Below, piece after piece: positions 1-64,000 of a stretch of DNA of 64,000 nucleotides (positions are counted from its first letter, which is position 1; each line of letters starts with the position of its first letter). The DNA is from Nocardioides sp. LHD-245 (GTDB lineage Bacteria > Actinomycetota > Actinomycetes > Propionibacteriales > Nocardioidaceae). The notes below the pieces were generated by a model, which was not told the DNA's origin, ran no database searches, and saw nothing but the letters and a program-made list of their open reading frames with translations. The translations under genes and the position numbers were made by a program. The stretch lies in assembly GCF_030929495.1 (NCBI RefSeq), contig NZ_JAVFWN010000013.1:62001-126000 (forward strand), written 5' to 3'.

Positions 1-795
1 CTCAAGGTGAAGACCGGCATCAGTCACGCGGCCCTGCGGCCGCGGCTCGCGGTGGTGGACCCGGCGCTGTCGGCGACCCAGCCGCCGGGGGTGCTCGCGG
101 CGGCGGGGATGGACATCCTGTGTCACGCGCTGGAGAGCTACACCGCGCGCTGGTACGGCGAGCTCCCGGCCAAGCAGCCCGAGCAACGGGTGCCCTACTG
201 CGGTGCCAACCCGATCGCCGACCTCTGGTCGGAGCGCGCGCTGGGCCTGTTGGCGGGGTCGTTCCGGGCTGCCGTCCGCGAGGCGAGGGAGGAGGTCGGC
301 GGCACGGGGTCGACGGGGGCAGCCGAGCAGATGGCGCTCGCGGCGACCTTCGCCGGGCTCGGGTTCGGCAACGCCGGCGTCCACATCCCGCATGCCAACG
401 CCTACCCGATCGCGGGACGGGTCCGCGACTTCCGCCCCGCCGACTATCCGCAGGACGAGGCGATGGTGCCGCACGGCATGGCGGTCGCGCTGACCGCGCC
501 CGAGGCCTTCCGCTTCACCTTCGACGCCGCCCCCGAGCGGCACCTGCGGGCGGCCCGGCTGCTGTCGCCCGGCGTCGAGGGCGCGGGCCCGGACGTGCTG
601 CCCGGGGTGATCGCCGCGCTGATGCGGGACATCGGGATCCCCAACGGCCTGGCCGAGGTCGGGTACGCCGCCGGCGACGTCGACGCGCTCGTCGACGGTG
701 CGCTGCAACAGCAGCGGCTGCTCGCGACGGCCCCGAAGGACGTGGCCGGCGAGGATCTCGCGGCGATCATGACCGCCTCGCTCGAGCACTGGTGA
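1..795 (+). CDS. Iron-containing alcohol dehydrogenase, probable hydroxyacid-oxoacid transhydrogenase (3' part)
   Basis: The gene enters from the left edge in frame at base 1, so its N-terminal nucleotide-binding part is missing; 264 codons remain. The metal-site pattern of type III (iron) alcohol dehydrogenases is visible: GMDILCHALESY gives the Asp and first His, HIPHANAYPIAG and VPHGMAVAL the others. The long insert after HALESY and the HIPHANAYPIAG segment resemble the ADHFE1-like hydroxyacid-oxoacid transhydrogenase branch, which couples oxidation of 4-hydroxybutyrate to reduction of 2-oxoglutarate. The substrate is inferred from family resemblance only; a plain Fe-alcohol dehydrogenase remains possible. 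It converges on the amidase gene, with a long inverted repeat between them. Confidence 0.85.
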   Translation, partial: LKVKTGISHAALRPRLAVVDPALSATQPPGVLAAAGMDILCHALESYTARWYGELPAKQPEQRVPYCGANPIADLWSERALGLLAGSFRAAVREAREEVGGTGSTGAAEQMALAATFAGLGFGNAGVHIPHANAYPIAGRVRDFRPADYPQDEAMVPHGMAVALTAPEAFRFTFDAAPERHLRAARLLSPGVEGAGPDVLPGVIAALMRDIGIPNGLAEVGYAAGDVDALVDGALQQQRLLATAPKDVAGEDLAAIMTASLEHW

Positions 796-806
796 GCGGG
801 CTCCTC

Positions 807-869
807 CGTCGTACCGGACGAAATGGTCGTGGATCGGCGCGGATCGCAGCCATTTCGTCCGGTACGACG
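807..869. repeat. 63-nt palindromic element, copy 1
   Basis: Perfect inverted repeat: arms 806-826 and 850-870 (21 bp) with a 23-nt centre. The core 807-869 begins with CGTCGTACCGGAC and ends with its reverse complement. A second element at 29363-29425 has the same total length, the same outer 13 nt (one change in its left arm), the same GGTCGTG at positions 19-25 and GATC at 36-39. It sits between two convergent genes, so it may act as a bidirectional terminator, but no T-tract follows either arm. Confidence 0.8.
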
Positions 870-894
870 GGGGCACAGGCCCGGGGGCCCGAGC

Positions 895-3786
895 TCAGCG
901 GCGGACCTTGACCTTGACCGGTGTCGTCGTGCTCGCTGTGGTGTCGGTGCCGCTGAAGGTGACCCACACCGCGAGCTTGCGGCCCTTGTGGAGCTTGGTC
1001 GACGTCTTCTTGGCCAGCCGGACCGTGACGGTGGACTGGCCGCCCGCGCCGACGGTCGCCGGCGCGGTGAAGGTGCGCTTCCCGATCCGCACCTGGACCA
1101 GGCCGGTGCAGTCGTCGGTGACGCTGGCGCAGCCGATGCTCAACGCCACGCGTGCCTTGCCCCCGCGCAGCTTCGCCTTGGCACGCGGGTCGAGCACGGT
1201 CAGCCGCTTGGCGGCCGCCGGCGTGACGACGGGCGGCTCCGGCAGCGGGTCGAGCGGGTCGACGTCGTCGGGTACCGCGTCGGCGTCGTACTCCAGCCGG
1301 GGTGTGACGTCGGTCGGCAGGACCCGCCCGTTCGCGATCTTGTCGAAGGCGTAGGCGAAGCCCATCAGCTCGGCGTCCTGGAACGCCTTGCCCTGGAGCT
1401 GGAAGCCGACCGGGTTGCCGTTCTCCGTCGCGCCCGCCGGGAAGATGACCGTGGGCACCCCTGCCGCCGACGACTGCGGGTCCTTGCGGCCGAAGCTGGG
1501 CTGGATCGAGTCGTTGAGGTGGATCTCACTGAGCTCGGCGGGGTAGAGCACGGCGTCGACCCCGTTGTCGTCCATCCAGCCTGCGATGTTGTCGCGGTAC
1601 AGCGCGCGGTAGGCCTCGAAGTCACGCTGCTGCTGCTCGGTCATCCCGGTCCCGTCGCCGGTGTAGACCCCGGGGTACTGGTAGGGCACTCGCAGCGGGT
1701 CGTTGGTGATCTGCTCCGGCCGGTCGTACGGCGCGTCGGGGTGCGCGGCCAGCCACTGCAGCCAACCCTCGTAGCCGGTGTTGCCGTAGTTGCCGCGGGT
1801 CGGCGCGGCGGCGAAGTCGGGGATCACCTCGATCGTCGCTCCGGCGGCCTCGAAGTCGGCGAACCTGGCTTCCAGGACGTCGCTGACCTCGCTGGTCCCG
1901 AACGGGTCGTCGAACGCGGTGGCGGGGACGCCGATCACCTTGCCCCGCAGCGCGTCGCCCGACAGGTGTGCCGTCCAGTCGTCGGGGCGGTGGCCGTTGG
2001 CGACGTCATCGAGCACGTCGTCGGGGTTGTCGACCGCCGTCACGTCGAGCAGCAGGGCGAGGTCCTCGATGGACTGCCCGATCCAGCCGACGTAGTCCTG
2101 GATCAGGGTGAGAGGCATGGTGCCCGCGCTGGACTGCATGCCGTCGGTGCCCCGGAGGGAGTACAGGCTGGCGGCGCCCGAGGGCCCCCACAGGGAGTCC
2201 CCGGTCTGGGTGCCCCAGGCTGCGGCGGCGAAGCTCGACGCGACGGCGACGGCCGAGCCGCCGCTGGAGCCGATCGGGCTGCGTGAGGGGTCGAAGGCGT
2301 TCCAGACCATGCCGTAGCCGTTGGGACTGAAGTGGCCGTCGTTGGCGAACTCGGCGAGGTTCGCCTTGCCCAGGACGATCGCCCCGGCCTCGCGCATCAG
2401 GCCGACCTGGAAGGCGTCGGTCGGTGGCTGGTATCCGTCGAACACACGCGAGCCGCCGGTGGTCGGCATGTCCTTGGTGTCGATGATGTCCTTGGCCAGC
2501 ACCGGGATGCCGAGCAGCGGTCGGCTGTCGCCGTTCCTCCGCGCCTGGTCGGCCGCGCGGGCCTGGGCCATCGCGTCGGGCGCGACGGCGATGACCGAGT
2601 TCAGCCCGAGCGGGCCGCGGTCGTAGGCCGCGATCCGGTCGAGGTAGGCCCGGACGATCTGCTGGGAGTTGGTCCGGCCGGCCTTGAGGTCGGCGACCAG
2701 CTCGGTGATGGACTTGCCCACCACGTCGTACGGCGAGGTGGTGGGTGGGGTGACGGCCGCGGTGGCGCCCCGCGCCTGGTTGACCAGCTCGTTCCTCGCG
2801 CGCTGGTCGCACTCCGCGCCGCCGAGGCCGAGCGCGCCCGCGTCGAAGTTGGTGACCGAGCAGAGCTCGGCGACGCTGAGCCCGTCGACGTCGGGCACCG
2901 CGGCCAGGGTCGCGGCCGCGGCCTCCACCCGGCTGACCTCGGACCCGGCCGGTCGCGTGGCACCGAGCACCGCACGGCCCTCGGGCAGGCCGGTCACCAC
3001 GTAGCGCAGGAGTGAGGCGCTGTCCCCCGGCGCCACCGTGATGGTGTTGACGAACCCGGGGTGGTTGGCGGCGTCGCCCGCGGTCGGCAGCGGCGTGCCG
3101 AAGGGGTCGAGCAGGAAGTTGCCCGTCCGGTCGAGCGACTCGGCGCGGTCCGGCGTGCCGAAGACCGTGGCCGACGGGCCGTTCTGGCTGGGGTTCCCGG
3201 CGGCGGTCGTCGGGGTGGACCAGGACGCCCAGCCGTCGGCGCTGTCGATGGTGTCGTCGCCGCTGCCGGTGGCGCTGATCTCGCTCTGGTTCTCGCCGGT
3301 GTCGTAGCCGAGCTGGCCGCCGAAGGCGACCTCGAAGGTCACGGCCTCGTGGGTGGTGTTGGTGAACGTGTCGAGGAAGCGGCCGTAGCTCTCGCCCTCG
3401 GGGACCACGAGCTCGCGGCGCACGACCACACCGTCGACGTCGACGCCCTTCGTCGTCGTGAAGGTCTCGTGGCCGTCGTAGGTGAGACCGAAGCCGCGCA
3501 GCAGCACGCCGTTGAGCCGGCTGGTGCCGTCCTCGACCTCGATCCGCAGACCGCCGTAGCCCTGCAGCGCGTTGCCGCCGGTGCTGCGGACGCTGCCCGT
3601 GTCGAGACCGGGGTTCGCGGCGTCGTGCACGCCCCAGGTGTCGCCGCCGACGGTCGGCACGGAGTTCCACGCGTCCGCGGGCGTCGGGACGGTGGCGAGC
3701 AGGCCGGTGGCCAGGGCTCCGGCCGCGACGCCGGGCAGCAGTCGGCGGCGTAGCGAGGCGCGCAGCGTGTGCGGGTCGGGTCTCAC
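895..3786 (-). CDS. Secreted amidase-signature hydrolase with extra N- and C-terminal domains
   Basis: 963 residues. The GTG at 3784-3786 is chosen because AAGGAG lies 5 nt upstream and a signal peptide follows directly (basic ASLRRRLLPG, hydrophobic core, AxA-like end near residue 39). Residues about 40-370 form an unrecognised extracellular domain. Residues about 370-840 are an amidase-signature domain with the Ser-cisSer-Lys triad: Lys in PVLAKDIIDTKD (about 432), cis-Ser in SPIGSSGGSA (about 507), nucleophile Ser in TQTGDSLWGPSG (about 530). After a Pro/Asp linker, about 100 residues form a Lys-rich beta domain that may bind the wall. The family hydrolyses amide bonds; the substrate is unknown. 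The usual GTDTGGS motif reads GTQTGDS, which may alter specificity. Confidence 0.85.
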   Translation of the reverse strand: MRPDPHTLRASLRRRLLPGVAAGALATGLLATVPTPADAWNSVPTVGGDTWGVHDAANPGLDTGSVRSTGGNALQGYGGLRIEVEDGTSRLNGVLLRGFGLTYDGHETFTTTKGVDVDGVVVRRELVVPEGESYGRFLDTFTNTTHEAVTFEVAFGGQLGYDTGENQSEISATGSGDDTIDSADGWASWSTPTTAAGNPSQNGPSATVFGTPDRAESLDRTGNFLLDPFGTPLPTAGDAANHPGFVNTITVAPGDSASLLRYVVTGLPEGRAVLGATRPAGSEVSRVEAAAATLAAVPDVDGLSVAELCSVTNFDAGALGLGGAECDQRARNELVNQARGATAAVTPPTTSPYDVVGKSITELVADLKAGRTNSQQIVRAYLDRIAAYDRGPLGLNSVIAVAPDAMAQARAADQARRNGDSRPLLGIPVLAKDIIDTKDMPTTGGSRVFDGYQPPTDAFQVGLMREAGAIVLGKANLAEFANDGHFSPNGYGMVWNAFDPSRSPIGSSGGSAVAVASSFAAAAWGTQTGDSLWGPSGAASLYSLRGTDGMQSSAGTMPLTLIQDYVGWIGQSIEDLALLLDVTAVDNPDDVLDDVANGHRPDDWTAHLSGDALRGKVIGVPATAFDDPFGTSEVSDVLEARFADFEAAGATIEVIPDFAAAPTRGNYGNTGYEGWLQWLAAHPDAPYDRPEQITNDPLRVPYQYPGVYTGDGTGMTEQQQRDFEAYRALYRDNIAGWMDDNGVDAVLYPAELSEIHLNDSIQPSFGRKDPQSSAAGVPTVIFPAGATENGNPVGFQLQGKAFQDAELMGFAYAFDKIANGRVLPTDVTPRLEYDADAVPDDVDPLDPLPEPPVVTPAAAKRLTVLDPRAKAKLRGGKARVALSIGCASVTDDCTGLVQVRIGKRTFTAPATVGAGGQSTVTVRLAKKTSTKLHKGRKLAVWVTFSGTDTTASTTTPVKVKVRR

Positions 3787-4040
3787 GAACTCTCCTTCTG
3801 TCGGTCCGACCGGCTCCCGGTCGGGCAGTCGGTCGCTCGGCAAGCTAGCGATCGCGTATGTCGGCGTCGTGTCACCGACGTTTCGGTGAATGCACACCAG
3901 GAAGCCGTGGTGACGGGCGGGGTGGCTCCACGGCGTCCCGGGCGTTCGGGGACTCCTGCACCTGTCCGCCGGGCTCTCCGCGTCGAGACGGTGGGGGAGA
4001 CCTATCTAGACCCCCAGAACCCCTCGAACGTGGAGAACCC

Positions 4041-5360
4041 ATGACCCACCGACCCGGCCGGATCGCCGGTGCCGGGCTCGCCGCCCTGTGCGCCGGTGCC
4101 CTGCTGCTCCCGCTCCCGCACGTCACGCCGCACGCGTCCGCGGCGGCGTCGGGCGCCGGCACGATCACCTACATCAAGGACCACAACGTCTGGATCGCCC
4201 GGGGCGACGGCACCGGCGCCCGTCCGTTGACGACCGACGGCAGCGCGGGACTGCCCTACCGTGCTCCCAGCCAGTCCGACGGCGGCGTGGTCGCCGCCGT
4301 GCGCTACCAGAACATCGTGACCCTGGACCAGCAGGGGCGGGTGCTCGCCGAGATCGACCCGCCCCGACTCCCGAGCTCGCTCGGCGGGACCATGGACGGC
4401 AGCCCGGTCAACGCCGCCATCTCGCCCGACGGTGCCCTCATCGCCTACACCTTCTCGGAGCACTCCTGCACCAACGGCTGCGGCTGGCGCACCGCGACGG
4501 GGTACGTCAGCACGACGGGCGCCGGCACGCCGGCGTCGTACGGAACGTCCTTCTACGGCGACCCGTCCTGGGTGACCAACCGCCGCACCCTGCAGAGCGG
4601 CGGCTACGGCCACCAGGTGATGGTGCACGACGTGGGATCGGCGACCCAGCAGCACTGGTTCGACGACGGCGAGATCTGGTACCCCAGCGAGGACTACGGC
4701 AACACGGAGGTCTCGCCCGACGGCACGATGCTGGCCGGCGTCCGCGGGTACGGCGACGGCCGCGACATCATGACCTACCGGATCAACGGCAACATCCGCT
4801 CGGGCGGTGTCCCCGGCCTCCCCGACGACGCGTGCAACCTCGACGGCGAGGCCGCGGACAAGATCACCGATCCGACCTGGTCGCCCGACAGCACGACGCT
4901 GGCGTTCGGCGCGGCCGACGGGATCTGGACCTTCGCGGACAACAAGAACCCCGCCTGCACCGGTGCGCTGAGCCTGCTGCTGCCGGGCGGCAGTGAGCCG
5001 GACTGGTCCGCCGCGCCGCTCAGCCCGCCGGCCGGCGGCGGCCCGAACGGCGGTCCGAGCGGCGGCGCGAACGGCGGCCAGCCTGGCGACGTCGCGCCGC
5101 TCACGGCGGTGGCGCCGCCGAAGGCCCGCGGCGCGGCCAAGGTGGGCAAGGTGCTGCGCGCCACCACGGGCAGCTGGTCGGCGGGCGTGACGTCCGTCCG
5201 CTACCAGTGGCTGCGCAACGGCCGCCCGATCAAGAAGGCGACCAAGGCCCGTTACCAGGTCACCCGGGCCGATCGTGGGCGCCGGCTGTCGGTGCGGGTC
5301 ACCGTGCAGAACGGCACGGCGAGCGGCGTGGCGGTCAGCAAGGCCAAGCGGGTGCGCTGA
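4041..5360 (+). CDS. Secreted PD40/TolB-like beta-propeller protein with C-terminal Ig-like domain
   Basis: 439 residues from ATG 4041, with TGGAG 5 nt upstream. Signal peptide at residues 1-36 (AALCAGALLLPLPH, then AxA). Residues about 40-325 hold TolB/PD40-type blades, seen in repeats such as ISPDGALIAYTF, VSPDGTMLAG and WSPDSTTLAFG, each a short beta strand after SPD. A Gly/Asn/Pro linker (about 335-355) leads to an Ig-like module of about 85 residues with VRYQWLRNGRPI, common at the ends of secreted Nocardioides proteins. No catalytic motif is visible; a binding or scaffold role outside the cell is the most that can be said. The 250-bp gap upstream, divergent from the amidase, holds TATCTA at 4003-4008 as a possible -10. 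Confidence 0.75.
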   Translation: MTHRPGRIAGAGLAALCAGALLLPLPHVTPHASAAASGAGTITYIKDHNVWIARGDGTGARPLTTDGSAGLPYRAPSQSDGGVVAAVRYQNIVTLDQQGRVLAEIDPPRLPSSLGGTMDGSPVNAAISPDGALIAYTFSEHSCTNGCGWRTATGYVSTTGAGTPASYGTSFYGDPSWVTNRRTLQSGGYGHQVMVHDVGSATQQHWFDDGEIWYPSEDYGNTEVSPDGTMLAGVRGYGDGRDIMTYRINGNIRSGGVPGLPDDACNLDGEAADKITDPTWSPDSTTLAFGAADGIWTFADNKNPACTGALSLLLPGGSEPDWSAAPLSPPAGGGPNGGPSGGANGGQPGDVAPLTAVAPPKARGAAKVGKVLRATTGSWSAGVTSVRYQWLRNGRPIKKATKARYQVTRADRGRRLSVRVTVQNGTASGVAVSKAKRVR

Positions 5361-5390
5361 TCCGGCGCCGGGCGCGTGGGTCCGCCCGTC

Positions 5391-5396
5391 TACCAT
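5391..5396 (+). promoter_or_regulatory. Probable leaderless -10 hexamer TACCAT
   Basis: TACCAT ends exactly 6 nt before GTG 5403. This fits the TAnnnT pattern of actinobacterial leaderless promoters, where transcription starts on the first base of the start codon. It supports the short gene that follows. Confidence 0.5.
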
Positions 5397-5402
5397 CGAC
5401 GG

Positions 5403-5489
5403 GTGAACCCACGCCACCGCCGCCTGATCATCCCGGCCGCGCTGGTGGCGCTCCTGCTCATCGTGATCGTGGCGGCTCTCCTCAAGTGA
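5403..5489 (+). CDS. 28-residue single-pass membrane peptide
   Basis: Short gene: GTG 5403, TGA 5487-5489. The product starts with the basic stretch NPRHRRL, then has one hydrophobic helix (IIPAALVALLLIVIVAALL) and ends in Lys, a positive-inside single-span protein. Support: TACCAT sits 6 nt before the GTG, the codons are GC3-rich, and it fills the gap before the methyltransferase (7 nt). No function is recognised. It could be a membrane-active regulatory peptide or the start of the operon running to 7679. Conservation of the peptide in related genomes would settle whether it is real. Confidence 0.55.
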   Translation: MNPRHRRLIIPAALVALLLIVIVAALLK

Positions 5490-5496
5490 GCGTCCG

Positions 5497-6702
5497 ATGA
5501 GCACCCAGCCGCTCGACGAGGGCCTGGCGCGGGTCCGGGCGGACCTGCTGGCCGAGGACCGCCTGGTCCGGGCTGTCGGCTCGGGCCGCCGCCGGTCCGC
5601 CGCGCCCCCGTGGCGCCGGGTCGAGCTGCGCTGGGTGGATCTCAAGGCGGGGCGCCATCTCCAGGTCGTCCGGTACGACGCCACGCAGGCTCACACCGCC
5701 AACCACGCGCGCGGCGGCGCGGCCGAGGAGGCGGTCGACGCACTGCTGGCCGAGCCGTTCGGCAACTGGACGGTCGAGACCGCCGAGCGGCAGCTGAGCC
5801 TGCGGGTGACCAAGAAGGGCGACGCCGCGGTGCACACGACCGCCCGGAAGAGCGAGGCGCCGGTCGAGCGGAGCCACGACCGGGCCAAGGAGCGGCTGCT
5901 GCCCGAGGACGACCCGGTGTTCGCGGCGCTCGGGCTCGCGGACGCCCAGGGCCGGATCAAGCCCAGCCGGATGGCGAAGTACCGCCAGGTCGAGGACTTC
6001 CTGCGCATCCTCGACCGCTCGGTCGCCGACGCGATCGCCAAGGGGCACCTGCGTACCCCGACCGGGGCCGACCCGTTGCGCGTGGTCGACCTCGGCTGCG
6101 GCAACGGCTATCTCACCTTCACCGCGCAGCGCTACCTCAGCGAGCGCCGCGGCCTGCCGGTCCGGCTGACGGGGGTCGACGTGAAGGAGCAGTCGCGCGA
6201 CCACAACGCCTCGGTTGCGCGGACCCTGGGCATCGAGGCCACCTTCGTCGCCGGCACCATCGGCGACGCGGTCCTCGACGAGGCGCCCGACGTGGTGCTC
6301 GCCCTGCACGCCTGCGACACCGCCACCGACGACGCGCTCGCTCGCGCCGTCGGCTGGGCCGCGCCACTGGTCCTCGCGGCCCCGTGCTGCCACCACGACA
6401 TCGCGGCCCAGCTGCGCACGGCACCCGCCCCGGCGCCGTACGCCTCCCTCGTGCGTGACGGGATCCTGCGCGAGCGCTTCGCCGACACCCTCACCGACAC
6501 CCTGCGCGCGCTGCTGCTGCGGCGTGAGGGCTACCGGGTCGACGTGATGGAGTTCGTCGACAGCCGGCACACGCCGCGCAACACGCTGCTGCGCGCGGTG
6601 CGGACCGGGAAGCCCGGCGACGGCGCGGAGTACGACGACCTGGTGGCCGCCTGGGGCATCAGTCCCCGGCTGGGCGCCCTGCTGGCGGAGCCGCGCGGGT
6701 GA
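5497..6702 (+). CDS. SAM-dependent methyltransferase (Methyltransf_32 / GSTCD-like)
   Basis: 401 residues. The N-terminal half (1-170) is a poorly known domain rich in basic residues. The C-terminal half is a class I SAM fold: motif I VVDLGCGNGYLTF (about 196), acidic ribose contact TGVDVKEQS, and the family hallmarks VLALHACDTATDDAL and APCCHHDI. The HACDTATD/PCCHH pair is typical of the GSTCD and TRM13-type methyltransferases, some of which act on tRNA or other RNA; the substrate here is inferred and unproven. It overlaps the next gene by GTGA (6699-6702), so the two are translationally coupled. Confidence 0.8.
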   Translation: MSTQPLDEGLARVRADLLAEDRLVRAVGSGRRRSAAPPWRRVELRWVDLKAGRHLQVVRYDATQAHTANHARGGAAEEAVDALLAEPFGNWTVETAERQLSLRVTKKGDAAVHTTARKSEAPVERSHDRAKERLLPEDDPVFAALGLADAQGRIKPSRMAKYRQVEDFLRILDRSVADAIAKGHLRTPTGADPLRVVDLGCGNGYLTFTAQRYLSERRGLPVRLTGVDVKEQSRDHNASVARTLGIEATFVAGTIGDAVLDEAPDVVLALHACDTATDDALARAVGWAAPLVLAAPCCHHDIAAQLRTAPAPAPYASLVRDGILRERFADTLTDTLRALLLRREGYRVDVMEFVDSRHTPRNTLLRAVRTGKPGDGAEYDDLVAAWGISPRLGALLAEPRG

Positions 6703-7679
6703 GAAACCTGCTCGCCGGGCTGGTGCTCGCGGTGCCCTTCGCGATCGGGTTCCTCGCGCCGGGCGCCGCCGTCGAGCCGGCACCCGGGGAGCCGGTGTTC
6801 CGGTTCACCGATCCCGAGATCACCGAGTCCAGCGGCCTGGTCGCCCGCGACGGCCTGGTCGTCACGGTCAACGACTCGGGCGACGGCAACCGGATCTTCA
6901 CGGTCGACCCCGCCACCGGCGACACGGTCGGGACCACCCGCTGGCCGGGCGAGGCGCGCGACATCGAGGCCCTCGCCCCCGCCGGCGACGGGGAGGTGTG
7001 GGTCGGCGACATCGGCGACAACCTGGGGTCGCGCGACCACGTCGAGGTGGCCCGGGTGCCGTTCGGCCGCGGCGAGCGCGAGGTCGACGCGCCGACGTAC
7101 GAGCTGGTCTATCCCGACGGACCCCACGACGCCGAGACGCTGCTCGCCGACCCCGCGACCGGGCGGTTGTACGTCGTCGCCAAGGAGTTCATCGGACGCC
7201 TGTACGCCGCCCCCGAGCGGCTCGACCCGGACGGGCCCAACGAGCTGACCGCCGTCGACCAGGTGCTCGGCATCGCCACCGACGGTAGCTTCCACCCGGA
7301 CGGACGGCATCTCGTGCTGCGCAACTACGGCCAGGCCGCCGTCTACACCTGGCCCGGGCTGGAGCGCGTCGCGCAGGTCGACCTGCCGAGCCAGCCGCAG
7401 GGCGAGGGACTCGCGATCAGCGAGACCGGCGAGGTGCTGCTGAGCTCGGAGGGCGAGGGCGCCGAGGTGCTGCGCGTCGAGCTGCCGTTCGACGCGCCGT
7501 CCGCCTCACCGACCGCCTCACCGTCCGACGCGTCGCCTCCGGCGTCGCCGAACGCCGACAGTGAGCGGTCCGCGGTCCCGGCCGACGACGAGCGCTCCCT
7601 GTGGCCGTGGGCCCTGGGCGGGGTCGCGGGGATCGTGATCGTGGGCGTGCTGCTGCGCTCGCTGCGCCCGAGGGACTGA
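6699..7679 (+). CDS. Exported propeller-like protein with C-terminal membrane anchor
   Basis: 326 residues from GTG 6699, sharing GTGA with the stop of the methyltransferase. An N-terminal signal (NLLAGLVLAVPFAIGFLAPGAA) precedes a region of short beta repeats (ESSGLVARDGLVVTVNDSGDG, IEALAPAGDGEVWVGDIGD, GEGLAISETGEVLLSSEG) resembling SdiA-regulated or phytase-like six-bladed propellers. A Ser/Pro/Ala linker (about 265-300) is followed by a transmembrane helix (WALGGVAGIVIVGVLL) and a basic tail, so the domain is held outside the membrane. No enzyme motif is seen. Why it is coupled to an RNA-type methyltransferase is unclear. Confidence 0.7.
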   Translation: MRNLLAGLVLAVPFAIGFLAPGAAVEPAPGEPVFRFTDPEITESSGLVARDGLVVTVNDSGDGNRIFTVDPATGDTVGTTRWPGEARDIEALAPAGDGEVWVGDIGDNLGSRDHVEVARVPFGRGEREVDAPTYELVYPDGPHDAETLLADPATGRLYVVAKEFIGRLYAAPERLDPDGPNELTAVDQVLGIATDGSFHPDGRHLVLRNYGQAAVYTWPGLERVAQVDLPSQPQGEGLAISETGEVLLSSEGEGAEVLRVELPFDAPSASPTASPSDASPPASPNADSERSAVPADDERSLWPWALGGVAGIVIVGVLLRSLRPRD

Positions 7680-7707
7680 GCCGGCCGGTTCCGGGCACCT
7701 GTCCGAC

Positions 7708-8682
7708 GTGGCCCGGCTGCGTCGTACCTCCCCCGACGAGCCGGGCTGGACCCGGCGCCGGGCGGGACGCGGGTTCGTCCATCTCGGGCTCGACGGGCGC
7801 CCGTTGCCGCCGGAGGACGCGGCTCGGTGCAAGGCACTGGTGATCCCCCCGGCGTGGACCGACGTGTGGATCTGCCCGCGCCCCAACGGCCACCTCCAGG
7901 CGGTGGGCGTCGACGCGGCGGGGCGGCGGCAGTACCTCTACCACCCGGACTGGGTGGAGCGGCGGGCCGCGGAGAAGCACGCCCGGGTGGTGCGATTCGG
8001 ACGTCGGCTGCCGCGGGTGCGCGAGCGGGTGCTCGCCGACCTCGCCGACGACGGCCTGGGATCGCGCGCGACCTGCGCCCTCGCGGTCCGGCTGATCGAC
8101 CTGGGCTGCTTCCGGATCGGCAACGACGTGTACGCCGAGGAGTACGGCTCCTTCGGCCTCACCACGCTCGAACGCCGGCACGTGCGGCGCTCCGGAGACG
8201 TGCTCGTCTTCGCGTTCACCGGGAAGTCCGGCATCGAGCATCATGTCGAGGTCGACGATCCGGTGGCGGTGCGCGCCCTCGACCGGCGTCGTCGGCGCCG
8301 GCGGGCCGACCTGCGACTGCTCGACGTCACCGGCACCGAGGTCAACGGCTACCTGCGGGAGGTGAGCGGCCTCGAGGCCACCGCGAAGGACTTCCGCACC
8401 TGGCACGGCACCGTGCTGGCCGCGGCGGCGCTCGCCGAGGCGCCCGGGCCGGACGCCTCGAAGACCGCCCGCAAGCGCGCCGTGGCGGCCGCGATGCGCG
8501 AGGTCGCGGAGTTCCTGGGCAACACTCCCGCGCTCGCGCGCTCGGCGTACGTCGACCCGCGGGTGATGGACGCCTACGAGGAGGGCCAGACGATCCGGGC
8601 CGCCGTCCGGCGCCGGTACGACGACGTCGACGCGCGTCAGGCCGCCCTGGAGCGGGCGACGCTGCGCCTGCTCTCGGGCTAG
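7708..8682 (+). CDS. DNA topoisomerase IB (poxvirus-like type)
   Basis: 324 residues from GTG 7708. The small bacterial/poxvirus topoisomerase IB layout is clear: an N-terminal DNA clamp with KALVIPPAWTDVWICP and GVDAAGRRQYLYHPDW, then the catalytic domain with LGCFRIGND (Arg), FTGKSGIEH (Lys), KDFRTWHGT (Arg) and the nucleophile Tyr in ARSAYVDPRVM (about 281). It relaxes supercoiled DNA through a 3'-phosphotyrosyl intermediate without ATP. The family occurs sporadically in bacteria and is non-essential where tested. It is followed at 36 nt by DUF1905 and macro-domain genes on the same strand. Confidence 0.93.
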   Translation: MARLRRTSPDEPGWTRRRAGRGFVHLGLDGRPLPPEDAARCKALVIPPAWTDVWICPRPNGHLQAVGVDAAGRRQYLYHPDWVERRAAEKHARVVRFGRRLPRVRERVLADLADDGLGSRATCALAVRLIDLGCFRIGNDVYAEEYGSFGLTTLERRHVRRSGDVLVFAFTGKSGIEHHVEVDDPVAVRALDRRRRRRRADLRLLDVTGTEVNGYLREVSGLEATAKDFRTWHGTVLAAAALAEAPGPDASKTARKRAVAAAMREVAEFLGNTPALARSAYVDPRVMDAYEEGQTIRAAVRRRYDDVDARQAALERATLRLLSG

Positions 8683-8718
8683 GGACCACTGATCGGCGGC
8701 CGGTGGGACGATCGACCC

Positions 8719-9024
8719 GTGACCGAGCACGAGTTCACCGCCGAGCTGTGGCGCTGGCAGGCGCGCGACGAGGAGACCGGCGGCGCCTGGTTCTTCGTGA
8801 GCCTGCCGTTCGAGGTCTCCGACCTGATCGACGAGGCCGGGCCGCGCAAGGGGTTCGGCAGCGTGCGGGTCGAGGTGACGGTGGGCGGCAGCACGTGGCG
8901 CACCTCGGTCTTCCCCAGCGCCGAGGAGAGGACCTTCGTGCTGCCCGTGAAGAAGGCGGTGCGCATGGCCGAGGGTCTGGTCGAGGGTGGACCGTGCACG
9001 GTGCGGCTCCGTACGGTCGACTGA
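8719..9024 (+). CDS. DUF1905 domain protein
   Basis: 101 residues. The start GTG 8719 is supported by GACGAT exactly 6 nt upstream, a likely leaderless promoter. The sequence matches DUF1905: HEFTAELWRWQ, WFFVSLPFEVSDLI, KGFGSVRVEVTVGGSTWRTSVFP, and the closing LPVKKAVRMAEGL. The family is a small beta barrel of unknown role, often fused to or near bacteriocin-protection (YdeI/OmpD-associated) domains, which are absent here. Its stop overlaps the macro-domain start (TGATG at 9022-9026), which implies co-translation. Confidence 0.85.
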   Translation: MTEHEFTAELWRWQARDEETGGAWFFVSLPFEVSDLIDEAGPRKGFGSVRVEVTVGGSTWRTSVFPSAEERTFVLPVKKAVRMAEGLVEGGPCTVRLRTVD

Positions 9025-9515
9025 TGGAGATCGAGGTCGTCGAGGGCGACATCACCGCGCAGGACCTCGACGCCGTGGTCAACGCCGCCAACCGGGCGAT
9101 GCGTGGCGGCGGCGGGGTGGACGGCGCGATCCACGCGGCCGGCGGGCCGGCGGTGCTCGCCGACTGCCTGCGCCGGTTCCCCGACGGCCTGGCCACCGGT
9201 GACGCCGGCTGGACCACGGCCGGCCTGATGCCCGCCCGCTGGGTGATCCACGTCGTCGGGCCCAACCGCAAGGCCGGCGAGACCGACCGCTCGCTGCTCA
9301 CCTCCTGCTACCGCCGTGCGCTCGCGGTGGCCGACGAGCTCGGTGCCCGCTCGGTCGCCTTCCCCCTGGTGAGTGCCGGCGTCTACGGCTGGCCCAAGGA
9401 CGACGCCGTCGACGCGGCGCTCGAGACCCTGCGCGGCACGCCCACCGACGTGGAGCTGGCGCGGATGGTCGCCTTCGGACGATCGGCGTACGACCTCATC
9501 GCGGGCCGGCTGTAG
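9024..9515 (+). CDS. Macro-domain ADP-ribose-binding/hydrolysing protein
   Basis: 163 residues. The macro fold is complete: VEGDITAQDLDAVVNAANRAMRGGGGVDGAIHAAGG carries the Asn-Ala-Ala-Asn and the glycine loop of MacroD/YmdB-type deacetylases, and VSFPLxSAGVYG appears as VAFPLVSAGVYGWPKDDA, the loop that holds the distal ribose and phosphate. The likely reaction is removal of O-acetyl-ADP-ribose or mono-ADP-ribose from targets. A sirtuin, which makes O-acetyl-ADP-ribose, lies at 50828-51712 but is not adjacent. A stem-loop follows the stop. Confidence 0.9.
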   Translation: MEIEVVEGDITAQDLDAVVNAANRAMRGGGGVDGAIHAAGGPAVLADCLRRFPDGLATGDAGWTTAGLMPARWVIHVVGPNRKAGETDRSLLTSCYRRALAVADELGARSVAFPLVSAGVYGWPKDDAVDAALETLRGTPTDVELARMVAFGRSAYDLIAGRL

Positions 9516-9530
9516 GCCGGACCCGGCGGC

Positions 9531-9598
9531 CATCGACCCGGCGCGTTCAAACGCGCCGGGTCGATGCCTCTCAGGCGTTCAGATGCGCCGGGTCGGTG
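9531..9598 (+). terminator. Stem-loop after the macro gene, with a degenerate second copy
   Basis: Arms 9531-9547 and 9550-9566 pair over 17 bp with almost no loop, 16 nt after the macro-domain stop. The segment 9543-9566 recurs with four changes at 9575-9598, giving a second, weaker fold. No T-tract is present, as is common for actinobacterial terminators. The rest of the 9516-9693 gap holds only the ribosome-binding site AAGGGAG at 9681-9687 for the next gene. Confidence 0.5.
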
Positions 9599-9693
9599 CG
9601 GACCCGGGACCGGGTCCCGATTTCGGGCCGGGGTCGTCACCTCGGGACCGGGGCGTCGTTGGTCAGGCACCGATCCACCGAAGGGAGCCGACG

Positions 9694-9969
9694 ATGCCGC
9701 TGGAGCTGATCACCGCAGTCCTGTTGCTGGCGTTCGCCCTCCTCTGCGCGGGCTGGCTGGCCCGTGCGCGCGGTGGGTCGGCCTCGATGCCGGGCATGGG
9801 GCCGGACATCGAGGAGTGGCGTCGTGCCGCGTTGCGGCACTTCCAGGAGCACCGGGACCTTGAGCGCGCCGTCGCCGGGGCCCTGGCCGCTCCGGGCGCC
9901 ATCCGGGGTCCGGCCCGCACCGAGCTGTTCGTGGCGCTCGGTGCGCGCCGGGTCGACACCTACGCCTGA
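9694..9969 (+). CDS. Small membrane-anchored protein, unknown function
   Basis: 91 residues from ATG 9694, with AAGGGAG 6 nt upstream. Residues 4-24 (ELITAVLLLAFALLCAGWLA) form one membrane helix and the remainder is a soluble helical segment (IEEWRRAALRHFQEHRDLERAVAGALAAPG). I do not recognise the family. It stands alone between the macro gene and the sulfotransferase-like gene, with its own ribosome-binding site. Confidence 0.55.
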   Translation: MPLELITAVLLLAFALLCAGWLARARGGSASMPGMGPDIEEWRRAALRHFQEHRDLERAVAGALAAPGAIRGPARTELFVALGARRVDTYA

Positions 9970-10036
9970 CGGGGGCTGATCCCCGCTCGGATAGGGTGAC
10001 GGACCGTCCCGTCCGTCGAGCGAGGAGCCGTCTCCC

Positions 10037-11233
10037 ATGCGCAGGGTGGATCTGCCCGCACCATTGCCCGCCGGGTCCCGCATCCTCCACATCGGACTCC
10101 CCAAGACCGGGACCTCGGCCCTGCAGGCCTCCTTCCACGCGGCGCGCGAGGAACTGGGCCGGCGGGGCGTCGACTACGTCAGCAGGGGCGCCAACCCGCT
10201 GTCGGCCGCACGCTTCGCCGCCGGCACCGCGACCGGCGACACCGCGCGCCTCGAGCGGCGCTGGGACCGCCTGGCCGAGGACTTCCGTACGTCGACCGCG
10301 GCCCACGTCGTCCTGTCGAGCGAGGGCTTCAGCGGCGCGGCACCCGATCGGGTGGCCTGGATCGGCGACCGGCTGGGCGGCGAGGCCACCGTCGTGGTGA
10401 CGCTGCGGCCGGTGGCCGCGCTGTTGCCCTCGATCTGGCAGCAGGCGCTGCGGCGCGGTGGTCTCGAGTCGTTCGAGGAGTGGCTGGCCGGCGTCCTCGA
10501 CCCCGCTCACCCGCATGCCGCGAACATCCGGCGCTACGACCCCGCCGCGATCATCGCGTCGTGGGGGCGGCGGTTCGGCGAGGACCGGCTGGTCTTCGTC
10601 TGCGGAGACCCGGGTGACCCGGGCGACCGGATGCTCAACCACCGCACCTTCGAGAGCCTGCTGGGCATCGACGGGGTGCTGGAGCTCCAGCCGGTGCTCA
10701 ACTCGTCGCCGCCGTACCCCGAGATCGAGATGCTGCGCCACTTCAACCTCGCCAACGGGCGCGGTGGCGAGGACGGCGAGCTGTGGACGCGCGTGCTGCG
10801 TCGTACCGCGCGCCGGATGGGCGACGCGCCGCCCAGCGGGGCCGGCACCGCGAAGGTCCGGGTGCCGCGGTGGGCGGCCGAACGGATCAACGAGCAGGCC
10901 CGCGAGTCGATCGCCGCGCTGGAGGCCTCCGCCGCGACGGTCGTCGGCGACCCGGCCCATCTCCTGGTCGACCCCGCGGATCATCCGGTGGAGACCACCG
11001 CGCCGGACCAGGTGACGGTGGTCTCGGCGGGCTGGTTCGCCGACACCGTCGCCCGGCTCGCCGTCGACGAGGTCGAGGAGCGCGCGGCGCGGAAGGTGCG
11101 CCGGCTGGAGCGCAAGGTCGCCCGGCTCGCCGAGCGGCGTCGTACGACGACCACCCTCGACGACGCGTCCGCGCGGGACCTGCTCCTGGCGCTCGCGCGG
11201 CGGGCCCGGCGCAGGTCCCGGCGCGGACGCTGA
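10037..11233 (+). CDS. Sulfotransferase-like protein
   Basis: 398 residues. The N-terminal GLPKTGTSALQASF (about 20-33) is the 5'-phosphosulfate loop of PAPS-dependent sulfotransferases, and VVVTLRPVAALLPSIWQQ matches the 3'-phosphate-binding region (RxPxxxxxS-like). The middle is divergent and no acceptor can be named; members of this branch act on surface glycans or lipids. The C-terminal 70 residues are highly basic and probably coiled (EEVEERAARKVRRLERKVARLAERR). GAGGAG at 10020-10025 gives a ribosome-binding site 11 nt before ATG 10037, and TAGGGT at 9992-9997 is a candidate -10. Confidence 0.7.
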   Translation: MRRVDLPAPLPAGSRILHIGLPKTGTSALQASFHAAREELGRRGVDYVSRGANPLSAARFAAGTATGDTARLERRWDRLAEDFRTSTAAHVVLSSEGFSGAAPDRVAWIGDRLGGEATVVVTLRPVAALLPSIWQQALRRGGLESFEEWLAGVLDPAHPHAANIRRYDPAAIIASWGRRFGEDRLVFVCGDPGDPGDRMLNHRTFESLLGIDGVLELQPVLNSSPPYPEIEMLRHFNLANGRGGEDGELWTRVLRRTARRMGDAPPSGAGTAKVRVPRWAAERINEQARESIAALEASAATVVGDPAHLLVDPADHPVETTAPDQVTVVSAGWFADTVARLAVDEVEERAARKVRRLERKVARLAERRRTTTTLDDASARDLLLALARRARRRSRRGR

Positions 11234-11243
11234 CGGCGGTGCG

Positions 11244-12455
<1,212 letters not shown>

Positions 12456-12470
12456 TCAATCGGTTTCGCC

Positions 12471-12950
12471 ATGCAGCCCTCCCTCGACCTCCGCACCGTC
12501 GGCTACCTGCACCCCGACGCCGCCGCACTCGTCGCCCGGGTCCAGCAGGAGTACGTCGAGAGGTACGGCTCGCCCGACGAGAGCCCCGTCGACCCGGCCG
12601 GCTTCGACCTGCCGGAGGGCCTCTTCCTGGTCGGGTACGACGGCGCCGACCCGGTCGCGACCGGCGCCTGGCGCCGGTCGGAGGTGCGGGTGCTGGGCGG
12701 CGCCAGCGCGGTCGAGGTGAAGCGGATGTTCGTGGTCGCCGAGCGGCGGGGACGGGGCTTCGCCCGGGCGATGCTGGCCGAGCTGGAGGACACGGCGCGC
12801 GGCGCCGGGCACGACCTGGTCGTCCTCGAGACCGGCCTGCGGCAGCCGGAGGCGATCGGCCTGTACCGCAGCGCCGGCTACGAGGAGATCGACGGCTTCG
12901 GGTTCTACCAGGATGCCCCGCTGTCACGGTGCTTCGGCAAGCTGCTCTGA
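12471..12950 (+). CDS. GNAT-family N-acetyltransferase
   Basis: 159 residues. The acetyl-CoA-binding motif A is present: VKRMFVVAERRGRGFARAML (R-x-x-G-x-G/A), followed by the alpha helix LAELEDTARGAG and the strand DLVVLETGLRQPEAIGLYRSAGYEEI typical of the C-terminal half. The acceptor is unknown. ATG 12471 is the first start after the divergent serC. TTCAAT at 12455-12460 with TTGTGA at 12430-12435 is a fair promoter (19-nt spacing). Confidence 0.85.
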   Translation: MQPSLDLRTVGYLHPDAAALVARVQQEYVERYGSPDESPVDPAGFDLPEGLFLVGYDGADPVATGAWRRSEVRVLGGASAVEVKRMFVVAERRGRGFARAMLAELEDTARGAGHDLVVLETGLRQPEAIGLYRSAGYEEIDGFGFYQDAPLSRCFGKLL

Positions 12951-12972
12951 CGGTGCTGTGAAGGCGCCCCGG

Positions 12973-14448
12973 TCACTCGAAGCGGGCAGACCGCTTCCAC
13001 AGCACTCGGCTGAGCAGCCAGTAGACCGATGCCCCGTCGGGCCACTGGGTGACCACCCGCCCGGAGGGTGAGCGGAAGTAGTTGGGTGTCTGCGCGAACG
13101 AGCTGGCGTCCAGCCGTCGCTTCAGCCAGCGGTTGAGCGCGGCGACGTACGACGCCTTGACCTCGACGGAGCGGGCGCCACGACGGCGCAGCTCATCGAG
13201 GGTGCGGCCGATGAACAGCGCCTGCTTCTCCATGCCGAACACCGGGGCGTACCAGTTGGTGTTGGGGCCGTAGAGCAGGAACAGGTTGGGCATCTCGTCG
13301 ACGGTGATGCCGAGGAAGGCCATCGGGTCGTCGCCCCACTTCTCGGCGAGGACGGTGCCCCCGCGGCCCACGACCTCGATGCCGCCGAGGAACTCCGCGG
13401 CCCGGAATCCGGTCGCCGTGACGACGACGTCCGCGACGTGCTCCTCGCCGCTCGCGTCGACCAGTCCCTTCTCGTGCATGCCGACCACGGCACGGGGCAC
13501 CAGGGTGACGTCCTCGCGCAGCAGCGCCGGGTAGAACGTCGAGGAGTGCACCGCGCGCTTGCCGAGGTACGCCGACGTGGGGGTCAGGTGGGCCTTCAGC
13601 TCGGGATGGTCGGCGAAGACCTCGTCGAGATAGCGGCGGCAGGCGTCGACGAGGGTGGTGTCGACGTCGCTGCCGGGGCGGATGATCCGGCCTCCCAGCC
13701 AACGGCGCTCGAGGCCGAGGAACAGCCGCCACCGCGCGATCCGGCGGTGCACCGGGTGCCGCAGCCGGGCGCGCTCGGCATCGTCGTACACCCGACCGAC
13801 CTTGGGGTCCACCCAGCCCGGTTGGCGCTGGAAGACCGTGAGGTGGCTGGCCACGCCGGCGAGCTCGGCGACGACCTGCGCGGAGGTGGAGCCGGTGCCG
13901 ACCACGGCGACCCGGCGGCCGGCGAGATCCAGGTCGGCGGGCCACTCGGCGGTGTGGAAGATCTCGCCGGTGTAGTCGGCGCGGCCCGGCCAGTCGGGGT
14001 GACGGGGCACGTTGAGCAGACCGACCGCGGAGACGACCGCGCGGAACGTCTCGGTCTCGTCCGCCCCGGTCGCCACGTCCTGCGCGGTCACTGACCAGCT
14101 CGCGCCCGACTCGTCCCAGACCAGTCGGGTCACCCGGCAGCCGTAGCGGAACAGGGGCAGCAGGCCTGACGTGCGGGCGACCCGCTCGAGGTACGCGCGC
14201 AGCTCCGCGCCGCCGGGGAACTCACGGCTCCACGCGCCGGGCGCGAAGGAGTAGGAGTACATGAGGGCCGGGGTGTCGACCTCGACGCCGGGGAAGCGGT
14301 TGACCCGCCACGTGCCGCCGGGGCCGTCGCCGGACTCGAAGACGGTGACGGCGTACCCACGGCGGTGCAGCTCACGGGCGGCGGCGATGCCGGCGAAACC
14401 GCCGCCGATGACGGCGACCCGGAAGCCGCTGGGGGTGGATGAGGGCAT
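12973..14448 (-). CDS. Flavin-containing monooxygenase, Baeyer-Villiger type
   Basis: 491 residues. Two Rossmann fingerprints are visible, VAVIGGGFAGIAAA near residue 13 for FAD and VAVVGTGSTSAQ near 186 for NADPH. Between them YTGEIFHTAEWP matches the Baeyer-Villiger signature FxGxxxHxxxWP, with Tyr for Phe. The enzyme should oxygenate a ketone, or a soft N or S centre, with NADPH and O2. ATG 14448 is chosen for the GGGAGG 7 nt upstream. It lies 125 nt downstream of the ABC importer operon on the same strand. The transcript in that gap is C-rich and G-poor, which could permit Rho action. The substrate may be what the importer carries, but this is inference. Confidence 0.87.
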   Translation of the reverse strand: MPSSTPSGFRVAVIGGGFAGIAAARELHRRGYAVTVFESGDGPGGTWRVNRFPGVEVDTPALMYSYSFAPGAWSREFPGGAELRAYLERVARTSGLLPLFRYGCRVTRLVWDESGASWSVTAQDVATGADETETFRAVVSAVGLLNVPRHPDWPGRADYTGEIFHTAEWPADLDLAGRRVAVVGTGSTSAQVVAELAGVASHLTVFQRQPGWVDPKVGRVYDDAERARLRHPVHRRIARWRLFLGLERRWLGGRIIRPGSDVDTTLVDACRRYLDEVFADHPELKAHLTPTSAYLGKRAVHSSTFYPALLREDVTLVPRAVVGMHEKGLVDASGEEHVADVVVTATGFRAAEFLGGIEVVGRGGTVLAEKWGDDPMAFLGITVDEMPNLFLLYGPNTNWYAPVFGMEKQALFIGRTLDELRRRGARSVEVKASYVAALNRWLKRRLDASSFAQTPNYFRSPSGRVVTQWPDGASVYWLLSRVLWKRSARFE

Positions 14449-14573
14449 GCTCGCGCCTCCCGATGACATGGGTTGGTGCCTCTCTGGGCTGGGTTGAGCC
14501 GGGTGTGGCTGGGGGTGGCTGGATGGGTGAGTGACGGGCGGGTGCGGGGAGCCGCTGGACAGCGGGCCGGAGG

Positions 14574-15374
14574 TCAGAGGACCTTGCTGAGGAAGTCCCG
14601 GGTGGCGGGGTGCTCGGCGCCCTCGGCGAGCCGGCGGGCCGGTCCCTCCTCGACGATGCGACCCTCTTGGAGGAACGCGAACCGGTCGCAGACCTCGCGG
14701 GCGAAGCCGACCTCGTGGGTGACGATGATCGTGGTCATGCCGCCCACGACGAGGTCGCGGATCACCTGGAGCACCTCGTTGACCATCTCCGGATCCAGCG
14801 CCGAGGTCGGCTCGTCGAAGAGCAGCGCCTTCGGGCGCATCGCCAGGGCCCTGGCGATCGCGACCCGCTGCTGCTGGCCGCCGGAGAGCTGGCCCGGGTA
14901 GGCGTCCACCTTCTCGGCGAGGCCCACCCGCTCCAGCAGGCCCACTGCGTCGGCGCCGGCTTCCCGCCGGGACCGGCCGGCGACCTTCACCGGCGCTTCG
15001 ATGACGTTCTCCAGCACGGTCTTGTGGGCGAACAGGTTGAACTGCTGGAAGACCATGCCCAGCTGCTGGCGCTGCACCGCCTCCCTGCGGGCCGGCAGGC
15101 GGTGCACCCGGCCGCGCCGCACGTGATGGCCCAGCAGTTCGCCGTCGAGCATCACGATGCCCTGCTCGGCGCGCTCCAGGAGGTTGAGACAGCGCAGGAA
15201 GGTGCTCTTCCCGCTGCCGGAGCGACCGAGCAGGCAGACCGCCTCGCCCCGGCGTACGTCGAGCGACACGTCGTGCAGCACCTGGTGCCCGCCGAAGGAC
15301 TTGCTGATCCCGCGGGCGCTGATCAGGGGGCCGTCGAGCTGTCCGCCGGTCGGGGTCGTCGCCAGGGTGGTCAT
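14574..15374 (-). CDS. Polar amino acid ABC importer, ATP-binding subunit (GlnQ-like)
   Basis: 266 residues with the full ABC set: Walker A GRSGSGKST (about 50), Q-loop FQQFNLF, signature LSGGQQQR, Walker B LLFDEPTSALDPE and switch His in IVTHEVGFA. The match to the GlnQ/HisP class is strong (RCLNLLERAEQGIVMLDGE, FAREVCDRFAFLQEGRIVEEG). A short insertion, HHVRRGRVHRLPARREAVQRQ, follows the first domain strands as in many actinobacterial homologues. Its start overlaps the permease stop (ATGA at 15371-15374). It energises uptake by the two genes upstream. Confidence 0.92.
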   Translation of the reverse strand: MTTLATTPTGGQLDGPLISARGISKSFGGHQVLHDVSLDVRRGEAVCLLGRSGSGKSTFLRCLNLLERAEQGIVMLDGELLGHHVRRGRVHRLPARREAVQRQQLGMVFQQFNLFAHKTVLENVIEAPVKVAGRSRREAGADAVGLLERVGLAEKVDAYPGQLSGGQQQRVAIARALAMRPKALLFDEPTSALDPEMVNEVLQVIRDLVVGGMTTIIVTHEVGFAREVCDRFAFLQEGRIVEEGPARRLAEGAEHPATRDFLSKVL

Positions 15375-16336
15375 GTCGTGCTCCTCGCTGCCCGGGCACG
15401 CGGACTCACCCGCGCGACAGCCGATCGCCCGAGCCATCGCTCGAGGTAGAACTGGCCGAGCGAGAGCACGCTGACCAGGATCATGTACCAGACGGTGGCC
15501 ACCATGAGCAGGGGCACGACCTCGAAGGTCCGGTTGTAGATCTGCTGCACGGAGTAGAGCAGGTCCGGCACGGAGATGAAGGCCACCAGTGCGGTCGCCT
15601 TGAGCAGGTTGATCAGGTCGTTGCTCACCGGCGGCACCGCGATCTTCATCGCCTGGGGGAAGACGATCCTCCGGAAGATCTGACCCGGCGGCATGCCCAG
15701 CGCGAGCGCCGCCTCGCGCTGCCCGGCGGGCACCGCAAGCAGCGAGGCGCGGATGATCTCCGAGGTGTAGGCCGCCTGCTGGAGGCCGAAAGCCAGGACC
15801 GCCGACCAGTACGCCGTCATCAAGTCGCGGGTCTCCCAGGACCATCCGCCGCCGGGCAGGGGGATGCTGAAGGTCGGGTAGATCAACGAGATGTTGAACC
15901 AGAGGATGAGCAGCACCAGTAGGGGGATCGAGCGGAAGAACCACACGTAGACGCCGGCCGCGGCGCGCAGCACCGGGTTGTCCGAGAGTCGCATGTTGGC
16001 GATCAGCACGGAGACCACCAGGGCCAGGGCCATCGACAGTGCGGTCAGCGTGATCGTGTTCTGCAGGCCGGTCAGCACCGGGTCGGAGAAGAAGTACGAG
16101 CGGACTGTGGCCCACTCGAAGGCGGGGTTCTCCACGATGCTCCACACCAGCCGCACGCTCGCGGCGACCAGGACGACGGCGAGCAGCGCCCGGAGCAGGT
16201 GGAGCCGTCGCGCATGGGGGATCGCGGCGAGCTGCGCCAGATGCTCGTCCCACGCCGCGCCGGTGCCCCGGGACGCCGGCTCGGCGGGATCCGGCGCGGC
16301 CGCGTCGCGACCCGGGTCGGCCATGGTCTCGGTCAC
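15371..16336 (-). CDS. Polar amino acid ABC importer, permease subunit
   Basis: 321 residues. GTG 16336 overlaps the stop of the binding-protein gene by four bases (GTGA); the ATG 12 nt on is an alternative. An unusual cytoplasmic N-terminus (about 45 residues, acidic then basic) is followed by about five membrane helices. The HisMQ-type core is present: LQNTITLTALSMALALVVS, WFFRSIPLLVLLIL, and the EAA loop AAYTSEIIRASLLAVPAGQREAALALGMPPGQIFRRIVFPQA. No second permease gene is present, so it should act as a homodimer. Confidence 0.92.
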   Translation of the reverse strand: MTETMADPGRDAAAPDPAEPASRGTGAAWDEHLAQLAAIPHARRLHLLRALLAVVLVAASVRLVWSIVENPAFEWATVRSYFFSDPVLTGLQNTITLTALSMALALVVSVLIANMRLSDNPVLRAAAGVYVWFFRSIPLLVLLILWFNISLIYPTFSIPLPGGGWSWETRDLMTAYWSAVLAFGLQQAAYTSEIIRASLLAVPAGQREAALALGMPPGQIFRRIVFPQAMKIAVPPVSNDLINLLKATALVAFISVPDLLYSVQQIYNRTFEVVPLLMVATVWYMILVSVLSLGQFYLERWLGRSAVARVSPRARAARSTT

Positions 16337-17190
16337 GATGCGGGCTCGGGGTTGAGCACCGACGCGTCGACGGCCATCTTCTCGGCGCCGTACGTGGCGA
16401 GGATGTCGGCATAGGTGCCGTTCGCGATGATCTCGTCGGTGGCCTCGACGAGCTTCTCGGCCATGTCGTCGCCCTTCATCACGGCGAACCCGATGTCGAT
16501 CGCCTGGTAGATCGGGCCGGTGATCTTCCAGACGTCGGGCTCGGTGGTCACCTGGTAGGCGAGGCCACTGCTGGTGGCCGTGACCGCGTCGGCCCGGCCG
16601 CTCTTGACGGCGAGGTCGGCGGTGGCCTGGTCGGCGAACGTCTGCACGTCGATCGCGCCGTTGCCCTCCTCCTTGCAGGTCTTCGACAGGTCCTGCAGCA
16701 CCGGCACCGGGCTGGACCCGGCGGTGACGGCGATCGACAGCCCGCACAGGTCGTCCATGGTGTCGCCGATGTCGATGCCGCCGGCCTTGACCCGGAAGCC
16801 GTAGCTCTCGATCAGGTTGGTGGCGAAGTCGAACTTCTCCAGTCGCTCGGCGGTGACGTCGACGCCCGGTACCCACGCGTAGGTGCCGCGCTGCAGCCCG
16901 AGCAGCGAGTTCTCGAACGACGCCTGTTCGTTCTCCACCTTCTGGCCCAGCGCCTCGCCGAGTGCGGTGGACAGGTCGGGGAGGAGGCCGGCCAACTCGC
17001 CCTTGTCGTCGAGGTAGCTGTACGGCGGGACGCCGACCTGCTGGGGGATGACCAGGGTGGAGCCGCCCCCGCCGTCGCCACCGTCCCCGGCATCGTCGCT
17101 GGAGGAGCAGCCCGTCAGCGCCGTGGTCGCGGTGAGCGCGGCGAGGGCGAGCCCGCCGATCCGGCGGCGCAGAGTGGAGGTGTTCGACAT
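16333..17190 (-). CDS. Polar amino acid ABC importer, substrate-binding lipoprotein
   Basis: 285 residues, first gene of the importer operon. Lipobox LTGC at about 25-28 after a basic, hydrophobic signal; the mature protein begins CSSSDD with a Gly-rich tether. The SBP_bac_3 domain shows PPYSYLDDKGELAGLLPDL, the conserved opening of amino acid-binding proteins, and LESYGFRVKAG and AVTAGSSPVPVLQDL further on. Two cysteines (LCGLS and KTCKEEG) could form a disulfide. The ligand cannot be read from sequence; a glutamate/polar amino acid or a derivative that feeds the monooxygenase is possible. Confidence 0.9.
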   Translation of the reverse strand: MSNTSTLRRRIGGLALAALTATTALTGCSSSDDAGDGGDGGGGSTLVIPQQVGVPPYSYLDDKGELAGLLPDLSTALGEALGQKVENEQASFENSLLGLQRGTYAWVPGVDVTAERLEKFDFATNLIESYGFRVKAGGIDIGDTMDDLCGLSIAVTAGSSPVPVLQDLSKTCKEEGNGAIDVQTFADQATADLAVKSGRADAVTATSSGLAYQVTTEPDVWKITGPIYQAIDIGFAVMKGDDMAEKLVEATDEIIANGTYADILATYGAEKMAVDASVLNPEPAS

Positions 17191-17272
17191 GACGGGCTCC
17201 CGTGGGTCTCGGTCCGGCGTCGGGCTACCGGGTGTCCCCACCGTAGGGAGCCGCGATCTGATCAGTCCATGT

Positions 17273-17314
17273 AGGATCCTTCAGAGAATCCAGTGCGGTC
17301 TTTGAGGATCTTCC
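17273..17314. promoter_or_regulatory. Candidate PucR operators in the divergent importer/pucR gap
   Basis: The 124-bp divergent region holds AGGATCCTT at 17273-17281 and AGGATCTTCC at 17305-17314, the second abutting the PucR start codon. GGATCCTTCAGAGAATCC (17274-17291) is also a loose dyad. Repeated sites beside a regulator gene suggest autoregulation, but no footprint is known to me. Confidence 0.3.
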
Positions 17315-18949
17315 ATGCCTGTGTCGGACGTGTTTCCGCAGTCCGCCGGGCTGTCGCCGGCGGTGTCGGCCTCGTTGCGCGACCTCGTCCACGCACTGCG
17401 CCTGATCACCGGCGTGCGCCTGCTCGGACGTGCGGATCCCGAGCTCGCGGTGCGCACCCACGTCATCGTCGACGCCGCCGATCTGGCCGCGGAGCCGCTG
17501 CCCGAGGAGACCGGCGCCGGGCTGCTCGTCCTCACGGGAGACACGCCCGGCCAGCTCGGCGCGCTGGTCGACGACCTGGTCGCCCGGGCGCCGGGTGCGA
17601 TCCTGCTGCGTGAGCCGGGCGTCCCGGTTCCCGATGCGCTGCTGGGCGGTGCGGTCGTCGTCGTCCCGCGCGGCCCGGAGTGGTCCGCGCTGCTGGCCGA
17701 GGCGCTCCGGGTGGTCGGTGAGCCCCGCCGCCACGACGCGGGCAGCTCGCGGTTCAGCCGCGCACTGGCCGAGCACACCGACCTGTTCGACGTCGCCCAG
17801 GCCCTCGGGGTCGCGACCGGGACGCTCATCTCGATCGAGGACGAGCGGGCCCGGGTGATGGCCTTCTCGCCCTACAGCGACCACGCCGACCCGATCCGGC
17901 GGCTCGCGATCCTCGGCCGGGAGCCACCACAGTGGCACGTCGAGCAACTGCGCGCCGAGCGGGTCTACGACCGTCTCCGCGTCCCCGGCAACGTCGTCGA
18001 GCTGCCGGAGGCCGGCGACGTGCGCCGCCGCCTCGGCATCGGGATGGCCGACCCCAGGACGGGGGTCTACCTCGGCACCATCTGGGCGCAGGAGACCGAC
18101 GTCCCGTTCGGCCCCGAGCTCGAGGACCATCTCGTCGGTGCCTCGCGGTACGCCGCGCGGCTGGTCAGCCAGGCCCGGCAGATCCACTCCGTGAGCACCG
18201 AGCTGGTCCAGCGGTTGTTGGCGCCGGAGGGGCCCGGGCCCGGCGACGACGTCCCCCAACTGCGGGTGCGCGAGCCCGCCAGCTTCGCGCTGATCGGACT
18301 CGAGGCGGTCGACGACGATCTGGCGTCCGCGTGGCTGGTGTCGTCCGAGGCGGTCGCACTGCTCAGCATGCGGGCGGTGTCTTTGGCGGAGCAGGCGATG
18401 GTGGCGCCGTATGCCGGGCGGCTCTACGTCCTCGCCCCCGGTCCGGCCGACGCGACCCGCGATGTCGCCTGGGCCGAGCGGACGGTCGCCCATCTCCAGA
18501 GCCAGCGGCACGCCGGCTTCCGGGCTGCCGTGAGCTCGTCGGTCTCGGCCGGCTCGGTGCGCGCCGCCCGCGCCGAGATCGAGCGGGTCTGCGCCCGGAC
18601 GGCTCCCTCGGCCGCGCGGCCGGTCGTCACCCTCGACAGTGACCGGACCACCGTGCTGCTCGCCGAGTGCCTCGAGGCCCTGCCCCGGCCCTCGCTCCTC
18701 GACGACGAGCGGTTCCGCGCACTCGTCGCCTACGACGACCGGAGCAACATCGACCTGCTGGAGACCGCGCGGGTCTGGCTGCGCTTCCATGGCGAGTACG
18801 GTCCGGCCGCGCAGGCGCTGACGACACACCAGAACACCGTCCGCTACCGGATCGGGCGGCTGGAGTCCGTCGCCGGCTACGACCTGGCCGACCCCGACGA
18901 CCGGCTCCTGCTGGCCCTGCAGCTGCGGCTGCACGACCAGCAGGGCTGA
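17315..18949 (+). CDS. PucR-family transcriptional regulator
   Basis: 544 residues. The C-terminal HTH_30 domain of PucR/CdaR regulators is unmistakable: LLETARVWLRFHGEYGPAAQALTTHQNTVRYRIGRLESVAGYDL (the HQNTVRYRI recognition helix). The first 150 residues resemble a PucR purine-catabolism N-terminal domain (ADLAAE, TGDTPGQLGALVDDLVARAPGAILL); the middle is a GGDEF-like fold of the CdaR type. PucR proteins control catabolism of purines and other nitrogen compounds. Its divergent placement 124 nt from the importer points to control of uptake and of the monooxygenase. Confidence 0.9.
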   Translation: MPVSDVFPQSAGLSPAVSASLRDLVHALRLITGVRLLGRADPELAVRTHVIVDAADLAAEPLPEETGAGLLVLTGDTPGQLGALVDDLVARAPGAILLREPGVPVPDALLGGAVVVVPRGPEWSALLAEALRVVGEPRRHDAGSSRFSRALAEHTDLFDVAQALGVATGTLISIEDERARVMAFSPYSDHADPIRRLAILGREPPQWHVEQLRAERVYDRLRVPGNVVELPEAGDVRRRLGIGMADPRTGVYLGTIWAQETDVPFGPELEDHLVGASRYAARLVSQARQIHSVSTELVQRLLAPEGPGPGDDVPQLRVREPASFALIGLEAVDDDLASAWLVSSEAVALLSMRAVSLAEQAMVAPYAGRLYVLAPGPADATRDVAWAERTVAHLQSQRHAGFRAAVSSSVSAGSVRAARAEIERVCARTAPSAARPVVTLDSDRTTVLLAECLEALPRPSLLDDERFRALVAYDDRSNIDLLETARVWLRFHGEYGPAAQALTTHQNTVRYRIGRLESVAGYDLADPDDRLLLALQLRLHDQQG

Positions 18950-18951
18950 TC

Positions 18952-18966
18952 CGCCCGGACCGGGCG
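18952..18966. terminator. Short hairpin between convergent genes
   Basis: CGCCCGGACCGGGCG is a 7-bp stem around one base in the 22-nt gap between the PucR gene and the ABC permease gene. It could serve both, but it is too short to be sure. Confidence 0.3.
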
Positions 18967-18971
18967 CAGGC

Positions 18972-19838
18972 TCAGGCCACGTCGCGGCGCCGGACCAGGG
19001 CGATGCTGGTGACGACCGCGAGCACGACGTAGACGGCGACGGTGATCGCGGCCCGGTCGGCGGGGACGGTGTCGAGGACGCCGGGGGTCTGGTCGCCCGA
19101 GGTCGGGTCGATCCCGATCACGGCACCGATGAGGGAGCCGGCGGAGGTGCCGGGTAGCACCTCGGTGAGACTCTCGACCCAGCCGAGCAGCTGGCCGACG
19201 CCACGGAGCAGGTTCTCGACGACCAGCGCCCACACCAGGCCGAGGCCCACGGAGAGGGCCGGGCCACGAGCCAGGGTGCCGAGCAGGAAGCCGAGCAGGG
19301 CCCACATCTCGAGCACCAGGAAGCCGGCGCCGGCGGCCTCGCCCACCGAGCCGAGGGAGGGCATCACCACGTCCTGCGACTCGCTCGCGGCGATGACCAG
19401 GGAGATGCCGAGGTCGAGCCCGAAGGTGACCACGAGGGTGCCGACCACGACCGCGGTGAGCGCGGCCACGGAGCCGAGCAGGGCGGGCGTGCGGCGCACG
19501 CCCTGCGAGAAGAGGGTCTTCCAGGTGCCCCAGCCGTAGCCGTTCCCGGCGACGAGGGCGCCGAGCACCATCATCAGCGCACCGCCGAACATCGGCATGC
19601 CCTGCAGGAAGACGTTGGGCACGGCGTCCGGCATCATCCGGGCCAGCTGCTGCGCCTGGGTGGTGCCCTCGTCGGCGAAGCCCGGGTCGCCGCTGGTGTA
19701 GGACAGATAGGTGAACAGGTAGCCGAACATCACGCTCAGCACCAGCCAGGCGCCCAGGGTGATCCACACGGCCGGCCAGGCGCGCAGGCGCATCAGCTCG
19801 GCCCGGGTGCTGCGGACGGTGGCGGTCGTCGTACTCAT
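18972..19838 (-). CDS. ABC-2 type exporter permease
   Basis: 288 residues with about six hydrophobic helices. The pattern is that of ABC-2 permeases partnered with antibiotic or lipid exporters: a short basic N-terminus (RAELMRLRAWPAVWITLGAW), a long first external loop (YTSGDPGFADEGTTQAQQLARM), and the conserved GWGTWKTLFSQGVRRTPALLGS segment that contacts the ATPase. The stop codon of the ATPase gene overlaps its start by ATGA (19835-19838), so the two make one transporter. Confidence 0.88.
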   Translation of the reverse strand: MSTTTATVRSTRAELMRLRAWPAVWITLGAWLVLSVMFGYLFTYLSYTSGDPGFADEGTTQAQQLARMMPDAVPNVFLQGMPMFGGALMMVLGALVAGNGYGWGTWKTLFSQGVRRTPALLGSVAALTAVVVGTLVVTFGLDLGISLVIAASESQDVVMPSLGSVGEAAGAGFLVLEMWALLGFLLGTLARGPALSVGLGLVWALVVENLLRGVGQLLGWVESLTEVLPGTSAGSLIGAVIGIDPTSGDQTPGVLDTVPADRAAITVAVYVVLAVVTSIALVRRRDVA

Positions 19839-20734
19839 CGCACGGCCTCCTTCTGGCTCGTCATCTCGAAGAAGACCTCTTCGAGGCTGCGCTCGGCAGC
19901 GGTGATCTCATGGACGTCGACCCCGGCGCCGACCAGCGCGCGGGCGACGTCGGGGGCCCGGTCCGCGGGCAGGGTCAGCAGCAGTGCGCCGTCGGCCTCG
20001 CGGCGTACGCCGTCGTCGCCGGCGAGCCGCATCGCGACCGCCAGTGCCTCCGGCTCGGGGGTGGCCCGGATCCGGAGGGAGACGCCGCCGCGCAGTTCGG
20101 CCACGGTGGACTCCCGGAGCAGCCGGCCGTCGTCGATCACGCCGACCCGGTGACAGATCTCCTGGACCTCCGCCAGCAGATGGCTGGAGAGCAGGACCGT
20201 CTGGCCGCCGCGGGCGAGGTCGACCACGAGCGCGCGCATGTCGGCCATGCCCGCCGGGTCGAGGCCGTTGGTCGGCTCGTCGAGGATGATCAGCTCGGGG
20301 TCGCCCATCAGCGCGGCCGCGACGCCGAGGCGCTGCTTCATCCCGAGGGAGTACCCCTTGAACCGGTCGTCGCCGCGCGCGGCGAGGTCCACCCGCGCCA
20401 GGACCCGCTCCACCTCGGCGTCGGACTGGCCCCGGTGCCGGGCGAGCACCCGGAGGTTGGCGCGTCCGGAGAGGTACGGGTGGAAGCCGGGGCCCTCGAT
20501 GAGCGCGCCGACCGACACGTGGCCCGGACCCGTCGTGATGCTGGCGGTGCCGGAGGTGGGCCGGACCAGCCCGAGCAGCATCCGCAGGGTCGTGGTCTTC
20601 CCGGCCCCGTTGGGGCCGAGGAAGCCGTAGACCTCGCCGCGCCGCACGGTCATCGTGACCTTGTCGACGGCGACCCGGTCGCCGTAGACCTTCGTGAGCT
20701 TGTCGGTGCTCGCCACCGGTGTGTTCGCTGTCAT
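19835..20734 (-). CDS. ABC exporter ATP-binding subunit
   Basis: 299 residues. Walker A GPNGAGKTTT, signature YSLGMKQRLG (the LSxGMKQR form of drug/lantibiotic exporters), Walker B LIILDEPTNGLDPAGM and switch His in LLSSHLLAEV are all intact. A DrrA/BcrA-like C-terminal domain follows (RATPEPEALAVAMRLAGDDGV). The operon faces a sensor kinase/regulator pair across 130 bp, a common arrangement for self-resistance or envelope-stress exporters whose expression is induced by their substrate. Confidence 0.92.
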   Translation of the reverse strand: MTANTPVASTDKLTKVYGDRVAVDKVTMTVRRGEVYGFLGPNGAGKTTTLRMLLGLVRPTSGTASITTGPGHVSVGALIEGPGFHPYLSGRANLRVLARHRGQSDAEVERVLARVDLAARGDDRFKGYSLGMKQRLGVAAALMGDPELIILDEPTNGLDPAGMADMRALVVDLARGGQTVLLSSHLLAEVQEICHRVGVIDDGRLLRESTVAELRGGVSLRIRATPEPEALAVAMRLAGDDGVRREADGALLLTLPADRAPDVARALVGAGVDVHEITAAERSLEEVFFEMTSQKEAVR

Positions 20735-20791
20735 GCCTCCACCGTCGTCGGTCGCGGCCGTTCGCGCGTCCGCCGTGCGGAGGCGGTGACC

Positions 20792-20807
20792 TACGCAGTT
20801 CTGCGTA
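20792..20807. promoter_or_regulatory. Inverted repeat TACGCAG-TT-CTGCGTA, likely response-regulator site
   Basis: A perfect 7-bp dyad around TT lies 57 bp upstream of the exporter start codon and 57 bp upstream of the kinase start codon, exactly central between the divergent operons. NarL/LuxR-type regulators bind such short dyads, and the regulator is encoded at 22079-22747. Confidence 0.5.
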
Positions 20808-20852
20808 CGGCGACGGCGCCCGTCGTCGTACGCCTCCGGGACCGCGGCGCTC

Positions 20853-20858
20853 TAGCCT
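20853..20858 (+). promoter_or_regulatory. Probable leaderless -10 hexamer TAGCCT
   Basis: TAGCCT ends 6 nt before ATG 20865. It favours this upstream start, and with it translation of the repeat-rich N-terminus, over the internal ATG at 20964. Confidence 0.45.
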
Positions 20859-20864
20859 CGCTGC

Positions 20865-22082
20865 ATGACCCACTCGACCGGCAGCCCGACCGGCAGCCCG
20901 ACCGGCCGCCAGACCGGCAGTCCGACCGGCCGCCCGACCGCGCACGCCCGTGCGCTCGCCGGGATGCACCCGTCGGTCGCCGAGCTGACCCGGGCCCACC
21001 GCTCCTGGTGGCCGTGGGCCGTGCTCGTCATCGTGCTGCTCGGCACCGCGGCGTCCAACGGCAAGAACGACGTCCCCCATCCGGTGGCGCTGGGCGTGCT
21101 CCTCGTCGTCGTCGCCACGCTGCCGGCGGTGCTGCCGCCGCTGCCGGGCCGGCTCGCCGGGATCGCGCTGACGGCGTCGGGCGCGCTCTGCGGGCTCTAC
21201 TTCGCCCTCGGGTACGCCGACGGCCCGGTCTTCCTCGCGCTGCCGGTCGTGACCTTCCTGATCGCCGCGGCGGTCCCGGTCGCGCGCTGGCTGCCGGGCG
21301 CGCTGGTGGGTGTCGGGCTGCTCGCCGCCGGGCTCTGGGCGCGGTGGGAGTGGCACGCCGACGAGCCGCACAAGAGCCTGTGGCAGGCGATCGGGATGGT
21401 CGGCATCGTGCTGGCGGCGGGAGCGGTCGCGACCGCGACCCGCAACCGGTTCGAGGCGCGTGCCGAGCGGGTCGAGCGGACGGCGACCGAGGAGCGGCTG
21501 CGGATGGCCCAGGACCTGCACGACGGCGTCGGCCACGGGCTCGCGGTGATCGCCATGCAGGCCGGGGTCGCGCTGCACGTGCTCGACCGGGACCCGGCTG
21601 CCGCGCGCAGCAGCCTCGAGGCGATCCGCGCGACCAGCCGGGAGGCGCTCGACGCGCTCCGGACCGAGCTGGCGACGATCGCGGGGGAGCCCGCTCCCCG
21701 GCGACCCGTCGCCGGGGTCGAGGCGATCCCGGCCCTGGTGGACCGGATCCGGGCCGCCGGCCTGCCGGTCGAGGTGATCGGCGACCCGGCCGATCTCGCG
21801 ACCCTGCCGCCGCGGGCGGGCGAGGTCGCCTACGCGGTGGTGCAGGAGGCGCTGACCAACGTGCTGCGCCATGCGGGCGCCGGCGCCGCGACGATCGCCT
21901 GGGAGGCCGGATCCGGCACCCTCGCCCTCCGCGTCTGCGACGACGGGCGCGGTGGGGCGGTGCAGGATGAGGGCATGGGCATCGGCGGCATGCGGACACG
22001 GGTGACCGCGGTCGGCGGCACCTTCCGGGCCGGACCGCTGGAGCACGGCGGCTTCGAGGTGAGCGCGGTGCTGCCCCGATGA
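20865..22082 (+). CDS. Sensor histidine kinase (NarX/DesK-type, HisKA_3)
   Basis: 405 residues. A repetitive cytoplasmic N-terminus (about 1-33, TGSP/TGRP units) precedes about five hydrophobic helices (47-190) with no large extracellular sensor. The phosphoacceptor is His in AQDLHDGVGHGLAVIAMQ (about 220), followed by the dimerisation helices, then the ATPase with N-box VVQEALTNVLRHA and G-box GMGIGGMRTRVTAVGG. Intramembrane-sensing kinases of this layout usually pair with neighbouring ABC exporters. The stop overlaps the regulator start by ATGA (22079-22082). Confidence 0.92.
   Translation: MTHSTGSPTGSPTGRQTGSPTGRPTAHARALAGMHPSVAELTRAHRSWWPWAVLVIVLLGTAASNGKNDVPHPVALGVLLVVVATLPAVLPPLPGRLAGIALTASGALCGLYFALGYADGPVFLALPVVTFLIAAAVPVARWLPGALVGVGLLAAGLWARWEWHADEPHKSLWQAIGMVGIVLAAGAVATATRNRFEARAERVERTATEERLRMAQDLHDGVGHGLAVIAMQAGVALHVLDRDPAAARSSLEAIRATSREALDALRTELATIAGEPAPRRPVAGVEAIPALVDRIRAAGLPVEVIGDPADLATLPPRAGEVAYAVVQEALTNVLRHAGAGAATIAWEAGSGTLALRVCDDGRGGAVQDEGMGIGGMRTRVTAVGGTFRAGPLEHGGFEVSAVLPR
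20875..20940 (+). repeat. 12-bp tandem repeat in the kinase N-terminus
   Basis: Five and a half copies of a 12-bp unit, CGACCGGCAGCC with variants in copies 3-5, encode T-G-S-P-like tetrapeptides. The 12-bp period keeps the reading frame, so copy number could change by slippage without disrupting the kinase. Confidence 0.75.
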
Positions 22083-22747
22083 GCGCCCCGATCCGGGTCG
22101 CGCTGGTCGACGACCAGCCGCTGGTCCGGATGGGCCTGGCGACCCTGGTCGCGGCGGAGCCGGACCTGGAGCTCGCCGGCGAGGCGGCCGACGGACGCGA
22201 GGGGATGGCCCTGGTCCGTCGTACCCGGCCCGACGTGGTGCTCTGCGACATCCGGATGCCCGTCCTCGACGGGCTCGGTCTGCTCGCCGAGGTCGCGGCC
22301 GACCCGGCGCTGGCCGCGGTGCGGGTGGTGATGCTGACGACCTTCGAGCTCGACGAGTACGTCTTCGAGGCGCTGCGCCACGGTGCCAGCGGCTTCCTGC
22401 TCAAGGACGCCGAGCCGACCGCGATCCTCGACGCGGTCCGCGTCGTCGCCGACGGCGGCTCGCTGCTCGCGCCGTCGGTCACCCGCACCGTGATCGACCA
22501 CTTCGGGGCGCGCCGGCCCGCCCGTCCGCACCCGCGGATCGGCGACCTCACCGAGCGGGAGCGCGAGATCCTCGGCTGGGTCGCCACCGGCCGGTCGAAC
22601 GGCGAGATCGCGCAGGCGCTCGTGGTCAGTCCCGACACCGTCCGGACCCATGTCAGCCGGGCCATGGTCAAGCTGCAGGCCCGCGACCGCGCGCAGCTGG
22701 TGGTGTTCGCTATCGAGTCGGGGCTCGGTCGCTCAGAGGCTCCGTGA
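22079..22747 (+). CDS. NarL/LuxR-family response regulator
   Basis: 222 residues. Receiver domain with acidic pocket VDDQ, phosphoacceptor Asp in VVLCDIRMP (about 56), Thr in VVMLTTFE and Lys in FLLKDAEP. The C-terminal LuxR helix-turn-helix is ERDLT-like, here DLTEREREILGWVATGRSNGEIAQALVVSPDTVRTHVSRAMVKLQ. It should be phosphorylated by the kinase overlapping upstream and act on the divergent exporter promoter. Its 3' end overlaps that of the convergent PNPOx-like gene by 15 nt. Confidence 0.94.
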   Translation: MSAPIRVALVDDQPLVRMGLATLVAAEPDLELAGEAADGREGMALVRRTRPDVVLCDIRMPVLDGLGLLAEVAADPALAAVRVVMLTTFELDEYVFEALRHGASGFLLKDAEPTAILDAVRVVADGGSLLAPSVTRTVIDHFGARRPARPHPRIGDLTEREREILGWVATGRSNGEIAQALVVSPDTVRTHVSRAMVKLQARDRAQLVVFAIESGLGRSEAP

Positions 22748-23431
22748 GCGCACGTCCGCCGGGACGCCGACCCCCGGCAGGTTGTCGGCCGCGGGCACGG
22801 CGGCGCCGACGACCTGGCGGACCGGGAGGTGACCGCCCCAGACACCGGCCTCGACGTCCTCCGGGTCGTCGACGGGGTCGCCGCCGCGGGCCTTCACCGA
22901 CGCCTCGTGGAGGGGGACGGCGAGCACGGCGGTGGCGGCCAGCTCCTTGCGGGTGCTCGGGCGCAGCGTCGCGGCACGGCCGGGGATCATGTGGTCCACG
23001 ATCAGGTCGAGGGCACGACGGCGCTCCGCGGGGTCCTCGACGGTCCGGGCCCGGCCGATCACGACGGCGCAGCGGTAGTTCATCGAGTGGTGGAAGGCGG
23101 AGCGGGCCGCGACCAGGCCGTCGAGCTCGGTGACCGTGACGCACACCGTCGCGTCGGCGGACTCCCGCAGCCAGCGGGCCGCGACGGAGCCGTGGACGTA
23201 GAGCGTGCCGCCCTGGTCCGGACCGTCGACGTCGATCGCGTACGCCGTCGGCAGCACCACGGGATGGTCGCCGACGGTCACCCCGAGGTGAGCGATCAGG
23301 GCGCCGCGCAGCAGCGCGTGGAGCTCGGCCCGGTCGGCCACCGCGCGGTTGCGGCCGCGCCGGACCCGGGTGCGGTCGGAGGGCTCCAGGGGCTCCAGGG
23401 GCGCCGGAGGCTGCGTGGTCCGCGGGGTCAT
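22733..23431 (-). CDS. PNPOx-like FMN-binding family protein
   Basis: 232 residues. The split-barrel flavin-reductase/pyridoxamine oxidase-like fold of the Pyridox_ox_2 type is suggested by ALIAHLGVTVGDHPVVLPTAYAIDVDG, TLYVHGSVAARWLRESADATVCVTVTELDGLVAAR and FHHSMNYRCAVVIGRARTVEDPAER. These proteins bind FMN or a related cofactor; true pyridoxamine oxidase activity is unlikely since a canonical pdxH lies at 30660-31331. CACGAT sits 6 nt before the ATG, suggesting a leaderless message. It is divergent from a MocR/PdxR regulator. Confidence 0.82.
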   Translation of the reverse strand: MTPRTTQPPAPLEPLEPSDRTRVRRGRNRAVADRAELHALLRGALIAHLGVTVGDHPVVLPTAYAIDVDGPDQGGTLYVHGSVAARWLRESADATVCVTVTELDGLVAARSAFHHSMNYRCAVVIGRARTVEDPAERRRALDLIVDHMIPGRAATLRPSTRKELAATAVLAVPLHEASVKARGGDPVDDPEDVEAGVWGGHLPVRQVVGAAVPAADNLPGVGVPADVRSRSL

Positions 23432-23499
23432 GGCACCATCGTGACCGACAAGTGGCCTGTGCACACGGGCCAGTTCCTGCCCATTCAGACAGGCCAATC
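23432..23499. promoter_or_regulatory. Shared regulatory gap of the PNPOx-like and MocR genes
   Basis: The 68-bp gap holds three TGGCC/GGCCA half-sites: TGGCCTG at 23453, GGGCCAG at 23467 and CAGGCCA at 23490. Regulators of the MocR/PdxR class bind direct or inverted repeats placed like this. The half-sites bracket both start regions, consistent with joint control. Confidence 0.4.
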
Positions 23500-24831
23500 G
23501 TGCTTCCCGTCCGGCTCGACCGCGCCGACCCACGCCCGCTCGGCACCCAGCTCGCCGACCAGGTCCGCCAGCTGGTGCTCGACGGCGCCCTCGCCCGGCA
23601 GGACCGGATGCCCGCGACCCGCCGCCTCGCCGCCGACCTCGGCGTCTCCCGCGCGGTCGTCGCCCAGGCCTTCGACCAGCTCCTCGCCGAGGGCTGGCTC
23701 GAGGCGCGACAGGGCTCCGGCACCTGGGTCGCCGACGGCACGACCGGCCACCGCGCGGCACCCGGCCGCCGGCGTACCCCGGCGCCGGAGCGGGCGCTGG
23801 TCATGCTCGACGCCGGCACCCCCTGGATCGATCCTCGCCATCAGGCCGTGTGGCGACGGGCCTGGCGGGAGGTGTCGGCGGCCACGCCGCCGCGCGGCTA
23901 CGACGACCCGCGCGGTCTGCCCGAGCTGCGTGCGCTCCTCGCCGAGCGGCTGGGGCGCACCCGCGGGCTCGCCGTCGACGCCGACCGGGTCCGGCTCACC
24001 GGCGGCACCGCCGCCGGACTGCGCCACCTGCTCGCGGTGCTGCCACCCGGGGCGGTCGCCCTGGAGGACCCCGGCTACCGCGCCGCGTTCGCCACGGTGC
24101 GCGGATCCGGCCGGCCGGTCCGGGACCTGCCCGCGCTCGCCCCGATCACCGACCTGGCGGGCTGCGCGGCGGCGTACGTCACCCCGGCCCACCAGCACCC
24201 GCTCGGCCGGGTGCTGCCCGCGGCCGAGCGACTGCGCCTGCTGGCGACCGCCCGCCGCGACGACGCGCTCGTGGTCGAGGACGACTACGACTCCGAGTTC
24301 CGCTACGACGTCGCGCCGGTGCCCGCGCTCGCCTCGCTCGACCGCGCTCGGGTGGTCTACCTCGGCACCGCCTCGAAGGCGATCCTGCCCTCCCTGCGCC
24401 TGGGCTGGGCGGTCGTGCCCGACCAGCTGCTCGACGCCGTCGACGAGCACCGGGCGCTCACCCACGACGCGCCGCCGTGGCCGGTGCAGCGTGCGCTGGT
24501 CACCCTGCTCCGCGACGGGTACGTCGACGCCGTGGTCCGCTCCGCCCGGCGGGTGTACGCCGAGCGGGCGCCGCGGGTGGTCGCGGCGCTGTCCCCGTAC
24601 GCCGAGCTGGCCGGGCCGGTCGCCGGGATGTACTCCACCTGGCTGCTGCCGCACGCCCGCGCGGTCCGGGCCCGCGCCGCCGCCGAGCGCGCCGGTTTCC
24701 GGGTCAACCTGCTGCGCGACTACTGCCGCACCGCACGGCTCAGCGGCCTCGTCGTGGGTTTCGGGGGCCCGACCGACGAGGAGCTGGATCGGGCTCTCGA
24801 CGTCCTGGTCGGCGCGCTGAGCCGCTTGTAA
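23500..24831 (+). CDS. MocR/PdxR-family transcriptional regulator (GntR HTH + aminotransferase fold)
   Basis: 443 residues from GTG 23500. An N-terminal winged helix of GntR type (RPLGTQLADQVRQLVLDGALARQDRMPATRRLAADLGVSRAVVAQAFDQL) is joined to a fold-type I aminotransferase-like domain that keeps the PLP lysine in YLGTASKAILPSLRLGW (about 294), VVEDDYDSEFRYD and the terminal Arg region. Such proteins sense pyridoxal phosphate and often control vitamin B6 genes; the divergent PNPOx-like gene is the obvious target. An upstream ATG at 23452 would add 16 residues with no visible ribosome-binding site. The last codons lie inside a long inverted repeat. Confidence 0.9.
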   Translation: MLPVRLDRADPRPLGTQLADQVRQLVLDGALARQDRMPATRRLAADLGVSRAVVAQAFDQLLAEGWLEARQGSGTWVADGTTGHRAAPGRRRTPAPERALVMLDAGTPWIDPRHQAVWRRAWREVSAATPPRGYDDPRGLPELRALLAERLGRTRGLAVDADRVRLTGGTAAGLRHLLAVLPPGAVALEDPGYRAAFATVRGSGRPVRDLPALAPITDLAGCAAAYVTPAHQHPLGRVLPAAERLRLLATARRDDALVVEDDYDSEFRYDVAPVPALASLDRARVVYLGTASKAILPSLRLGWAVVPDQLLDAVDEHRALTHDAPPWPVQRALVTLLRDGYVDAVVRSARRVYAERAPRVVAALSPYAELAGPVAGMYSTWLLPHARAVRARAAAERAGFRVNLLRDYCRTARLSGLVVGFGGPTDEELDRALDVLVGALSRL

Positions 24832-24912
24832 CTAAGTGTTACGTACGCGATTTGGGACTGGTGGGACGGATGTGGTGGATAACCATGCTGTAACCCTTAG
24901 TTACAAGCGGCT
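24820..24912. terminator. Bidirectional palindrome overlapping both convergent stop codons
   Basis: Arms 24820-24842 and 24890-24912 pair over 23 bp with a single mismatch (T24837 against the complement of 24895). The loop is 47 nt. Each arm contains AGCCGCTTGTAA read in its own direction, so both convergent genes end with codons for Ser-Arg-Leu and TAA. It is well placed to end both transcripts. Confidence 0.75.
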
Positions 24913-26136
24913 GGCGCTGATCCGCACCGGCCGCCCCGCGACGTACCCGGCGCCGATCTGGACCGCGCCGATCCCGACGAGCAGGGCGCAGGGGAGCCGC
25001 CAGCTGCCGCTGGCATCGTGCAGGATGCCGACGAGGAGCGGGCCACCGGCGGCGATGAGGTAGCCGATGCTCTGCGCCATCGCCGACAGCGAGGCGGTCT
25101 CGGCCGTCGACGTCGTGCGCATCGCGAAGAACGACAGCGTCACCGGGAACACCGCGCCGCCCGCCCCCAGCAGGGCCGCCCAGAGCCAGGCGCCGCCCGC
25201 GGGCGCGAGCCACAGGCCGGCCCAGCCGAGCATCGTGAGGAGGGTGAGGACGAGGACCAGGTGGCCCTGCTGGCGCAGCCGCACCGCCAGGGTCGGCGCG
25301 AGGAAGAAGAACGGGAGGCCGATCGTGATGCTCGTCGCCAACAGCAGCCCGGCGGTCTCGTCGCTGAACCCCGCGCCGGCGTACACACTGGGCAGCCAGC
25401 TCATCATGACGTACGCGTAGAGCGACTGGGCGCCGAAGAGCACGGTGACCGCCCAGGCCGTGGGGCTGCGCCAGAGGGAGATCCGGCGGACGTCGGCGCG
25501 ACGCGGGTCGCTCCGGCGGCAGTACGGCGCCCAGGCGAGTGCGGCGGCGAGTGCGGTCAGCGCCCAGACGCCCAGCCCGACGCGCCAGGTGCCGGCGGCG
25601 TTGGCGATCGGGACGGTCGCGGCGGCGCCGATCGCCGACCCGAACGAGAGCACGGTGGTGTAGGCGCCGGTCATCACGCCGACCCGGTGGGGGAAGTGCT
25701 CCTTGACGATCGCGGGGACCAGGACGTTGGCGAGGGCGATGCCGGCGCACGCGACCGCCGTGCCCGCGATGAGGGCCGGGGTGCCGTCCACGGCGCGCAG
25801 CACCAGGCCGACCGTGAGCAGGCCGAGGGCGCCGACCAGGCCGCGGTCGACGCCGATCCACCGGGTGACCGCCATCGCCGTCGCACCGACGACGGCGAAG
25901 CAGAGGACGGGCAGGGAGGTCAGCAGGCCCTGGGTCGCGGGGGAGACGCCGAGGTCGCGCAGCTCGTCGAGCAGGGCGCCGAGCGACGTGATCGCCAGTC
26001 GCAGGTTGAAGGCGACCAGCAGGACGGCGACGACGAGACCGACGCCCGCACGCGTCGACGACCCGTTCGCCGGTGCGGGCGGGCCGTCCGCTGCGCAGTC
26101 GGGACCGGCGGCGGCATCATGGACGGAGGCGGACAT
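24901..26136 (-). CDS. MFS transporter, CynX/NimT-like
   Basis: 411 residues and about 12 hydrophobic helices. The CynX/YeaN-type signature is visible: LVAFNLRLAITSLGALLDELRDLGVSPATQGLLTSLPVLCFAV in the first two helices and SWLPSVYAGAGFSDETAGLLLA in the seventh. Members transport cyanate, nitroimidazoles or other small anions; no substrate can be assigned here. The gene is divergent from a FadR-type GntR regulator at 51 bp, which probably controls it. Confidence 0.87.
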   Translation of the reverse strand: MSASVHDAAAGPDCAADGPPAPANGSSTRAGVGLVVAVLLVAFNLRLAITSLGALLDELRDLGVSPATQGLLTSLPVLCFAVVGATAMAVTRWIGVDRGLVGALGLLTVGLVLRAVDGTPALIAGTAVACAGIALANVLVPAIVKEHFPHRVGVMTGAYTTVLSFGSAIGAAATVPIANAAGTWRVGLGVWALTALAAALAWAPYCRRSDPRRADVRRISLWRSPTAWAVTVLFGAQSLYAYVMMSWLPSVYAGAGFSDETAGLLLATSITIGLPFFFLAPTLAVRLRQQGHLVLVLTLLTMLGWAGLWLAPAGGAWLWAALLGAGGAVFPVTLSFFAMRTTSTAETASLSAMAQSIGYLIAAGGPLLVGILHDASGSWRLPCALLVGIGAVQIGAGYVAGRPVRISASRL

Positions 26137-26141
26137 GCCTC

Positions 26142-26163
26142 TAGGATGACAGACATAGGATGA
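26142..26163. promoter_or_regulatory. Direct repeats TAGGATGA in the MFS/GntR divergent gap
   Basis: TAGGATGA occurs at 26142-26149 and again at 26156-26163, 14 bp apart, in the only 51 bp separating the two start codons. TAGGAT also fits a -10 hexamer, so the repeats may be promoter elements, operators or both. Confidence 0.4.
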
Positions 26164-26187
26164 TTGGACGAATGAAGGGAGGTTGCC

Positions 26188-26844
26188 GTGCCCCTCGCCC
26201 CTGCCAGCCCCGCCTCGCTGGTCGACCAGGCCATCGCCGGCATGCGTGCGCTGTTCGAGAGCGGTGAGTGGGAGGTCGGCACCCGGATCCCGCCCGAGCC
26301 GGCGCTCGCCGCGGCCCTCGGCGTCAGCCGCAACACCGTGCGCGAGGCGGTCAAGGCGCTCGCCCACCTCGGCCTCCTGCAGGTGCGCCGCGGCGACGGC
26401 ACCTATGTCGCGGCCACGACCGAGATGCAGGCGCTGATGCACAAGCAGCTCGACCGGGTCGAGATCGAGCACCTGTTGGAGGTGCGGCACGCGATCGAGG
26501 TGCGCGCGGCCGCGCTGGCCGCGGCGCGCCGCACCGACGACGACCTCGCGGGCCTGGACGCGATCATGGCCCGGCGCCGCGACGCGGTCCGCGACGGCGA
26601 CGGCCCGGCCTCCGTCGAGGCCGACGTCGACTTCCACCGCGCCGTCGTGGCCGCCGCCCACAACCCGCTGCTCGTCGAGCTGTACGACGGACTGGTCCCG
26701 ACCCTGCGCGCGAGCATCCAGCCGATGACCGACGCCGACGTCCTCGCGGCCGAGCACGACGCGGTCCTGGAGGCGATCCGGCAGGGCGACCCGCTCGTCG
26801 CGGCGGCGGCCGGCGAGGAGCTCCTCGACCACGTGGTGCGCTGA
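26188..26844 (+). CDS. FadR-subfamily GntR transcriptional regulator
   Basis: 218 residues from GTG 26188, with GGGAGG 6 nt upstream. The winged helix GTRIPPEPALAAALGVSRNTVREAVKALAHLGLLQVRRGDGTYV is the GntR form, and the helical FCD domain (EVRHAIEVRAAALAAARRTDDDL, DVDFHRAVVAAAHNPLLVELY, EHDAVLEAIRQGDPLVAAAAGEELLDHV) has the Asp and His positions that often hold a metal. Such regulators bind small carboxylic acids. It is placed to control the divergent MFS gene. Confidence 0.92.
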   Translation: MPLAPASPASLVDQAIAGMRALFESGEWEVGTRIPPEPALAAALGVSRNTVREAVKALAHLGLLQVRRGDGTYVAATTEMQALMHKQLDRVEIEHLLEVRHAIEVRAAALAAARRTDDDLAGLDAIMARRRDAVRDGDGPASVEADVDFHRAVVAAAHNPLLVELYDGLVPTLRASIQPMTDADVLAAEHDAVLEAIRQGDPLVAAAAGEELLDHVVR

Positions 26845-26850
26845 CGGCGC

Positions 26851-27762
26851 TCAGCGACGGGTGAGCTGTCCGCCGAGGATCGCGGCCAGCGCGAGGGCGA
26901 AGCCGGCCAGCTGGACCGGCCGCAGGGCCTCGCCGAGGACCAGCCAGCCGAGCGCGGCCGCCACGACGGGCGAGAGCAGGCCGAGCAATGCGGTCGCGAC
27001 GACCGGCAGCGAGCCCAGGCCGCGGAACCAGAGCAGGTACGCCGCCAGGCCGCCGACCGCGCCCAGCCAGAGGTAGCCGCCTGCGGCCGGAGCGTCGATC
27101 GCCGGCGGGGCGCCCTCGACGAGGAAGGTCACCGGCAGCAGGACCAGCCCCCCGGCTGTCAGCAGCCAGCTCACCAGGACGCCGGAGCCGACGCCCTCGG
27201 GCCGTCCCCAGCGGCGGGTGAGGACGACGCCCGCCGCCATCGACAGCGCTCCGCCGAGGCCCGCGAGGAGGCCTGCCGGGTCGAGCGTCGCGTCGGGGCC
27301 GAGGACCACCAGCGCCACCCCGCCGACGCCGGCCAGCGCCCACCCGACCCGGGCGACGGTCGGCCGCTCGCCCAGGAGGGGGAGTGCGAGGCCGATCACG
27401 AGCAGCGGCTGGACCGCGCCGACGGTCGCCGCGACGCCGCCCGGCAGCCGCTCGGCCGCGACGAACAGGAGTGGGAAGAAGATGCCGATGTTGAGGGCGC
27501 CCAGGGTGAGCGAGCGCCACCACCACACGCCCTGAGGGAGTCGTCGGAGGACGAGGAGCAACAGCAGCCCGGCCGGCAGGGCGCGCAGGAGGCCCGCGAG
27601 GAGCGGGTGCCCGGGCGGCAGCAGCTCGGTCGTCACCAGGTAGGTCGTGCCCCATACTGCGGGCGCGAGCGCCGTCAGTGCGGTGAGGCCGGCGGTGCCC
27701 GGGGTGCCGGCGGTGCCCGGGGTACCAGGCGCCGGGTGCTGGATCTCGGTGGTCGTGGTCAT
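26851..27762 (-). CDS. EamA/DMT-family transporter
   Basis: 303 residues, ten hydrophobic helices in two EamA repeats (for example VWGTTYLVTTELLPPGHPLLAGLLRALPAGLLLLLVL and the second repeat from AGLGGALSMAAGVVLTRRWG). These carriers export metabolites such as amino acids or drugs. The N-terminus encodes GTPGTAGTPGTAG from an 18-bp tandem duplication (27691-27726), so the exact start is uncertain: ATG 27762 has GGAG close before it, and ATG 27786 would add eight residues. It is divergent from a LysR gene that probably regulates it. Confidence 0.85.
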   Translation of the reverse strand: MTTTTEIQHPAPGTPGTAGTPGTAGLTALTALAPAVWGTTYLVTTELLPPGHPLLAGLLRALPAGLLLLLVLRRLPQGVWWWRSLTLGALNIGIFFPLLFVAAERLPGGVAATVGAVQPLLVIGLALPLLGERPTVARVGWALAGVGGVALVVLGPDATLDPAGLLAGLGGALSMAAGVVLTRRWGRPEGVGSGVLVSWLLTAGGLVLLPVTFLVEGAPPAIDAPAAGGYLWLGAVGGLAAYLLWFRGLGSLPVVATALLGLLSPVVAAALGWLVLGEALRPVQLAGFALALAAILGGQLTRR

Positions 27763-27816
27763 GTCTCCAGGTTCCGCCCTTCCCATCTATGAGTCCAACA
27801 CATGCTTTTCATCTGA

Positions 27817-27831
27817 TTGATCGTGGTTCAA
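27817..27831. promoter_or_regulatory. LysR-type box TTGA-N7-TCAA
   Basis: The dyad contains a T-N11-A core (T27818, A27830), the classic LysR recognition pattern. It lies 9 bp before the LysR start and 55 bp before the EamA start, in a relatively AT-rich stretch, so it is a good candidate for autoregulation. Confidence 0.5.
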
Positions 27832-27840
27832 GATGGATGG

Positions 27841-28713
27841 ATGGAGTTGCAGCAGATGAGATATGTCGTCGCGATCGCCGAGCACGGCAGCTTCACCCGA
27901 GCGGCAGAGGCCTGCTTCGTCGTGCAGTCGGCCCTCAGCCACCAGGTGGCCCGGCTGGAGCAGGAGCTCGGCGTACGGCTCTTCCACCGGACCAGCCGGC
28001 AGGTGCGGCTCAGCCCGGCCGGTCAGGCCTTCCTGCCGGTCGCGCGGCAGTGCCTCGACGCCGCCGACCGGGCGCGGGCGGAGGTCGCGGCCGCGACGGG
28101 GGAGGTGCGCGGCCCGCTGTCGATCGGCGTGATCCCCACCGTCGCGGCGGTCGACGTCCCCACGGCGCTGCGCACCTTCCGTGAGCGCCATCCCGAGGTG
28201 CAGGTCCGGCTCACCAGCGGCAACAGCGACACCCACGTGCAGCAGGTCGCCGACGGCACGCTCGACCTCGCGTTCCTCGGCCTCCCCGAGGGTTGGGAGA
28301 TCACCGGCGTGGCCGGTCGTCGACTGGCCAGCGACCGCCACCGTGCGGTGCTGGCGCCCGAGCACCCCCTCGCCGAGCGCTCCCGGCTGACCCTGGGCCG
28401 GCTCGCGGGCGAGACCTTCGTCGACTTCCCGGCCGGCAGCACCGGACGCCTCCAGGCCGACAGGGCGTTCGCGGACGCCGGGCTGCGCCGCGAGGTCAGC
28501 TTCGAGACCACCGACATGCTGCTGATGGGCCGGATCCTGCGCGCCGGGCTCGCGGTGGCCCTGCTGGCGTCCACCTTCGTCGACCAGCTGCCCGGGCTGG
28601 TCGCCGTCCCGGTCGCCCGGGCGCCGGTGCGCACCGAGCACGTCGTGTGGAGCAGGTTCGGGCCCGCGCCGGCCGCCGCCGCCTTCCTCGAGCAGGTCGG
28701 CGTGGCGCTCTGA
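27841..28713 (+). CDS. LysR-family transcriptional regulator
   Basis: 290 residues. The N-terminal helix-turn-helix is textbook: MELQQMRYVVAIAEHGSFTRAAEACFVVQSALSHQVARLEQELGVRLFHRTSRQVRLSPAG. The effector domain follows in two Rossmann-like lobes (GPLSIGVIPTVAAVDVPTAL, DGTLDLAFLGLP, GLAVALLAS). The effector is unknown. Its divergent arrangement and the T-N11-A box make the EamA transporter its probable target. Confidence 0.94.
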   Translation: MELQQMRYVVAIAEHGSFTRAAEACFVVQSALSHQVARLEQELGVRLFHRTSRQVRLSPAGQAFLPVARQCLDAADRARAEVAAATGEVRGPLSIGVIPTVAAVDVPTALRTFRERHPEVQVRLTSGNSDTHVQQVADGTLDLAFLGLPEGWEITGVAGRRLASDRHRAVLAPEHPLAERSRLTLGRLAGETFVDFPAGSTGRLQADRAFADAGLRREVSFETTDMLLMGRILRAGLAVALLASTFVDQLPGLVAVPVARAPVRTEHVVWSRFGPAPAAAAFLEQVGVAL

Positions 28714-28761
28714 CCGTGGCCCGCCGGCTCAGGTCCGGGCCGCGGGCGCCGATGGACCGGT

Positions 28762-29358
28762 GTGTCCGTCCTGCGCGCCCTGGTCGCCGCCGCTCTCCTG
28801 GCGACGGCGCTGATCATGCTGCCGGGCCTGCCCGCCCCGGCCGCACAGGCCGCACAGGCCGCACAGGCAGACGCCGCCCCGCTCGAGGGCTACGCGGCGT
28901 ACCAGCCGCCGGTCCGCTGCTCCCCGCGCGACCGCCCCGGGACGAAGGCCCTCGCCCGGTGGACGGTCCGCCGCTTCGGCGGCGGGTTCGGTGGCATCTC
29001 CCGGGCCTGCGGGGCCAGTCCGTCGGAGCACAGCGAGGGACGCGCGTTCGACTGGACGGTGGACGTACGCCGAGCTGCGGACCGTCGTCGCGTCCGCGCC
29101 CTCCTCGCCGCCCTCTTCGCGCCCGATGCGGCCGGCAACCCCGCGGCCCTGGCCCGCCGGATGGGCGTCATGTACGTCATCTGGGACGACACGACCTGGT
29201 CCTCGTGGCGGCGGTTCGCCCCCGCGCCGTACCTCAACGCGGCCTGCCCCACGAAGCGCGAGTGCTCCCGCACCCTGCGGCACCGCGACCACGTGCACAT
29301 CTCGCTCACCCGGGCGGGTGCGCGCGGCCGGCTCTCCTGGTACGCAGGGCGGCTCTGA
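28762..29358 (+). CDS. Secreted protein with M15-peptidase-like (ARB_07466-type) domain
   Basis: 198 residues from GTG 28762. A signal peptide (1-35) ends in the repeat AAQAAQAAQA, encoded by 9-bp tandem copies. The mature domain keeps the metal-ligand pattern of D-Ala-D-Ala carboxypeptidase-like folds: SEHSEGRAFDWTVD (His and Asp) and HRDHVHISL (His), with RRMGVMYVIWDDTTWSSW between. Related actinobacterial proteins often carry this domain after coiled-coil wall modules; here it stands alone. Peptidoglycan hydrolysis or binding is likely but not proven. Cys pairs at PVRCSP/SRACGA and NAACP/RECSR suggest disulfides. Confidence 0.75.
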   Translation: MSVLRALVAAALLATALIMLPGLPAPAAQAAQAAQADAAPLEGYAAYQPPVRCSPRDRPGTKALARWTVRRFGGGFGGISRACGASPSEHSEGRAFDWTVDVRRAADRRRVRALLAALFAPDAAGNPAALARRMGVMYVIWDDTTWSSWRRFAPAPYLNAACPTKRECSRTLRHRDHVHISLTRAGARGRLSWYAGRL

Positions 29359-29362
29359 GACG

Positions 29363-29425
29363 CGTCGTGCCGGACATCCGGGTCGTGAATTCAGCGAGAT
29401 CACGACCGATATGTCCGGTACGACG
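29363..29425. repeat. 63-nt palindromic element, copy 2
   Basis: Imperfect inverted repeat: arms 29363-29387 and 29401-29425 match at 21 of 25 positions around a 13-nt centre. It is homologous to 807-869: equal length, shared outer 13 nt apart from one base on the left, GGTCGTG at positions 19-25 and GATC at 36-39. It begins 5 nt after the M15-like stop and ends 21 nt before the citrate synthase stop. Confidence 0.75.
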
Positions 29426-29445
29426 AAATCAGACCGGCCCCGTGC

Positions 29446-30549
29446 TCACTGGCCCCAGGCGGCGTCCCAGCCCTCGATGTCGCTGGCAGGGCGGGCGGCC
29501 GGGCCGGTGTAGATCGCCGAGGGGCGGATCAGGCGACCGGTCCGCTTCTGCTCCAGGATGTGGGCCGACCAGCCGCCGGTGCGGGCGCAGGTGAACATCG
29601 AGGTGAACATGTTGGCCGGGACCTCGGCGAAGTCGAGGACGATCGCCGCCCAGAACTCGACGTTGGTCTCCAGCACCCGGTCGGGACGGCGGGCCCGGAG
29701 CTCGGCCAGGGCGGCCTTCTCCAGCGCCTCGGCGACCTCGTAGCGCGGGGCGTCGAGCTCACGCGCGGTCCGGCGCAGCACCCGGGCGCGCGGGTCCTCG
29801 GCGCGATAGACGCGGTGGCCGAAGCCCATCAGCCGCTCGCCGGAGTCGAGCAGGCCCTTGACGTAGCCCTCGGCGTCGCCGCTCTTCTCGACCTCCTCGA
29901 TCATGTGCAGCACCCGCGAGGGCGCGCCGCCGTGCAGGGGGCCGCTCATCGCCCCGATGGCGCCCGAGAACGCGGCGGCGACGTCGGCGCCGGTCGAGGT
30001 GATGACGCGCGCGGTGAAGGTGGAGGCGTTCATGCCGTGCTCGGCGGCCGAGGACCAGTAGGCGTCGATGGCGTGGGCGTGCTTGGGGTCCGCCTCGCCG
30101 CGCCAGCGGATGAGGAACTTCTCGGCGAGGGTCTTGCCCTCGTCGACGGTCTTCTGGGGTACGACGGGCAGGTGGAGGTCGCGCGCCGACTGACCGGCGT
30201 ACGACAGGACCATCACGGCGACCCGGGCGAGGTCCGCGCGGGCCTGCTCGTCGGTGATGTCGTAGGTCTGGCCGAAGCCGAACGCCGGCGCGAGCATGGC
30301 GATCGCCGCCTGGACGTCGACACGGACGTCGCCAGTGTGCACGGGGAGGCTGAACGCCTCCGCCGGCGGCAGGCCGGGGCTGAAGGAGCCGTCGATGAGC
30401 AGGCCCCAGACCTTCTCGAAGGGCACCCGGCCGACCAGATCCTCGATGTCGACACCGCGGTAGCGCAGGGCCGAGCCTTCCTTGTCGGGCTCCGCGATCT
30501 GGGTCTCGAAGGCGATGACGCCCTCCAGTCCGTGGTGTACCTCGGGCAT
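29446..30549 (-). CDS. Citrate synthase (type II family, actinobacterial citA-like)
   Basis: 367 residues. It condenses acetyl-CoA (or propionyl-CoA) with oxaloacetate. The catalytic residues are visible as His in AAEHGMNAST, His in GPLHGGAPSR and Asp in ETNVEFWAAIVLDFAEV. GFGHRVYRAEDPRA is the CoA-site signature. The short N-terminus (VHHGLEGVIAFETQIAEPDKEG) matches the citrate synthase 2 group and not the long GltA form. 2-methylcitrate synthase cannot be excluded. AAGGAG stands 7 nt before ATG 30549. It is divergent from pdxH. Confidence 0.92.
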   Translation of the reverse strand: MPEVHHGLEGVIAFETQIAEPDKEGSALRYRGVDIEDLVGRVPFEKVWGLLIDGSFSPGLPPAEAFSLPVHTGDVRVDVQAAIAMLAPAFGFGQTYDITDEQARADLARVAVMVLSYAGQSARDLHLPVVPQKTVDEGKTLAEKFLIRWRGEADPKHAHAIDAYWSSAAEHGMNASTFTARVITSTGADVAAAFSGAIGAMSGPLHGGAPSRVLHMIEEVEKSGDAEGYVKGLLDSGERLMGFGHRVYRAEDPRARVLRRTARELDAPRYEVAEALEKAALAELRARRPDRVLETNVEFWAAIVLDFAEVPANMFTSMFTCARTGGWSAHILEQKRTGRLIRPSAIYTGPAARPASDIEGWDAAWGQ

Positions 30550-30647
30550 CGGCGAACTCCTTCGAAGCGATGAGTGCAGGTGCGTCCGAGCCGGGCGACC
30601 CGCGGGCCACCCGGCATTCTGCCCCACGGCTCCACAGAGGCGGTCCC

Positions 30648-30653
30648 TAAGGT
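30648..30653 (+). promoter_or_regulatory. Probable leaderless -10 hexamer TAAGGT
   Basis: TAAGGT ends 6 nt before the pdxH ATG at 30660, with no ribosome-binding site visible; a leaderless pdxH message is likely. Confidence 0.5.
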
Positions 30654-30659
30654 GGGTCC

Positions 30660-31331
30660 ATGGCCCTCGACCCGACCCCGTCCTCCGACCTGGCCGCGCT
30701 GCGCAGGGAGTACGGCGACCGCGGGCTCGCCGAGGTCGACGTCCCCGATGCGCCGTGGCCGCTGTGGCAGCGCTGGTTCGACGACGCGGCTGCCGCCGGT
30801 GTGCACGAGCCGAACGCGATGGTCGTGGCGACCGTGGATCCCGACGGGGCGCCGTCGGCGCGGATGGTGCTGCTCAAGGGCGTCGCCGCCGAGGGCCCCG
30901 ACGACGGGTTCACGTTCTTCACCAACACCGGCTCGCGCAAGGGCGCCGCGCTGGGTGCCGAGCCGCGCTGCGCGCTGCTCTTCCCGTGGCACCCGCTGGA
31001 GCGCCAGGTCCGGGTCGAGGGGACGGCGTATCCGCTCGCGGCGGAGCAGGTGGCGGCGTACTTCGGCTCGCGCCCCCGCGGCGCCCAGCTCGGCGCCTGG
31101 GCCTCACCGCAGTCCCGGGTGGTCGACGGCCGGGCGGAGCTCGACCGGCGCTACGGCGAGGCCGAGGAGCGTTTCGCCGGGGTGGACGTGCCGGTCCCGC
31201 CGGTCTGGGGCGGCTACCGCGTCCAGCCGGTGTCCTTCGAGTTCTGGCAGGGGCGCCCCGGCCGGATGCACGACCGGCTGCGCTACGCCCGCACCGCCAC
31301 CGGCTGGGAGGTCACCAGGCTCGCGCCCTGA
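30660..31331 (+). CDS. pdxH: Pyridoxamine 5'-phosphate oxidase
   Basis: 223 residues. This FMN enzyme makes pyridoxal 5'-phosphate from the pyridoxine or pyridoxamine phosphate. Diagnostic segments: NAMVVATVDPDGAPSARMVLLKG (FMN and substrate contacts), FTFFTNTGSRKGAAL, LLFPWHPLERQVRVEGTA, SRPRGAQLGAWASPQS, VPPVWGGYRVQPVSFEFWQGRPGRMHDRLRY. The last carries the Arg and His that grip the substrate phosphate. Its 3' end overlaps the convergent membrane protein gene by 49 nt. Confidence 0.94.
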   Translation: MALDPTPSSDLAALRREYGDRGLAEVDVPDAPWPLWQRWFDDAAAAGVHEPNAMVVATVDPDGAPSARMVLLKGVAAEGPDDGFTFFTNTGSRKGAALGAEPRCALLFPWHPLERQVRVEGTAYPLAAEQVAAYFGSRPRGAQLGAWASPQSRVVDGRAELDRRYGEAEERFAGVDVPVPPVWGGYRVQPVSFEFWQGRPGRMHDRLRYARTATGWEVTRLAP

Positions 31332-32470
31332 GGGGTGCCGCTGTCGTGGGGCCGGTCGGACTTCTGCGCCGCCGCGTAGATCGCGCCGAGCAGGATCAGC
31401 ACCGCGACCACCGCGACCAGGATCAGGGTCTCGCGCTTGTCGGCGCCGCCGGCGGGGGCGCGGGCCGGTGCCGGGGTGACGGCCTCCGGCTCGACCTCGG
31501 GTCGGGCGGGCGTCGGCTCGACGATCTCGGGCTGGACGTCGTCGGGTACGTCGGGCGCCGGCTCGGCGATCTCGAACTCGATGTCGTCGGGATCGAGGAC
31601 CTCGAGCTCGTCCTCGATCGCCTCGACGTCCTCGGCTGCGGGAGCGACCGGCCGGGGGCGGGTGCTGTGGCTCGCGGAGCGGCGGCGCTTGCTGCGGCGC
31701 CGACGGACGATCTCGGTGCCGAGCCCTGGGACGTCGCCCGCGCCGTCGAGCGGGTCGAAGCGCGGCACCGTGTGTCCGGTCGCCACCACCCGCCGGAAGG
31801 CGTCGTGCTCGTCGAGGGGCTCGCCGGCGCTCTCGTCCGCGGACTCCTCCGGCGCCTCCACGGCGGGGCCCGCGGCCCCCTCCACGTCGGGCTCCGCCGC
31901 ACCCTCCGCGTCAGGCTCCGCGTCGTCCTCCGGCACCGGGTCGCCCAGCGGGTCGGAGAGGGTGTCGAAGAGCGGGTCGAACCGGGGCACCTCGCGGGTG
32001 GGGATCAGCAGCGACCGGAACTCGGCGTGCACGCGCTGCCGCTCCTCGGCGCGCGCGAGGTCGTCGGAGGCTGCGGGGTCGTCGGCGGGCACGGGCCCAT
32101 CTTCGCCGATGACGACATGCGGCCGGCCGCTGGTAGGCCAGAGGGCGGGACCGACGGTCTCGAGGACGACCAGCAGCCCCTGGATCGTGGGGCGGCGCTC
32201 CTCGGGGCCCGCGATCGCCCGCTGGATGACCTCGGCGGCGAAGGACGGGAACCCGGGGACCAGCTCGGCCGGTGAGGGCGGGGTGCCGGCCGTTCCCGGA
32301 TCGACGCCGGTCAGGGCGCGGTAGGCCAGCCGGCCGAGGTCCGCCACCTCGGTCTCCTCGACCCGGCACAGCAGCGGGATCGCCTGGTCCGCGGGCAGCG
32401 GGTCGGGAGCCGCTGCGGCGATCAAGGCCTCCAGCAGCGCGCGCTCGTCCGGGTGGACCCCCATGTCCAT
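31283..32470 (-). CDS. Membrane protein with kinase C-lobe-like N-terminus
   Basis: 395 residues. Residues about 20-115 resemble the C-lobe of a Hanks-type kinase without any N-lobe or catalytic loop: EVADLGRLAYRALTGVDPGTAGTPPSPAEL then FPSFAAEVIQRAIAGPEERRPTIQGLLVVLE, parallel to the DVYALG...ALTG and RALAxDPxERP motifs. A long acidic, Pro/Glu/Asp-rich linker follows (about 190-345) with two RFDPL copies, then one membrane helix (ETLILVAVVAVLILLGAIY) near the C-terminus and a short outside tail. No ATP-binding motif exists, so a scaffold or pseudokinase role is possible. ATG 32470 is chosen; ATG 32464 is two codons on. The 3' overlap with pdxH is unusual and the true end should be confirmed. 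Confidence 0.65.
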   Translation of the reverse strand: MDMGVHPDERALLEALIAAAAPDPLPADQAIPLLCRVEETEVADLGRLAYRALTGVDPGTAGTPPSPAELVPGFPSFAAEVIQRAIAGPEERRPTIQGLLVVLETVGPALWPTSGRPHVVIGEDGPVPADDPAASDDLARAEERQRVHAEFRSLLIPTREVPRFDPLFDTLSDPLGDPVPEDDAEPDAEGAAEPDVEGAAGPAVEAPEESADESAGEPLDEHDAFRRVVATGHTVPRFDPLDGAGDVPGLGTEIVRRRRSKRRRSASHSTRPRPVAPAAEDVEAIEDELEVLDPDDIEFEIAEPAPDVPDDVQPEIVEPTPARPEVEPEAVTPAPARAPAGGADKRETLILVAVVAVLILLGAIYAAAQKSDRPHDSGTPQGASLVTSQPVAVRA

Positions 32471-32543
32471 GGGCGCATCCTGCCTCGTGATCCGGCCGCG
32501 CGGGGCGGAATCGGACACTCCGGTCCGCGTTCCGTCCGGCCGG

Positions 32544-33476
32544 TCAGCGCCCGGCGTCGTCCAGCGCGGTCTTCGTCAGGGTGCGGCCGAGGTCGAGCAG
32601 CTCGGCGGCGCGGTGGAAGTCGATGGTCCGGGCGGCGCTGAGCGGGATGGTGACCAGGACGTCGGGCGGCAGCGCGGCCAGGCGGTAGCGGGTGATCAGG
32701 CTCTGCATCGCGTCGAAGGACAGCGACACGACCTCCGAGGTCCGCACGTCCGGTCGTACGTCGACCGCGTCGGCCGGTGGCGCCTCGGCCGGGGCCTCGG
32801 GTGCGGCCGGTGCGGAGGCGTCCTCGGCCAGCTCCTCCTCGCCCCGGCGGAACCGGCGGCGCAGGTCGGCCGCCCACTCCGCCCGGCGCACCGAGAAGCC
32901 GCGGGCGGGGGAGGTCGGCTCGTGCGGCTCGCGCGGGCCCTGGAGCGAGACGGCGACCGTGAAGTCGGCGGCCGCGGCGGCGGTGGGCTCGAGCGGCAGC
33001 GGGTTGAGCAGGCCGCCGTCGACGAGGACCCGGCCGTCGACCAGGGCGGGCGTGAACAGGCCGGGGATGGCGAAGGACGCGCGCATCGCGGGGATCAGCG
33101 GGCCGCGCTGGAACCACACCTCGCGGCGGGCCGCCAGGTCCGTGGCGACCGCGGTGTAGGGGATCGGCAGCGACTCGATGGTGACGTCGCCGACGATCTC
33201 GTCGAGCGTGGCCATCAGCCGCTCGGCGGTGGCGGCGCCGCCACCCGTCCAGGTGGGGTCGGCCAGCCGGACCACGCGGCGGCCGGTCAGCGTCGAGGCC
33301 CAGGCGGCGAACTCGTCGTCCTTGCCGGCGGCGACCAGACCGCCCACGACGGCGCCCATCGACGTACCCGAGATCGCGACGATCTCGTGACCGCGGTCGC
33401 GGAGCTCCTGGACCGCGCCGAGGTGGGCGTACCCGCGGGCGCCGCCGGAGCCGAGGACCAGAGCGACGCGTGCCAT
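32544..33476 (-). CDS. Patatin-like phospholipase
   Basis: 310 residues. The patatin dyad is complete: oxyanion loop GSGGARGYAHLG, nucleophile Ser in ISGTSMGAVVGG (GxSxG) and catalytic Asp in VDGGLLNPLP (DGG). It resembles the RssA/YchK group of bacterial patatins. A hydrophilic Ala/Pro/Glu stretch (about 205-245) precedes the C-terminal helices. It should hydrolyse acyl esters of lipids. CACAAT lies 6 nt before ATG 33476, so the message may be leaderless. Confidence 0.9.
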   Translation of the reverse strand: MARVALVLGSGGARGYAHLGAVQELRDRGHEIVAISGTSMGAVVGGLVAAGKDDEFAAWASTLTGRRVVRLADPTWTGGGAATAERLMATLDEIVGDVTIESLPIPYTAVATDLAARREVWFQRGPLIPAMRASFAIPGLFTPALVDGRVLVDGGLLNPLPLEPTAAAAADFTVAVSLQGPREPHEPTSPARGFSVRRAEWAADLRRRFRRGEEELAEDASAPAAPEAPAEAPPADAVDVRPDVRTSEVVSLSFDAMQSLITRYRLAALPPDVLVTIPLSAARTIDFHRAAELLDLGRTLTKTALDDAGR

Positions 33477-33537
33477 GCCTCCATTGTGTGTCGGTCGCGA
33501 CGACATAGCCCAGGAGTGGCCGTGTCGTTGTGCTCAC

Positions 33538-35271
33538 ATGGGACCGCGAACCCTCACCAGACTGCTCGTCGCCCTCAGCCTCGCCGTGACGGGGCTGTCC
33601 TCCTGGCCGCGCCCGGCCGGTGCCGACGAGCCGGCGCCACCCGCGCGGGTGGCCGTCGACCAGCGGTTCACCACCTCCGACGGCGTCGAGCTGCAGACGA
33701 CCCTGACCAGCGTCGGACCGGTGACGGCCAAGCCCACGGTGGTGGAGTTCTCGCCGTACGGCGACGACAGCCAGACGCTCGAGGTGACGCCGGACTACAA
33801 CTTCCTCCTGGTCCAGATCCGCGGCACCGGCGACAGCGACGGGTCCTTCGACGCTCTCGGTCCCCGGAGCCAGCGCGACGTGGTCGAGGTGCTGCAGTGG
33901 GCGTGCACGCAGCCGTTCAGCGACGGTGACCTGGCCGTCAACGGCTTCTCCGCCAGTGCGATCGTGCTCTACAACTCCTGGCACCAGCGGCTGCCGTGTG
34001 TGAAGGCGGCGATCCTGCGCTCGGGCACCCACGAGCTCTACCGCGACCTGCTCGTGCCCGGCGGCATCCTCAACCTCGTCCCCGGTGCCGGTGTGATCGG
34101 CATGATCGGTGCCCCCGCCCTGCTCCAAGGGGTCGACCGGCTGCGGCGCGACCCGGCGCCCTCTCTCGGCGTGGTCGGCGGGCTGTTCGCCAGCGGCCTC
34201 GGCGTCCTGGCCCATCCCAGCCTCGACTCCTGGTGGGCCGAGCGCGGCTGGCGCGGCGACGCCAACGACATCCCGGTGCTCATGCTCAACGGCTTCTACG
34301 ACGTCGAGTCGCGTGGTGTGTTCCAGGCCTTCCAGGCGCTGCGCGACGACGGGGCCCACCTGGTCATGGAGGGCGGCCACGACGGTACGCCGGCCGGCAC
34401 CGACGGCGGCGTCGGCGAGGCGCGGGCCTGGCTCGACCACTACCTGCGCGGTGTCGACAACGACATCGAGAGCCGGCCCGCGGTCCGGCTGCTGCTCGCC
34501 CACGGCGACCGGGCGGCGTACCTCGACGGCCAGTACACGGTCCGGGAGGCCGCCGACTGGCCGGTCCCGGGCACCACTTGGACCGAACTCGCACTCGGTG
34601 GGGGCAAGCGGCTGACGACGGAGCCCCCGGCCGCCGCGCGGAAGGAGTCCTACCTGACCCTGCCGACCCTGCCGACCATGTCCGACGTCCCGACCTGGTC
34701 GCTGCTGGAGGCCGGGGGCGCGAAGGCCCTCACCGGGGCGCTGCCCTTCCTCGGCCGTACGAACGCGGTGGCCGTCGAGAAGCTGACCGGCCTGACCTAC
34801 ACGACCGACGCGCTGTCCGCCGACGTGGCGCTGGCGGGTCCGCTCGCCCTCGACCTGCCGCTGGCGACCACGACGCCGGGCTCGGGGATCTGGGCGATCC
34901 TCTCCGACGTCGCCCCCGACGGCTCCTCGCACCCGTTGACGGTCGGCCGGCTGTCGACGAGCTATCCGGACCTCGTCCCGGGCCGGTCCCTGACCGACGC
35001 CGGCGGCGCGGTGGTGCAGCCCTACGGCGACTACGGCACCGTGGACCGGGCCACGGTGGGGAAGATCCGGCGCTACCAGGTCGAGCTGTGGCCGGTCGGC
35101 AACGTCTTCCGGGCCGGCCACCGGCTGCGGATCCAGATCGTCGGGACGTCCCTGTTCTCGCCGCTGTCGCTGCCCGCCCTCCACACGATCCGGGTCGGCG
35201 GCCCCGACGGCGCCCGGCTGCGGGTCCCGGTGTTGCCCGGCAGCGACCTGACCGCCGCCCTCGGCGGCTGA
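33538..35271 (+). CDS. Secreted CocE/NonD-family (X-Pro dipeptidyl-peptidase S15) hydrolase
   Basis: 577 residues from ATG 33538. Signal peptide 1-29 (LTRLLVALSLAVTGLSSWPRPAGA). The S15/CocE catalytic domain follows, with VEFSPYGDD, FLLVQIRGTGDSDG (a family hallmark) and VVEVLQWACTQPFSDGDLAVNGFSASA; the nucleophile is Ser about 138, Asp about 255 in LNGFYDVES and His about 281 in EGGHDGT. The C-terminal 220 residues form the PepX_C jelly roll (IWAILSDVAPDGSSHPLTVGRLS, RAGHRLRIQIVGTSLF). It probably cleaves esters or amides outside the cell. The GxSYxG motif is changed to GFSASA. Confidence 0.85.
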   Translation: MGPRTLTRLLVALSLAVTGLSSWPRPAGADEPAPPARVAVDQRFTTSDGVELQTTLTSVGPVTAKPTVVEFSPYGDDSQTLEVTPDYNFLLVQIRGTGDSDGSFDALGPRSQRDVVEVLQWACTQPFSDGDLAVNGFSASAIVLYNSWHQRLPCVKAAILRSGTHELYRDLLVPGGILNLVPGAGVIGMIGAPALLQGVDRLRRDPAPSLGVVGGLFASGLGVLAHPSLDSWWAERGWRGDANDIPVLMLNGFYDVESRGVFQAFQALRDDGAHLVMEGGHDGTPAGTDGGVGEARAWLDHYLRGVDNDIESRPAVRLLLAHGDRAAYLDGQYTVREAADWPVPGTTWTELALGGGKRLTTEPPAAARKESYLTLPTLPTMSDVPTWSLLEAGGAKALTGALPFLGRTNAVAVEKLTGLTYTTDALSADVALAGPLALDLPLATTTPGSGIWAILSDVAPDGSSHPLTVGRLSTSYPDLVPGRSLTDAGGAVVQPYGDYGTVDRATVGKIRRYQVELWPVGNVFRAGHRLRIQIVGTSLFSPLSLPALHTIRVGGPDGARLRVPVLPGSDLTAALGG

Positions 35272-35303
35272 GCGTCGCAGCGCCGTTCCGGTCGCCGTCG
35301 GCC

Positions 35304-35831
35304 TCACCGCTCGATCCGCAGCACCACCGAGTCCACCCGCGGCGGCGGCCGGAACGCGGCGCGCGGCACGGATCGCTCGACCCGGAGCCGGTAGCGGCGG
35401 GCGTGCCGGGCACGGGGCGGCGCCGCGGCGAGCCGCCGGGCGGTCGCGGACTGCAGCACGAGATCGGCCGACAGCAGTCGGTCGGTGCCGAGCAGCAGGC
35501 GGACCAGGGGCGTGGACTGGGAGTACGGCGGGCTGGCGACGACCCGGAACGGCCGGGAGGGCAGACGCAGGTCGCGCAGGTCGCCCTGGACCACGCGCAC
35601 CCCGCGCTCGGCGTACCGCTCCCGGAGGGCGGCGGCCCGGCCCGGATGCAGCTCGACGGCGATGACCCGGGCGCCGGTGTCGACCAGCGGTCCGGTCAGG
35701 GCACCGTGCCCGGCGCCGACGTCGAGGACCAGGTCGCCCGCGGCGACGGGGCTGTCGGCGACGAGACGCCGCGCCCAGTCAGGCCGGAGTGGGTGCCATC
35801 CCCAGTCCCGTCGCGTCCGCTGCCCGGACAC
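35304..35831 (-). CDS. Erm-like 23S rRNA adenine-N6 methyltransferase
   Basis: 175 residues, short for the family (about 240-260) because the C-terminal helical domain is largely missing. The opening RRDWGWHPLRPDWARRLV and motif I LVLDVGAGHGALTGPLVDTGARVIAVELHPGRAAALRERY match actinobacterial Erm proteins, which methylate A2058 and confer macrolide-lincosamide-streptogramin resistance. Motif IV reads ASPPYS where Erm proteins usually have Asn-x-Pro-Phe/Tyr, so the Asn that holds the adenine amino group is Ser. Short mycobacterial Erm proteins also lack the C-terminal domain. Activity and resistance are plausible but unproven. The GTG at 35831 gives no clear ribosome-binding site. Confidence 0.75.
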   Translation of the reverse strand: MSGQRTRRDWGWHPLRPDWARRLVADSPVAAGDLVLDVGAGHGALTGPLVDTGARVIAVELHPGRAAALRERYAERGVRVVQGDLRDLRLPSRPFRVVASPPYSQSTPLVRLLLGTDRLLSADLVLQSATARRLAAAPPRARHARRYRLRVERSVPRAAFRPPPRVDSVVLRIER

Positions 35832-35930
35832 GACGCACCATGACGAAGACGTAGCTCATGGACCGGACCCTACGGACCGTCGCGTGGTGCCGCATCTCCT
35901 CCTCCGGCGACCCGGCCGCCGGAAAAGAAC

Positions 35931-35959
35931 TTGTGAGTGAGTACTCACTCATTTATGGT
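35931..35959 (+). promoter_or_regulatory. TetR promoter with perfect 18-bp operator between -35 and -10
   Basis: TTGTGA (35931-35936) and TATGGT (35954-35959) are 17 nt apart. The perfect palindrome TGAGTGAGTACTCACTCA (35934-35951) fills the spacer. TATGGT ends 7 nt before ATG 35967, making a leaderless start. A repressor on this site would block the polymerase directly, so the regulator and the exporter genes coupled to it are probably autoregulated. Confidence 0.7.
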
Positions 35960-35966
35960 GTCCGGC

Positions 35967-36554
35967 ATGCCACCCCGCGCCGCACCGCTGTCGCCCGACG
36001 ACCGCCGGGAGATGCTCATCCGGGCGACCCGGCCGCTGCTCTACGAGCACGGCCGGCGGGTGACCACGCGGCTGATCGCCGAGACAGCCGGCGTCGCGGA
36101 GGGCACGATCTTCCGGGTCTTCGACTCCAAGGACGACCTGATCGACACGACCATCGCCCGGTGCTTCGAGCCGGGTGCCGTGCTGCGTCGGCTGGACGAG
36201 ATCGACCTGGCGCTGCCACTGCGCGAGCGGATGATAGCGATGACCGCGGTCCTCCAGCAGCGGTTCCTGGCGATCTTCGGCCTGATGAGGTCCATGGGCT
36301 TCGTCGGCCCACCGGACCATCTCGCCGAGCGGCCCGAGATCAAGGAGGGCCTCGCGGAGGTGCAGGACCGGCTCTACCTGCTCATCGCCCCCGACCTCGA
36401 CCGCTTCGACCGTGGTCCGGACCGGGTGCTCCACGTCTGGCGGCTGCTGACCTTCGCCGCGTCCCACGAGGAGATCGCCGACGGTGACCTGCTCACCCCC
36501 GTCGAGATCGTCGACACCGTCCTGAACGGCGTTCTGAGAAAGGACCCGCACTGA
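35967..36554 (+). CDS. TetR-family repressor of the ABC exporter
   Basis: 195 residues from ATG 35967, chosen because the promoter places the transcript start there; ATG 35955 would add four residues. N-terminal HTH: ALLYEHGRR-like region, here TRPLLYEHGRRVTTRLIAETAGVAEGTIFRVFDSKDDLIDTTI, with the FRVF(Y/F)xSKxxL ending of TetR. The C-terminal ligand domain is helical (LPLRERMIAMTAVLQQRFLAIFGLM). Its stop overlaps the first ABC start by one base (TGATG, 36552-36556), so it heads the exporter operon. It probably binds the palindrome at 35934-35951 and is released by the drug exported. Confidence 0.92.
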   Translation: MPPRAAPLSPDDRREMLIRATRPLLYEHGRRVTTRLIAETAGVAEGTIFRVFDSKDDLIDTTIARCFEPGAVLRRLDEIDLALPLRERMIAMTAVLQQRFLAIFGLMRSMGFVGPPDHLAERPEIKEGLAEVQDRLYLLIAPDLDRFDRGPDRVLHVWRLLTFAASHEEIADGDLLTPVEIVDTVLNGVLRKDPH

Positions 36555-38293
36555 TGCTCGCCCCGCTCCTGCGCGACTACCTGCGCCCCTACAAGGGCTG
36601 GCTGGCCGCCATCGTCGTGCTGCAGTTCACCGGCACCGCCGCCATGCTCTACCTGCCCAGCCTCAACGCCGACATCATCGACAAGGGCGTCGCCCGCGGC
36701 GACACCGGCTACGTCGTGAAGGTCGGCGGCGTCATGCTCGTCATCGCCCTGGTCCAGGCCGCCTGCTCGATGGCGTCGGCCTGGTTCGGCGGTCAGACCG
36801 CGATGGCGTTCGGACGCGACCTGCGCAAGGCGCTGTTCGGCCGGATCGGCAGCTTCTCGGCCCGCGAGGTCTCCACCTTCGGCGCCCCGTCGCTGATCAC
36901 CCGCGCCACCAACGACGTCCAGCAGGTGCAGATGCTGGCGATGATGACGTGCCTGATGGCGGTGACCATCCCGATCATGATGGTCGGCGGCGTGATCATG
37001 GCGATGCGCGAGGACCTCGGCCTGTCCTGGCTGGTCGTCGCCGTCGTCCCCGTGCTCTTCGTCTGCATCGGCCTCGTCGTGTCCCGCATGGTGCCCGCCT
37101 TCCGGCAGGTCCAGGAGCGGCTCGACGACGTCAACCGGGTGATGCGCGAGCAGATCTCCGGCATCCGGGTGGTGCGCGCGTTCGTCCGCGAGCCCCAGGA
37201 GGTGCAGCGCTTCGAGCGGGCCAACGACGACCTGACCGAGGTCTCGTTGCGCGCCGGTCGCTGGATGGCGGTCATGTTCCCGCTCGTGATGGCCGTGTCC
37301 AACGCCGCGAGCGTCGGCGTGATCTGGTTCGGCGGCCATCGGGTCGACGGCGGTCAGATGGAGGTCGGTGCGCTGACCGCCTTCCTGTCCTACCTGATGC
37401 AGATCCTGATGTCGGTGATGATGGGCACCTTCATGCTGATGATGATCCCGCGGGCCTCGGTCAGCGCGGACCGGATCGGCGAGGTGCTCGGCACCAGCAC
37501 CAGCGTCGTCCCGCCGGCACGCCCGGTCACCGAGGTCGCCGTCGCCGGCCATCTCGACGTCGAAGGGGTCGGCCTCACCTATCCCGGTGCCGAGGCGCCG
37601 GTGCTGCGCGACGTCACCTTCTCCGCCAGGCCGGGCCAGACGGTCGCCGTCATCGGCTCGACCGGCGCCGGCAAGACCACGCTGGTCAACCTGGTGCCGC
37701 GACTGCTCGACGCGACCGAGGGCGTGGTCCGGGTCGACGGCGTCGACGTGCGCGACCTGGAGCCCGAGCTGCTCTGGTCGCGGATCGGGCTGGTGCCCCA
37801 GCGGGCCTTCCTGTTCTCCGGCACGATCGCGTCCAACCTGCGCTACGGCCGCCCCGAGGCCACCGACGACGAGCTGTGGGCGGCGCTCGAGATCGCGCAG
37901 GGCGCCGACTTCGTCCGCGCGATGCCCGAGCAGCTCGACACCTCCGTCGCCCAGGGCGGTACGACGGTCTCCGGCGGTCAGCGACAGCGCCTCGCCATCG
38001 CCCGGGCGCTCGTCCGGCGACCGGAGATCTTCCTGTTCGACGACGCCTTCTCGGCGCTGGACGTCGCGACCGACGCGCGGCTGCGGGCGGCCCTCAAGCC
38101 GGTCACCCGCGACGCGACGGTCCTCATCGTCGCGCAGCGGATCGCGACCATCCGCGACGCCGACGTGATCCTCGTGCTCGAGGACGGCGAGGTCGTCGGC
38201 CAGGGCACCCACGACGACCTGATGCGGGACAACCCGACGTACCAGGAGATCGCCGCCTCGCAAGGCATCAAGGGAGAGGGGGTGTTCGCATGA
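36554..38293 (+). CDS. ABC exporter half-transporter, degenerate-site subunit
   Basis: 579 residues: six membrane helices (1-310), then the nucleotide-binding domain. Walker A is GSTGAGKTT (about 370) and the signature VSGGQRQR is intact, but Walker B reads FLFDDAFSALD with Asp for the catalytic Glu, and the switch His is Gln in LIVAQRIATI. These are the changes of the inactive site in heterodimeric exporters such as LmrCD, BmrCD and TM287/288. Its stop overlaps the partner's start by ATGA (38290-38293). Confidence 0.93.
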   Translation: MLAPLLRDYLRPYKGWLAAIVVLQFTGTAAMLYLPSLNADIIDKGVARGDTGYVVKVGGVMLVIALVQAACSMASAWFGGQTAMAFGRDLRKALFGRIGSFSAREVSTFGAPSLITRATNDVQQVQMLAMMTCLMAVTIPIMMVGGVIMAMREDLGLSWLVVAVVPVLFVCIGLVVSRMVPAFRQVQERLDDVNRVMREQISGIRVVRAFVREPQEVQRFERANDDLTEVSLRAGRWMAVMFPLVMAVSNAASVGVIWFGGHRVDGGQMEVGALTAFLSYLMQILMSVMMGTFMLMMIPRASVSADRIGEVLGTSTSVVPPARPVTEVAVAGHLDVEGVGLTYPGAEAPVLRDVTFSARPGQTVAVIGSTGAGKTTLVNLVPRLLDATEGVVRVDGVDVRDLEPELLWSRIGLVPQRAFLFSGTIASNLRYGRPEATDDELWAALEIAQGADFVRAMPEQLDTSVAQGGTTVSGGQRQRLAIARALVRRPEIFLFDDAFSALDVATDARLRAALKPVTRDATVLIVAQRIATIRDADVILVLEDGEVVGQGTHDDLMRDNPTYQEIAASQGIKGEGVFA

Positions 38294-40287
38294 GCGACGC
38301 CAAGAAGGCCGGCGGCACCATGAAGCAGACCGAGCGGATCGTCCAGCAGGGCGGGCCCGGGCGCGGTCCGATGGGCGGCATGGTCGGCCAGAAGGCCGAC
38401 GACTTCGGCAGCTCCGCCCGGCGGCTGATCGCGCGGCTGCGGCCGGCGCGGGGCCGCGCGGTCGCGGTCCTCCTGCTCGGCATCGGCAGCGTCGCGTCCG
38501 TCGTGGTCGGACCCTGGCTGCTCGGCCGGGCGACCGACGAGGTGTTCAACGGCTTCATCGGCGGACGGCTCCCCGAGGGCAGCACCAAGGCCGACGCCGT
38601 CGCGAACGCCGAGGCCGCGGGTGACGGCGGCTTCGCCGACTTCCTGCGCGGTCTCGACATCGTCCCCGGTCAGGGCGTCGACTTCGACAAGGTCGGCCAC
38701 ATCCTGCTGATCACCCTGCTCGTCTACCTCGGCGGGCAGGTGCTCGGCTGGCTGCAGGGCTATCTGGTCAACGACATCGTCCAGGCGACGGTGCGGCAGA
38801 TGCGCACCGATGTCGAGGAGAAGGTCCACCGGCTGCCGCTGGCGTACTTCGACAAGCAGCCGCGCGGTGAGCTGCTCAGCCGGGTCACCAACGACATCGA
38901 CAACGTGGCCCAGAACCTCCAGCAGACGATGAGCCAGCTGCTCACCTCGCTGCTGATGGTCGTCGGCGTGCTCGGTGCGATGTTCTGGGTCTCCCCGCTG
39001 CTCGCGGTCATCTCGCTGGTGTCGGTGCCGATCGCCATGTTCGCCACGAGCCGGATCATGAAGCGCTCGCAGTCCCAGTTCATCAACCAGTGGCGACAGA
39101 CCGGCCGGCTCAACGCGCAGGTGGAGGAGTCCATCTCCGGGCACGCCCTGGTCACGGTGTTCGGCCGGCGCCAGGCGGTCGAGGAGGAGTTCGACGCCGC
39201 CAACGAGGAGCTCTACCAGTCGTCGTACCGCGCCCAGTTCATCAGCGGCCTCGTGATGCCGATGATGATGCTGATCGGCAACCTCAACTATGTCGTCGTC
39301 GCCGTGGTCGGCGGCCTGCGGGTCGCGTCCGGATCGCTCTCCCTCGGTGAGGTGCAGGCGTTCATCCAGTACTCGCGGACCTTCACCCAGCCGATCACCC
39401 AGATCGCGTCGATGGCCAACCTGCTGCAGTCCGGCGTGGCCTCGGCCGAGCGGGTCTTCGAGCTGCTCGACGCCGAGGAGGAGGTCGATCCGGTGGAGGT
39501 CCGCCCGGCCGGGCGGCAAGCGACGTATGCGACACGCTCGGCCGTGGTGAACGGCGAGGTGCAGTTCTCGGACGTGTCGTTCTCCTACGACGCCGACGAG
39601 CCGCTGATCGAGGACCTCTCGCTGGTCGCCCACCCGGGCCAGATGGTCGCGATCGTCGGCCCGACCGGCGCCGGGAAGACGACGCTGGTCAACCTGATCA
39701 TGAGGTTCTACGAGCTCGACCGGGGCCGGATCCTGCTCGACGGGACCGACATCGCGACGATGAGCCGCGCCGACCTGCGCAGCCGGATCGGCATGGTGCT
39801 CCAGGACACCTGGCTGTTCGAGGGCACGATCCGCGACAACATCGCCTACGGACGCCCCGACGCGACGGAGGAGGAGATCCGCGAGGCCGCGCGGGCGACG
39901 TACGTCGACCGGTTCGTGCACTCGTTGCCCGAGGGCTACGACACGTTGGTCGACGACGAGGGGTCCAACCTGTCGGCCGGCGAGCGGCAGCTGATCACCA
40001 TCGCCCGGGCGTTCTTGGCCCAGCCGGCGCTGCTGATCCTCGACGAGGCCACCTCGTCGGTCGACACCCGCACCGAGCTGCTGCTGCAGCAGGCGATGGC
40101 GGCGCTGCGCACCGACCGGACGTCCTTCGTGATCGCGCACCGGCTCTCCACGATCCGCGACGCCGACCTGATTTTGGTGATGGAGCACGGCCGGATCGTC
40201 GAGCAGGGCTCCCACGCCGAGCTGCTCGGGCGGGACGGCGCGTTCGCCCGGCTGCACGCCGCGCAGTTCGCCGCGGCCGCCGTGTGA
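38290..40287 (+). CDS. ABC exporter half-transporter, catalytic subunit
   Basis: 665 residues with a Gly/Met-rich cytoplasmic N-terminus (about 1-45) and an insertion of about 45 residues in the first external loop (FNGFIGGRLPEGSTKADAV and following). The nucleotide-binding domain has Walker A GPTGAGKTT, canonical Walker B LLILDEATSSVD and switch His VIAHRLST, while its signature is altered to LSAGERQL. That alteration belongs to the degenerate site formed with the partner's Asp and Gln. Together they form a heterodimer with one competent ATP site, probably a multidrug or lipid exporter. Confidence 0.93.
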   Translation: MSDAKKAGGTMKQTERIVQQGGPGRGPMGGMVGQKADDFGSSARRLIARLRPARGRAVAVLLLGIGSVASVVVGPWLLGRATDEVFNGFIGGRLPEGSTKADAVANAEAAGDGGFADFLRGLDIVPGQGVDFDKVGHILLITLLVYLGGQVLGWLQGYLVNDIVQATVRQMRTDVEEKVHRLPLAYFDKQPRGELLSRVTNDIDNVAQNLQQTMSQLLTSLLMVVGVLGAMFWVSPLLAVISLVSVPIAMFATSRIMKRSQSQFINQWRQTGRLNAQVEESISGHALVTVFGRRQAVEEEFDAANEELYQSSYRAQFISGLVMPMMMLIGNLNYVVVAVVGGLRVASGSLSLGEVQAFIQYSRTFTQPITQIASMANLLQSGVASAERVFELLDAEEEVDPVEVRPAGRQATYATRSAVVNGEVQFSDVSFSYDADEPLIEDLSLVAHPGQMVAIVGPTGAGKTTLVNLIMRFYELDRGRILLDGTDIATMSRADLRSRIGMVLQDTWLFEGTIRDNIAYGRPDATEEEIREAARATYVDRFVHSLPEGYDTLVDDEGSNLSAGERQLITIARAFLAQPALLILDEATSSVDTRTELLLQQAMAALRTDRTSFVIAHRLSTIRDADLILVMEHGRIVEQGSHAELLGRDGAFARLHAAQFAAAAV

Positions 40288-40316
40288 GGCGGGTGTGATC
40301 GGGCAGGTGTGCCTCC

Positions 40317-41465
40317 ATGACACTCGTCAGGCGGCTCGTTCTCGTGGTGCTGGGCGTCGTCCACCTCGGGGGGTGCGGCCCCGTCGGGTCCGGCGGTGAC
40401 CCGGTGTTCGATCCCGGTCTCCCGGGCGCCGACGTGGTGCCGGTGGCCGGGCCGGCGTACGTCGAGCAGGTCCTCATCGGCCGGCAGCACACCCTCGTCC
40501 ACACTCCCGCGCACACCACCCGGCTGGCGGGTGCCGCCGAGGTGGCCTGGCGGGCGGACGGCCGGGCGGTCGTGGTCGACGGGTTCGACGCCTTCGTGCT
40601 GGACCCGGACACCGGGGCCCCGGTGTCCGGCCGGGTGCCCGTCGGCGAGTTCGGCCTCACCCCGGAGGCGCTGACCACGACCCGGACCGAGCATCCGGCC
40701 CGGGTCCTCGTGTACGACGCCGCGCTGGGCGACGTCCGCAGGATCGACGTTCCCGCGGCGGAGGCCGAGAGCGACCAGATCGGCGGCCTCGATGCGGAGT
40801 TCCACCTGCACGGCCGGCCCTACACGCTGGGCGGGGTGACCTTCGTCGAGTGGGGCGTCAACAGCGAGGACGACACGTTGACCGATCACGGCCTGTTCCG
40901 GATCGAGGGGGACCAGGTCACCCAGGCGCTGCGCAACGAGCCCCTGGTGCGACTCTGGGCCAGCCTCGACGGCTCCGCGCTGCTGGCGATCATGCAGGAC
41001 AACGGCGAGGACGAGGACTGCGGCGGCTGCTCGGTCGAGCAGAAGGTCGTCGAGCTCGACCCGGCCACCGGCGAGATCGCCGCCGACTACGGCACGCCGC
41101 CGGGCTACTCCCGGAGCTGGCGGATCAGCGCACTGGACAAGGTCGGCGGGCGGGTGGTGGTCCAGTTCGTCGTCCGGAGCGGGGAGAGCGGCGGCAGCTA
41201 CCAGACCTGGACGTACGACGGCTCCTGGCACCGGCTGGTCGCGGCAGGAGACACCCGGACCCGCTTCCAGGTCGGCGGAGCGATGGCCTGGGCCGGCGAC
41301 ACCGGGGAGCCGAACCGGCCCTTCGACCTGTCCTGGACGCCGTCCGCCGGCAGTGTCCAGGTGATCCGTGAGCGCAGCACCCCGTGCCCGACCGACCGGA
41401 CCGACTGGACGGCCTGCCCGACCGTGTCGCTGCCGGGATCGTTGCTGCCGCTCGACATCGCCTAG
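40317..41465 (+). CDS. Putative lipoprotein, unknown function
   Basis: 382 residues. The signal RRLVLVVLGVVHLGGC ends in a lipobox (LGGC at about 18-21). The mature part looks like an all-beta repeat protein, perhaps a propeller (VEQVLIGRQHTLVHTPAHTTRLAGAAEVAWRADGRAVVVDGFDAFVLDPDTGAPVSG, then VVELDPATGEIAADYGTPPG). CGGC at about 237-240 and PCPTDRTDWTACP near the end suggest disulfides. It follows the exporter by 29 nt and may be on the same transcript, but no functional link is known. Confidence 0.65.
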   Translation: MTLVRRLVLVVLGVVHLGGCGPVGSGGDPVFDPGLPGADVVPVAGPAYVEQVLIGRQHTLVHTPAHTTRLAGAAEVAWRADGRAVVVDGFDAFVLDPDTGAPVSGRVPVGEFGLTPEALTTTRTEHPARVLVYDAALGDVRRIDVPAAEAESDQIGGLDAEFHLHGRPYTLGGVTFVEWGVNSEDDTLTDHGLFRIEGDQVTQALRNEPLVRLWASLDGSALLAIMQDNGEDEDCGGCSVEQKVVELDPATGEIAADYGTPPGYSRSWRISALDKVGGRVVVQFVVRSGESGGSYQTWTYDGSWHRLVAAGDTRTRFQVGGAMAWAGDTGEPNRPFDLSWTPSAGSVQVIRERSTPCPTDRTDWTACPTVSLPGSLLPLDIA

Positions 41466-41493
41466 CACCCGCCGGTCGTCCGGCCCGGTCCGG

Positions 41494-42153
41494 TCAGCAG
41501 TCGAACTGGAAGTACGCCGGCTCGCCGCCGGTCACCGCGATGGCGGCGATCGGTGTCGCGGCGGTGACCTCGTCGGGCGGGGCGTCGAGCAGGAAGCCGA
41601 GGTAGGGGAGCCCGTCCTCCTCGCCCGGCGGGTACACCGACGCCTGGTCGTAGCCGTCATCGACCGGCTCGGTGAGGCCGGGGAACGCCGCCGCGAGCTC
41701 GGCGTACGTCGAGCCGACCTGGAGGTCGCCGTGCGCCGTCACCGGTCCGGACGCGGTCACCCAGAGCTGGGTGATGGTCGCGTCCTCGTCGGTCAGCGCC
41801 CGCAGCCCCGCGCCGTCGGGGTCGTCCTTCCAGTGGATCAGCTCGCTCTCGCAGATCGCCGCGCCGTCGGCGAACAAGCCGGTCGCCTCCCACTCCGCCC
41901 GGGTCATCCCGACCCGGGCGTCGCCGATCGCGCCCGGCCGGATGACGAGCGCCGGCAGGTCGGTGGCCGGTGCCGGCGGGGTCGGCTGCTCGGACGCGGG
42001 GGCCGCGGTGGCCGGCGTCGACGATCCCGGGGCGGACGGCGCGGCCGGGGCGCTCCTGTCGGGCTCGTCGGAGCCGCAGCCCGCGAGCGCGGTGAGGCCG
42101 AGGGTGAGCAGCAGGGCGAGGGTCGAGGTACGCCGGGTGAGCGGGCTCGTCAT
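41494..42153 (-). CDS. Putative lipoprotein, unknown function
   Basis: 219 residues. Signal peptide with lipobox ALAGC at about 22-26, then a Pro/Ala/Ser/Thr linker (about 30-63). The remaining domain shows IGDARVGMTRAEWEATGLF, a start reminiscent of short beta-lactamase-inhibitor-like or SmpA-like modules in which RVGMTRAEV opens the fold, and later LQVGSTYAELAAAFPGLTEP, a second copy of the same turn. Two such half-repeats with paired Cys (ICESE and FQFDC) suggest a small disulfide-bonded binding domain. The ligand is unknown. It converges on the other lipoprotein gene 28 nt away. Confidence 0.65.
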   Translation of the reverse strand: MTSPLTRRTSTLALLLTLGLTALAGCGSDEPDRSAPAAPSAPGSSTPATAAPASEQPTPPAPATDLPALVIRPGAIGDARVGMTRAEWEATGLFADGAAICESELIHWKDDPDGAGLRALTDEDATITQLWVTASGPVTAHGDLQVGSTYAELAAAFPGLTEPVDDGYDQASVYPPGEEDGLPYLGFLLDAPPDEVTAATPIAAIAVTGGEPAYFQFDC

Positions 42154-42245
42154 GCTCTGCGCCTACCCGGTTCGCGACGCACCAACCGAATTTGTCGCCG
42201 ATGCGGTCCCGCGGGGACGAAATCGGTCGTTGCGTGGCGGCACCG

Positions 42246-42935
42246 TCAGCGGCGCAGCACCTTGCGGGCGAGCAGGTTGCCGCCGAGCTGGATGACCATC
42301 ACGAACGCGACGAGGGCGAGGATCGAGGCCCACATGACGACGTCGTCGAACTGCCGGAAGCCGAAGCGCTGGGCGAACGAGCCGAGCCCGCCGCCGGCCA
42401 CGACGCCGGCGATCGCGGTCATGTCGACGATCGCGACGAACGCGAACGTGTAGCCGAGCACCAGCGGACCGAGCGCCTCGGGCACCAGCACGCCGAACGT
42501 GATCCGCGAGCGACTGGCCCCCATCGCGCGGGCCGCCTCGATCACGCCGGGGCTCACGGTGACCAGGTTCTGCTCGACGATCCGGCTGATGCCGAAGGTC
42601 GCGGCGACGACGATCGCGAAGGTCGCGGCAGGCGTCCCGATGCCGGTGCCGACGACGACCCGCGCCAGCGGCTGCAGGGCCGCGACGAAGATGACGAATG
42701 GGATCGGGCGGAAGAAGTTCACCACGACATTGAGGACGACGTACGCCGGGCGGTGGGCGTAGAGCCCGCCCTTGCGGGTCAGGTACAGGCCCAGCCCGAG
42801 GGCGAGGCCGAGCAGGCCGCCCAGCACCAGGGCGGTGGTGGCCATCAGCAGGGTCTCGCCCGCCGCCTGCCAGAACTCCGGTTGCAGGTCGCCGAGCCGG
42901 GTGTCGATCCCGAATGCGGTCGCGAGTCCGGTCAT
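42246..42935 (-). CDS. metI: Methionine ABC importer, permease
   Basis: 229 residues, five or six membrane helices. MetI hallmarks: AAGETLLMATTALVLGGLLGLALG, NVVVNFFRPIPFVIFVAALQPLARVVVGTGIGTPAATFAIVVAATFGISRIVEQNLVTVSPGVIEAARAMGASR and GYTFAFVAIVDMTAIAGVVAGGGLGSFAQRFG. ATG 42935 overlaps the metN stop by one base (TGATG); a GTG three bases earlier would overlap by four. It is the last gene of the importer operon. Confidence 0.93.
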   Translation of the reverse strand: MTGLATAFGIDTRLGDLQPEFWQAAGETLLMATTALVLGGLLGLALGLGLYLTRKGGLYAHRPAYVVLNVVVNFFRPIPFVIFVAALQPLARVVVGTGIGTPAATFAIVVAATFGISRIVEQNLVTVSPGVIEAARAMGASRSRITFGVLVPEALGPLVLGYTFAFVAIVDMTAIAGVVAGGGLGSFAQRFGFRQFDDVVMWASILALVAFVMVIQLGGNLLARKVLRR

Positions 42936-43969
42936 CACGCCACCTCCGTCCAGGTCACCAGGGCCCCGACCTCGGCCAGCGCCCGGTCGATCGCCGCGGC
43001 ATCGCCGGTGAGGGCGAGGGTGAGGTTGCCGAAGGTGGTGCCCTGCACCTCCTCGATGCCGCCATAGACCAGCTCGAAGGCCACGTCGTGACGCAGGAGG
43101 GTCGCGAACACCTCGGACTGGCGCACCTCGTGACCGCGGAGGGCGAGGCGGACGAAGCGTCCCGGGTGCCGCGCGCGGAGCGCGGCGAGCGTGTCGGCGT
43201 CGGGCAGGTCGTCGACCACGGTGCCGACGAACCGCCGGGTCACCGGGTGCCGCGGATCGGCGAAGAGGTCGACCGTCGGGCCCTGCTCGACCACCCGGCC
43301 GTCCTCCATCACCGCGACCCGGTGGGCGATGCGGCGTACGACGTCCATCTCGTGGGTGATGAGCAGGATCGTGATGCCGAGCTCGCGGTTGACCCGCGCG
43401 AGCAGGTCGAGCACGTCGCGCGTCGTGTCGGGGTCGAGGGCGCTGGTGGCCTCGTCGGCCAGCAGTAGCCGCGGCTCGGTGGCCAGGGCGCGGGCGATGC
43501 CCACCCGCTGCTTCTGGCCGCCGGACAGCTCACCGACCCGGGCGTGCGCCTTGTCGGCCAGGCCGACGAAGTGGAGCAGCTCGGAGATCCGCCGCTGCTG
43601 CTCGGCGCGGGACCGGCCGGCGACGCTGAGCGGGAACGCGAGGTTGCCCCAGACGGTGCGCGACTCCATCAGGTTGAACTGCTGGAACACCATGCCGATG
43701 CCGAGCCGCAGCTCGCGCAGCCCCTTCTCGGGCAGCGTGGTGACCTCGACGCCGTCGACCACCACGCTGCCCGAGGTCACCGGCTCGAGGGCGTTGACCA
43801 GCCGGACCAGGGTCGACTTGCCGGCCCCGGAGTAGCCGATGATCGCGAAGATCTCACCGGGCTCGACGCTGAGGTCGACGCCGTCGACCGCGCGGTTCGC
43901 GGGGTCGCCGCGGCGGGCGCCGGGGAACTCCTTGACGACGCCGCGCAGCTCGACGAGGGGAGCGGTCAC
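42935..43969 (-). CDS. metN: Methionine ABC importer, ATP-binding subunit
   Basis: 344 residues. Walker A GYSGAGKST, Q-loop FQQFNLM, signature LSGGQKQR, Walker B LLLADEATSALDPDT (Ala-Asp-Glu) and switch His LITHEMDVV. After about residue 250 the C-terminal NIL domain follows (ELVYGGIEEVQGTTFGNLTLALTGDAAAIDRALAEV), which binds methionine and shuts off transport when the internal pool is full. Together with metQ and metI it forms a complete MetNIQ system. Confidence 0.94.
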   Translation of the reverse strand: MTAPLVELRGVVKEFPGARRGDPANRAVDGVDLSVEPGEIFAIIGYSGAGKSTLVRLVNALEPVTSGSVVVDGVEVTTLPEKGLRELRLGIGMVFQQFNLMESRTVWGNLAFPLSVAGRSRAEQQRRISELLHFVGLADKAHARVGELSGGQKQRVGIARALATEPRLLLADEATSALDPDTTRDVLDLLARVNRELGITILLITHEMDVVRRIAHRVAVMEDGRVVEQGPTVDLFADPRHPVTRRFVGTVVDDLPDADTLAALRARHPGRFVRLALRGHEVRQSEVFATLLRHDVAFELVYGGIEEVQGTTFGNLTLALTGDAAAIDRALAEVGALVTWTEVA

Positions 43970-44934
43970 TGCTGGTCGCGGATCTGCTTCTCGACCTCGT
44001 GCAGGCTCTGCTCGAGCTCCGCCTGGCCGAGGGTGACGAACTCGGCGGTGCCGCCGGCGGCCGCGTCGACGCCGTCCAGGACGGCCTGCGTCCGCTGGTA
44101 GACCTCGACCAGCCGCAGCAGCGCCGGGTTGTCCTTGTCCTCCGCCCGGACGGCGAAGATGTTGACATACGGCACGGCCGTCGGGTCGCTCGCGTCGTCG
44201 ACGGCGATGGCGTCGTCGAACGACAGCCCGGCGTCCTCCACGAAGTCGTTGTTGACGATGGCCGCGGCGACGTCGGGCAGCGAGGTCGGGGTGAGGTCGG
44301 CCTGGAGCGCCTCGACCTTCACCCGGGACGCCGACTCGTCGACGTCGGCGACGGTGGAGAGGATCGAGCCGCCGCCGGCAAGCTCGATCAGGCCGGCCGA
44401 CTGGAGCACGAGCAGGCCGCGGGCCTGGTTCGAGTCGTCGTCTGGCACGATCACGGTCGCGCCGTCGGGGATGTCGGCGACGTCGTCGTACTTGTCGGAG
44501 TAGAGGCCGAGCGGATAGATCGCGGTCGCGCCGAGCGGGACCAGGTCGTCGTCGTTGGCGACGTTGTACTCGGCCAGGTAGACGATGTGCTGGAACTGGT
44601 TGGCATCCAGCTCCCCCTCGGCGAGCGCGGGGTTCGGCAGCGGGTACTCCGCGAAGTCGCGGATCTCCAGCTCGATCCCGGCCTCGCGCGCCGCGTCCTC
44701 GAAGGTCGTCCAGTAGGGGTCGCTGGCGCCGACGGTGCCCAGCACGACCTTGACCGGGTCGTCCTGCGAGAGCCCCGCCGCTTGGTCGCCCTCGGTCGCG
44801 CGGCGGGTGTCGTCGCCGTCGCGGGTGAGCAGGAGGACAGCGGCGGCGATCACGGCCAGCGCCACCACCACCGCTCCGATGACGAGGGGCAGGCGGGACT
44901 TCGGGGCCTCGATGAGAGGGCTCGGCTCGGACAT
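43966..44934 (-). CDS. metQ: Methionine ABC importer, binding protein with membrane anchor
   Basis: 322 residues, first gene of metQNI. The NlpA/MetQ domain is clear: KVVLGTVGASDPYWTTFEDAAREAGIELEIRDFAEYPLPNPALAEGELDANQFQHIVYLAEYN, VIVPDDDSNQARGLLVLQSAGLIEL and AAAIVNNDFVEDAGL. Unusually there is no signal with lipobox. Instead residues 15-36 (LPLVIGAVVVALAVIAAAVLLL) form one helix with no cleavage site and no Cys, so the protein is probably tethered by a membrane helix. Several actinobacterial MetQ proteins look the same. ATGA overlap (43966-43969) couples it to metN. I see no SAM riboswitch upstream. Confidence 0.9.
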   Translation of the reverse strand: MSEPSPLIEAPKSRLPLVIGAVVVALAVIAAAVLLLTRDGDDTRRATEGDQAAGLSQDDPVKVVLGTVGASDPYWTTFEDAAREAGIELEIRDFAEYPLPNPALAEGELDANQFQHIVYLAEYNVANDDDLVPLGATAIYPLGLYSDKYDDVADIPDGATVIVPDDDSNQARGLLVLQSAGLIELAGGGSILSTVADVDESASRVKVEALQADLTPTSLPDVAAAIVNNDFVEDAGLSFDDAIAVDDASDPTAVPYVNIFAVRAEDKDNPALLRLVEVYQRTQAVLDGVDAAAGGTAEFVTLGQAELEQSLHEVEKQIRDQQ

Positions 44935-45051
44935 GTCAGGTCGAAGGACACCGGGCCGCTCCACATTCCGTCCGCCGACGTCGGCTCGGTCACAGGCGCG
45001 GTGCGAGGTCGCGCCGATCGGGCCCGCGCCGGACCGCTCGACAAAATCCCG

Positions 45052-45080
45052 TTGTGCGCGGCCGTCGACCGACCTACCGT
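45052..45080 (+). promoter_or_regulatory. Promoter of the short leader-like unit
   Basis: TTGTGC (45052-45057) and TACCGT (45075-45080) are separated by 17 nt, giving a start near 45087 and a leader of about 26 nt before the 12-codon ORF. Both boxes fit the housekeeping consensus well for this genome. Confidence 0.55.
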
Positions 45081-45112
45081 TGTCGCACACGGGAAAGGAG
45101 GTGGTCCGAAGA

Positions 45113-45151
45113 ATGATTTCTCATCGGATGCGTGAGGTGGCTGCTCGCTAG
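45113..45151 (+). CDS. 12-codon leader-type ORF with extended Shine-Dalgarno
   Basis: ATG 45113 to TAG 45151 encodes MISHRMREVAAR. AAAGGAGGTGGTCC at 45094-45107 can pair along all 14 bases with the 3' end of 16S rRNA (anti-SD GGATCACCTCCTTT), with one G-U wobble, 5 nt before the ATG. So strong a site before so short an ORF indicates that translation itself matters, as in attenuators, or that this is a genuine small peptide. The stop codon sits in a small hairpin (GCTGC-TCGCTA-GCAGC). I do not recognise the peptide. Confidence 0.5.
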   Translation: MISHRMREVAAR

Positions 45152-45198
45152 CAGCCCAGCCGTTCTGAAGGCTGCGCGCGAATCCAACGCAGCCACCC
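45136..45198 (+). ncRNA. Structured leader RNA with competing stems
   Basis: GGTGGCTGC (45136-45144) pairs with GCAGCCACC (45189-45197), enclosing two smaller hairpins: GCTGC/GCAGC around the ORF stop (45140-45155) and CAGCC/GGCTG (45157-45161 with 45070-type partner at 45170-45174). The first small hairpin shares bases with the long stem, so the two folds are mutually exclusive, as expected of a leader switched by ribosome position. Confidence 0.4.
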
Positions 45199-45272
45199 GA
45201 CCCGCAGGTGAGCCCGGACCATCCACCGGGCGGGGTCCCGTCCCGGGGCCACACCTGCGGGTCGCTGCTTTT
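45199..45272 (+). terminator. Intrinsic terminator closing the leader unit
   Basis: GACCCGCAGGTG (45199-45210) pairs perfectly with CACCTGCGGGTC (45252-45263), 12 bp, around an inner GC-rich fold, and TTTT follows at 45269-45272. It is the only hairpin in the window with a clear T-tract. It ends about 64 nt before the exporter operator. Confidence 0.6.
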
Positions 45273-45335
45273 CTCGCTCCCGGCGGCTTCGGCGTCCCCG
45301 GCGCCCACCGCCCCGTGTCTCCCACGTCACAGAAT

Positions 45336-45380
45336 GTTGTCGTAGATCAACCAACGGTCATATGGTTGATCTACGACAAC
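45336..45380. promoter_or_regulatory. Operator/promoter of the MFS-marR operon, perfect 18-bp inverted repeat
   Basis: Arms 45336-45353 and 45363-45380 match at all 18 positions around 9 nt. TTGTCG (45337-45342) and TATGGT (45361-45366) lie in it as -35 and -10 with 18-nt spacing. MarR-family dimers bind such dyads, and marR is the second gene of the operon, so autorepression relieved by a drug ligand is likely. The arms also contain GTTGATC twice. Confidence 0.7.
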
Positions 45381-45414
45381 TATTCGAGTGATGACGAGAT
45401 GAGATGACGACTCG

Positions 45415-47106
45415 ATGACGACAGCTCCGTCGGCTACCGCCGAACCGGGCCAGATGACCCACCGCGAGATCATGGAGGCCCTCACCGGGCTGCTGCTCGC
45501 GATGTTCGTGGCGATGCTCTCCAGCACCGTGGTGAGCAACGCCCTCCCCGCGATCGTGACCGACCTCCAGGGCAGCCAGACCGGCTACACCTGGGTCGTG
45601 GTCGCGACCCTCCTGACGATGACGGCGACCACCCCGATCTGGGGCAAGCTCGCCGACCTGTTCAGCAAGAAGCTCCTCGTGCAGGTGGCCCTGGTCATCT
45701 TCTCGGCGGGCTCCGTCGTCGCCGCGGTGGCGCCCAACATGGGCGTGCTGATCGGCGCCCGTGCATTCCAGGGCCTCGGCGTCGGCGGCCTGACCGCGCT
45801 GGTCCAGGTCGTGATCGCGTCGATGGTGTCCCCGCGTGAGCGGGGCCGCTACAGCGGCTACATCGGCGCCGTCTTCGCCACCGCCACGGTCAGTGGACCG
45901 CTGCTCGGCGGCCTGATCGTGGACAGCCCGATGGGCTGGCGCGGCTGCTTCATCGTCGGCATCCCGATCGCCGCGATCGCGTTCGTCGTGCTGCAGAAGA
46001 CCCTGCACCTGCCGACGATCAAGCGCGACGTGAGGATCGACTACCTGGGCGCCACCCTGATCATGGCCGGCATCAGCCTGATCCTGGTCTGGGTCAGCCT
46101 CGCCGGCACCAACTTCGACTGGATCTCCGGTACGTCGGCGGCGCTGGTCGTGGGCAGCCTGGTGCTGATCGGCGGCGCGCTCTGGGTCGAGGCGCGGGTC
46201 GCCTCCGAGCCGGTCATCCCGCTGCGCCTGTTCCGCGACCGCACCACCACCTTGGCCACCGCCGCCTCGGTGATGATCGGCGTCGCGATGTTCGGTGCGA
46301 CCGTCTACCTGAGCCAGTACTTCCAGCTCGCCCGCGGCATGAGCCCGACCGAGGCCGGCCTGATGTCGGTCTCGATGGTCGGCGGCCTGCTCGTCTCGAG
46401 CATCGTCAGCGGCCGGGTGATCACCCGCACCGGTCTGTGGAAGCGGTGGTTGGTCGGTGGCATGCTGTTCGTCATCGCCGGCATCTCCCTGCTCGGCACC
46501 ATCGACGCCACCACCTCGCTGTGGGTGATCGGCGGCTACATGGCGCTGACCGGCATCGGGCTCGGCGCGACCATGCAGAACCTGGTGCTCTCGGTGCAGA
46601 ACAACGTCGCGATGGAGGACCTCGGTGCGGCCAGCTCGGTCGTCGCGATGTTCCGGTCGATCGGCGGCTCCGCCGGCGTGGCCGCGCTGGGCGCCGTGCT
46701 CGCGCACCAGGTCAGCAGCGGGGTCAAGGACGGCATCACCAGCCTGGCGAAGGCCGGCAAGATCAGCCAGGAGCAGCTCACCGCCATGGAGCACTCCACC
46801 GGGGACATCCCCAAGCTGTCCGACCTCCCGGGGCCGATCCGGTCGATCTACGAGTCCTCCTTCGGCGACGCCGTGGGCCACCTGTTCCTGGTCGCCGCGC
46901 CCTTCGCGGTGGTCGCGTTCCTGTGCATCCTGTTCATCAAGGAGGTCCCGTTGCGCACGACCAACGGCGCGACCGCCCCGACGGTCGCCGAGTCCGAGGT
47001 GGAGGCCGCCCTGGTCGCGGCCGGCGAGCCGGCCGACTACCCGGCCTTCGAGGTCGAGGGCGGCGACGTCCGCAAGGCCGATGCCCGCCGGGTTGATCGA
47101 CGATGA
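45415..47106 (+). CDS. DHA2-family MFS multidrug exporter (14 helices)
   Basis: 563 residues with about 14 hydrophobic helices. DHA2 motifs: LLLAMFVAMLSSTVVSNALPAIVTDLQGSQTGYTWVVVATLLTMTATTPIWGKLADLFSKKLLVQ (motif A as GKLADLFSKK) and GRYSGYIGAVFATATVSGPLLGGLIVDSPMGWRGCF (motif C antiporter signature). A long soluble loop (about 430-480) precedes the last helix. Similar proteins export dyes, puromycin-like compounds and antibiotics by proton antiport. The stop overlaps the marR start by ATGA (47103-47106). Confidence 0.93.
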   Translation: MTTAPSATAEPGQMTHREIMEALTGLLLAMFVAMLSSTVVSNALPAIVTDLQGSQTGYTWVVVATLLTMTATTPIWGKLADLFSKKLLVQVALVIFSAGSVVAAVAPNMGVLIGARAFQGLGVGGLTALVQVVIASMVSPRERGRYSGYIGAVFATATVSGPLLGGLIVDSPMGWRGCFIVGIPIAAIAFVVLQKTLHLPTIKRDVRIDYLGATLIMAGISLILVWVSLAGTNFDWISGTSAALVVGSLVLIGGALWVEARVASEPVIPLRLFRDRTTTLATAASVMIGVAMFGATVYLSQYFQLARGMSPTEAGLMSVSMVGGLLVSSIVSGRVITRTGLWKRWLVGGMLFVIAGISLLGTIDATTSLWVIGGYMALTGIGLGATMQNLVLSVQNNVAMEDLGAASSVVAMFRSIGGSAGVAALGAVLAHQVSSGVKDGITSLAKAGKISQEQLTAMEHSTGDIPKLSDLPGPIRSIYESSFGDAVGHLFLVAAPFAVVAFLCILFIKEVPLRTTNGATAPTVAESEVEAALVAAGEPADYPAFEVEGGDVRKADARRVDRR

Positions 47107-47564
47107 CGACCACGCTGACCCGCACCGATGCGCTGGCGGACCTCGAGACCGAGGTCGGCGTGCTGATCCGGCGGGTCCGCCGGGTGATCGGTGAGCGGGC
47201 CCGGGCCGTGCACCCGGAGCTGATGCCGTCGTCGTACCTGATGCTCGGCTACGTCCGCGACCACGGACCGCTGCGGGCCTCGGCGATGTGCGCGGTGTTC
47301 GAGATCGACAAGGCGGCGATCAGCCGGCAGGTGCAGCACCTGATCGACCTCGGCCTGGTCGACCGCTCGCCGGACCCCGAGGACGGTCGGGCGACCCTGC
47401 TCAGTGTGAGCGCCGACGGCGCCGTGCGGCTCGACGCCGTCGCCGCCCAGCGGCGTCAACTGCTCGCCGAGCAGCTGGGGGACTGGGCCGCCGAGGAGCT
47501 GGGCGAGTTCGCGGCATCGCTGCGGCGCTACAACGACGCGCTCGGGATCCCCGCCGACCGCTGA
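47103..47564 (+). CDS. MarR-family regulator
   Basis: 153 residues. Winged helix: YVRDHGPLRASAMCAVFEIDKAAISRQVQHLIDLGLVDRSPDPEDGRATLLSVSADGAVRLD, including the DGR wing of MarR. The flanking helices for dimerisation (LADLETEVGVLIRRVRRVIGER and LAEQLGDWAAEELGEFAASLRRY) are complete. It overlaps the exporter gene, so it is probably the repressor acting at 45336-45380. Confidence 0.93.
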   Translation: MTTTLTRTDALADLETEVGVLIRRVRRVIGERARAVHPELMPSSYLMLGYVRDHGPLRASAMCAVFEIDKAAISRQVQHLIDLGLVDRSPDPEDGRATLLSVSADGAVRLDAVAAQRRQLLAEQLGDWAAEELGEFAASLRRYNDALGIPADR

Positions 47565-47577
47565 CCCTCGGCCCCGT

Positions 47578-47646
47578 TGCGATAGTCCCGGCCCAAAAGC
47601 ACCAGAAACCGGCGGCGGACGGAGCTTTTGGGCCGGGACTATCGCA
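47578..47646. terminator. Perfect 23-bp inverted repeat between convergent genes
   Basis: Arms 47578-47600 and 47624-47646 match at every position; the centre is 23 nt, the same length as in the element at 806-870, but the sequence is unrelated. It begins 13 nt after the marR stop and ends 6 nt before the alpha-glucosidase stop, so it can end both transcripts. Confidence 0.7.
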
Positions 47647-47652
47647 GTCTGG

Positions 47653-49287
47653 TCAGCGGATCCAGGCGGCGGTGTCCGGCGGCAGCTGGCCGTCGGCCAC
47701 CGGGCCGCTGCTGATCAGGATCTCGCCCGCCGGCAGGGGCGCCGGCTCGGTGCTGGCGTTGAGGACGACCGCCACGTCGCCCCGCAGGACGACCAGCAGG
47801 TCGTCGTCGGCGACGGCGTGGGTGGTCTCGTCCGCCCCGGCGAAGACCGCGCGCCGTAGGGCGAGGGCCCGCCGGTAGAACGCCAGCGTCGAGTCGGGGT
47901 CGGCCAGCTCGGCCTCGACACTCAGCGCCGCCCAGTCGTCGGGCTGGGGGATCCACGGTTGGGCCCCGGCCGGGCCGCCGAAGCCGTACGGCGGCCGGTC
48001 GCCCGACCAGGGCAGCGGGACCCGGCAACCGTCCCGGCCGGGCTGGCCGGTTGCCCCCGGTTGACGCAGCCACGACGGGTCCTGGCGCGCCTCGGGTGGG
48101 ACGTCGACCTGCTCCAGGCCGAGCTCCTCGCCCTGGTAGAGGTACGCCGAGCCGGGGAGGGCCAGCATGGTCAGCGTCGCGGCGCGGGCCCGGGCGAGCC
48201 CGACCGGCCCGCCGCCGTACCTCGTCGGGTGCCGCTCGACGTCGTGGTTGGACAGCACCCAGGTCGGCGCCGACGAGGCGGCCGCGACCGCGGCGATGGA
48301 GTCGTTGATGACCTGGGCGAACGCCTTCGCCGACCAGGGCGTGCCGAGCCAGCCGAAGTTGAAGGCCTGGTGCAGCTCGTCGGGGCGGATGAACCGGGCC
48401 ATGGACGCCGCGGTCTGGGTCCACGCCTCCGCGACGGCCATCCGGTCGCCGGGGTAGGAGTCGAGGACCCGGCGCCAGCGGCGGTAGACGTCGTGGACCT
48501 CGGGCTGGTCCCACATCGGCTCGTCGTTGAGGACCCGCTCGACCATCGACCCGGCCGCCTTCGCCGGCTTCTCCGGGCGCTTCTGGTCACGCAGCGTGGC
48601 CTCCTTGTAGAGGCCGTGCGCCACGTCGACCCGGAAGCCGTCGACGCCGCGGTCGAGCCAGAACCGCAGCACGTCCTCGAACATGTCCCCGACCTCGGGA
48701 TTGCGCCAGTCGAGGTCGGGCTGGGACGAGTCGAACAGGTGTAGGTACCAGGTGCCGTCGGGCAGCCGGGTCCACGCGGGTCCGCCGAAGATCGAGTGCC
48801 AGTTGTTGGGTGGCTCGGCACCGTCCTTCCCGCGGCCGGGCCGGAAGACGTAGCGGGCCCGTGCGGGCGAGCCGGGCCCTGCGGCGAGCGCCTCCCGGAA
48901 CCAGGCGTGCTGGTCGGAGGTGTGGTTGGGGACCAGGTCGACGATGACCCGCAGGCCGAGACCGTGGGCGGTCTCCAGCAGCCGGTCCACGTCGGCCAGG
49001 CTGCCGAACAGCGGGTCCACGTCGGTGTAGTCGGCGACGTCGTACCCGTGGTCCTTCTGTGGCGAGGTGTAGAACGGGGTGATCCACAGCGCGTCGACCC
49101 CGAGGTCGCGCAGGTAGGGGAGCCGGGACGTGATGCCCGGAAGGTCGCCGATCCCGTCGCCCGCCGCGCCGTCGCCCCCCTCGCCCCCCTCGCCGTCGGC
49201 GGGTAGGCCGTCGGCGAAGCTGCGGACGTAGACCTGGTAGACGACCGCGTCGCGCCACCAGGGGTGCCCGGGCGCGGGCGCCGTCAC
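47653..49287 (-). CDS. GH13 alpha-glucosidase / oligo-1,6-glucosidase
   Basis: 544 residues. All GH13 regions are present: [14 protein letters not shown] (I), [10 protein letters not shown] with the nucleophile Asp (II), VAEAWTQ with the acid/base Glu (III) and [10 protein letters not shown] (IV), plus [41 protein letters not shown], typical of the AglA/oligo-1,6 group. It cleaves alpha-1,4 or alpha-1,6 glucosidic ends in the cytoplasm. A Gly/Glu-rich insertion ([15 protein letters not shown]) sits just before GIGDLPG. GTG 49287 shares GTGA with the stop of the gene upstream. Confidence 0.93.
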
Positions 49288-49988
49288 CGGAAGTCCCGCG
49301 GGTCGACGGTGAACCACACGTGCTCGGCCGTGGCGACCACCTCGTCGTCGGGGCCGTAGAGCGTCGCGGCGGTGAACGTCCGGCGGCCGTCGAGACCGCG
49401 TTGCTCGCCGACGACGACATACCGCTCCGACGTGCGCGGCAGGCTGCGGACCTCGGCCGTCATCCGGCCCAGCACCGAGGGGCGGCCCTCGAGGTCGCTG
49501 GACCAGCCGCCCGGGCAGTCGAGGGCGGCCCAGGCGACCGGCACCGCACTCTCGTACGGCGTCCAGGAGGCGGCCACCCGCTCCCCGCCCACGGATCCGG
49601 GGAAGATCCGCAGGCCGTCGCCGACGCGCCGGTCGGGGCCGCACACGTAGCAGCTCGGGAACGGATGGACCTGGTGCCCGGGATAGCGGGCCTCCGCCTC
49701 GGCCGCCACCGTCGCCGGGACCGGCGCCACCGGCACCGGCCGCGCCTCGGCGTACACGGCCTCGGCGACGACCTGGCCGTCGTGGGTCAGGGTGGCGCCG
49801 GCGGCGGTCGGGAGCACGGGCATCGGGACGTCGAGCGGCGGCGGCTGCCGCAAGGTCACCGTGACGGCGGTGCCGAGTCCTTGGGCGGGGAGCGTCGTGG
49901 CGAGCGCGCCCGACGTCCAGCCGCCGTTGCCCGAGCGCGGGGGCCCGTTGAAGCGGTGCGGCACGATCAGCGGAGGCAGGGAGGTCAC
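49284..49988 (-). CDS. Hotdog-like conserved protein, unknown function
   Basis: 234 residues from GTG 49988. [20 protein letters not shown] and [19 protein letters not shown] at the start, and [60 protein letters not shown] at the end, have the look of a double hotdog thioesterase-like fold. [22 protein letters not shown] carries a CxxC pair of unknown use. Coupling by GTGA to the alpha-glucosidase gene does not suggest an obvious shared pathway. Confidence 0.6.
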
Positions 49989-50048
49989 CGGGCCAGCATG
50001 GCAGGGCGGTGGTGTGCGCCCTTTCTCTTAATGGGTCAGAATAGAGGG

Positions 50049-50735
50049 GTGAGCGATCTCATCGACACCACCGAGATGTATCTCCGCACGATCTACGAGC
50101 TGATCGAGGAGGGCATCATCCCGCTGCGGGCGCGCATCGCCGAGCGCCTGCACCAGAGCGGGCCGACGGTGTCGCAGACGGTGGCCCGGATGGAGCGCGA
50201 CGGCCTGCTGACCGTCGAGGGCGACCGCCACCTCGAGCTGACCGAGGAGGGCCAGCGCCTCGCCACCCGGGTCATGCGCAAGCACCGCCTCGCCGAGCGC
50301 CTGCTCACCGACGTGATCGGCCTCGAATGGGAGCTGGTGCACGAGGAGGCGTGCCGCTGGGAGCACGTGATGTCCGAGACCGTGGAGCGCCGGCTCATCG
50401 AGCTGCTCGGTCACCCGACCGAGTCGCCCTACGGCAACCCGATCCCGGGGCTCGCCGAGCTCGGCCAGAACGCCGTCGGCGAGAACTTCATGTCCGACGT
50501 CGAGCCGCTCTCGAAGGCCGCTGGTGCCGAGAGCTCGCGTGCCGTGGTCCGCCGCATCTCCGAGGAGATGCAGAAGGACGACGCGCTGATGAGCGCCATG
50601 CGCCGGGTCGGCGCGCTGCCCGACAAGACCATCACCATCCAGGCCACGGCCGACGGCGTACTCGTCGGCTCCGGTGGCGAGACGGCCGAGATCTTCCCCG
50701 AGGCGGCCGATCACATCTTCGTCAAGCGGTTGTAG
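50049..50735 (+). CDS. IdeR/DtxR-family iron-dependent regulator
   Basis: 228 residues from GTG 50049. It is very close to mycobacterial Ide[64 protein letters not shown] is the DNA-binding domain, [35 protein letters not shown] holds the metal ligands (His, Cys, Glu), and [10 protein letters not shown] leads to a C-terminal SH3-like domain (about 150-228). With Fe(II) bound it represses iron uptake and controls storage genes. CAGAAT stands 6 nt before the GTG, so the message may be leaderless. Confidence 0.94.
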
Positions 50736-50760
50736 GAGCAGGTGGCGCGGGGCCTCCAGG

Positions 50761-50844
50761 TTCATCACGTGATGTAGGTGAGCGGGAGCTTCTGTAGCGG
50801 GACTCCGCTACAGAAGCGATGGCCGGCCTACATCACGTGATGAA
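50761..50844. terminator. Nested palindrome between ideR-type gene and sirtuin gene
   Basis: Outer arms 50761-50778 and 50827-50844 pair perfectly over 18 bp. Inside, 50788-50800 and 50805-50817 pair perfectly over 13 bp around GACT. Each outer arm contains CATCACGTGATG, itself a 12-bp palindrome. The right arm carries the last codons (His-His-Val-Met) and stop of the sirtuin gene. There is no T-tract. Confidence 0.75.
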
Positions 50845-51712
50845 ACCGAGAGCCCCGCGCCGCCGCCAGCCCGGTGAGCCACTCGCCGACCCCGGCCTCC
50901 ACCTTGTACGTCGCCAGATCGTCGCCGCGGGTCGGGCCACGGTTGACCACGACCACCGCCACGCCCCGCTGCGCCGCGCGGCGGACGAACCGCAGGCCGC
51001 TCATCACGGTGAGGCTGGAGCCGGCGACGACCAGCGTGCCGCCGCCGTCGGGGCCGTCGGCGAGCGCCTCGACCGCGGCGTAGCAGCGCTCCACGCGGGG
51101 CTTGGGGACGTTCTCGCCGAAGAACACCACGTCCGGCTTGAGCGGGCCGCCGCAGTCGGTGCAGGCCGGGACCGCGAAGTCGTGGGTCTCGTCGAGGTCG
51201 ACGTCGCCGTCGGGGCGGGCCGCGACGGCGACGTGGCGTGCAGCCCAGCCGGGATTGGCGTCCTCGAGTCGCCGCTGCAGCACGCTCCGCGGCGTCGTCC
51301 GGCGGCAGGCGAGGCAGACCACGTCGGCGATCCGGCCGTGCAGCGCGACCAGGGCGGGAGTCCCCGCGGCCTCGTGCAGGCCGTCGACGTTCTGGGTGAT
51401 GACCAACTCGGCGCCGAGTGCCGCGACGGCACGGTGCCCGGAGTTGGGCTCGGCGCGCCGCATCCGGGACCAGCCGAGGTGGCTGCGTGCCCAGTACCGC
51501 TGCTGGGCGGCGGGACCCGACACGAACTCCTGATAGGTCATCGGCATCCGTGCGGGCGCCCCGGGCCCGCGATAGTCCGGGATGCCCGAGTCGGTGGAGA
51601 GTCCGGCTCCGGTCAGCAGCACGAGTGGTCGGGACGCACACAGGTCGAGCGCGGCCCGCTGGTCGGAGCGCTCGCGTGGGCGCTGCCCGGGCCGCTGGCC
51701 GACGAGGGTCAC
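50828..51712 (-). CDS. Sirtuin NAD-dependent protein deacylase
   Basis: 294 residues. NAD site LLTGAGLSTDSGIPDYRGPGAP, TQNVDGLHEAAG and the catalytic His in LVALHGRIADVVCLAC are present. The structural zinc has two CxxC pairs (CLAC and CTDC). PDVVFFGENVP and VVAGSSLTVMSGLRFV complete the Rossmann fold. It removes acyl groups from lysines using NAD, giving nicotinamide and O-acyl-ADP-ribose. GTG 51712 overlaps the stop of the gene before it (GTGA). Its C-terminal codons lie in the palindrome. Confidence 0.93.
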   Translation of the reverse strand: MTLVGQRPGQRPRERSDQRAALDLCASRPLVLLTGAGLSTDSGIPDYRGPGAPARMPMTYQEFVSGPAAQQRYWARSHLGWSRMRRAEPNSGHRAVAALGAELVITQNVDGLHEAAGTPALVALHGRIADVVCLACRRTTPRSVLQRRLEDANPGWAARHVAVAARPDGDVDLDETHDFAVPACTDCGGPLKPDVVFFGENVPKPRVERCYAAVEALADGPDGGGTLVVAGSSLTVMSGLRFVRRAAQRGVAVVVVNRGPTRGDDLATYKVEAGVGEWLTGLAAARGSRFHHVM

Positions 51713-52266
51713 CGGTCCAGGGTACGCAACGGGACGAACACGTAGCGGCCGTGCCGCTCGACCCGCAGCATCTCCCCGGCCACCGGCCCGACCAGCACGC
51801 CGCCGGGCCGCAGCTGCCGGACCAGGGCGTTGGGCAGGGCATCGGCGTCGGCCGACACCAGCACCCGGTCGTACGGCGCCGCGGCCGGCCAGCCGAGCAC
51901 GGCCGGATCGGCGCGATGCAGCTCGACCCCGGGGCTCCGGGCGAGCCGGGCCCGGGCCATCGCGAGCACCTCGGGCACCAGCTCGACCCCCACGACGAGC
52001 CCGCTCCGCCCGGTCAGGCGGGCGAGCAGGGCGGTCGACCACCCGGACCCGCAGCCCACGTCGAGCACCCGGTGGCCGGGCTCGACGCCGAGCAGGGTCA
52101 GCATGGCCCGCACCGTCGAGGGCTGGGAGTTCGTGACGCCGTACCCCAGGGGCAGGGCGCGGTCCACGGCGGCGTACGCCCGCTGGTCAGGTGGCAGGAA
52201 GCCCTCACGCGCGACGGCGTCGAAGGCGGCGGCGATCCGGCGATCAGCCGTAGCGGAGCCGCGCAC
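51709..52266 (-). CDS. pcm: Protein-L-isoaspartate O-methyltransferase-like protein
   Basis: 185 residues, shorter than typical Pcm (about 210). YGVTNSQPSTVRAMLTLLGVEPGHRVLDVGCGSGWSTALLARLTG is the family substrate loop plus SAM motif I; VVGVELVPEVLAMARARL and LRPGGVLVGPVAG are the later motifs. It repairs isoaspartyl residues in aged proteins. Pcm normally has SQPxxVA at the active site; here SQPSTVRA is kept in part. The GTG start at 52266 lies inside the DUF2277 gene (23-nt overlap). Confidence 0.85.
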   Translation of the reverse strand: MRGSATADRRIAAAFDAVAREGFLPPDQRAYAAVDRALPLGYGVTNSQPSTVRAMLTLLGVEPGHRVLDVGCGSGWSTALLARLTGRSGLVVGVELVPEVLAMARARLARSPGVELHRADPAVLGWPAAAPYDRVLVSADADALPNALVRQLRPGGVLVGPVAGEMLRVERHGRYVFVPLRTLDR

Positions 52267-52510
52267 GCGCGCGCGCCTTCTCGGCCTCGGCCTCCCGGCT
52301 CTTCGGCGGAGCCGTCGTCACCAGGTCGTCGAGCAGGTGCTGGGTGATGTGGGCGATCTCCGCCACGGCCCGGTCGAAGACCTCTTGGTTGGCCTGGCTG
52401 GGCTTCGCGGTTCCGCTGACCTTGCGGACGAACTGGAGCGCCGCCGCGGTCACCTCGTCCCGCGTCGCCGGGGGCTCGAAGTTGTTGAGCGGACGGATGT
52501 TGCGGCACAT
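52244..52510 (-). CDS. DUF2277 protein
   Basis: 88 residues. It matches DUF2277 along its length: MCRNIRPLNNFEPPATRDEVTAAALQFVRKVSGTAKPSQANQEVFDRAVAEIAHITQHLLDDL. The MCRNIRxL(N/F)NFxPPAT opening is invariant in this family, whose role is unknown. The Cys-Arg-Asn-Ile start resembles a metal- or nucleic acid-binding patch but nothing is established. It is the first gene of the DUF2277-pcm-sirtuin operon. Confidence 0.92.
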   Translation of the reverse strand: MCRNIRPLNNFEPPATRDEVTAAALQFVRKVSGTAKPSQANQEVFDRAVAEIAHITQHLLDDLVTTAPPKSREAEAEKARARARLRYG

Positions 52511-52553
52511 GACTCCAACCGTACGCCGGAGCGCCGATCGCGGCCCAGACCGA

Positions 52554-54587
52554 TCACAGCTCGAAGAACTGCGCGTCCTCCCCGGTCACCAGCACCACCC
52601 GCCCGTCGGGCAGGGGGACGGTCCGGACCCGGTCGACGTCGACGCCGTACTCCACCTGGACCCGGCGCTCGTGTAGCTCGCCGCCGGCGAGCTTGACGAC
52701 CGAGAGGTAGCCGACCCGGCGGCTGCCCTGCTTCTGGACGACGGTCAGCACCGTGCGCTGCTCGGGGAGCCAGGTGAACGCGCGGGGGTCGGCGCCGGCG
52801 AGGGCCTCGGTCCGCCGGCCGTAGCCGACGACGTCGAGGCGGGTCACCTTCGTGGTGTCGCGGACGTCGAAGAGCCCGATCTGGGCGCCCCAGCCGCCGC
52901 GTCCGCCGGGGCCCTGCGGCCCCTCGCCGACGCCGATCAGGCGGGCCCGGCCGAGCGGGTGGAGATAGGAGGAGAAGCCGGGGATCTTGAGCTCGCTGAG
53001 CAGGCGGGGGGCGGCGGTGTCGGTGAGGTCGACGGCGTAGAGCGGGTCGACCCGGCGGAAGGTCACCACGATCGCGAGGTCGTCGAACCAGCGCACCGAC
53101 TGGATCTCCTCGTTGCGCCCGAGCCCGTCGAGACGGCCGCGCTCGACCAGGTCCTGGCCCTGCCGATCGAGGGTCAGCACCGAGCTGAAGTTGCCGGTCT
53201 CGCTGGTGGGGCCCACGGCGACCCGGAGCACGCCGCCCGCCTCGTCCAGCGACCAGCGGTCGCGGATCGCGCCCTCCACCTCGCCCGAGGCGACATGGGT
53301 GGCCCGAGGGCCGTCCAGAGCGAAGTCGAAGAGGTACGACGACCCGCCATCCCCGCGCCCCGGCACGAACCGCGGCGTGCCGGTCGCCGGGGCGCCGCAC
53401 CACTCGAGGCAGCCCCAGCCGCCGCCCGCGGCGGCCAGGTAGAGGTGGTCGGCGGACTCGTAGGCGATGTCGGTCAGCCCGGCCAGCCCGATCGCGTCGA
53501 GGGTGCCGGCGTCGCCGGTGTCGAAGCCGATGACGCTGGTGGTGCCGAGGGCGAGGTCGTCGGAGGGGAGCGCGACGTCGCGGCAGTCGAGCAGCTGCCC
53601 CGCCTTGCCGTCATCCACGGCGACCGTCGGGAGCCAGTCCGCGAGAGTGCTGTCCTCGACGACCTGCCGGTTGTGCGTCAGCGCCTCATCGGGGCTGCGC
53701 TTGCCGGTGGGCTGCACGAAGTCGAGGTCGGGCAGGCCGTTGGCGAGGACCAGGCGGACGGTGTCGCCGTGCTGGCGCGCCGAGAACCGCGCGGCGTCGT
53801 ACCGGACGTCGTCGACGACCTCGGGCGCGGCCGGGTCGGCGAGTGACACGGTCAGCACCCGGGTGCCGCGGATCCCGGCCTTGCCGGTGGGTCCCTTCAC
53901 GTCGCCGATCGCGACCACCGTGTCGCCGGCCAGCAGGAGCTCGGGAGCGTCGATGCCGGGGAGGTCGAGCGAGGAGAGCTTGACGGTCGAGGAGCCGGTC
54001 ACGTCGTACACGTCGATCCGGTCATCCCGCTCGACGACCATCAGGCTGCCGTCGGTCTTGACGGTGTCCGGCTCGTCGACGCCGGCCTCCTGCACGTTGG
54101 TGCCGGTCTCGCTGTTCGTCTGCCGCTCGGCCTGCGGGGCGGAGGCGGCCGTGCCGGTCGCCCCGTCCGCCGGGATCAGGTCGTTCCGCTCCAACCGGTC
54201 GCTCATCACGCCTGAGCTCAGGCCCTCCGCATAGAGCCCCATGCCGCCGCCCCAGCCCCACGGCCCGACGACGTCCAGCCCACGCCGGACGTACGACGCC
54301 AGCAGGTCGTCGCACGACGCCGCCGCCTCCAGGTCGGCCTGGAAGGCGACGTGGCGCGGCAGCCGGTCGGGCCCGGCCGGGCCGGCGCCTGGTCCGGCGC
54401 CGGGGCCGCCGGCCAGGCTGCCGGCGACGAACGCGCCGGCCAGGGCGGTCGCGGCGCCCGCGGTCAGCACGGGCCGGAGGACGAGCCGGCGACGCCGGCG
54501 GCGCTCCTTCGCGGTCGCGGCGAGGATCGCGCCGACCGGTGCCGGGTCGGTGGGGTAGTCGTCCCAGAGGTTCTCGAGGTCGGTCAT
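52554..54587 (-). CDS. Membrane-anchored beta-propeller protein (Beta_propel family)
   Basis: 677 residues. A cytoplasmic N-terminus of about 40 residues (ENLWDDYPTDPAPVGAILAATAKERRRRRR) is followed by one membrane helix (VLTAGAATALAGAFVAGSL) and then an extracellular domain of about 600 residues with Beta_propel features: TNVQEAGVDEPDTVKTDGSLMVV, RFSARQHGDTVRLVL, YLHPLGRARLIGVGEG. The closely packed Cys residues (WGCLEWCG) and the AGVDEPD(I/T)VKTDG motif are family hallmarks. The start overlaps the sigma factor stop (ATGA, 54584-54587), so it may sense an outside signal and restrain the sigma factor, though no classic anti-sigma zinc motif is seen. Confidence 0.83.
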   Translation of the reverse strand: MTDLENLWDDYPTDPAPVGAILAATAKERRRRRRLVLRPVLTAGAATALAGAFVAGSLAGGPGAGPGAGPAGPDRLPRHVAFQADLEAAASCDDLLASYVRRGLDVVGPWGWGGGMGLYAEGLSSGVMSDRLERNDLIPADGATGTAASAPQAERQTNSETGTNVQEAGVDEPDTVKTDGSLMVVERDDRIDVYDVTGSSTVKLSSLDLPGIDAPELLLAGDTVVAIGDVKGPTGKAGIRGTRVLTVSLADPAAPEVVDDVRYDAARFSARQHGDTVRLVLANGLPDLDFVQPTGKRSPDEALTHNRQVVEDSTLADWLPTVAVDDGKAGQLLDCRDVALPSDDLALGTTSVIGFDTGDAGTLDAIGLAGLTDIAYESADHLYLAAAGGGWGCLEWCGAPATGTPRFVPGRGDGGSSYLFDFALDGPRATHVASGEVEGAIRDRWSLDEAGGVLRVAVGPTSETGNFSSVLTLDRQGQDLVERGRLDGLGRNEEIQSVRWFDDLAIVVTFRRVDPLYAVDLTDTAAPRLLSELKIPGFSSYLHPLGRARLIGVGEGPQGPGGRGGWGAQIGLFDVRDTTKVTRLDVVGYGRRTEALAGADPRAFTWLPEQRTVLTVVQKQGSRRVGYLSVVKLAGGELHERRVQVEYGVDVDRVRTVPLPDGRVVLVTGEDAQFFEL

Positions 54588-55117
54588 GACGGTCTCCGTC
54601 CGGTGAGGTCGAGCAGGTGGTCGTCGGCGGCGAGGTGGGCCAGCGCGCGGGAGAGCCGGCTCTTCACCGTCCCGGCCGGGATGCCGAGGGCCTCGGCGGT
54701 CTGGCGTTCGGTGAGCTGCACGAAGTACCGCAGCACCACGACCTCCCGGTTGGGCTTGGTCAGAGCGCCCAGCGCGCGGTGGACGGCGTCGGCCAGTGCC
54801 ACCCGGTCCGCCGTGTCGGGCTCCGCCGTCCGCGGCCCGTCGACCGGGGCGTCGTACTGCCGGTCCTTCCACCACCGGGTGCGGCGGCTGTCGCGCAGGC
54901 AGTTGACCAGCATCCGGTAGACGTACGCGTCGCGGTTCTCCGCGCTGCTGACCCGGCTCCAGCCGGTGTAGCAGCGAACCAGTGTCGTCTGCGCCAGGTC
55001 CTCCGCCTCGTGCGGCCGGGCGCCGAGGAAGACGGCGGCACGGACCAGGCTCGGCCAGCTCTGCTGGACGTAGTCGGCGTACGCCGACTGGTGATCGGCC
55101 TCGGTGTCGGGTTCCAC
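54584..55117 (-). CDS. SigE-family ECF RNA polymerase sigma factor
   Basis: 177 residues from GTG 55117, with GAGGAG 5 nt upstream. Region 2 is DYVQQSWPSLVRAAVFLGARPHEAEDLAQTTLVRCYTGW, region 4 LTKPNREVVVLRYFVQLTERQTAEALGIPAGTVKSRLSRALAHLA. The YVQQSW-PHEAEDLAQ-TVKSRLSR combination is typical of the streptomycete SigE family. It would direct polymerase to a small regulon, probably including its own operon with the beta-propeller partner. Confidence 0.92.
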   Translation of the reverse strand: MEPDTEADHQSAYADYVQQSWPSLVRAAVFLGARPHEAEDLAQTTLVRCYTGWSRVSSAENRDAYVYRMLVNCLRDSRRTRWWKDRQYDAPVDGPRTAEPDTADRVALADAVHRALGALTKPNREVVVLRYFVQLTERQTAEALGIPAGTVKSRLSRALAHLAADDHLLDLTGRRPS

Positions 55118-55203
55118 AAGGTCTCCTCGCTGTGCTGAACCTATGACGGAGCCCGGGGCCCGAAGGGTTCCATCGGGTTCGGGGCCGGTGGAAGAGTGGG
55201 GGC

Positions 55204-56394
55204 ATGGCAGACAGCGCGCGCCCCTACGACGTCGTCCTGTTCGGAGCCACCGGCTTCACCGGGGGACTGACCGCCGACTACCTCGCCGAGCACGCGCCGC
55301 CCGGGCTGCGCTGGGCGCTGGCCGGCCGCAGCGAGCAGCGGCTGGCGGCGGTCCGCGACCATCTCGCCGCGTCCCGTGAGCACCTCGCCGACCTGCCGCT
55401 GCTGGTCGCCGACGCGACCGACGCCGAGGCGCTGGCCGAGGTGGTCGCGACGACGCAGGTGGTCGCGACCACGGTCGGGCCCTACGTCGAGCACGGCGGC
55501 CCGCTGGTGGCCGCCTGCGCCGCGGCGGGCACCGACTACGTCGACCTCACCGGCGAGCCGGAGTTCGTCGACCGGACCTATGTCGAGCACAACGCCGCCG
55601 CCGAGGGCTCCGGCGCGCGGCTGGTGCACTCCTGCGGCTTCGACTCGATCCCGCACGACCTGGGCGCGTACTTCACCATCCAGGAGCTGGCGAAGGAGGT
55701 CGGTGGGGAGATCACCACGCCGGTCACGATGCGGGGCGTGGTGCGCAGCAGGGCCGGGTTCTCCGGCGGCACCTTCCACTCCGCGCTCACCGCCTTCTCG
55801 CGCGCCCGGCAGATGAAGGAGGCCTCGACCGCGCGCCGTCGGCTCGAGCCCCGGCCGGAGGGCCGCCGCTCCCGGGCCACGGCGGGACGGCCCCGCCGCG
55901 ACCACGACCTCGGCTACTGGCTGCTCCCGCTGCCCACCATCGACCCGTTCGTCGTCGCCCGCAGCGGCGCCCACCTGGCGTCGTACGGGCCGGCGTTCAG
56001 CTACTCCCACTACGCCGGCACCAAGACCCTGCGGTACGCCGCCGGCGGCGCCGTCGGTGTCACCGGTCTGACCCTGGCCGCCCAGGTCCCGCCGCTGCGC
56101 AACGCACTGCTCAAGCGGGTGCCCCAGGGCGAGGGCCCGTCGCCGAGCCGCCGCGAGAAGTCCTGGTTCACCGTCGACTTCGTCGCCGAGACCGCGGGGA
56201 CGAAGGTCCGCACCCGCGTCTCCGGCGGTGATCCCGGCTACACCGAGACCGCCAAGATGCTGGCCGAGTCGGCGCTCTGCCTGGCCCTCGACGACAACCC
56301 CAACGTGGCCGGGCAGGTCACCACGGCCACGGCGATGGGGGAGGCCCTGCTGGCCCGGCTGCAGCGGGCCGGGATCGTGTTCGAGCGGCGCTGA
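55204..56394 (+). CDS. Saccharopine dehydrogenase-like / trans-acting enoyl reductase family protein
   Basis: 396 residues. N-terminal Rossmann fold: YDVVLFGATGFTGGLTADYLAEHAPPGLRWALAGRSEQRL, then DATDAEALAEVVATTQVVATTVGPYVEHGGPLVAACAAAGTDYVDLTGEPEFVDR and GFDSIPHDLGAYFTIQEL. This is the family of mycobacterial enoyl reductases that act on lipid (dimycocerosate-type) synthases, and of saccharopine dehydrogenase-like proteins. The substrate is not known here since no polyketide synthase is near. AAGAGT ends 6 nt before ATG 55204. Confidence 0.87.
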   Translation: MADSARPYDVVLFGATGFTGGLTADYLAEHAPPGLRWALAGRSEQRLAAVRDHLAASREHLADLPLLVADATDAEALAEVVATTQVVATTVGPYVEHGGPLVAACAAAGTDYVDLTGEPEFVDRTYVEHNAAAEGSGARLVHSCGFDSIPHDLGAYFTIQELAKEVGGEITTPVTMRGVVRSRAGFSGGTFHSALTAFSRARQMKEASTARRRLEPRPEGRRSRATAGRPRRDHDLGYWLLPLPTIDPFVVARSGAHLASYGPAFSYSHYAGTKTLRYAAGGAVGVTGLTLAAQVPPLRNALLKRVPQGEGPSPSRREKSWFTVDFVAETAGTKVRTRVSGGDPGYTETAKMLAESALCLALDDNPNVAGQVTTATAMGEALLARLQRAGIVFERR

Positions 56395-56565
56395 CCGATC
56401 CCGCTGTCCGGCCCCCGGGGTTGGTCGACCAAGCATCTGCTTCGGTACGCTGCTCGCGGCGTTCGGGGGCGCGCCATGGGGAGATGGCTGCGCGGCGCCG
56501 GCGGGGGCGACGACCGCGCGGGTCCGGGGAGAGGGGGCCCGCCGATGGGGCGCGGGAGCACACGT

Positions 56566-58290
56566 ATGTCCGAACGGGGAGCCAGCGCCCTGCTCGTCGC
56601 ACTGTTCCTGTCGGTGGCGATGGTCTGCACGGCGTTCGCCGTCGACCTCGGCCTCCAGCGGGTGCTGCGCCGTGACCTGCAGGCGGTCGTCGACGTCGTC
56701 GCGCTCGACCTGGCCCGCGAGCTGACCGGCAAGCGGGCAGGGGAGTATGCCGCCGCCGATCGCGCGGTGATCGACGCCGCCAAGGAGGCCAGCCTGCGCC
56801 GCAACGACCAGCTGGTCGGCGGGGAGGTGCGGGCGTCCTCTGTGACCTGGGAGCTGGTATCCCTCCACGACGGCGCCTGGCGACCCGCGGCGGCCGCCGA
56901 GATCCCCGGCGGGGTGCGGGTGATCGCCCGCTCGGAGGTCGCCTTCGCGTTCGGTGCGTTCACCGGGGTCGACCAGGGCCGCTCGACCCGGACGGCCGTG
57001 GCCTCCGCGCGAGCCGGTGCCTGCCTGAGGGTCGGCTCGTACGCCGCCCAGCTGGACACCCAGCGCTCCTGGCTGCTGGCCCCGCTCCTCGGGAACCTGC
57101 TCGGCTCCGACCTGGCGCTCGCCGTGCTCGACCCGGAGGCAGGGCTCGCCGGCGTCGAGCTCAACCTGCTCGACCTGATCGAGGAGCTCGACCCGCTGGT
57201 CAGCGCGGACATCTCGGCGGCGTCCTTCACCGAGGTGGCCGGCGTCGCGGTGGGTCTCTCCGAGCTGATGCTCGCCGCGATCCACACCTTGGAGCGGCAG
57301 AGCGGCCGGCTGGCGGAGATCGACCTGCTGCGCAACGTCCACAACGGCATCCAGGCGAACCTCCCGGCTGTCGGGATCCAGCTGAGCGACCTGGTCCGGC
57401 TCGCGACCGCGGACGACGCCGCGGCGAACCTCGATCTCAACCTGTTCGACCTGGTCGCCGGATCGCTGGCGATCGCCAACGGCACCAATGTCATCAAGCT
57501 CCCGTGGTCCGTGCGGCTGCCGCTGCCCCTGGGGCCCGACGGCACCAGCCTGGTCGACCTGAAGGCCTCGGTGAAGGTCGGGCAGAAGCCCGTCGTCGAC
57601 TGTGTGAGGGCGGAGAGCTCGCAGATCGAGATCGACCTCAGCGGCGACGCGCTCGCGCTCGACCTCGGCCTCGTCGCCGTACGGGTCCCGCTCTCGATCC
57701 GGCTCACCCTCGCCGACGCCAGCGCGACCGTCACCGCGGTCGAGTGCCTGCCCGCGGGCAAGCGGGTCGGGATGCTGGTCGACAGCGGCCTGCTCGGAGT
57801 CGACGTACGCCTCGGCCAGCGCGCCGACGACCCCACCTCGCCGAAGCTGAGCGTCTCCCTGCTGGGCATGGGCATCCCGGGGTGGGACGGCGTCGAGGTC
57901 GTCAGCGGCACCGTGGTCCTGGCGAGCGGGGCGAACCCGAACCGGCCCACCCGCGAGGAGCGCCTCGACATCGTCGACGAGGACTACGACGTCAGCGTGC
58001 CGATCCGGCAGGGCGGTCTCGGCCTCCCGGACCTGTTCCTGTCCGTCAACAGCCTGAAGCTGCTCGGCGGCCTCGGCCCGCTGTCCGACCTGCTGGCGTT
58101 CCTCGGCATCCCGAGCCTGCTGCAGTGGGTCGTCGACCTGGTGCTCCAGGGGGTGGTCAACCCGCTCAAGAACAATCTCGACAGGTGGCTGCTCGCCCCG
58201 CTGCTCGACGCGCTCGGCGCCGATCTCGCCGGCGGCACGGTGAGCGCGGTGGAGCCGGTGGACTGCGGCATGCCGCGTCTGACGGGCTGA
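56566..58290 (+). CDS. TadE/TadG-like membrane protein
   Basis: 574 residues from ATG 56566, with GGGAG 7 nt upstream. The N-terminus ERGASALLVALFLSVAMVCTAFAVDLGLQRVLRRDLQAVVDVVALDLARELTG is the TadE/TadG helix and adjoining motif (RGxxA..., D...AxDxAA). The remaining 500 residues are Leu/Asp-rich repeats such as LNLLDLIEELDPLVSADI, LDLNLFDLVAGSLAIANG and VKLPWSVRLPLPLGPDG, with few charges in clusters. No other tad pilus gene is in the window, so it is an orphan. It may be a surface or secretion-linked protein rather than part of a pilus. Confidence 0.75.
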   Translation: MSERGASALLVALFLSVAMVCTAFAVDLGLQRVLRRDLQAVVDVVALDLARELTGKRAGEYAAADRAVIDAAKEASLRRNDQLVGGEVRASSVTWELVSLHDGAWRPAAAAEIPGGVRVIARSEVAFAFGAFTGVDQGRSTRTAVASARAGACLRVGSYAAQLDTQRSWLLAPLLGNLLGSDLALAVLDPEAGLAGVELNLLDLIEELDPLVSADISAASFTEVAGVAVGLSELMLAAIHTLERQSGRLAEIDLLRNVHNGIQANLPAVGIQLSDLVRLATADDAAANLDLNLFDLVAGSLAIANGTNVIKLPWSVRLPLPLGPDGTSLVDLKASVKVGQKPVVDCVRAESSQIEIDLSGDALALDLGLVAVRVPLSIRLTLADASATVTAVECLPAGKRVGMLVDSGLLGVDVRLGQRADDPTSPKLSVSLLGMGIPGWDGVEVVSGTVVLASGANPNRPTREERLDIVDEDYDVSVPIRQGGLGLPDLFLSVNSLKLLGGLGPLSDLLAFLGIPSLLQWVVDLVLQGVVNPLKNNLDRWLLAPLLDALGADLAGGTVSAVEPVDCGMPRLTG

Positions 58291-58331
58291 CCGGGTCGGT
58301 TGGCCGGGTTGATCGGGCTGGTCGGCGGCGG

Positions 58332-58446
58332 CGCTGTAACACGTTGTCCACCTGACTGGGCGTCACATCTCAGCAGAAAGTGGCCGCTGAGCGGCCTGAA
58401 TCTGCTGACAGCCGACGGGTAGTCGGGTGGACGGCGTGTTACAGCG
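58332..58446. terminator. Three-tier nested hairpin between tadG-like and fused sigma genes
   Basis: Outer arms 58332-58357 and 58421-58446 pair over 26 bp with three non-Watson-Crick positions. In the + strand RNA all three are G-U pairs, so the stem is unbroken; in the - strand RNA they are A-C mismatches. Inside lie TCAGCAGA/TCTGCTGA (58370-58377, 58401-58408) and GGCCGC-TGA-GCGGCC (58382-58396). The structure favours terminating the + transcript of the TadG-like gene. Confidence 0.7.
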
Positions 58447-58452
58447 GAGCGC

Positions 58453-60141
58453 TCAGCCGGGGCAGGGGTCGACGTCGAAGCTCGTGGAGCGGGTCGCGGT
58501 CTGCCCGGCCTTGTCGACGGCGGTGACCGTGGCCGTCACGGTGCCGCCGACGGGGAAGGGCCCGATGGTGGCGGTCCAGGAACCGCCGGAGGCCGTCATC
58601 GGCTCCTGCCCGGTGCCGCTGGGGCCCGACCAGGCGACCCGCACCGACTGCACGCCGGAGGCGTCGGCGACGGTCGTGGTCAGGCTCCGTCCGGAGCAGT
58701 CGGTGGGGCCGCCGACGGAGATCCCGCCGATGACGGGCGGCCGGTCGACGACGACCTGGACCTGCAGGACGACGGTGCCGCCGGACCAGGAGACGGCGAC
58801 CGTGCCGGTGCTGCTGCCCTCGCCGAGGCTCGACCGGTCGGCGGTGATGGTCAGGCCCGCGTCGGCGCCGGCAGCCAGCGACCCGGCTCCCCGGGAGACC
58901 GACAGCCAGGCCACCCGCGGTTTGACGGTGTAGTCCAGGGCGCTGCCGCCGGCGTTGCTCAGTCGCACGGTGCCGGCGGACTTCGTGCCGAGCCGGAGGG
59001 TGCGGGTCGAGACGCGCAGGTCGCCCGGCGCGGTGACGGTCGTCTCGGTCGTGGGCGTCGACGTCGGGGAGGCCGGCGCACTCGGCGTGGGGGGCGCCGG
59101 CTCGGTGGGCGTCGTCGCGGGAGCCGGGGCGGTGGCGGCCGGGGCCGTTGCCGTGGGTGCCGGGCTGTCGGTCACCGGGTCGGTGGCCACCGCGGGCGCG
59201 GTGTCCTCGGGCCACCAGGTGAGGACGGCGGCGCCGCCGAGAGCCAGCAGCAGCACGACCAGGCCGACGAGGAGCAGCGGGCGCTTCGACGTACCGCCGC
59301 CGGGGGCGGGAGGCGGCAGCGCCGGGTCGTCGGCGTAGTAGGCCACCAGCCTCTCGTCGTCGAGCACCCGGTCGCGGAGCGCGGCAGGAGCGGCGAAGGC
59401 GGGTACGCCGGCGAGCAGGGCGAGCGGGCTGACCATGAGCCGGCGCCGGGTCTCGCAGGTCTCGCAGCCGTCGATGTGCCGTGCGACCCGCTTGCGGATC
59501 AGCGGTGAGAACCGGCCGTCCCAGTCGCCGAGGATCGCGGACAGCTCGCCGCACAGCTCGCTGCCGCGGCGGGCGACGAGGAGGGCGCCGAGCGACCGCT
59601 CGACCTGGTCGCGAGCCCGGCTGAGCATGACGTAGGAGTTCTGGGTGGTCACGTCCATCGCCGCGGCCAGCTCGGCGCCGTCGAGACCCTGGCGCAGGTG
59701 CAGGTCGAGGAGCGCGCGGTCGCGGTCGTTGAGGCCCTCGATCGCCGCCCAGACCAGCTCGCGCAGCTCGTCCCGGCCGGCCGCGTCGGCGACCTGCTGC
59801 TCGGGGCCGCTGCCCTGGTCAGGCATCGCCTCGAGCCATTCGTCGTCGTGTGCCTCGCGTGCCCGCCCGCGCAGCGTCCGCAGGCACTCGTTGCGCACGA
59901 CCGCGTACAGCCAGGGCCGCAGTCGCGCCGGGTCCCGCAGCTGGCCGACCTTCTCCGCCATCACCACGAAGGCGTCCGCGACGCAGTCCGCCGCCTCCTC
60001 CCGGTTGCGGAGCATCGAGTACGCGAAGTCGTGCAGGCGGTCGGCGTACCGCTCGTAGACCCCCGCGAACGCCTGACGGTCGCCGGCGAGGACGCCCGCG
60101 ACGAGGGTCGCGTCGTCGGCGGGCGGGCCCGAGGCTGTCAT
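58453..60141 (-). CDS. ECF sigma factor fused to zinc-finger, membrane and extracellular domains
   Basis: 562 residues. Residues 1-190 are an ECF sigma factor: region 2 FAGVYERYADRLHDFAYSMLRNREEAADCVADAFVVMAEKVGQL and region 4 LNDRDRALLDLHLRQGLDGAELAAAMDVTTQNSYVMLSRARDQVE. Residues about 190-240 hold an anti-sigma-like zinc finger, HIDGCETC (HxxxCxxC). One membrane helix follows (RPLLLVGLVVLLLALGGAAVLTWW, about 288-311), then a Pro/Thr/Ala linker (315-370) and two outside beta domains (BACON/Ig-like, LRLGTKSAGTVRLSNAGGSALDYTV and VDRPPVIGGISVGG...). The sigma factor therefore seems tethered to the membrane with its own sensor. TACGAT lies 6 nt before the ATG. Confidence 0.85.
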   Translation of the reverse strand: MTASGPPADDATLVAGVLAGDRQAFAGVYERYADRLHDFAYSMLRNREEAADCVADAFVVMAEKVGQLRDPARLRPWLYAVVRNECLRTLRGRAREAHDDEWLEAMPDQGSGPEQQVADAAGRDELRELVWAAIEGLNDRDRALLDLHLRQGLDGAELAAAMDVTTQNSYVMLSRARDQVERSLGALLVARRGSELCGELSAILGDWDGRFSPLIRKRVARHIDGCETCETRRRLMVSPLALLAGVPAFAAPAALRDRVLDDERLVAYYADDPALPPPAPGGGTSKRPLLLVGLVVLLLALGGAAVLTWWPEDTAPAVATDPVTDSPAPTATAPAATAPAPATTPTEPAPPTPSAPASPTSTPTTETTVTAPGDLRVSTRTLRLGTKSAGTVRLSNAGGSALDYTVKPRVAWLSVSRGAGSLAAGADAGLTITADRSSLGEGSSTGTVAVSWSGGTVVLQVQVVVDRPPVIGGISVGGPTDCSGRSLTTTVADASGVQSVRVAWSGPSGTGQEPMTASGGSWTATIGPFPVGGTVTATVTAVDKAGQTATRSTSFDVDPCPG

Positions 60142-60147
60142 GGCGTG

Positions 60148-60153
60148 ATCGTA
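60148..60153 (-). promoter_or_regulatory. Probable leaderless -10 hexamer TACGAT
   Basis: On the - strand TACGAT ends 6 nt before the ATG of the fused sigma gene (60141), a near-consensus leaderless promoter. Confidence 0.5.
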
Positions 60154-60293
60154 GGGACACAGAGATGTGAGTGCCTACCGTTCCCAACCTTGCGCTTTTT
60201 CGGCGACGCTGGACGGTGCCCACAACGTTTTGCCGTCAAGCCTGTGGGTTCTCCACTGTCACCGGCCCGGCGCGAGATGGAAGGGTCGAAACC

Positions 60294-63200
60294 GTGCCAG
60301 TGGTCTCTCGAATCGCCATCGTCAACCGCGGGGAAGCGGCCATGCGGCTGATCCACGCCGTACGCGACCTCAATGCCCGCCACACGAGCGAGATCGGGCA
60401 GATCCGCACCATCGCGCTCCACACCGACGTCGACGCCGGGTCGGCGTTCGTCCGGGAGGCGGACGAGGCCCACCTCCTCGGGGCGGCGGCCGACCGCCCG
60501 TACCTCGACCACGCCGCGCTGGAGCGGGCGCTGACCGAGACCGGGGCCGACGCGGCCTGGGTCGGCTGGGGCTTCGTGGCCGAGGACCCGGCCTTCGCGG
60601 AGCTGTGCGAGCGGCTGGGCGTCACCTTCATCGGCCCCAGCGCCGATGCGATGCGCAAGCTCGGCGACAAGATCGGCTCCAAGCTGATCGCCGAGGAGGT
60701 GGGCGTGCCGGTCGCGCCCTGGAGCGGCGGCAGCGTCGACAGCCTGGAGGAGGCGCTGGCCAGCGCCGAGAAGGTCGGCTACCCGCTGATGCTCAAGGCC
60801 ACCGCCGGCGGCGGCGGGCGCGGCATCCGCAAGGTCAGCTCCGACGCCGACCTGACCGACGCCTACCAGCGGACCCGCGACGAGGCGCAGCGGGCGTTCG
60901 GCAGCGGCGTGGTCTTCCTGGAGAAGCTGGTCACCGACGCCCGTCACGTCGAGGTCCAGGTGATCGCCGACGGTCAGGGCACCGCCTGGGCGATCGGTGT
61001 CCGCGACTGCTCGGTGCAGCGCCGCAACCAGAAGGTCATCGAGGAGTCCGCCTCACCGCTCCTGGGCGATGCCCAGACGGCCGACCTCAAGGCCGCCGCC
61101 GAGCGGCTCGCCAACGCGGTCGGGTACGCCGGCGCCGGCACCGTCGAGTTCCTCTACCACCCGGGCGAGCGGACCTTCGCCTTCCTCGAGGTCAACACCC
61201 GCCTCCAGGTCGAGCACCCGATCACCGAGGAGGTGACCGGCACCGACCTGGTCGCCCTGCAGATCCAGGTGGCGCGCGGGCTCCCGCTGACCGGCGAGCG
61301 GCCCGCCGAGCGCGGCCACGCCGTGGAGGCCCGGCTCAACGCCGAGGACCCCGACCGCGACTTCGCCCCGGCCCCGGGCCGGATCAGCCGGCTCGAGTTC
61401 CCCGCGGGCCCGGGCATCCGGGTCGACACCGGGGTCGCCGAGGGCGACACCATCCCGGCCGACTTCGACTCGATGATCGCGAAGGTGATCGCCTGGGGCG
61501 CCGACCGCGAGCAGGCGCTGGCCCGCCTGCGCCGCGCGATGGGCGAGACCACCGTGGTCATCGACGGCGGAGCGACCAACAAGAGCTTCATCCTCGATCT
61601 CCTCGACCAGCCCGAGGTCACCACCGGCGCCCCCGTCTGGGCCGACACCGGCTGGATCGACCGGGTCCGGGGAGAGGGCCGCCTGCAGGCCGCCCGGCAC
61701 GCCGGGGTGGCACTCGTCGCCGCCGCGATCGAGGCGTACGACGAGGAGGAGCGCTCCGAGATCGCGCGTCTGCTGCAGACCTCCCAGGGTGGCCGGCCGC
61801 AGGTGCAGCACGACCCCTCCCGCACCATCGAGCTCAAGCTGCGCGGGGCGACGTACGCCCTGACGGTGCGGCAGACCGGCCCCGCCCGCTACCAGGTCAC
61901 CGTCGCCGGCGGCGGTGCTGCCGGGGAGGTCCGCACGCTCACGGCGACACTGGACCGCATCGACGAGGTGCACGGCCGGCTCACGGTCGACGGTCACCGG
62001 TTCCGGCTGGTGACCGCCAGCCACGGCCCGGTCCAGCTGGTCGAGGTCGACGACGTCATGCACCGGATCAGCCGCGACGAGGGCGGCATGGTGCGCTCGC
62101 CCGCGCCCGCGCTCGTCGTCTCCACCCCGGTCGCCGTCGGCGACGAGGTCGCCGCCGGGCACCCGGTGCTGGTGCTGGAGTCGATGAAGATGGAGACGGC
62201 GCTGCACGCGCCGTTCACCGGCCGGGTCAAGGAGCTCCTGGTCCGGGTCGGCAGCCAGGTCGAGACCGGCGCCCCGCTGGTGCGTCTCGACCCGACCGGC
62301 GACGCCGGCGACGAGCAGCAGGGCACGGCCCCCGGGCAGGTCGACCTGGACCTGCCGGTGCCCGAGCCGGTCGCGGCCGCCGGGCGCAACGCCGAGCAGC
62401 TGGCCGACCTGGGCAGCCAGCTGCTCGGGTACGACATCGACGCCGACCGGCGCCCCGCGCTGCTGGCCGACTACCTGGCGAGCCGCGACCAGGGCGGGTC
62501 GGCGCAGACGCTGCGGGCCGAGATGGCGCTGCTGTCGCTGTTCACCGACGTCGCCGAGCTGAGTCGCAACCGTCCGGCGGGCGACGAGCCGCCGGCCGAG
62601 CTGCGCGTGCACAGCTCACGGGAGCACTTCCACACCTATCTGCGCAGCCTGGACCCTGATCGGGGGGCCCTCCCGGACCACTTCCGCGACAAGCTGCTGC
62701 GGGTGCTCGCGCACTACGGCGTCACCGACCTGGAGCGCACGCCGGAGCTGGAGCGGGCCGTCTTCCGGATCTTCCTGGCCCAGCAGCACGCCTCCGACGT
62801 CGAGGTCGCGGTCGGCGTCCTGCAGCGGTGGCTGAGCGCCCCGCCGCCGGCGGCCGAGGACCGCCCGGCCGCCCGCGCCCTGCTGGAGCGGATGGTGCGC
62901 GCCACCCAGCTCCGGTTCGCCGTCGTGGGCGACCTGGCCCGCTCGATCCGGTTCGGCTGGTTCGACCAGCCGCTGGTCGACGACGAGCGACGCGTGGTCC
63001 TCGAGGGCGTGGCCGCCGAGGTCGCCGCCCTGGCCGACCCGGGGGCCGCCGACGGGGACGCCGCCGACCGGGACGCCCGGATCGCCGCGCTCACCGCGAT
63101 CCCGGAGCAGCTGGTCGGCTTCCTCCGCGACCGGCTCGTCGACGGCCTTCCCGCCCGGGAACCGCTGCTCGAGGTGCTGATCCGCCGGCACTACCTGGAG

Positions 63201-64000
63201 TACCACCTGCACGACCTGACGGTCACCGACCCGGACCAGCACGGCGGGCGCCCGGTCGTGTTCGCCGAGTACGCCACCGACCAGAAGGGCGCGACCCGCG
63301 TCGTCTCCACACTCGCCGACGTGACCGAGCTCGCCGACCCCGACGGCCCCCTCGGCGTCGCCATCGCCTCGGCGCTGACCACCGACCACGACCCCGGTCA
63401 CTCGGTGGTGGAGATCTACCTGCGCTGGCCCGACGCCCCGGCCGATCCCGACGCGGCCTCGGCCGAGGTGGCCCGGATGCTCGCCGGCCAGGAGTTCGCC
63501 CGCCGCGCCCGCCGGGTGTCGGTGGCGGTCTGCCCGGCCGCGCCGCAGCCGGTCGACTACTTCACGTTCCGCCCCGACGAGAAGGGCCAGGGCGCTCTCG
63601 CCGAGGACACGCTGATCCGCGGCATGCACCCGATGGTCGGTCGCCGGCTCAACCTGTGGCGGCTGCGCGAGTTCGACGTGACCCGGCTCGCCGCGCCCGA
63701 CGACGTCCTCCTCTACGAGTGCGTCGCCCGGGCCAACCCCGCCGACCGGCGCCTGGTGGCCGCTGCGCAGGTGCGCCAGCTCGCCGTCGTACGCGACGAC
63801 GAGGGGCGGGTGATCGGGCTTCCGCACGCCGAGCGTGCCGTCGAGAACTGCCTGGAGGCGATCCGCCGGGTACGCACCGCCCGTGGCCGCGAGGGCACCA
63901 AGCTCGACGTCAACCACGTGTGGGTGACGGTGTGGCCGCTGGTCGAGGCCGACCTCGACCAGCTCACGGCACTGCAGGGCAAGATCACGCCGCTCAGTGA
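60294..64000 (+). CDS. Fused biotin-dependent carboxylase: biotin carboxylase, BCCP and start of carboxyltransferase half (3' end missing)
   Basis: Open from GTG 60294 to the window edge without a stop, at least 1235 residues. Residues 1-455 are biotin carboxylase: RIAIVNRGEAAMRL, LKATAGGGGRGIRKV, SVQRRNQKVIEE and FLEVNTRLQVEHPITEE. The biotin attachment site is VLVLESMKMETALHAPF, with the modified Lys near 632. After about 670 a central region resembles the ACC_central domain of eukaryotic acetyl-CoA carboxylase (GTAPGQVDLDLPVPEPV, then FHTYLRSLDPDRG). The carboxyltransferase should follow outside the window. Such fusions (about 1800 residues) carboxylate acetyl-, propionyl- or longer acyl-CoA. 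AAGGGTC stands 8-14 nt upstream of the start; the 152-bp gap before it holds no other gene. Confidence 0.92.
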   Translation, partial: MPVVSRIAIVNRGEAAMRLIHAVRDLNARHTSEIGQIRTIALHTDVDAGSAFVREADEAHLLGAAADRPYLDHAALERALTETGADAAWVGWGFVAEDPAFAELCERLGVTFIGPSADAMRKLGDKIGSKLIAEEVGVPVAPWSGGSVDSLEEALASAEKVGYPLMLKATAGGGGRGIRKVSSDADLTDAYQRTRDEAQRAFGSGVVFLEKLVTDARHVEVQVIADGQGTAWAIGVRDCSVQRRNQKVIEESASPLLGDAQTADLKAAAERLANAVGYAGAGTVEFLYHPGERTFAFLEVNTRLQVEHPITEEVTGTDLVALQIQVARGLPLTGERPAERGHAVEARLNAEDPDRDFAPAPGRISRLEFPAGPGIRVDTGVAEGDTIPADFDSMIAKVIAWGADREQALARLRRAMGETTVVIDGGATNKSFILDLLDQPEVTTGAPVWADTGWIDRVRGEGRLQAARHAGVALVAAAIEAYDEEERSEIARLLQTSQGGRPQVQHDPSRTIELKLRGATYALTVRQTGPARYQVTVAGGGAAGEVRTLTATLDRIDEVHGRLTVDGHRFRLVTASHGPVQLVEVDDVMHRISRDEGGMVRSPAPALVVSTPVAVGDEVAAGHPVLVLESMKMETALHAPFTGRVKELLVRVGSQVETGAPLVRLDPTGDAGDEQQGTAPGQVDLDLPVPEPVAAAGRNAEQLADLGSQLLGYDIDADRRPALLADYLASRDQGGSAQTLRAEMALLSLFTDVAELSRNRPAGDEPPAELRVHSSREHFHTYLRSLDPDRGALPDHFRDKLLRVLAHYGVTDLERTPELERAVFRIFLAQQHASDVEVAVGVLQRWLSAPPPAAEDRPAARALLERMVRATQLRFAVVGDLARSIRFGWFDQPLVDDERRVVLEGVAAEVAALADPGAADGDAADRDARIAALTAIPEQLVGFLRDRLVDGLPAREPLLEVLIRRHYLEYHLHDLTVTDPDQHGGRPVVFAEYATDQKGATRVVSTLADVTELADPDGPLGVAIASALTTDHDPGHSVVEIYLRWPDAPADPDAASAEVARMLAGQEFARRARRVSVAVCPAAPQPVDYFTFRPDEKGQGALAEDTLIRGMHPMVGRRLNLWRLREFDVTRLAAPDDVLLYECVARANPADRRLVAAAQVRQLAVVRDDEGRVIGLPHAERAVENCLEAIRRVRTARGREGTKLDVNHVWVTVWPLVEADLDQLTALQGKITPLS

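Follow-up and report, generated by a model that had tools for sequence, protein, structure and literature searches.

How does a sigma factor that is built into a membrane-spanning protein reach the DNA, and does the protein differ from the sigma fusions already described? The question is raised by a gene on the minus strand of the window, the stretch of 64,000 nucleotides of Nocardioides sp. LHD-245 analysed here, in which positions 58453-60141 encode 562 residues in one frame. An earlier note, made from the sequence letters, had read this protein as a fused ECF sigma factor with a zinc anti-sigma type motif, and had placed in order sigma regions 2 and 4, the zinc motif, one membrane helix, a Pro/Thr linker and two beta domains. 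The list of open reading frames and the translation agree with the coordinates, strand and frame given there, and the domain order is recovered by Pfam, hydropathy and AlphaFold, as follows.

58453..60141, minus strand: whole gene, fused ECF sigma factor, zinc anti-sigma domain, membrane helix and outside sensor, 562 residues (open reading frame, Pfam, alignment)
59842..60084, minus strand: sigma region 2, residues about 20-100 (Pfam Sigma70_r2)
59584..59760, minus strand: sigma region 4, residues 128-186 (Pfam Sigma70_r4_2)
59347..59568, minus strand: zinc anti-sigma domain, residues 192-265 (motif, zf-HC2 below cut-off; candidate ligands C197, H222, C226 and C229)
59218..59283, minus strand: predicted single membrane helix, residues about 287-308 (hydropathy; Lys/Arg before it, none in 312-373)
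59023..59208, minus strand: Pro/Thr/Ala linker, residues 312-373 (composition; pLDDT <50 for 300-370)
58744..59022, minus strand: BACON-like beta domain, residues 374-466 (BACON_2 over cut-off; pLDDT 81-93 in blocks of ten)
58456..58743, minus strand: Ig-like beta domain, residues 467-562 (Big_13 under cut-off; pLDDT mostly 83-94 by blocks)

The N-terminal part contains sigma regions 2 and 4 only, which is the layout of ECF (group 4) sigma factors. Sigma70_r2 at residues 29-95 (E 7e-13) and Sigma70_r4_2 at residues 128-178 (E 5e-6, 26.6 bits versus a cut-off of 25.7) both exceed their Pfam cut-offs, as the earlier note had expected of a profile search, and the sigma70-ECF model TIGR02937 scores 79.2 bits versus a cut-off of 42.9. 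The zinc motif has the layout C197-x24-H222-x3-C226-x2-C229 (C197-x24-HIDGCETC), and helices are placed at 197-205, 213-222, 227-235, 239-244, 253-260 and 263-269 in a low-confidence AlphaFold model, so that an Hx3Cx2C motif lies in a short helical domain. The further cysteine upstream of this motif is presumably as in RsrA. In the class I zinc anti-sigma factors RsiW and ChrR, Hx3Cx2C likewise extends over helices 2 and 3 (PMC7406223), but these are separate proteins, whereas here the zinc domain is in one chain with the sigma factor. The same profile search had been expected to find zf-HC2 and Ig folds. On this point the expectation held in part: zf-HC2 at 208-229 (E 0.0015, 19.0 bits versus 22.2) and Big_13 at 492-558 (E 3e-5, 24.8 bits versus 27) both stay below their curated Pfam cut-offs, whereas the motif supports the zinc domain and the model the beta fold. 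Together, the sigma profiles and the C-HxxxCxxC motif bear out the reading as a fused ECF sigma factor of the zinc anti-sigma type.

There is one strongly hydrophobic helix in the protein, with the best 19-residue window at 289-307 (mean hydropathy 2.91). A second membrane helix at 235-253 (1.74), which if real would turn the beta domains inward, was set aside since this stretch lies inside the anti-sigma domain and is below the 1.7 threshold in many relatives. Three Lys/Arg residues are found in the 25 residues before the helix and none in the 25 after it; the sequence leading up to it ends in SKRP and residues 312-373 are free of Lys and Arg, which places the sensor outside in the predicted one-helix topology. 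A wider, partly redundant list of 84 proteins has more Lys/Arg before the helix than after it in 68, equal numbers in 8 and fewer in 8, the last mostly from the clade with NPCBM domains (a list of 86 included truncated duplicates and one plain CAP protein). Beyond the linker, BACON_2 matches residues 376-462 over its cut-off (E 9e-8, 32.4 bits versus 25). Confidence in the full-length AlphaFold model is confined to the two C-terminal domains, which are nearly all beta; it includes, at high pLDDT, the beta fold of the Ig-like domain, whose C482 and C560 are invariant in 11 of 11 sequences of the close-relative alignment. Foldseek with the full-length model gave no functional lead among its top matches, which are diverse beta-domain proteins (a serine peptidase fibril, RbmA, GH115 enzymes, adhesins, pilus chaperones and ciliary proteins).

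Fused ECF sigma factors are known in actinobacteria, as the earlier note had stated. ECF48, ECF52 and ECF53 are described as actinobacterial fusions with a zinc finger and membrane helices, for which proteolysis is expected (PMC8999054), and the ECF52 member SCO4117 has been characterised in Streptomyces coelicolor, with proteolytic release discussed (PMC5826349). For IutY of Pseudomonas putida (ECF243), presented in PMC8999054 as the only experimentally characterised case, proteolytic release was shown experimentally. The statement in the earlier note that the route of a tethered sigma factor to DNA is poorly understood was thus too strong, given that proteolytic release is the published expectation and was shown for IutY (PMC8999054). 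With these systems on record (PMC8999054, PMC5826349), this kind of protein counts as known, and the fused layout is not new to Actinobacteria.

It is mainly the make-up of the outside sensor that is unusual. By the accounts in these papers, the window protein resembles ECF48 and ECF53, which are actinobacterial ECF factors with a fused zinc finger and one or two membrane helices, the ECF48 example named being mycobacterial (PMC8999054). It resembles IutY in the fusion of sigma to a membrane-bound anti-sigma part, but IutY, which is released by proteolysis, belongs to a siderophore-sensing system of a Gram-negative (PMC8999054). SCO4117 has the same order of sigma, zinc finger, membrane helix, Pro-rich stretch and outside domain, but its outside domain is the carbohydrate-binding module smart00776 (PMC5826349), which the window protein lacks. 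Other work cited in PMC10766802 predicts that ECF52 and ECF53 proteins carry glycosyl hydrolase and carbohydrate-binding domains. In agreement with this difference, the NPCBM outside domain PF08305, by which ECF52 would be recognised, was not found in the window protein at E values up to 1 (Pfam). A literature search judged by titles and abstract openings turned up no description of a sigma factor that carries a BACON/Ig sensor, and the presence of such a sensor here raises the question of what BACON domains of this kind sense.

We think it likely that the protein is a sigma/anti-sigma pair in a single chain, in which the zinc domain acts as the lock and a signal from the envelope triggers release through intramembrane proteolysis. 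The cytoplasmic zinc anti-sigma domain (192-265) would keep its own sigma regions 2 and 4 inactive by the inner membrane face; the one helix would take the chain outward, where the disordered Pro/Thr stalk would display the BACON-like and Ig-like domains to the envelope. Once these domains sense a signal, a site-1 protease would gain access to the stalk, the helix would then be cleaved by a membrane metalloprotease, the zinc domain would be degraded or detached, and the freed sigma could guide RNA polymerase to its regulon. Inhibition in cis, cleavage, the signal and the regulon are what we infer for this protein from the anatomy and from the published fusions.

Several observations bear on this proposal. 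Two M50 protease loci (G000:C6:208504-209673 and G000:C14:56207-56635) score over the cut-off in the same genome, which supports the cleavage step weakly, as the family is also found in all 14 control genomes. On the opposing side, an allele of SCO4117 encoding the sigma part only still gave some developmental delay, less than the deletion, though its authors read this as supporting release (PMC5826349). With the cytoplasmic model, the best PDB matches in Foldseek are the sigma chains of the SigE-RseA, SigW-RsiW and AlgU-MucA complexes (TM about 0.2-0.3 over the query). Docking of the zinc domain on sigma is not seen in the AlphaFold model of residues 1-272, built with 11 close sequences, owing to a pTM of 0.37 and a pLDDT <50 from residue 235 on. 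Between the zinc domain and the helix lie about 20 Pro/Gly-rich residues (266-286), modelled at low confidence, and these would also suit a sigma factor that works while attached to the membrane, with the signal altering the grip of the zinc domain through the helix and without proteolysis. We regard this as unlikely, since IutY, said to be the one experimentally characterised fusion, is released by proteolysis (PMC8999054). Having sigma and brake in one chain means that dissociation alone would leave sigma tied to the membrane, and such proteins are therefore clean test cases for the need to cut a membrane-bound transcription factor.

The layout recurs in close relatives. Collinear proteins were found at ten loci in named records (eight from Nocardioides, one from Pimelobacter and one from a Propionibacteriales MAG), 62-83% identical over the alignment. 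In the genus sample, where nine candidates were scored per genome and some hits are the same assemblies as the named records, a match with an E value of 1e-20 or better is present in 18 of 147, including the genome of the window itself. Fourteen of these 18 match over the whole model; G076 matches from position 3, G109 up to position 473, and G100 and G131 in two pieces each, those of G131 on two small contigs. The family-wide sample gave matches in 2 of 21 genomes, both from the same genus and one of them the source genome, and the class-wide sample added a BACON relative (locus L048) from G407, a genome that belongs to a different genus within the family. The tetrad C197/H222/C226/C229 is invariant in 11 of 11 close relatives. 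For nine of the ten relatives, in which the match is split in two, residues 1-266 are 80-95% identical versus 45-81% for residues 373-562; L010, the remaining one, gave a single unbroken alignment, at 76%. Such a contrast would follow from an adapting sensor on an inner module that stays fixed.

The genome of the window holds one full-length copy, and its remaining matches to the window protein cover the sigma part. The wider model also picked up L122 (G000:C4:161783-163087), a second, diverged fused ECF protein of 499 residues with zf-HC2 over the cut-off (E 3e-9) and without a recognised outside domain, as well as a weak match at G000:C5:93388-94992. Among viral contigs scanned with a 53-row alignment, 10 stretches matched a pattern and none was a relative.

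When residues 1-311 were used as a model for the wider class, 131 of 296 genomes had some match at 1e-12. Judged by their spans, the strongest of the matches listed extend beyond sigma to include the zinc domain within a single open frame; many of the weaker ones are confined to sigma. Strong loci were extracted, and others were added from their position and from a second search, which covered nine genomes. Across 53 aligned full-length proteins (22% mean column identity), only W77, L78, L147, C197, H222, C226 and C229 are invariant, the zinc tetrad thus making up four of the seven columns. The outside domains found among these 53 by Pfam at 0.001 are BACON_2 in 9, CAP in 7 and AbfB in 2, and L119, L120 and L123 carry the NPCBM domain PF08305. 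By their alignments and domain matches, related proteins keep the inner module and vary the outside part. Two genomes of family code f5 each carry a tandem pair of fused sigma-zinc-helix genes, L091 and L092 among them.

A tree was built from the sigma and zinc columns (78 rows, 232 columns) after four free sigma rows had been dropped, two being gappy, one long and one a duplicate; long branches were flagged, including L122 and free sigma rows. Clade A (50 rows, 99/97) holds the window protein and, among others, the f5 proteins L052, L056-L058 and L090-L092, clade B (16 rows, 100/100) the CAP and AbfB proteins, and clade C (7 rows, 100/99) the NPCBM proteins together with L122 on its long branch; A and B form one side of a branch (95/88). 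Clade C may be called SCO4117-like on the strength of the domains of SCO4117 as described in PMC5826349. A tree with A and C forced together is worse by 11.1 lnL (p-AU 0.058, just short of rejection), and one that unites all the fusions is not rejected either (p-AU 0.179), both for groups named after the tree had been seen. By its outside domain the window protein does not match ECF52, and the NPCBM proteins fall in another clade, although the test narrowly allows a clade shared with them. The window protein may belong to ECF48, to ECF53 or to a group without a number. The window protein thus appears, as judged by domain searches and tree position, to differ from the known fusions in its sensor and to stand off the NPCBM proteins.

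The conservation of the zinc motif could also be read in another way, with the zinc domain sensing thiol stress in the cytoplasm, in the manner of ChrR or RsrA, while the part outside would serve as a wall anchor only. The complete Cys/His/Cys/Cys set in 72 of 73 fused tree rows (the 73rd, L073, has one extra residue inside it) and the lower conservation of the outside part are what this would predict, and three f5 proteins, L052, L058 and L092, have no outside domain that Pfam finds, the tails of L052 and L058 being Pro-rich. Yet zinc motifs of membrane-bound anti-sigma domains may be structural only (PMC7406223), and the sister clade carries recognisable modules outside (CAP, AbfB), which suggests a role for that part. 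We therefore give this reading little credence, about as much as the attached sigma factor, and keep to an envelope signal acting through the outside domains.

A model of the BACON region of the window family also matches L089, L110, L111 and L114-L118. Apart from L089, these occur one each in seven of the eight other genomes of the second search, and all eight proteins have an HxxxCxxC zinc motif, a helix and a BACON region. The N-terminal part of the seven (L110, L111, L114-L118) is homologous to the window sigma part (E 3e-15 to 5e-22), but neither L110 nor L118, the two scanned with Pfam, has a sigma domain at E 0.01, and the L110 group has a branch 1.7 long in the tree. The eight proteins are possibly pseudo-sigma factors. 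That the sigma part of the window protein is itself degenerate, so that the protein would serve at the membrane as a decoy or in a structural role, as may hold for those seven, is very improbable: its region 4 barely passes the Pfam cut-off, but region 2 is strong, TIGR02937 scores well over its cut-off and few segments of the protein are as conserved as the sigma part. A broader possibility, to which we lend only tentative weight, is that all these proteins belong to a widespread and perhaps single-origin actinobacterial superfamily with a fixed sigma-zinc-helix module and exchangeable outside modules (BACON/Ig, CAP, AbfB, NPCBM or bare proline-rich tails), and that the branch of L110, L111 and L114-L118 kept the zinc motif, helix and BACON domain while its sigma part decayed, leaving a non-sigma membrane protein of other use.

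Finally, the idea that the fusion is an artefact, two genes joined by misassembly or by the frameshift or sequencing error of which the earlier note had warned, can be dismissed, because third-position G+C (0.93-0.98) tops the other two positions, which vary with composition, in every one of eight segments that span the chain between sigma region 2 and the final domain, because the full-length architecture recurs in the ten named records, and because the split match in G100, which might have hinted at such a join, is due to a run of N in that assembly. The one-chain layout is thus confirmed as real and conserved.

The start of the gene is marked by a conserved upstream element.

60148..60153, minus strand: probable -10 hexamer TACGAT, 6 nt before the ATG (conserved in upstream sequences)

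Of 19 upstream sequences, which are partly dependent (L016 and L030 have identical upstream DNA), 18 have TA[CG]GAT with its end exactly 6 bases ahead of the ATG, among them L048 from the other genus; the 19th, L041, has TAGGCT at this place. A -10 hexamer at this distance has its transcript begin on the ATG itself, which makes a leaderless mRNA and a correctly predicted start probable. In part of the relatives, a second conserved stretch, TGCAAGG ... GGCRCTCACA, lies upstream of TACGAT, parted from it in some species by an insert of tens of bases. Self-activation is common in ECF systems. It is not evident at the TACGAT site, as the conserved -10 looks housekeeping-like, and an autoregulatory ECF promoter was not adopted. 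Being compact, with a well defined start and with inner and outer halves that evolve at different rates, the Nocardioides family is suited to swap experiments.

No separate anti-sigma gene is adjacent, in agreement with the earlier note: the divergent neighbour encodes a biotin-carboxylase/acetyl-CoA-carboxylase-like protein and the convergent one a protein with a sub-cut-off Tad match (Pfam). All ten relatives have a saccharopine-dehydrogenase-like gene in their 5-kb flanks, where four also have the carboxylase and three the Tad-like gene. Elsewhere in the window, at 52554-55117 on the minus strand, a SigE-family ECF gene (54584-55117; TIGR02983 141.7 bits versus a cut-off of 141.55) precedes a gene whose product has a Beta_propel domain (PF09826, E 2e-91) and, judged by eye, an apparent membrane helix; the two are perhaps a sigma factor and membrane-sensor pair. 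Between the fusion gene and its convergent neighbour, window positions 58332-58446 form an imperfect palindrome of 115 bases, with 57-nt arms that are 75% complementary. A DNA search of the same genome gave 25 matches to it at 15 places on 8 contigs, itself included, the other copies being 69-93% identical to part or most of the sequence; it is a dispersed palindromic repeat, MITE- or REP-like.
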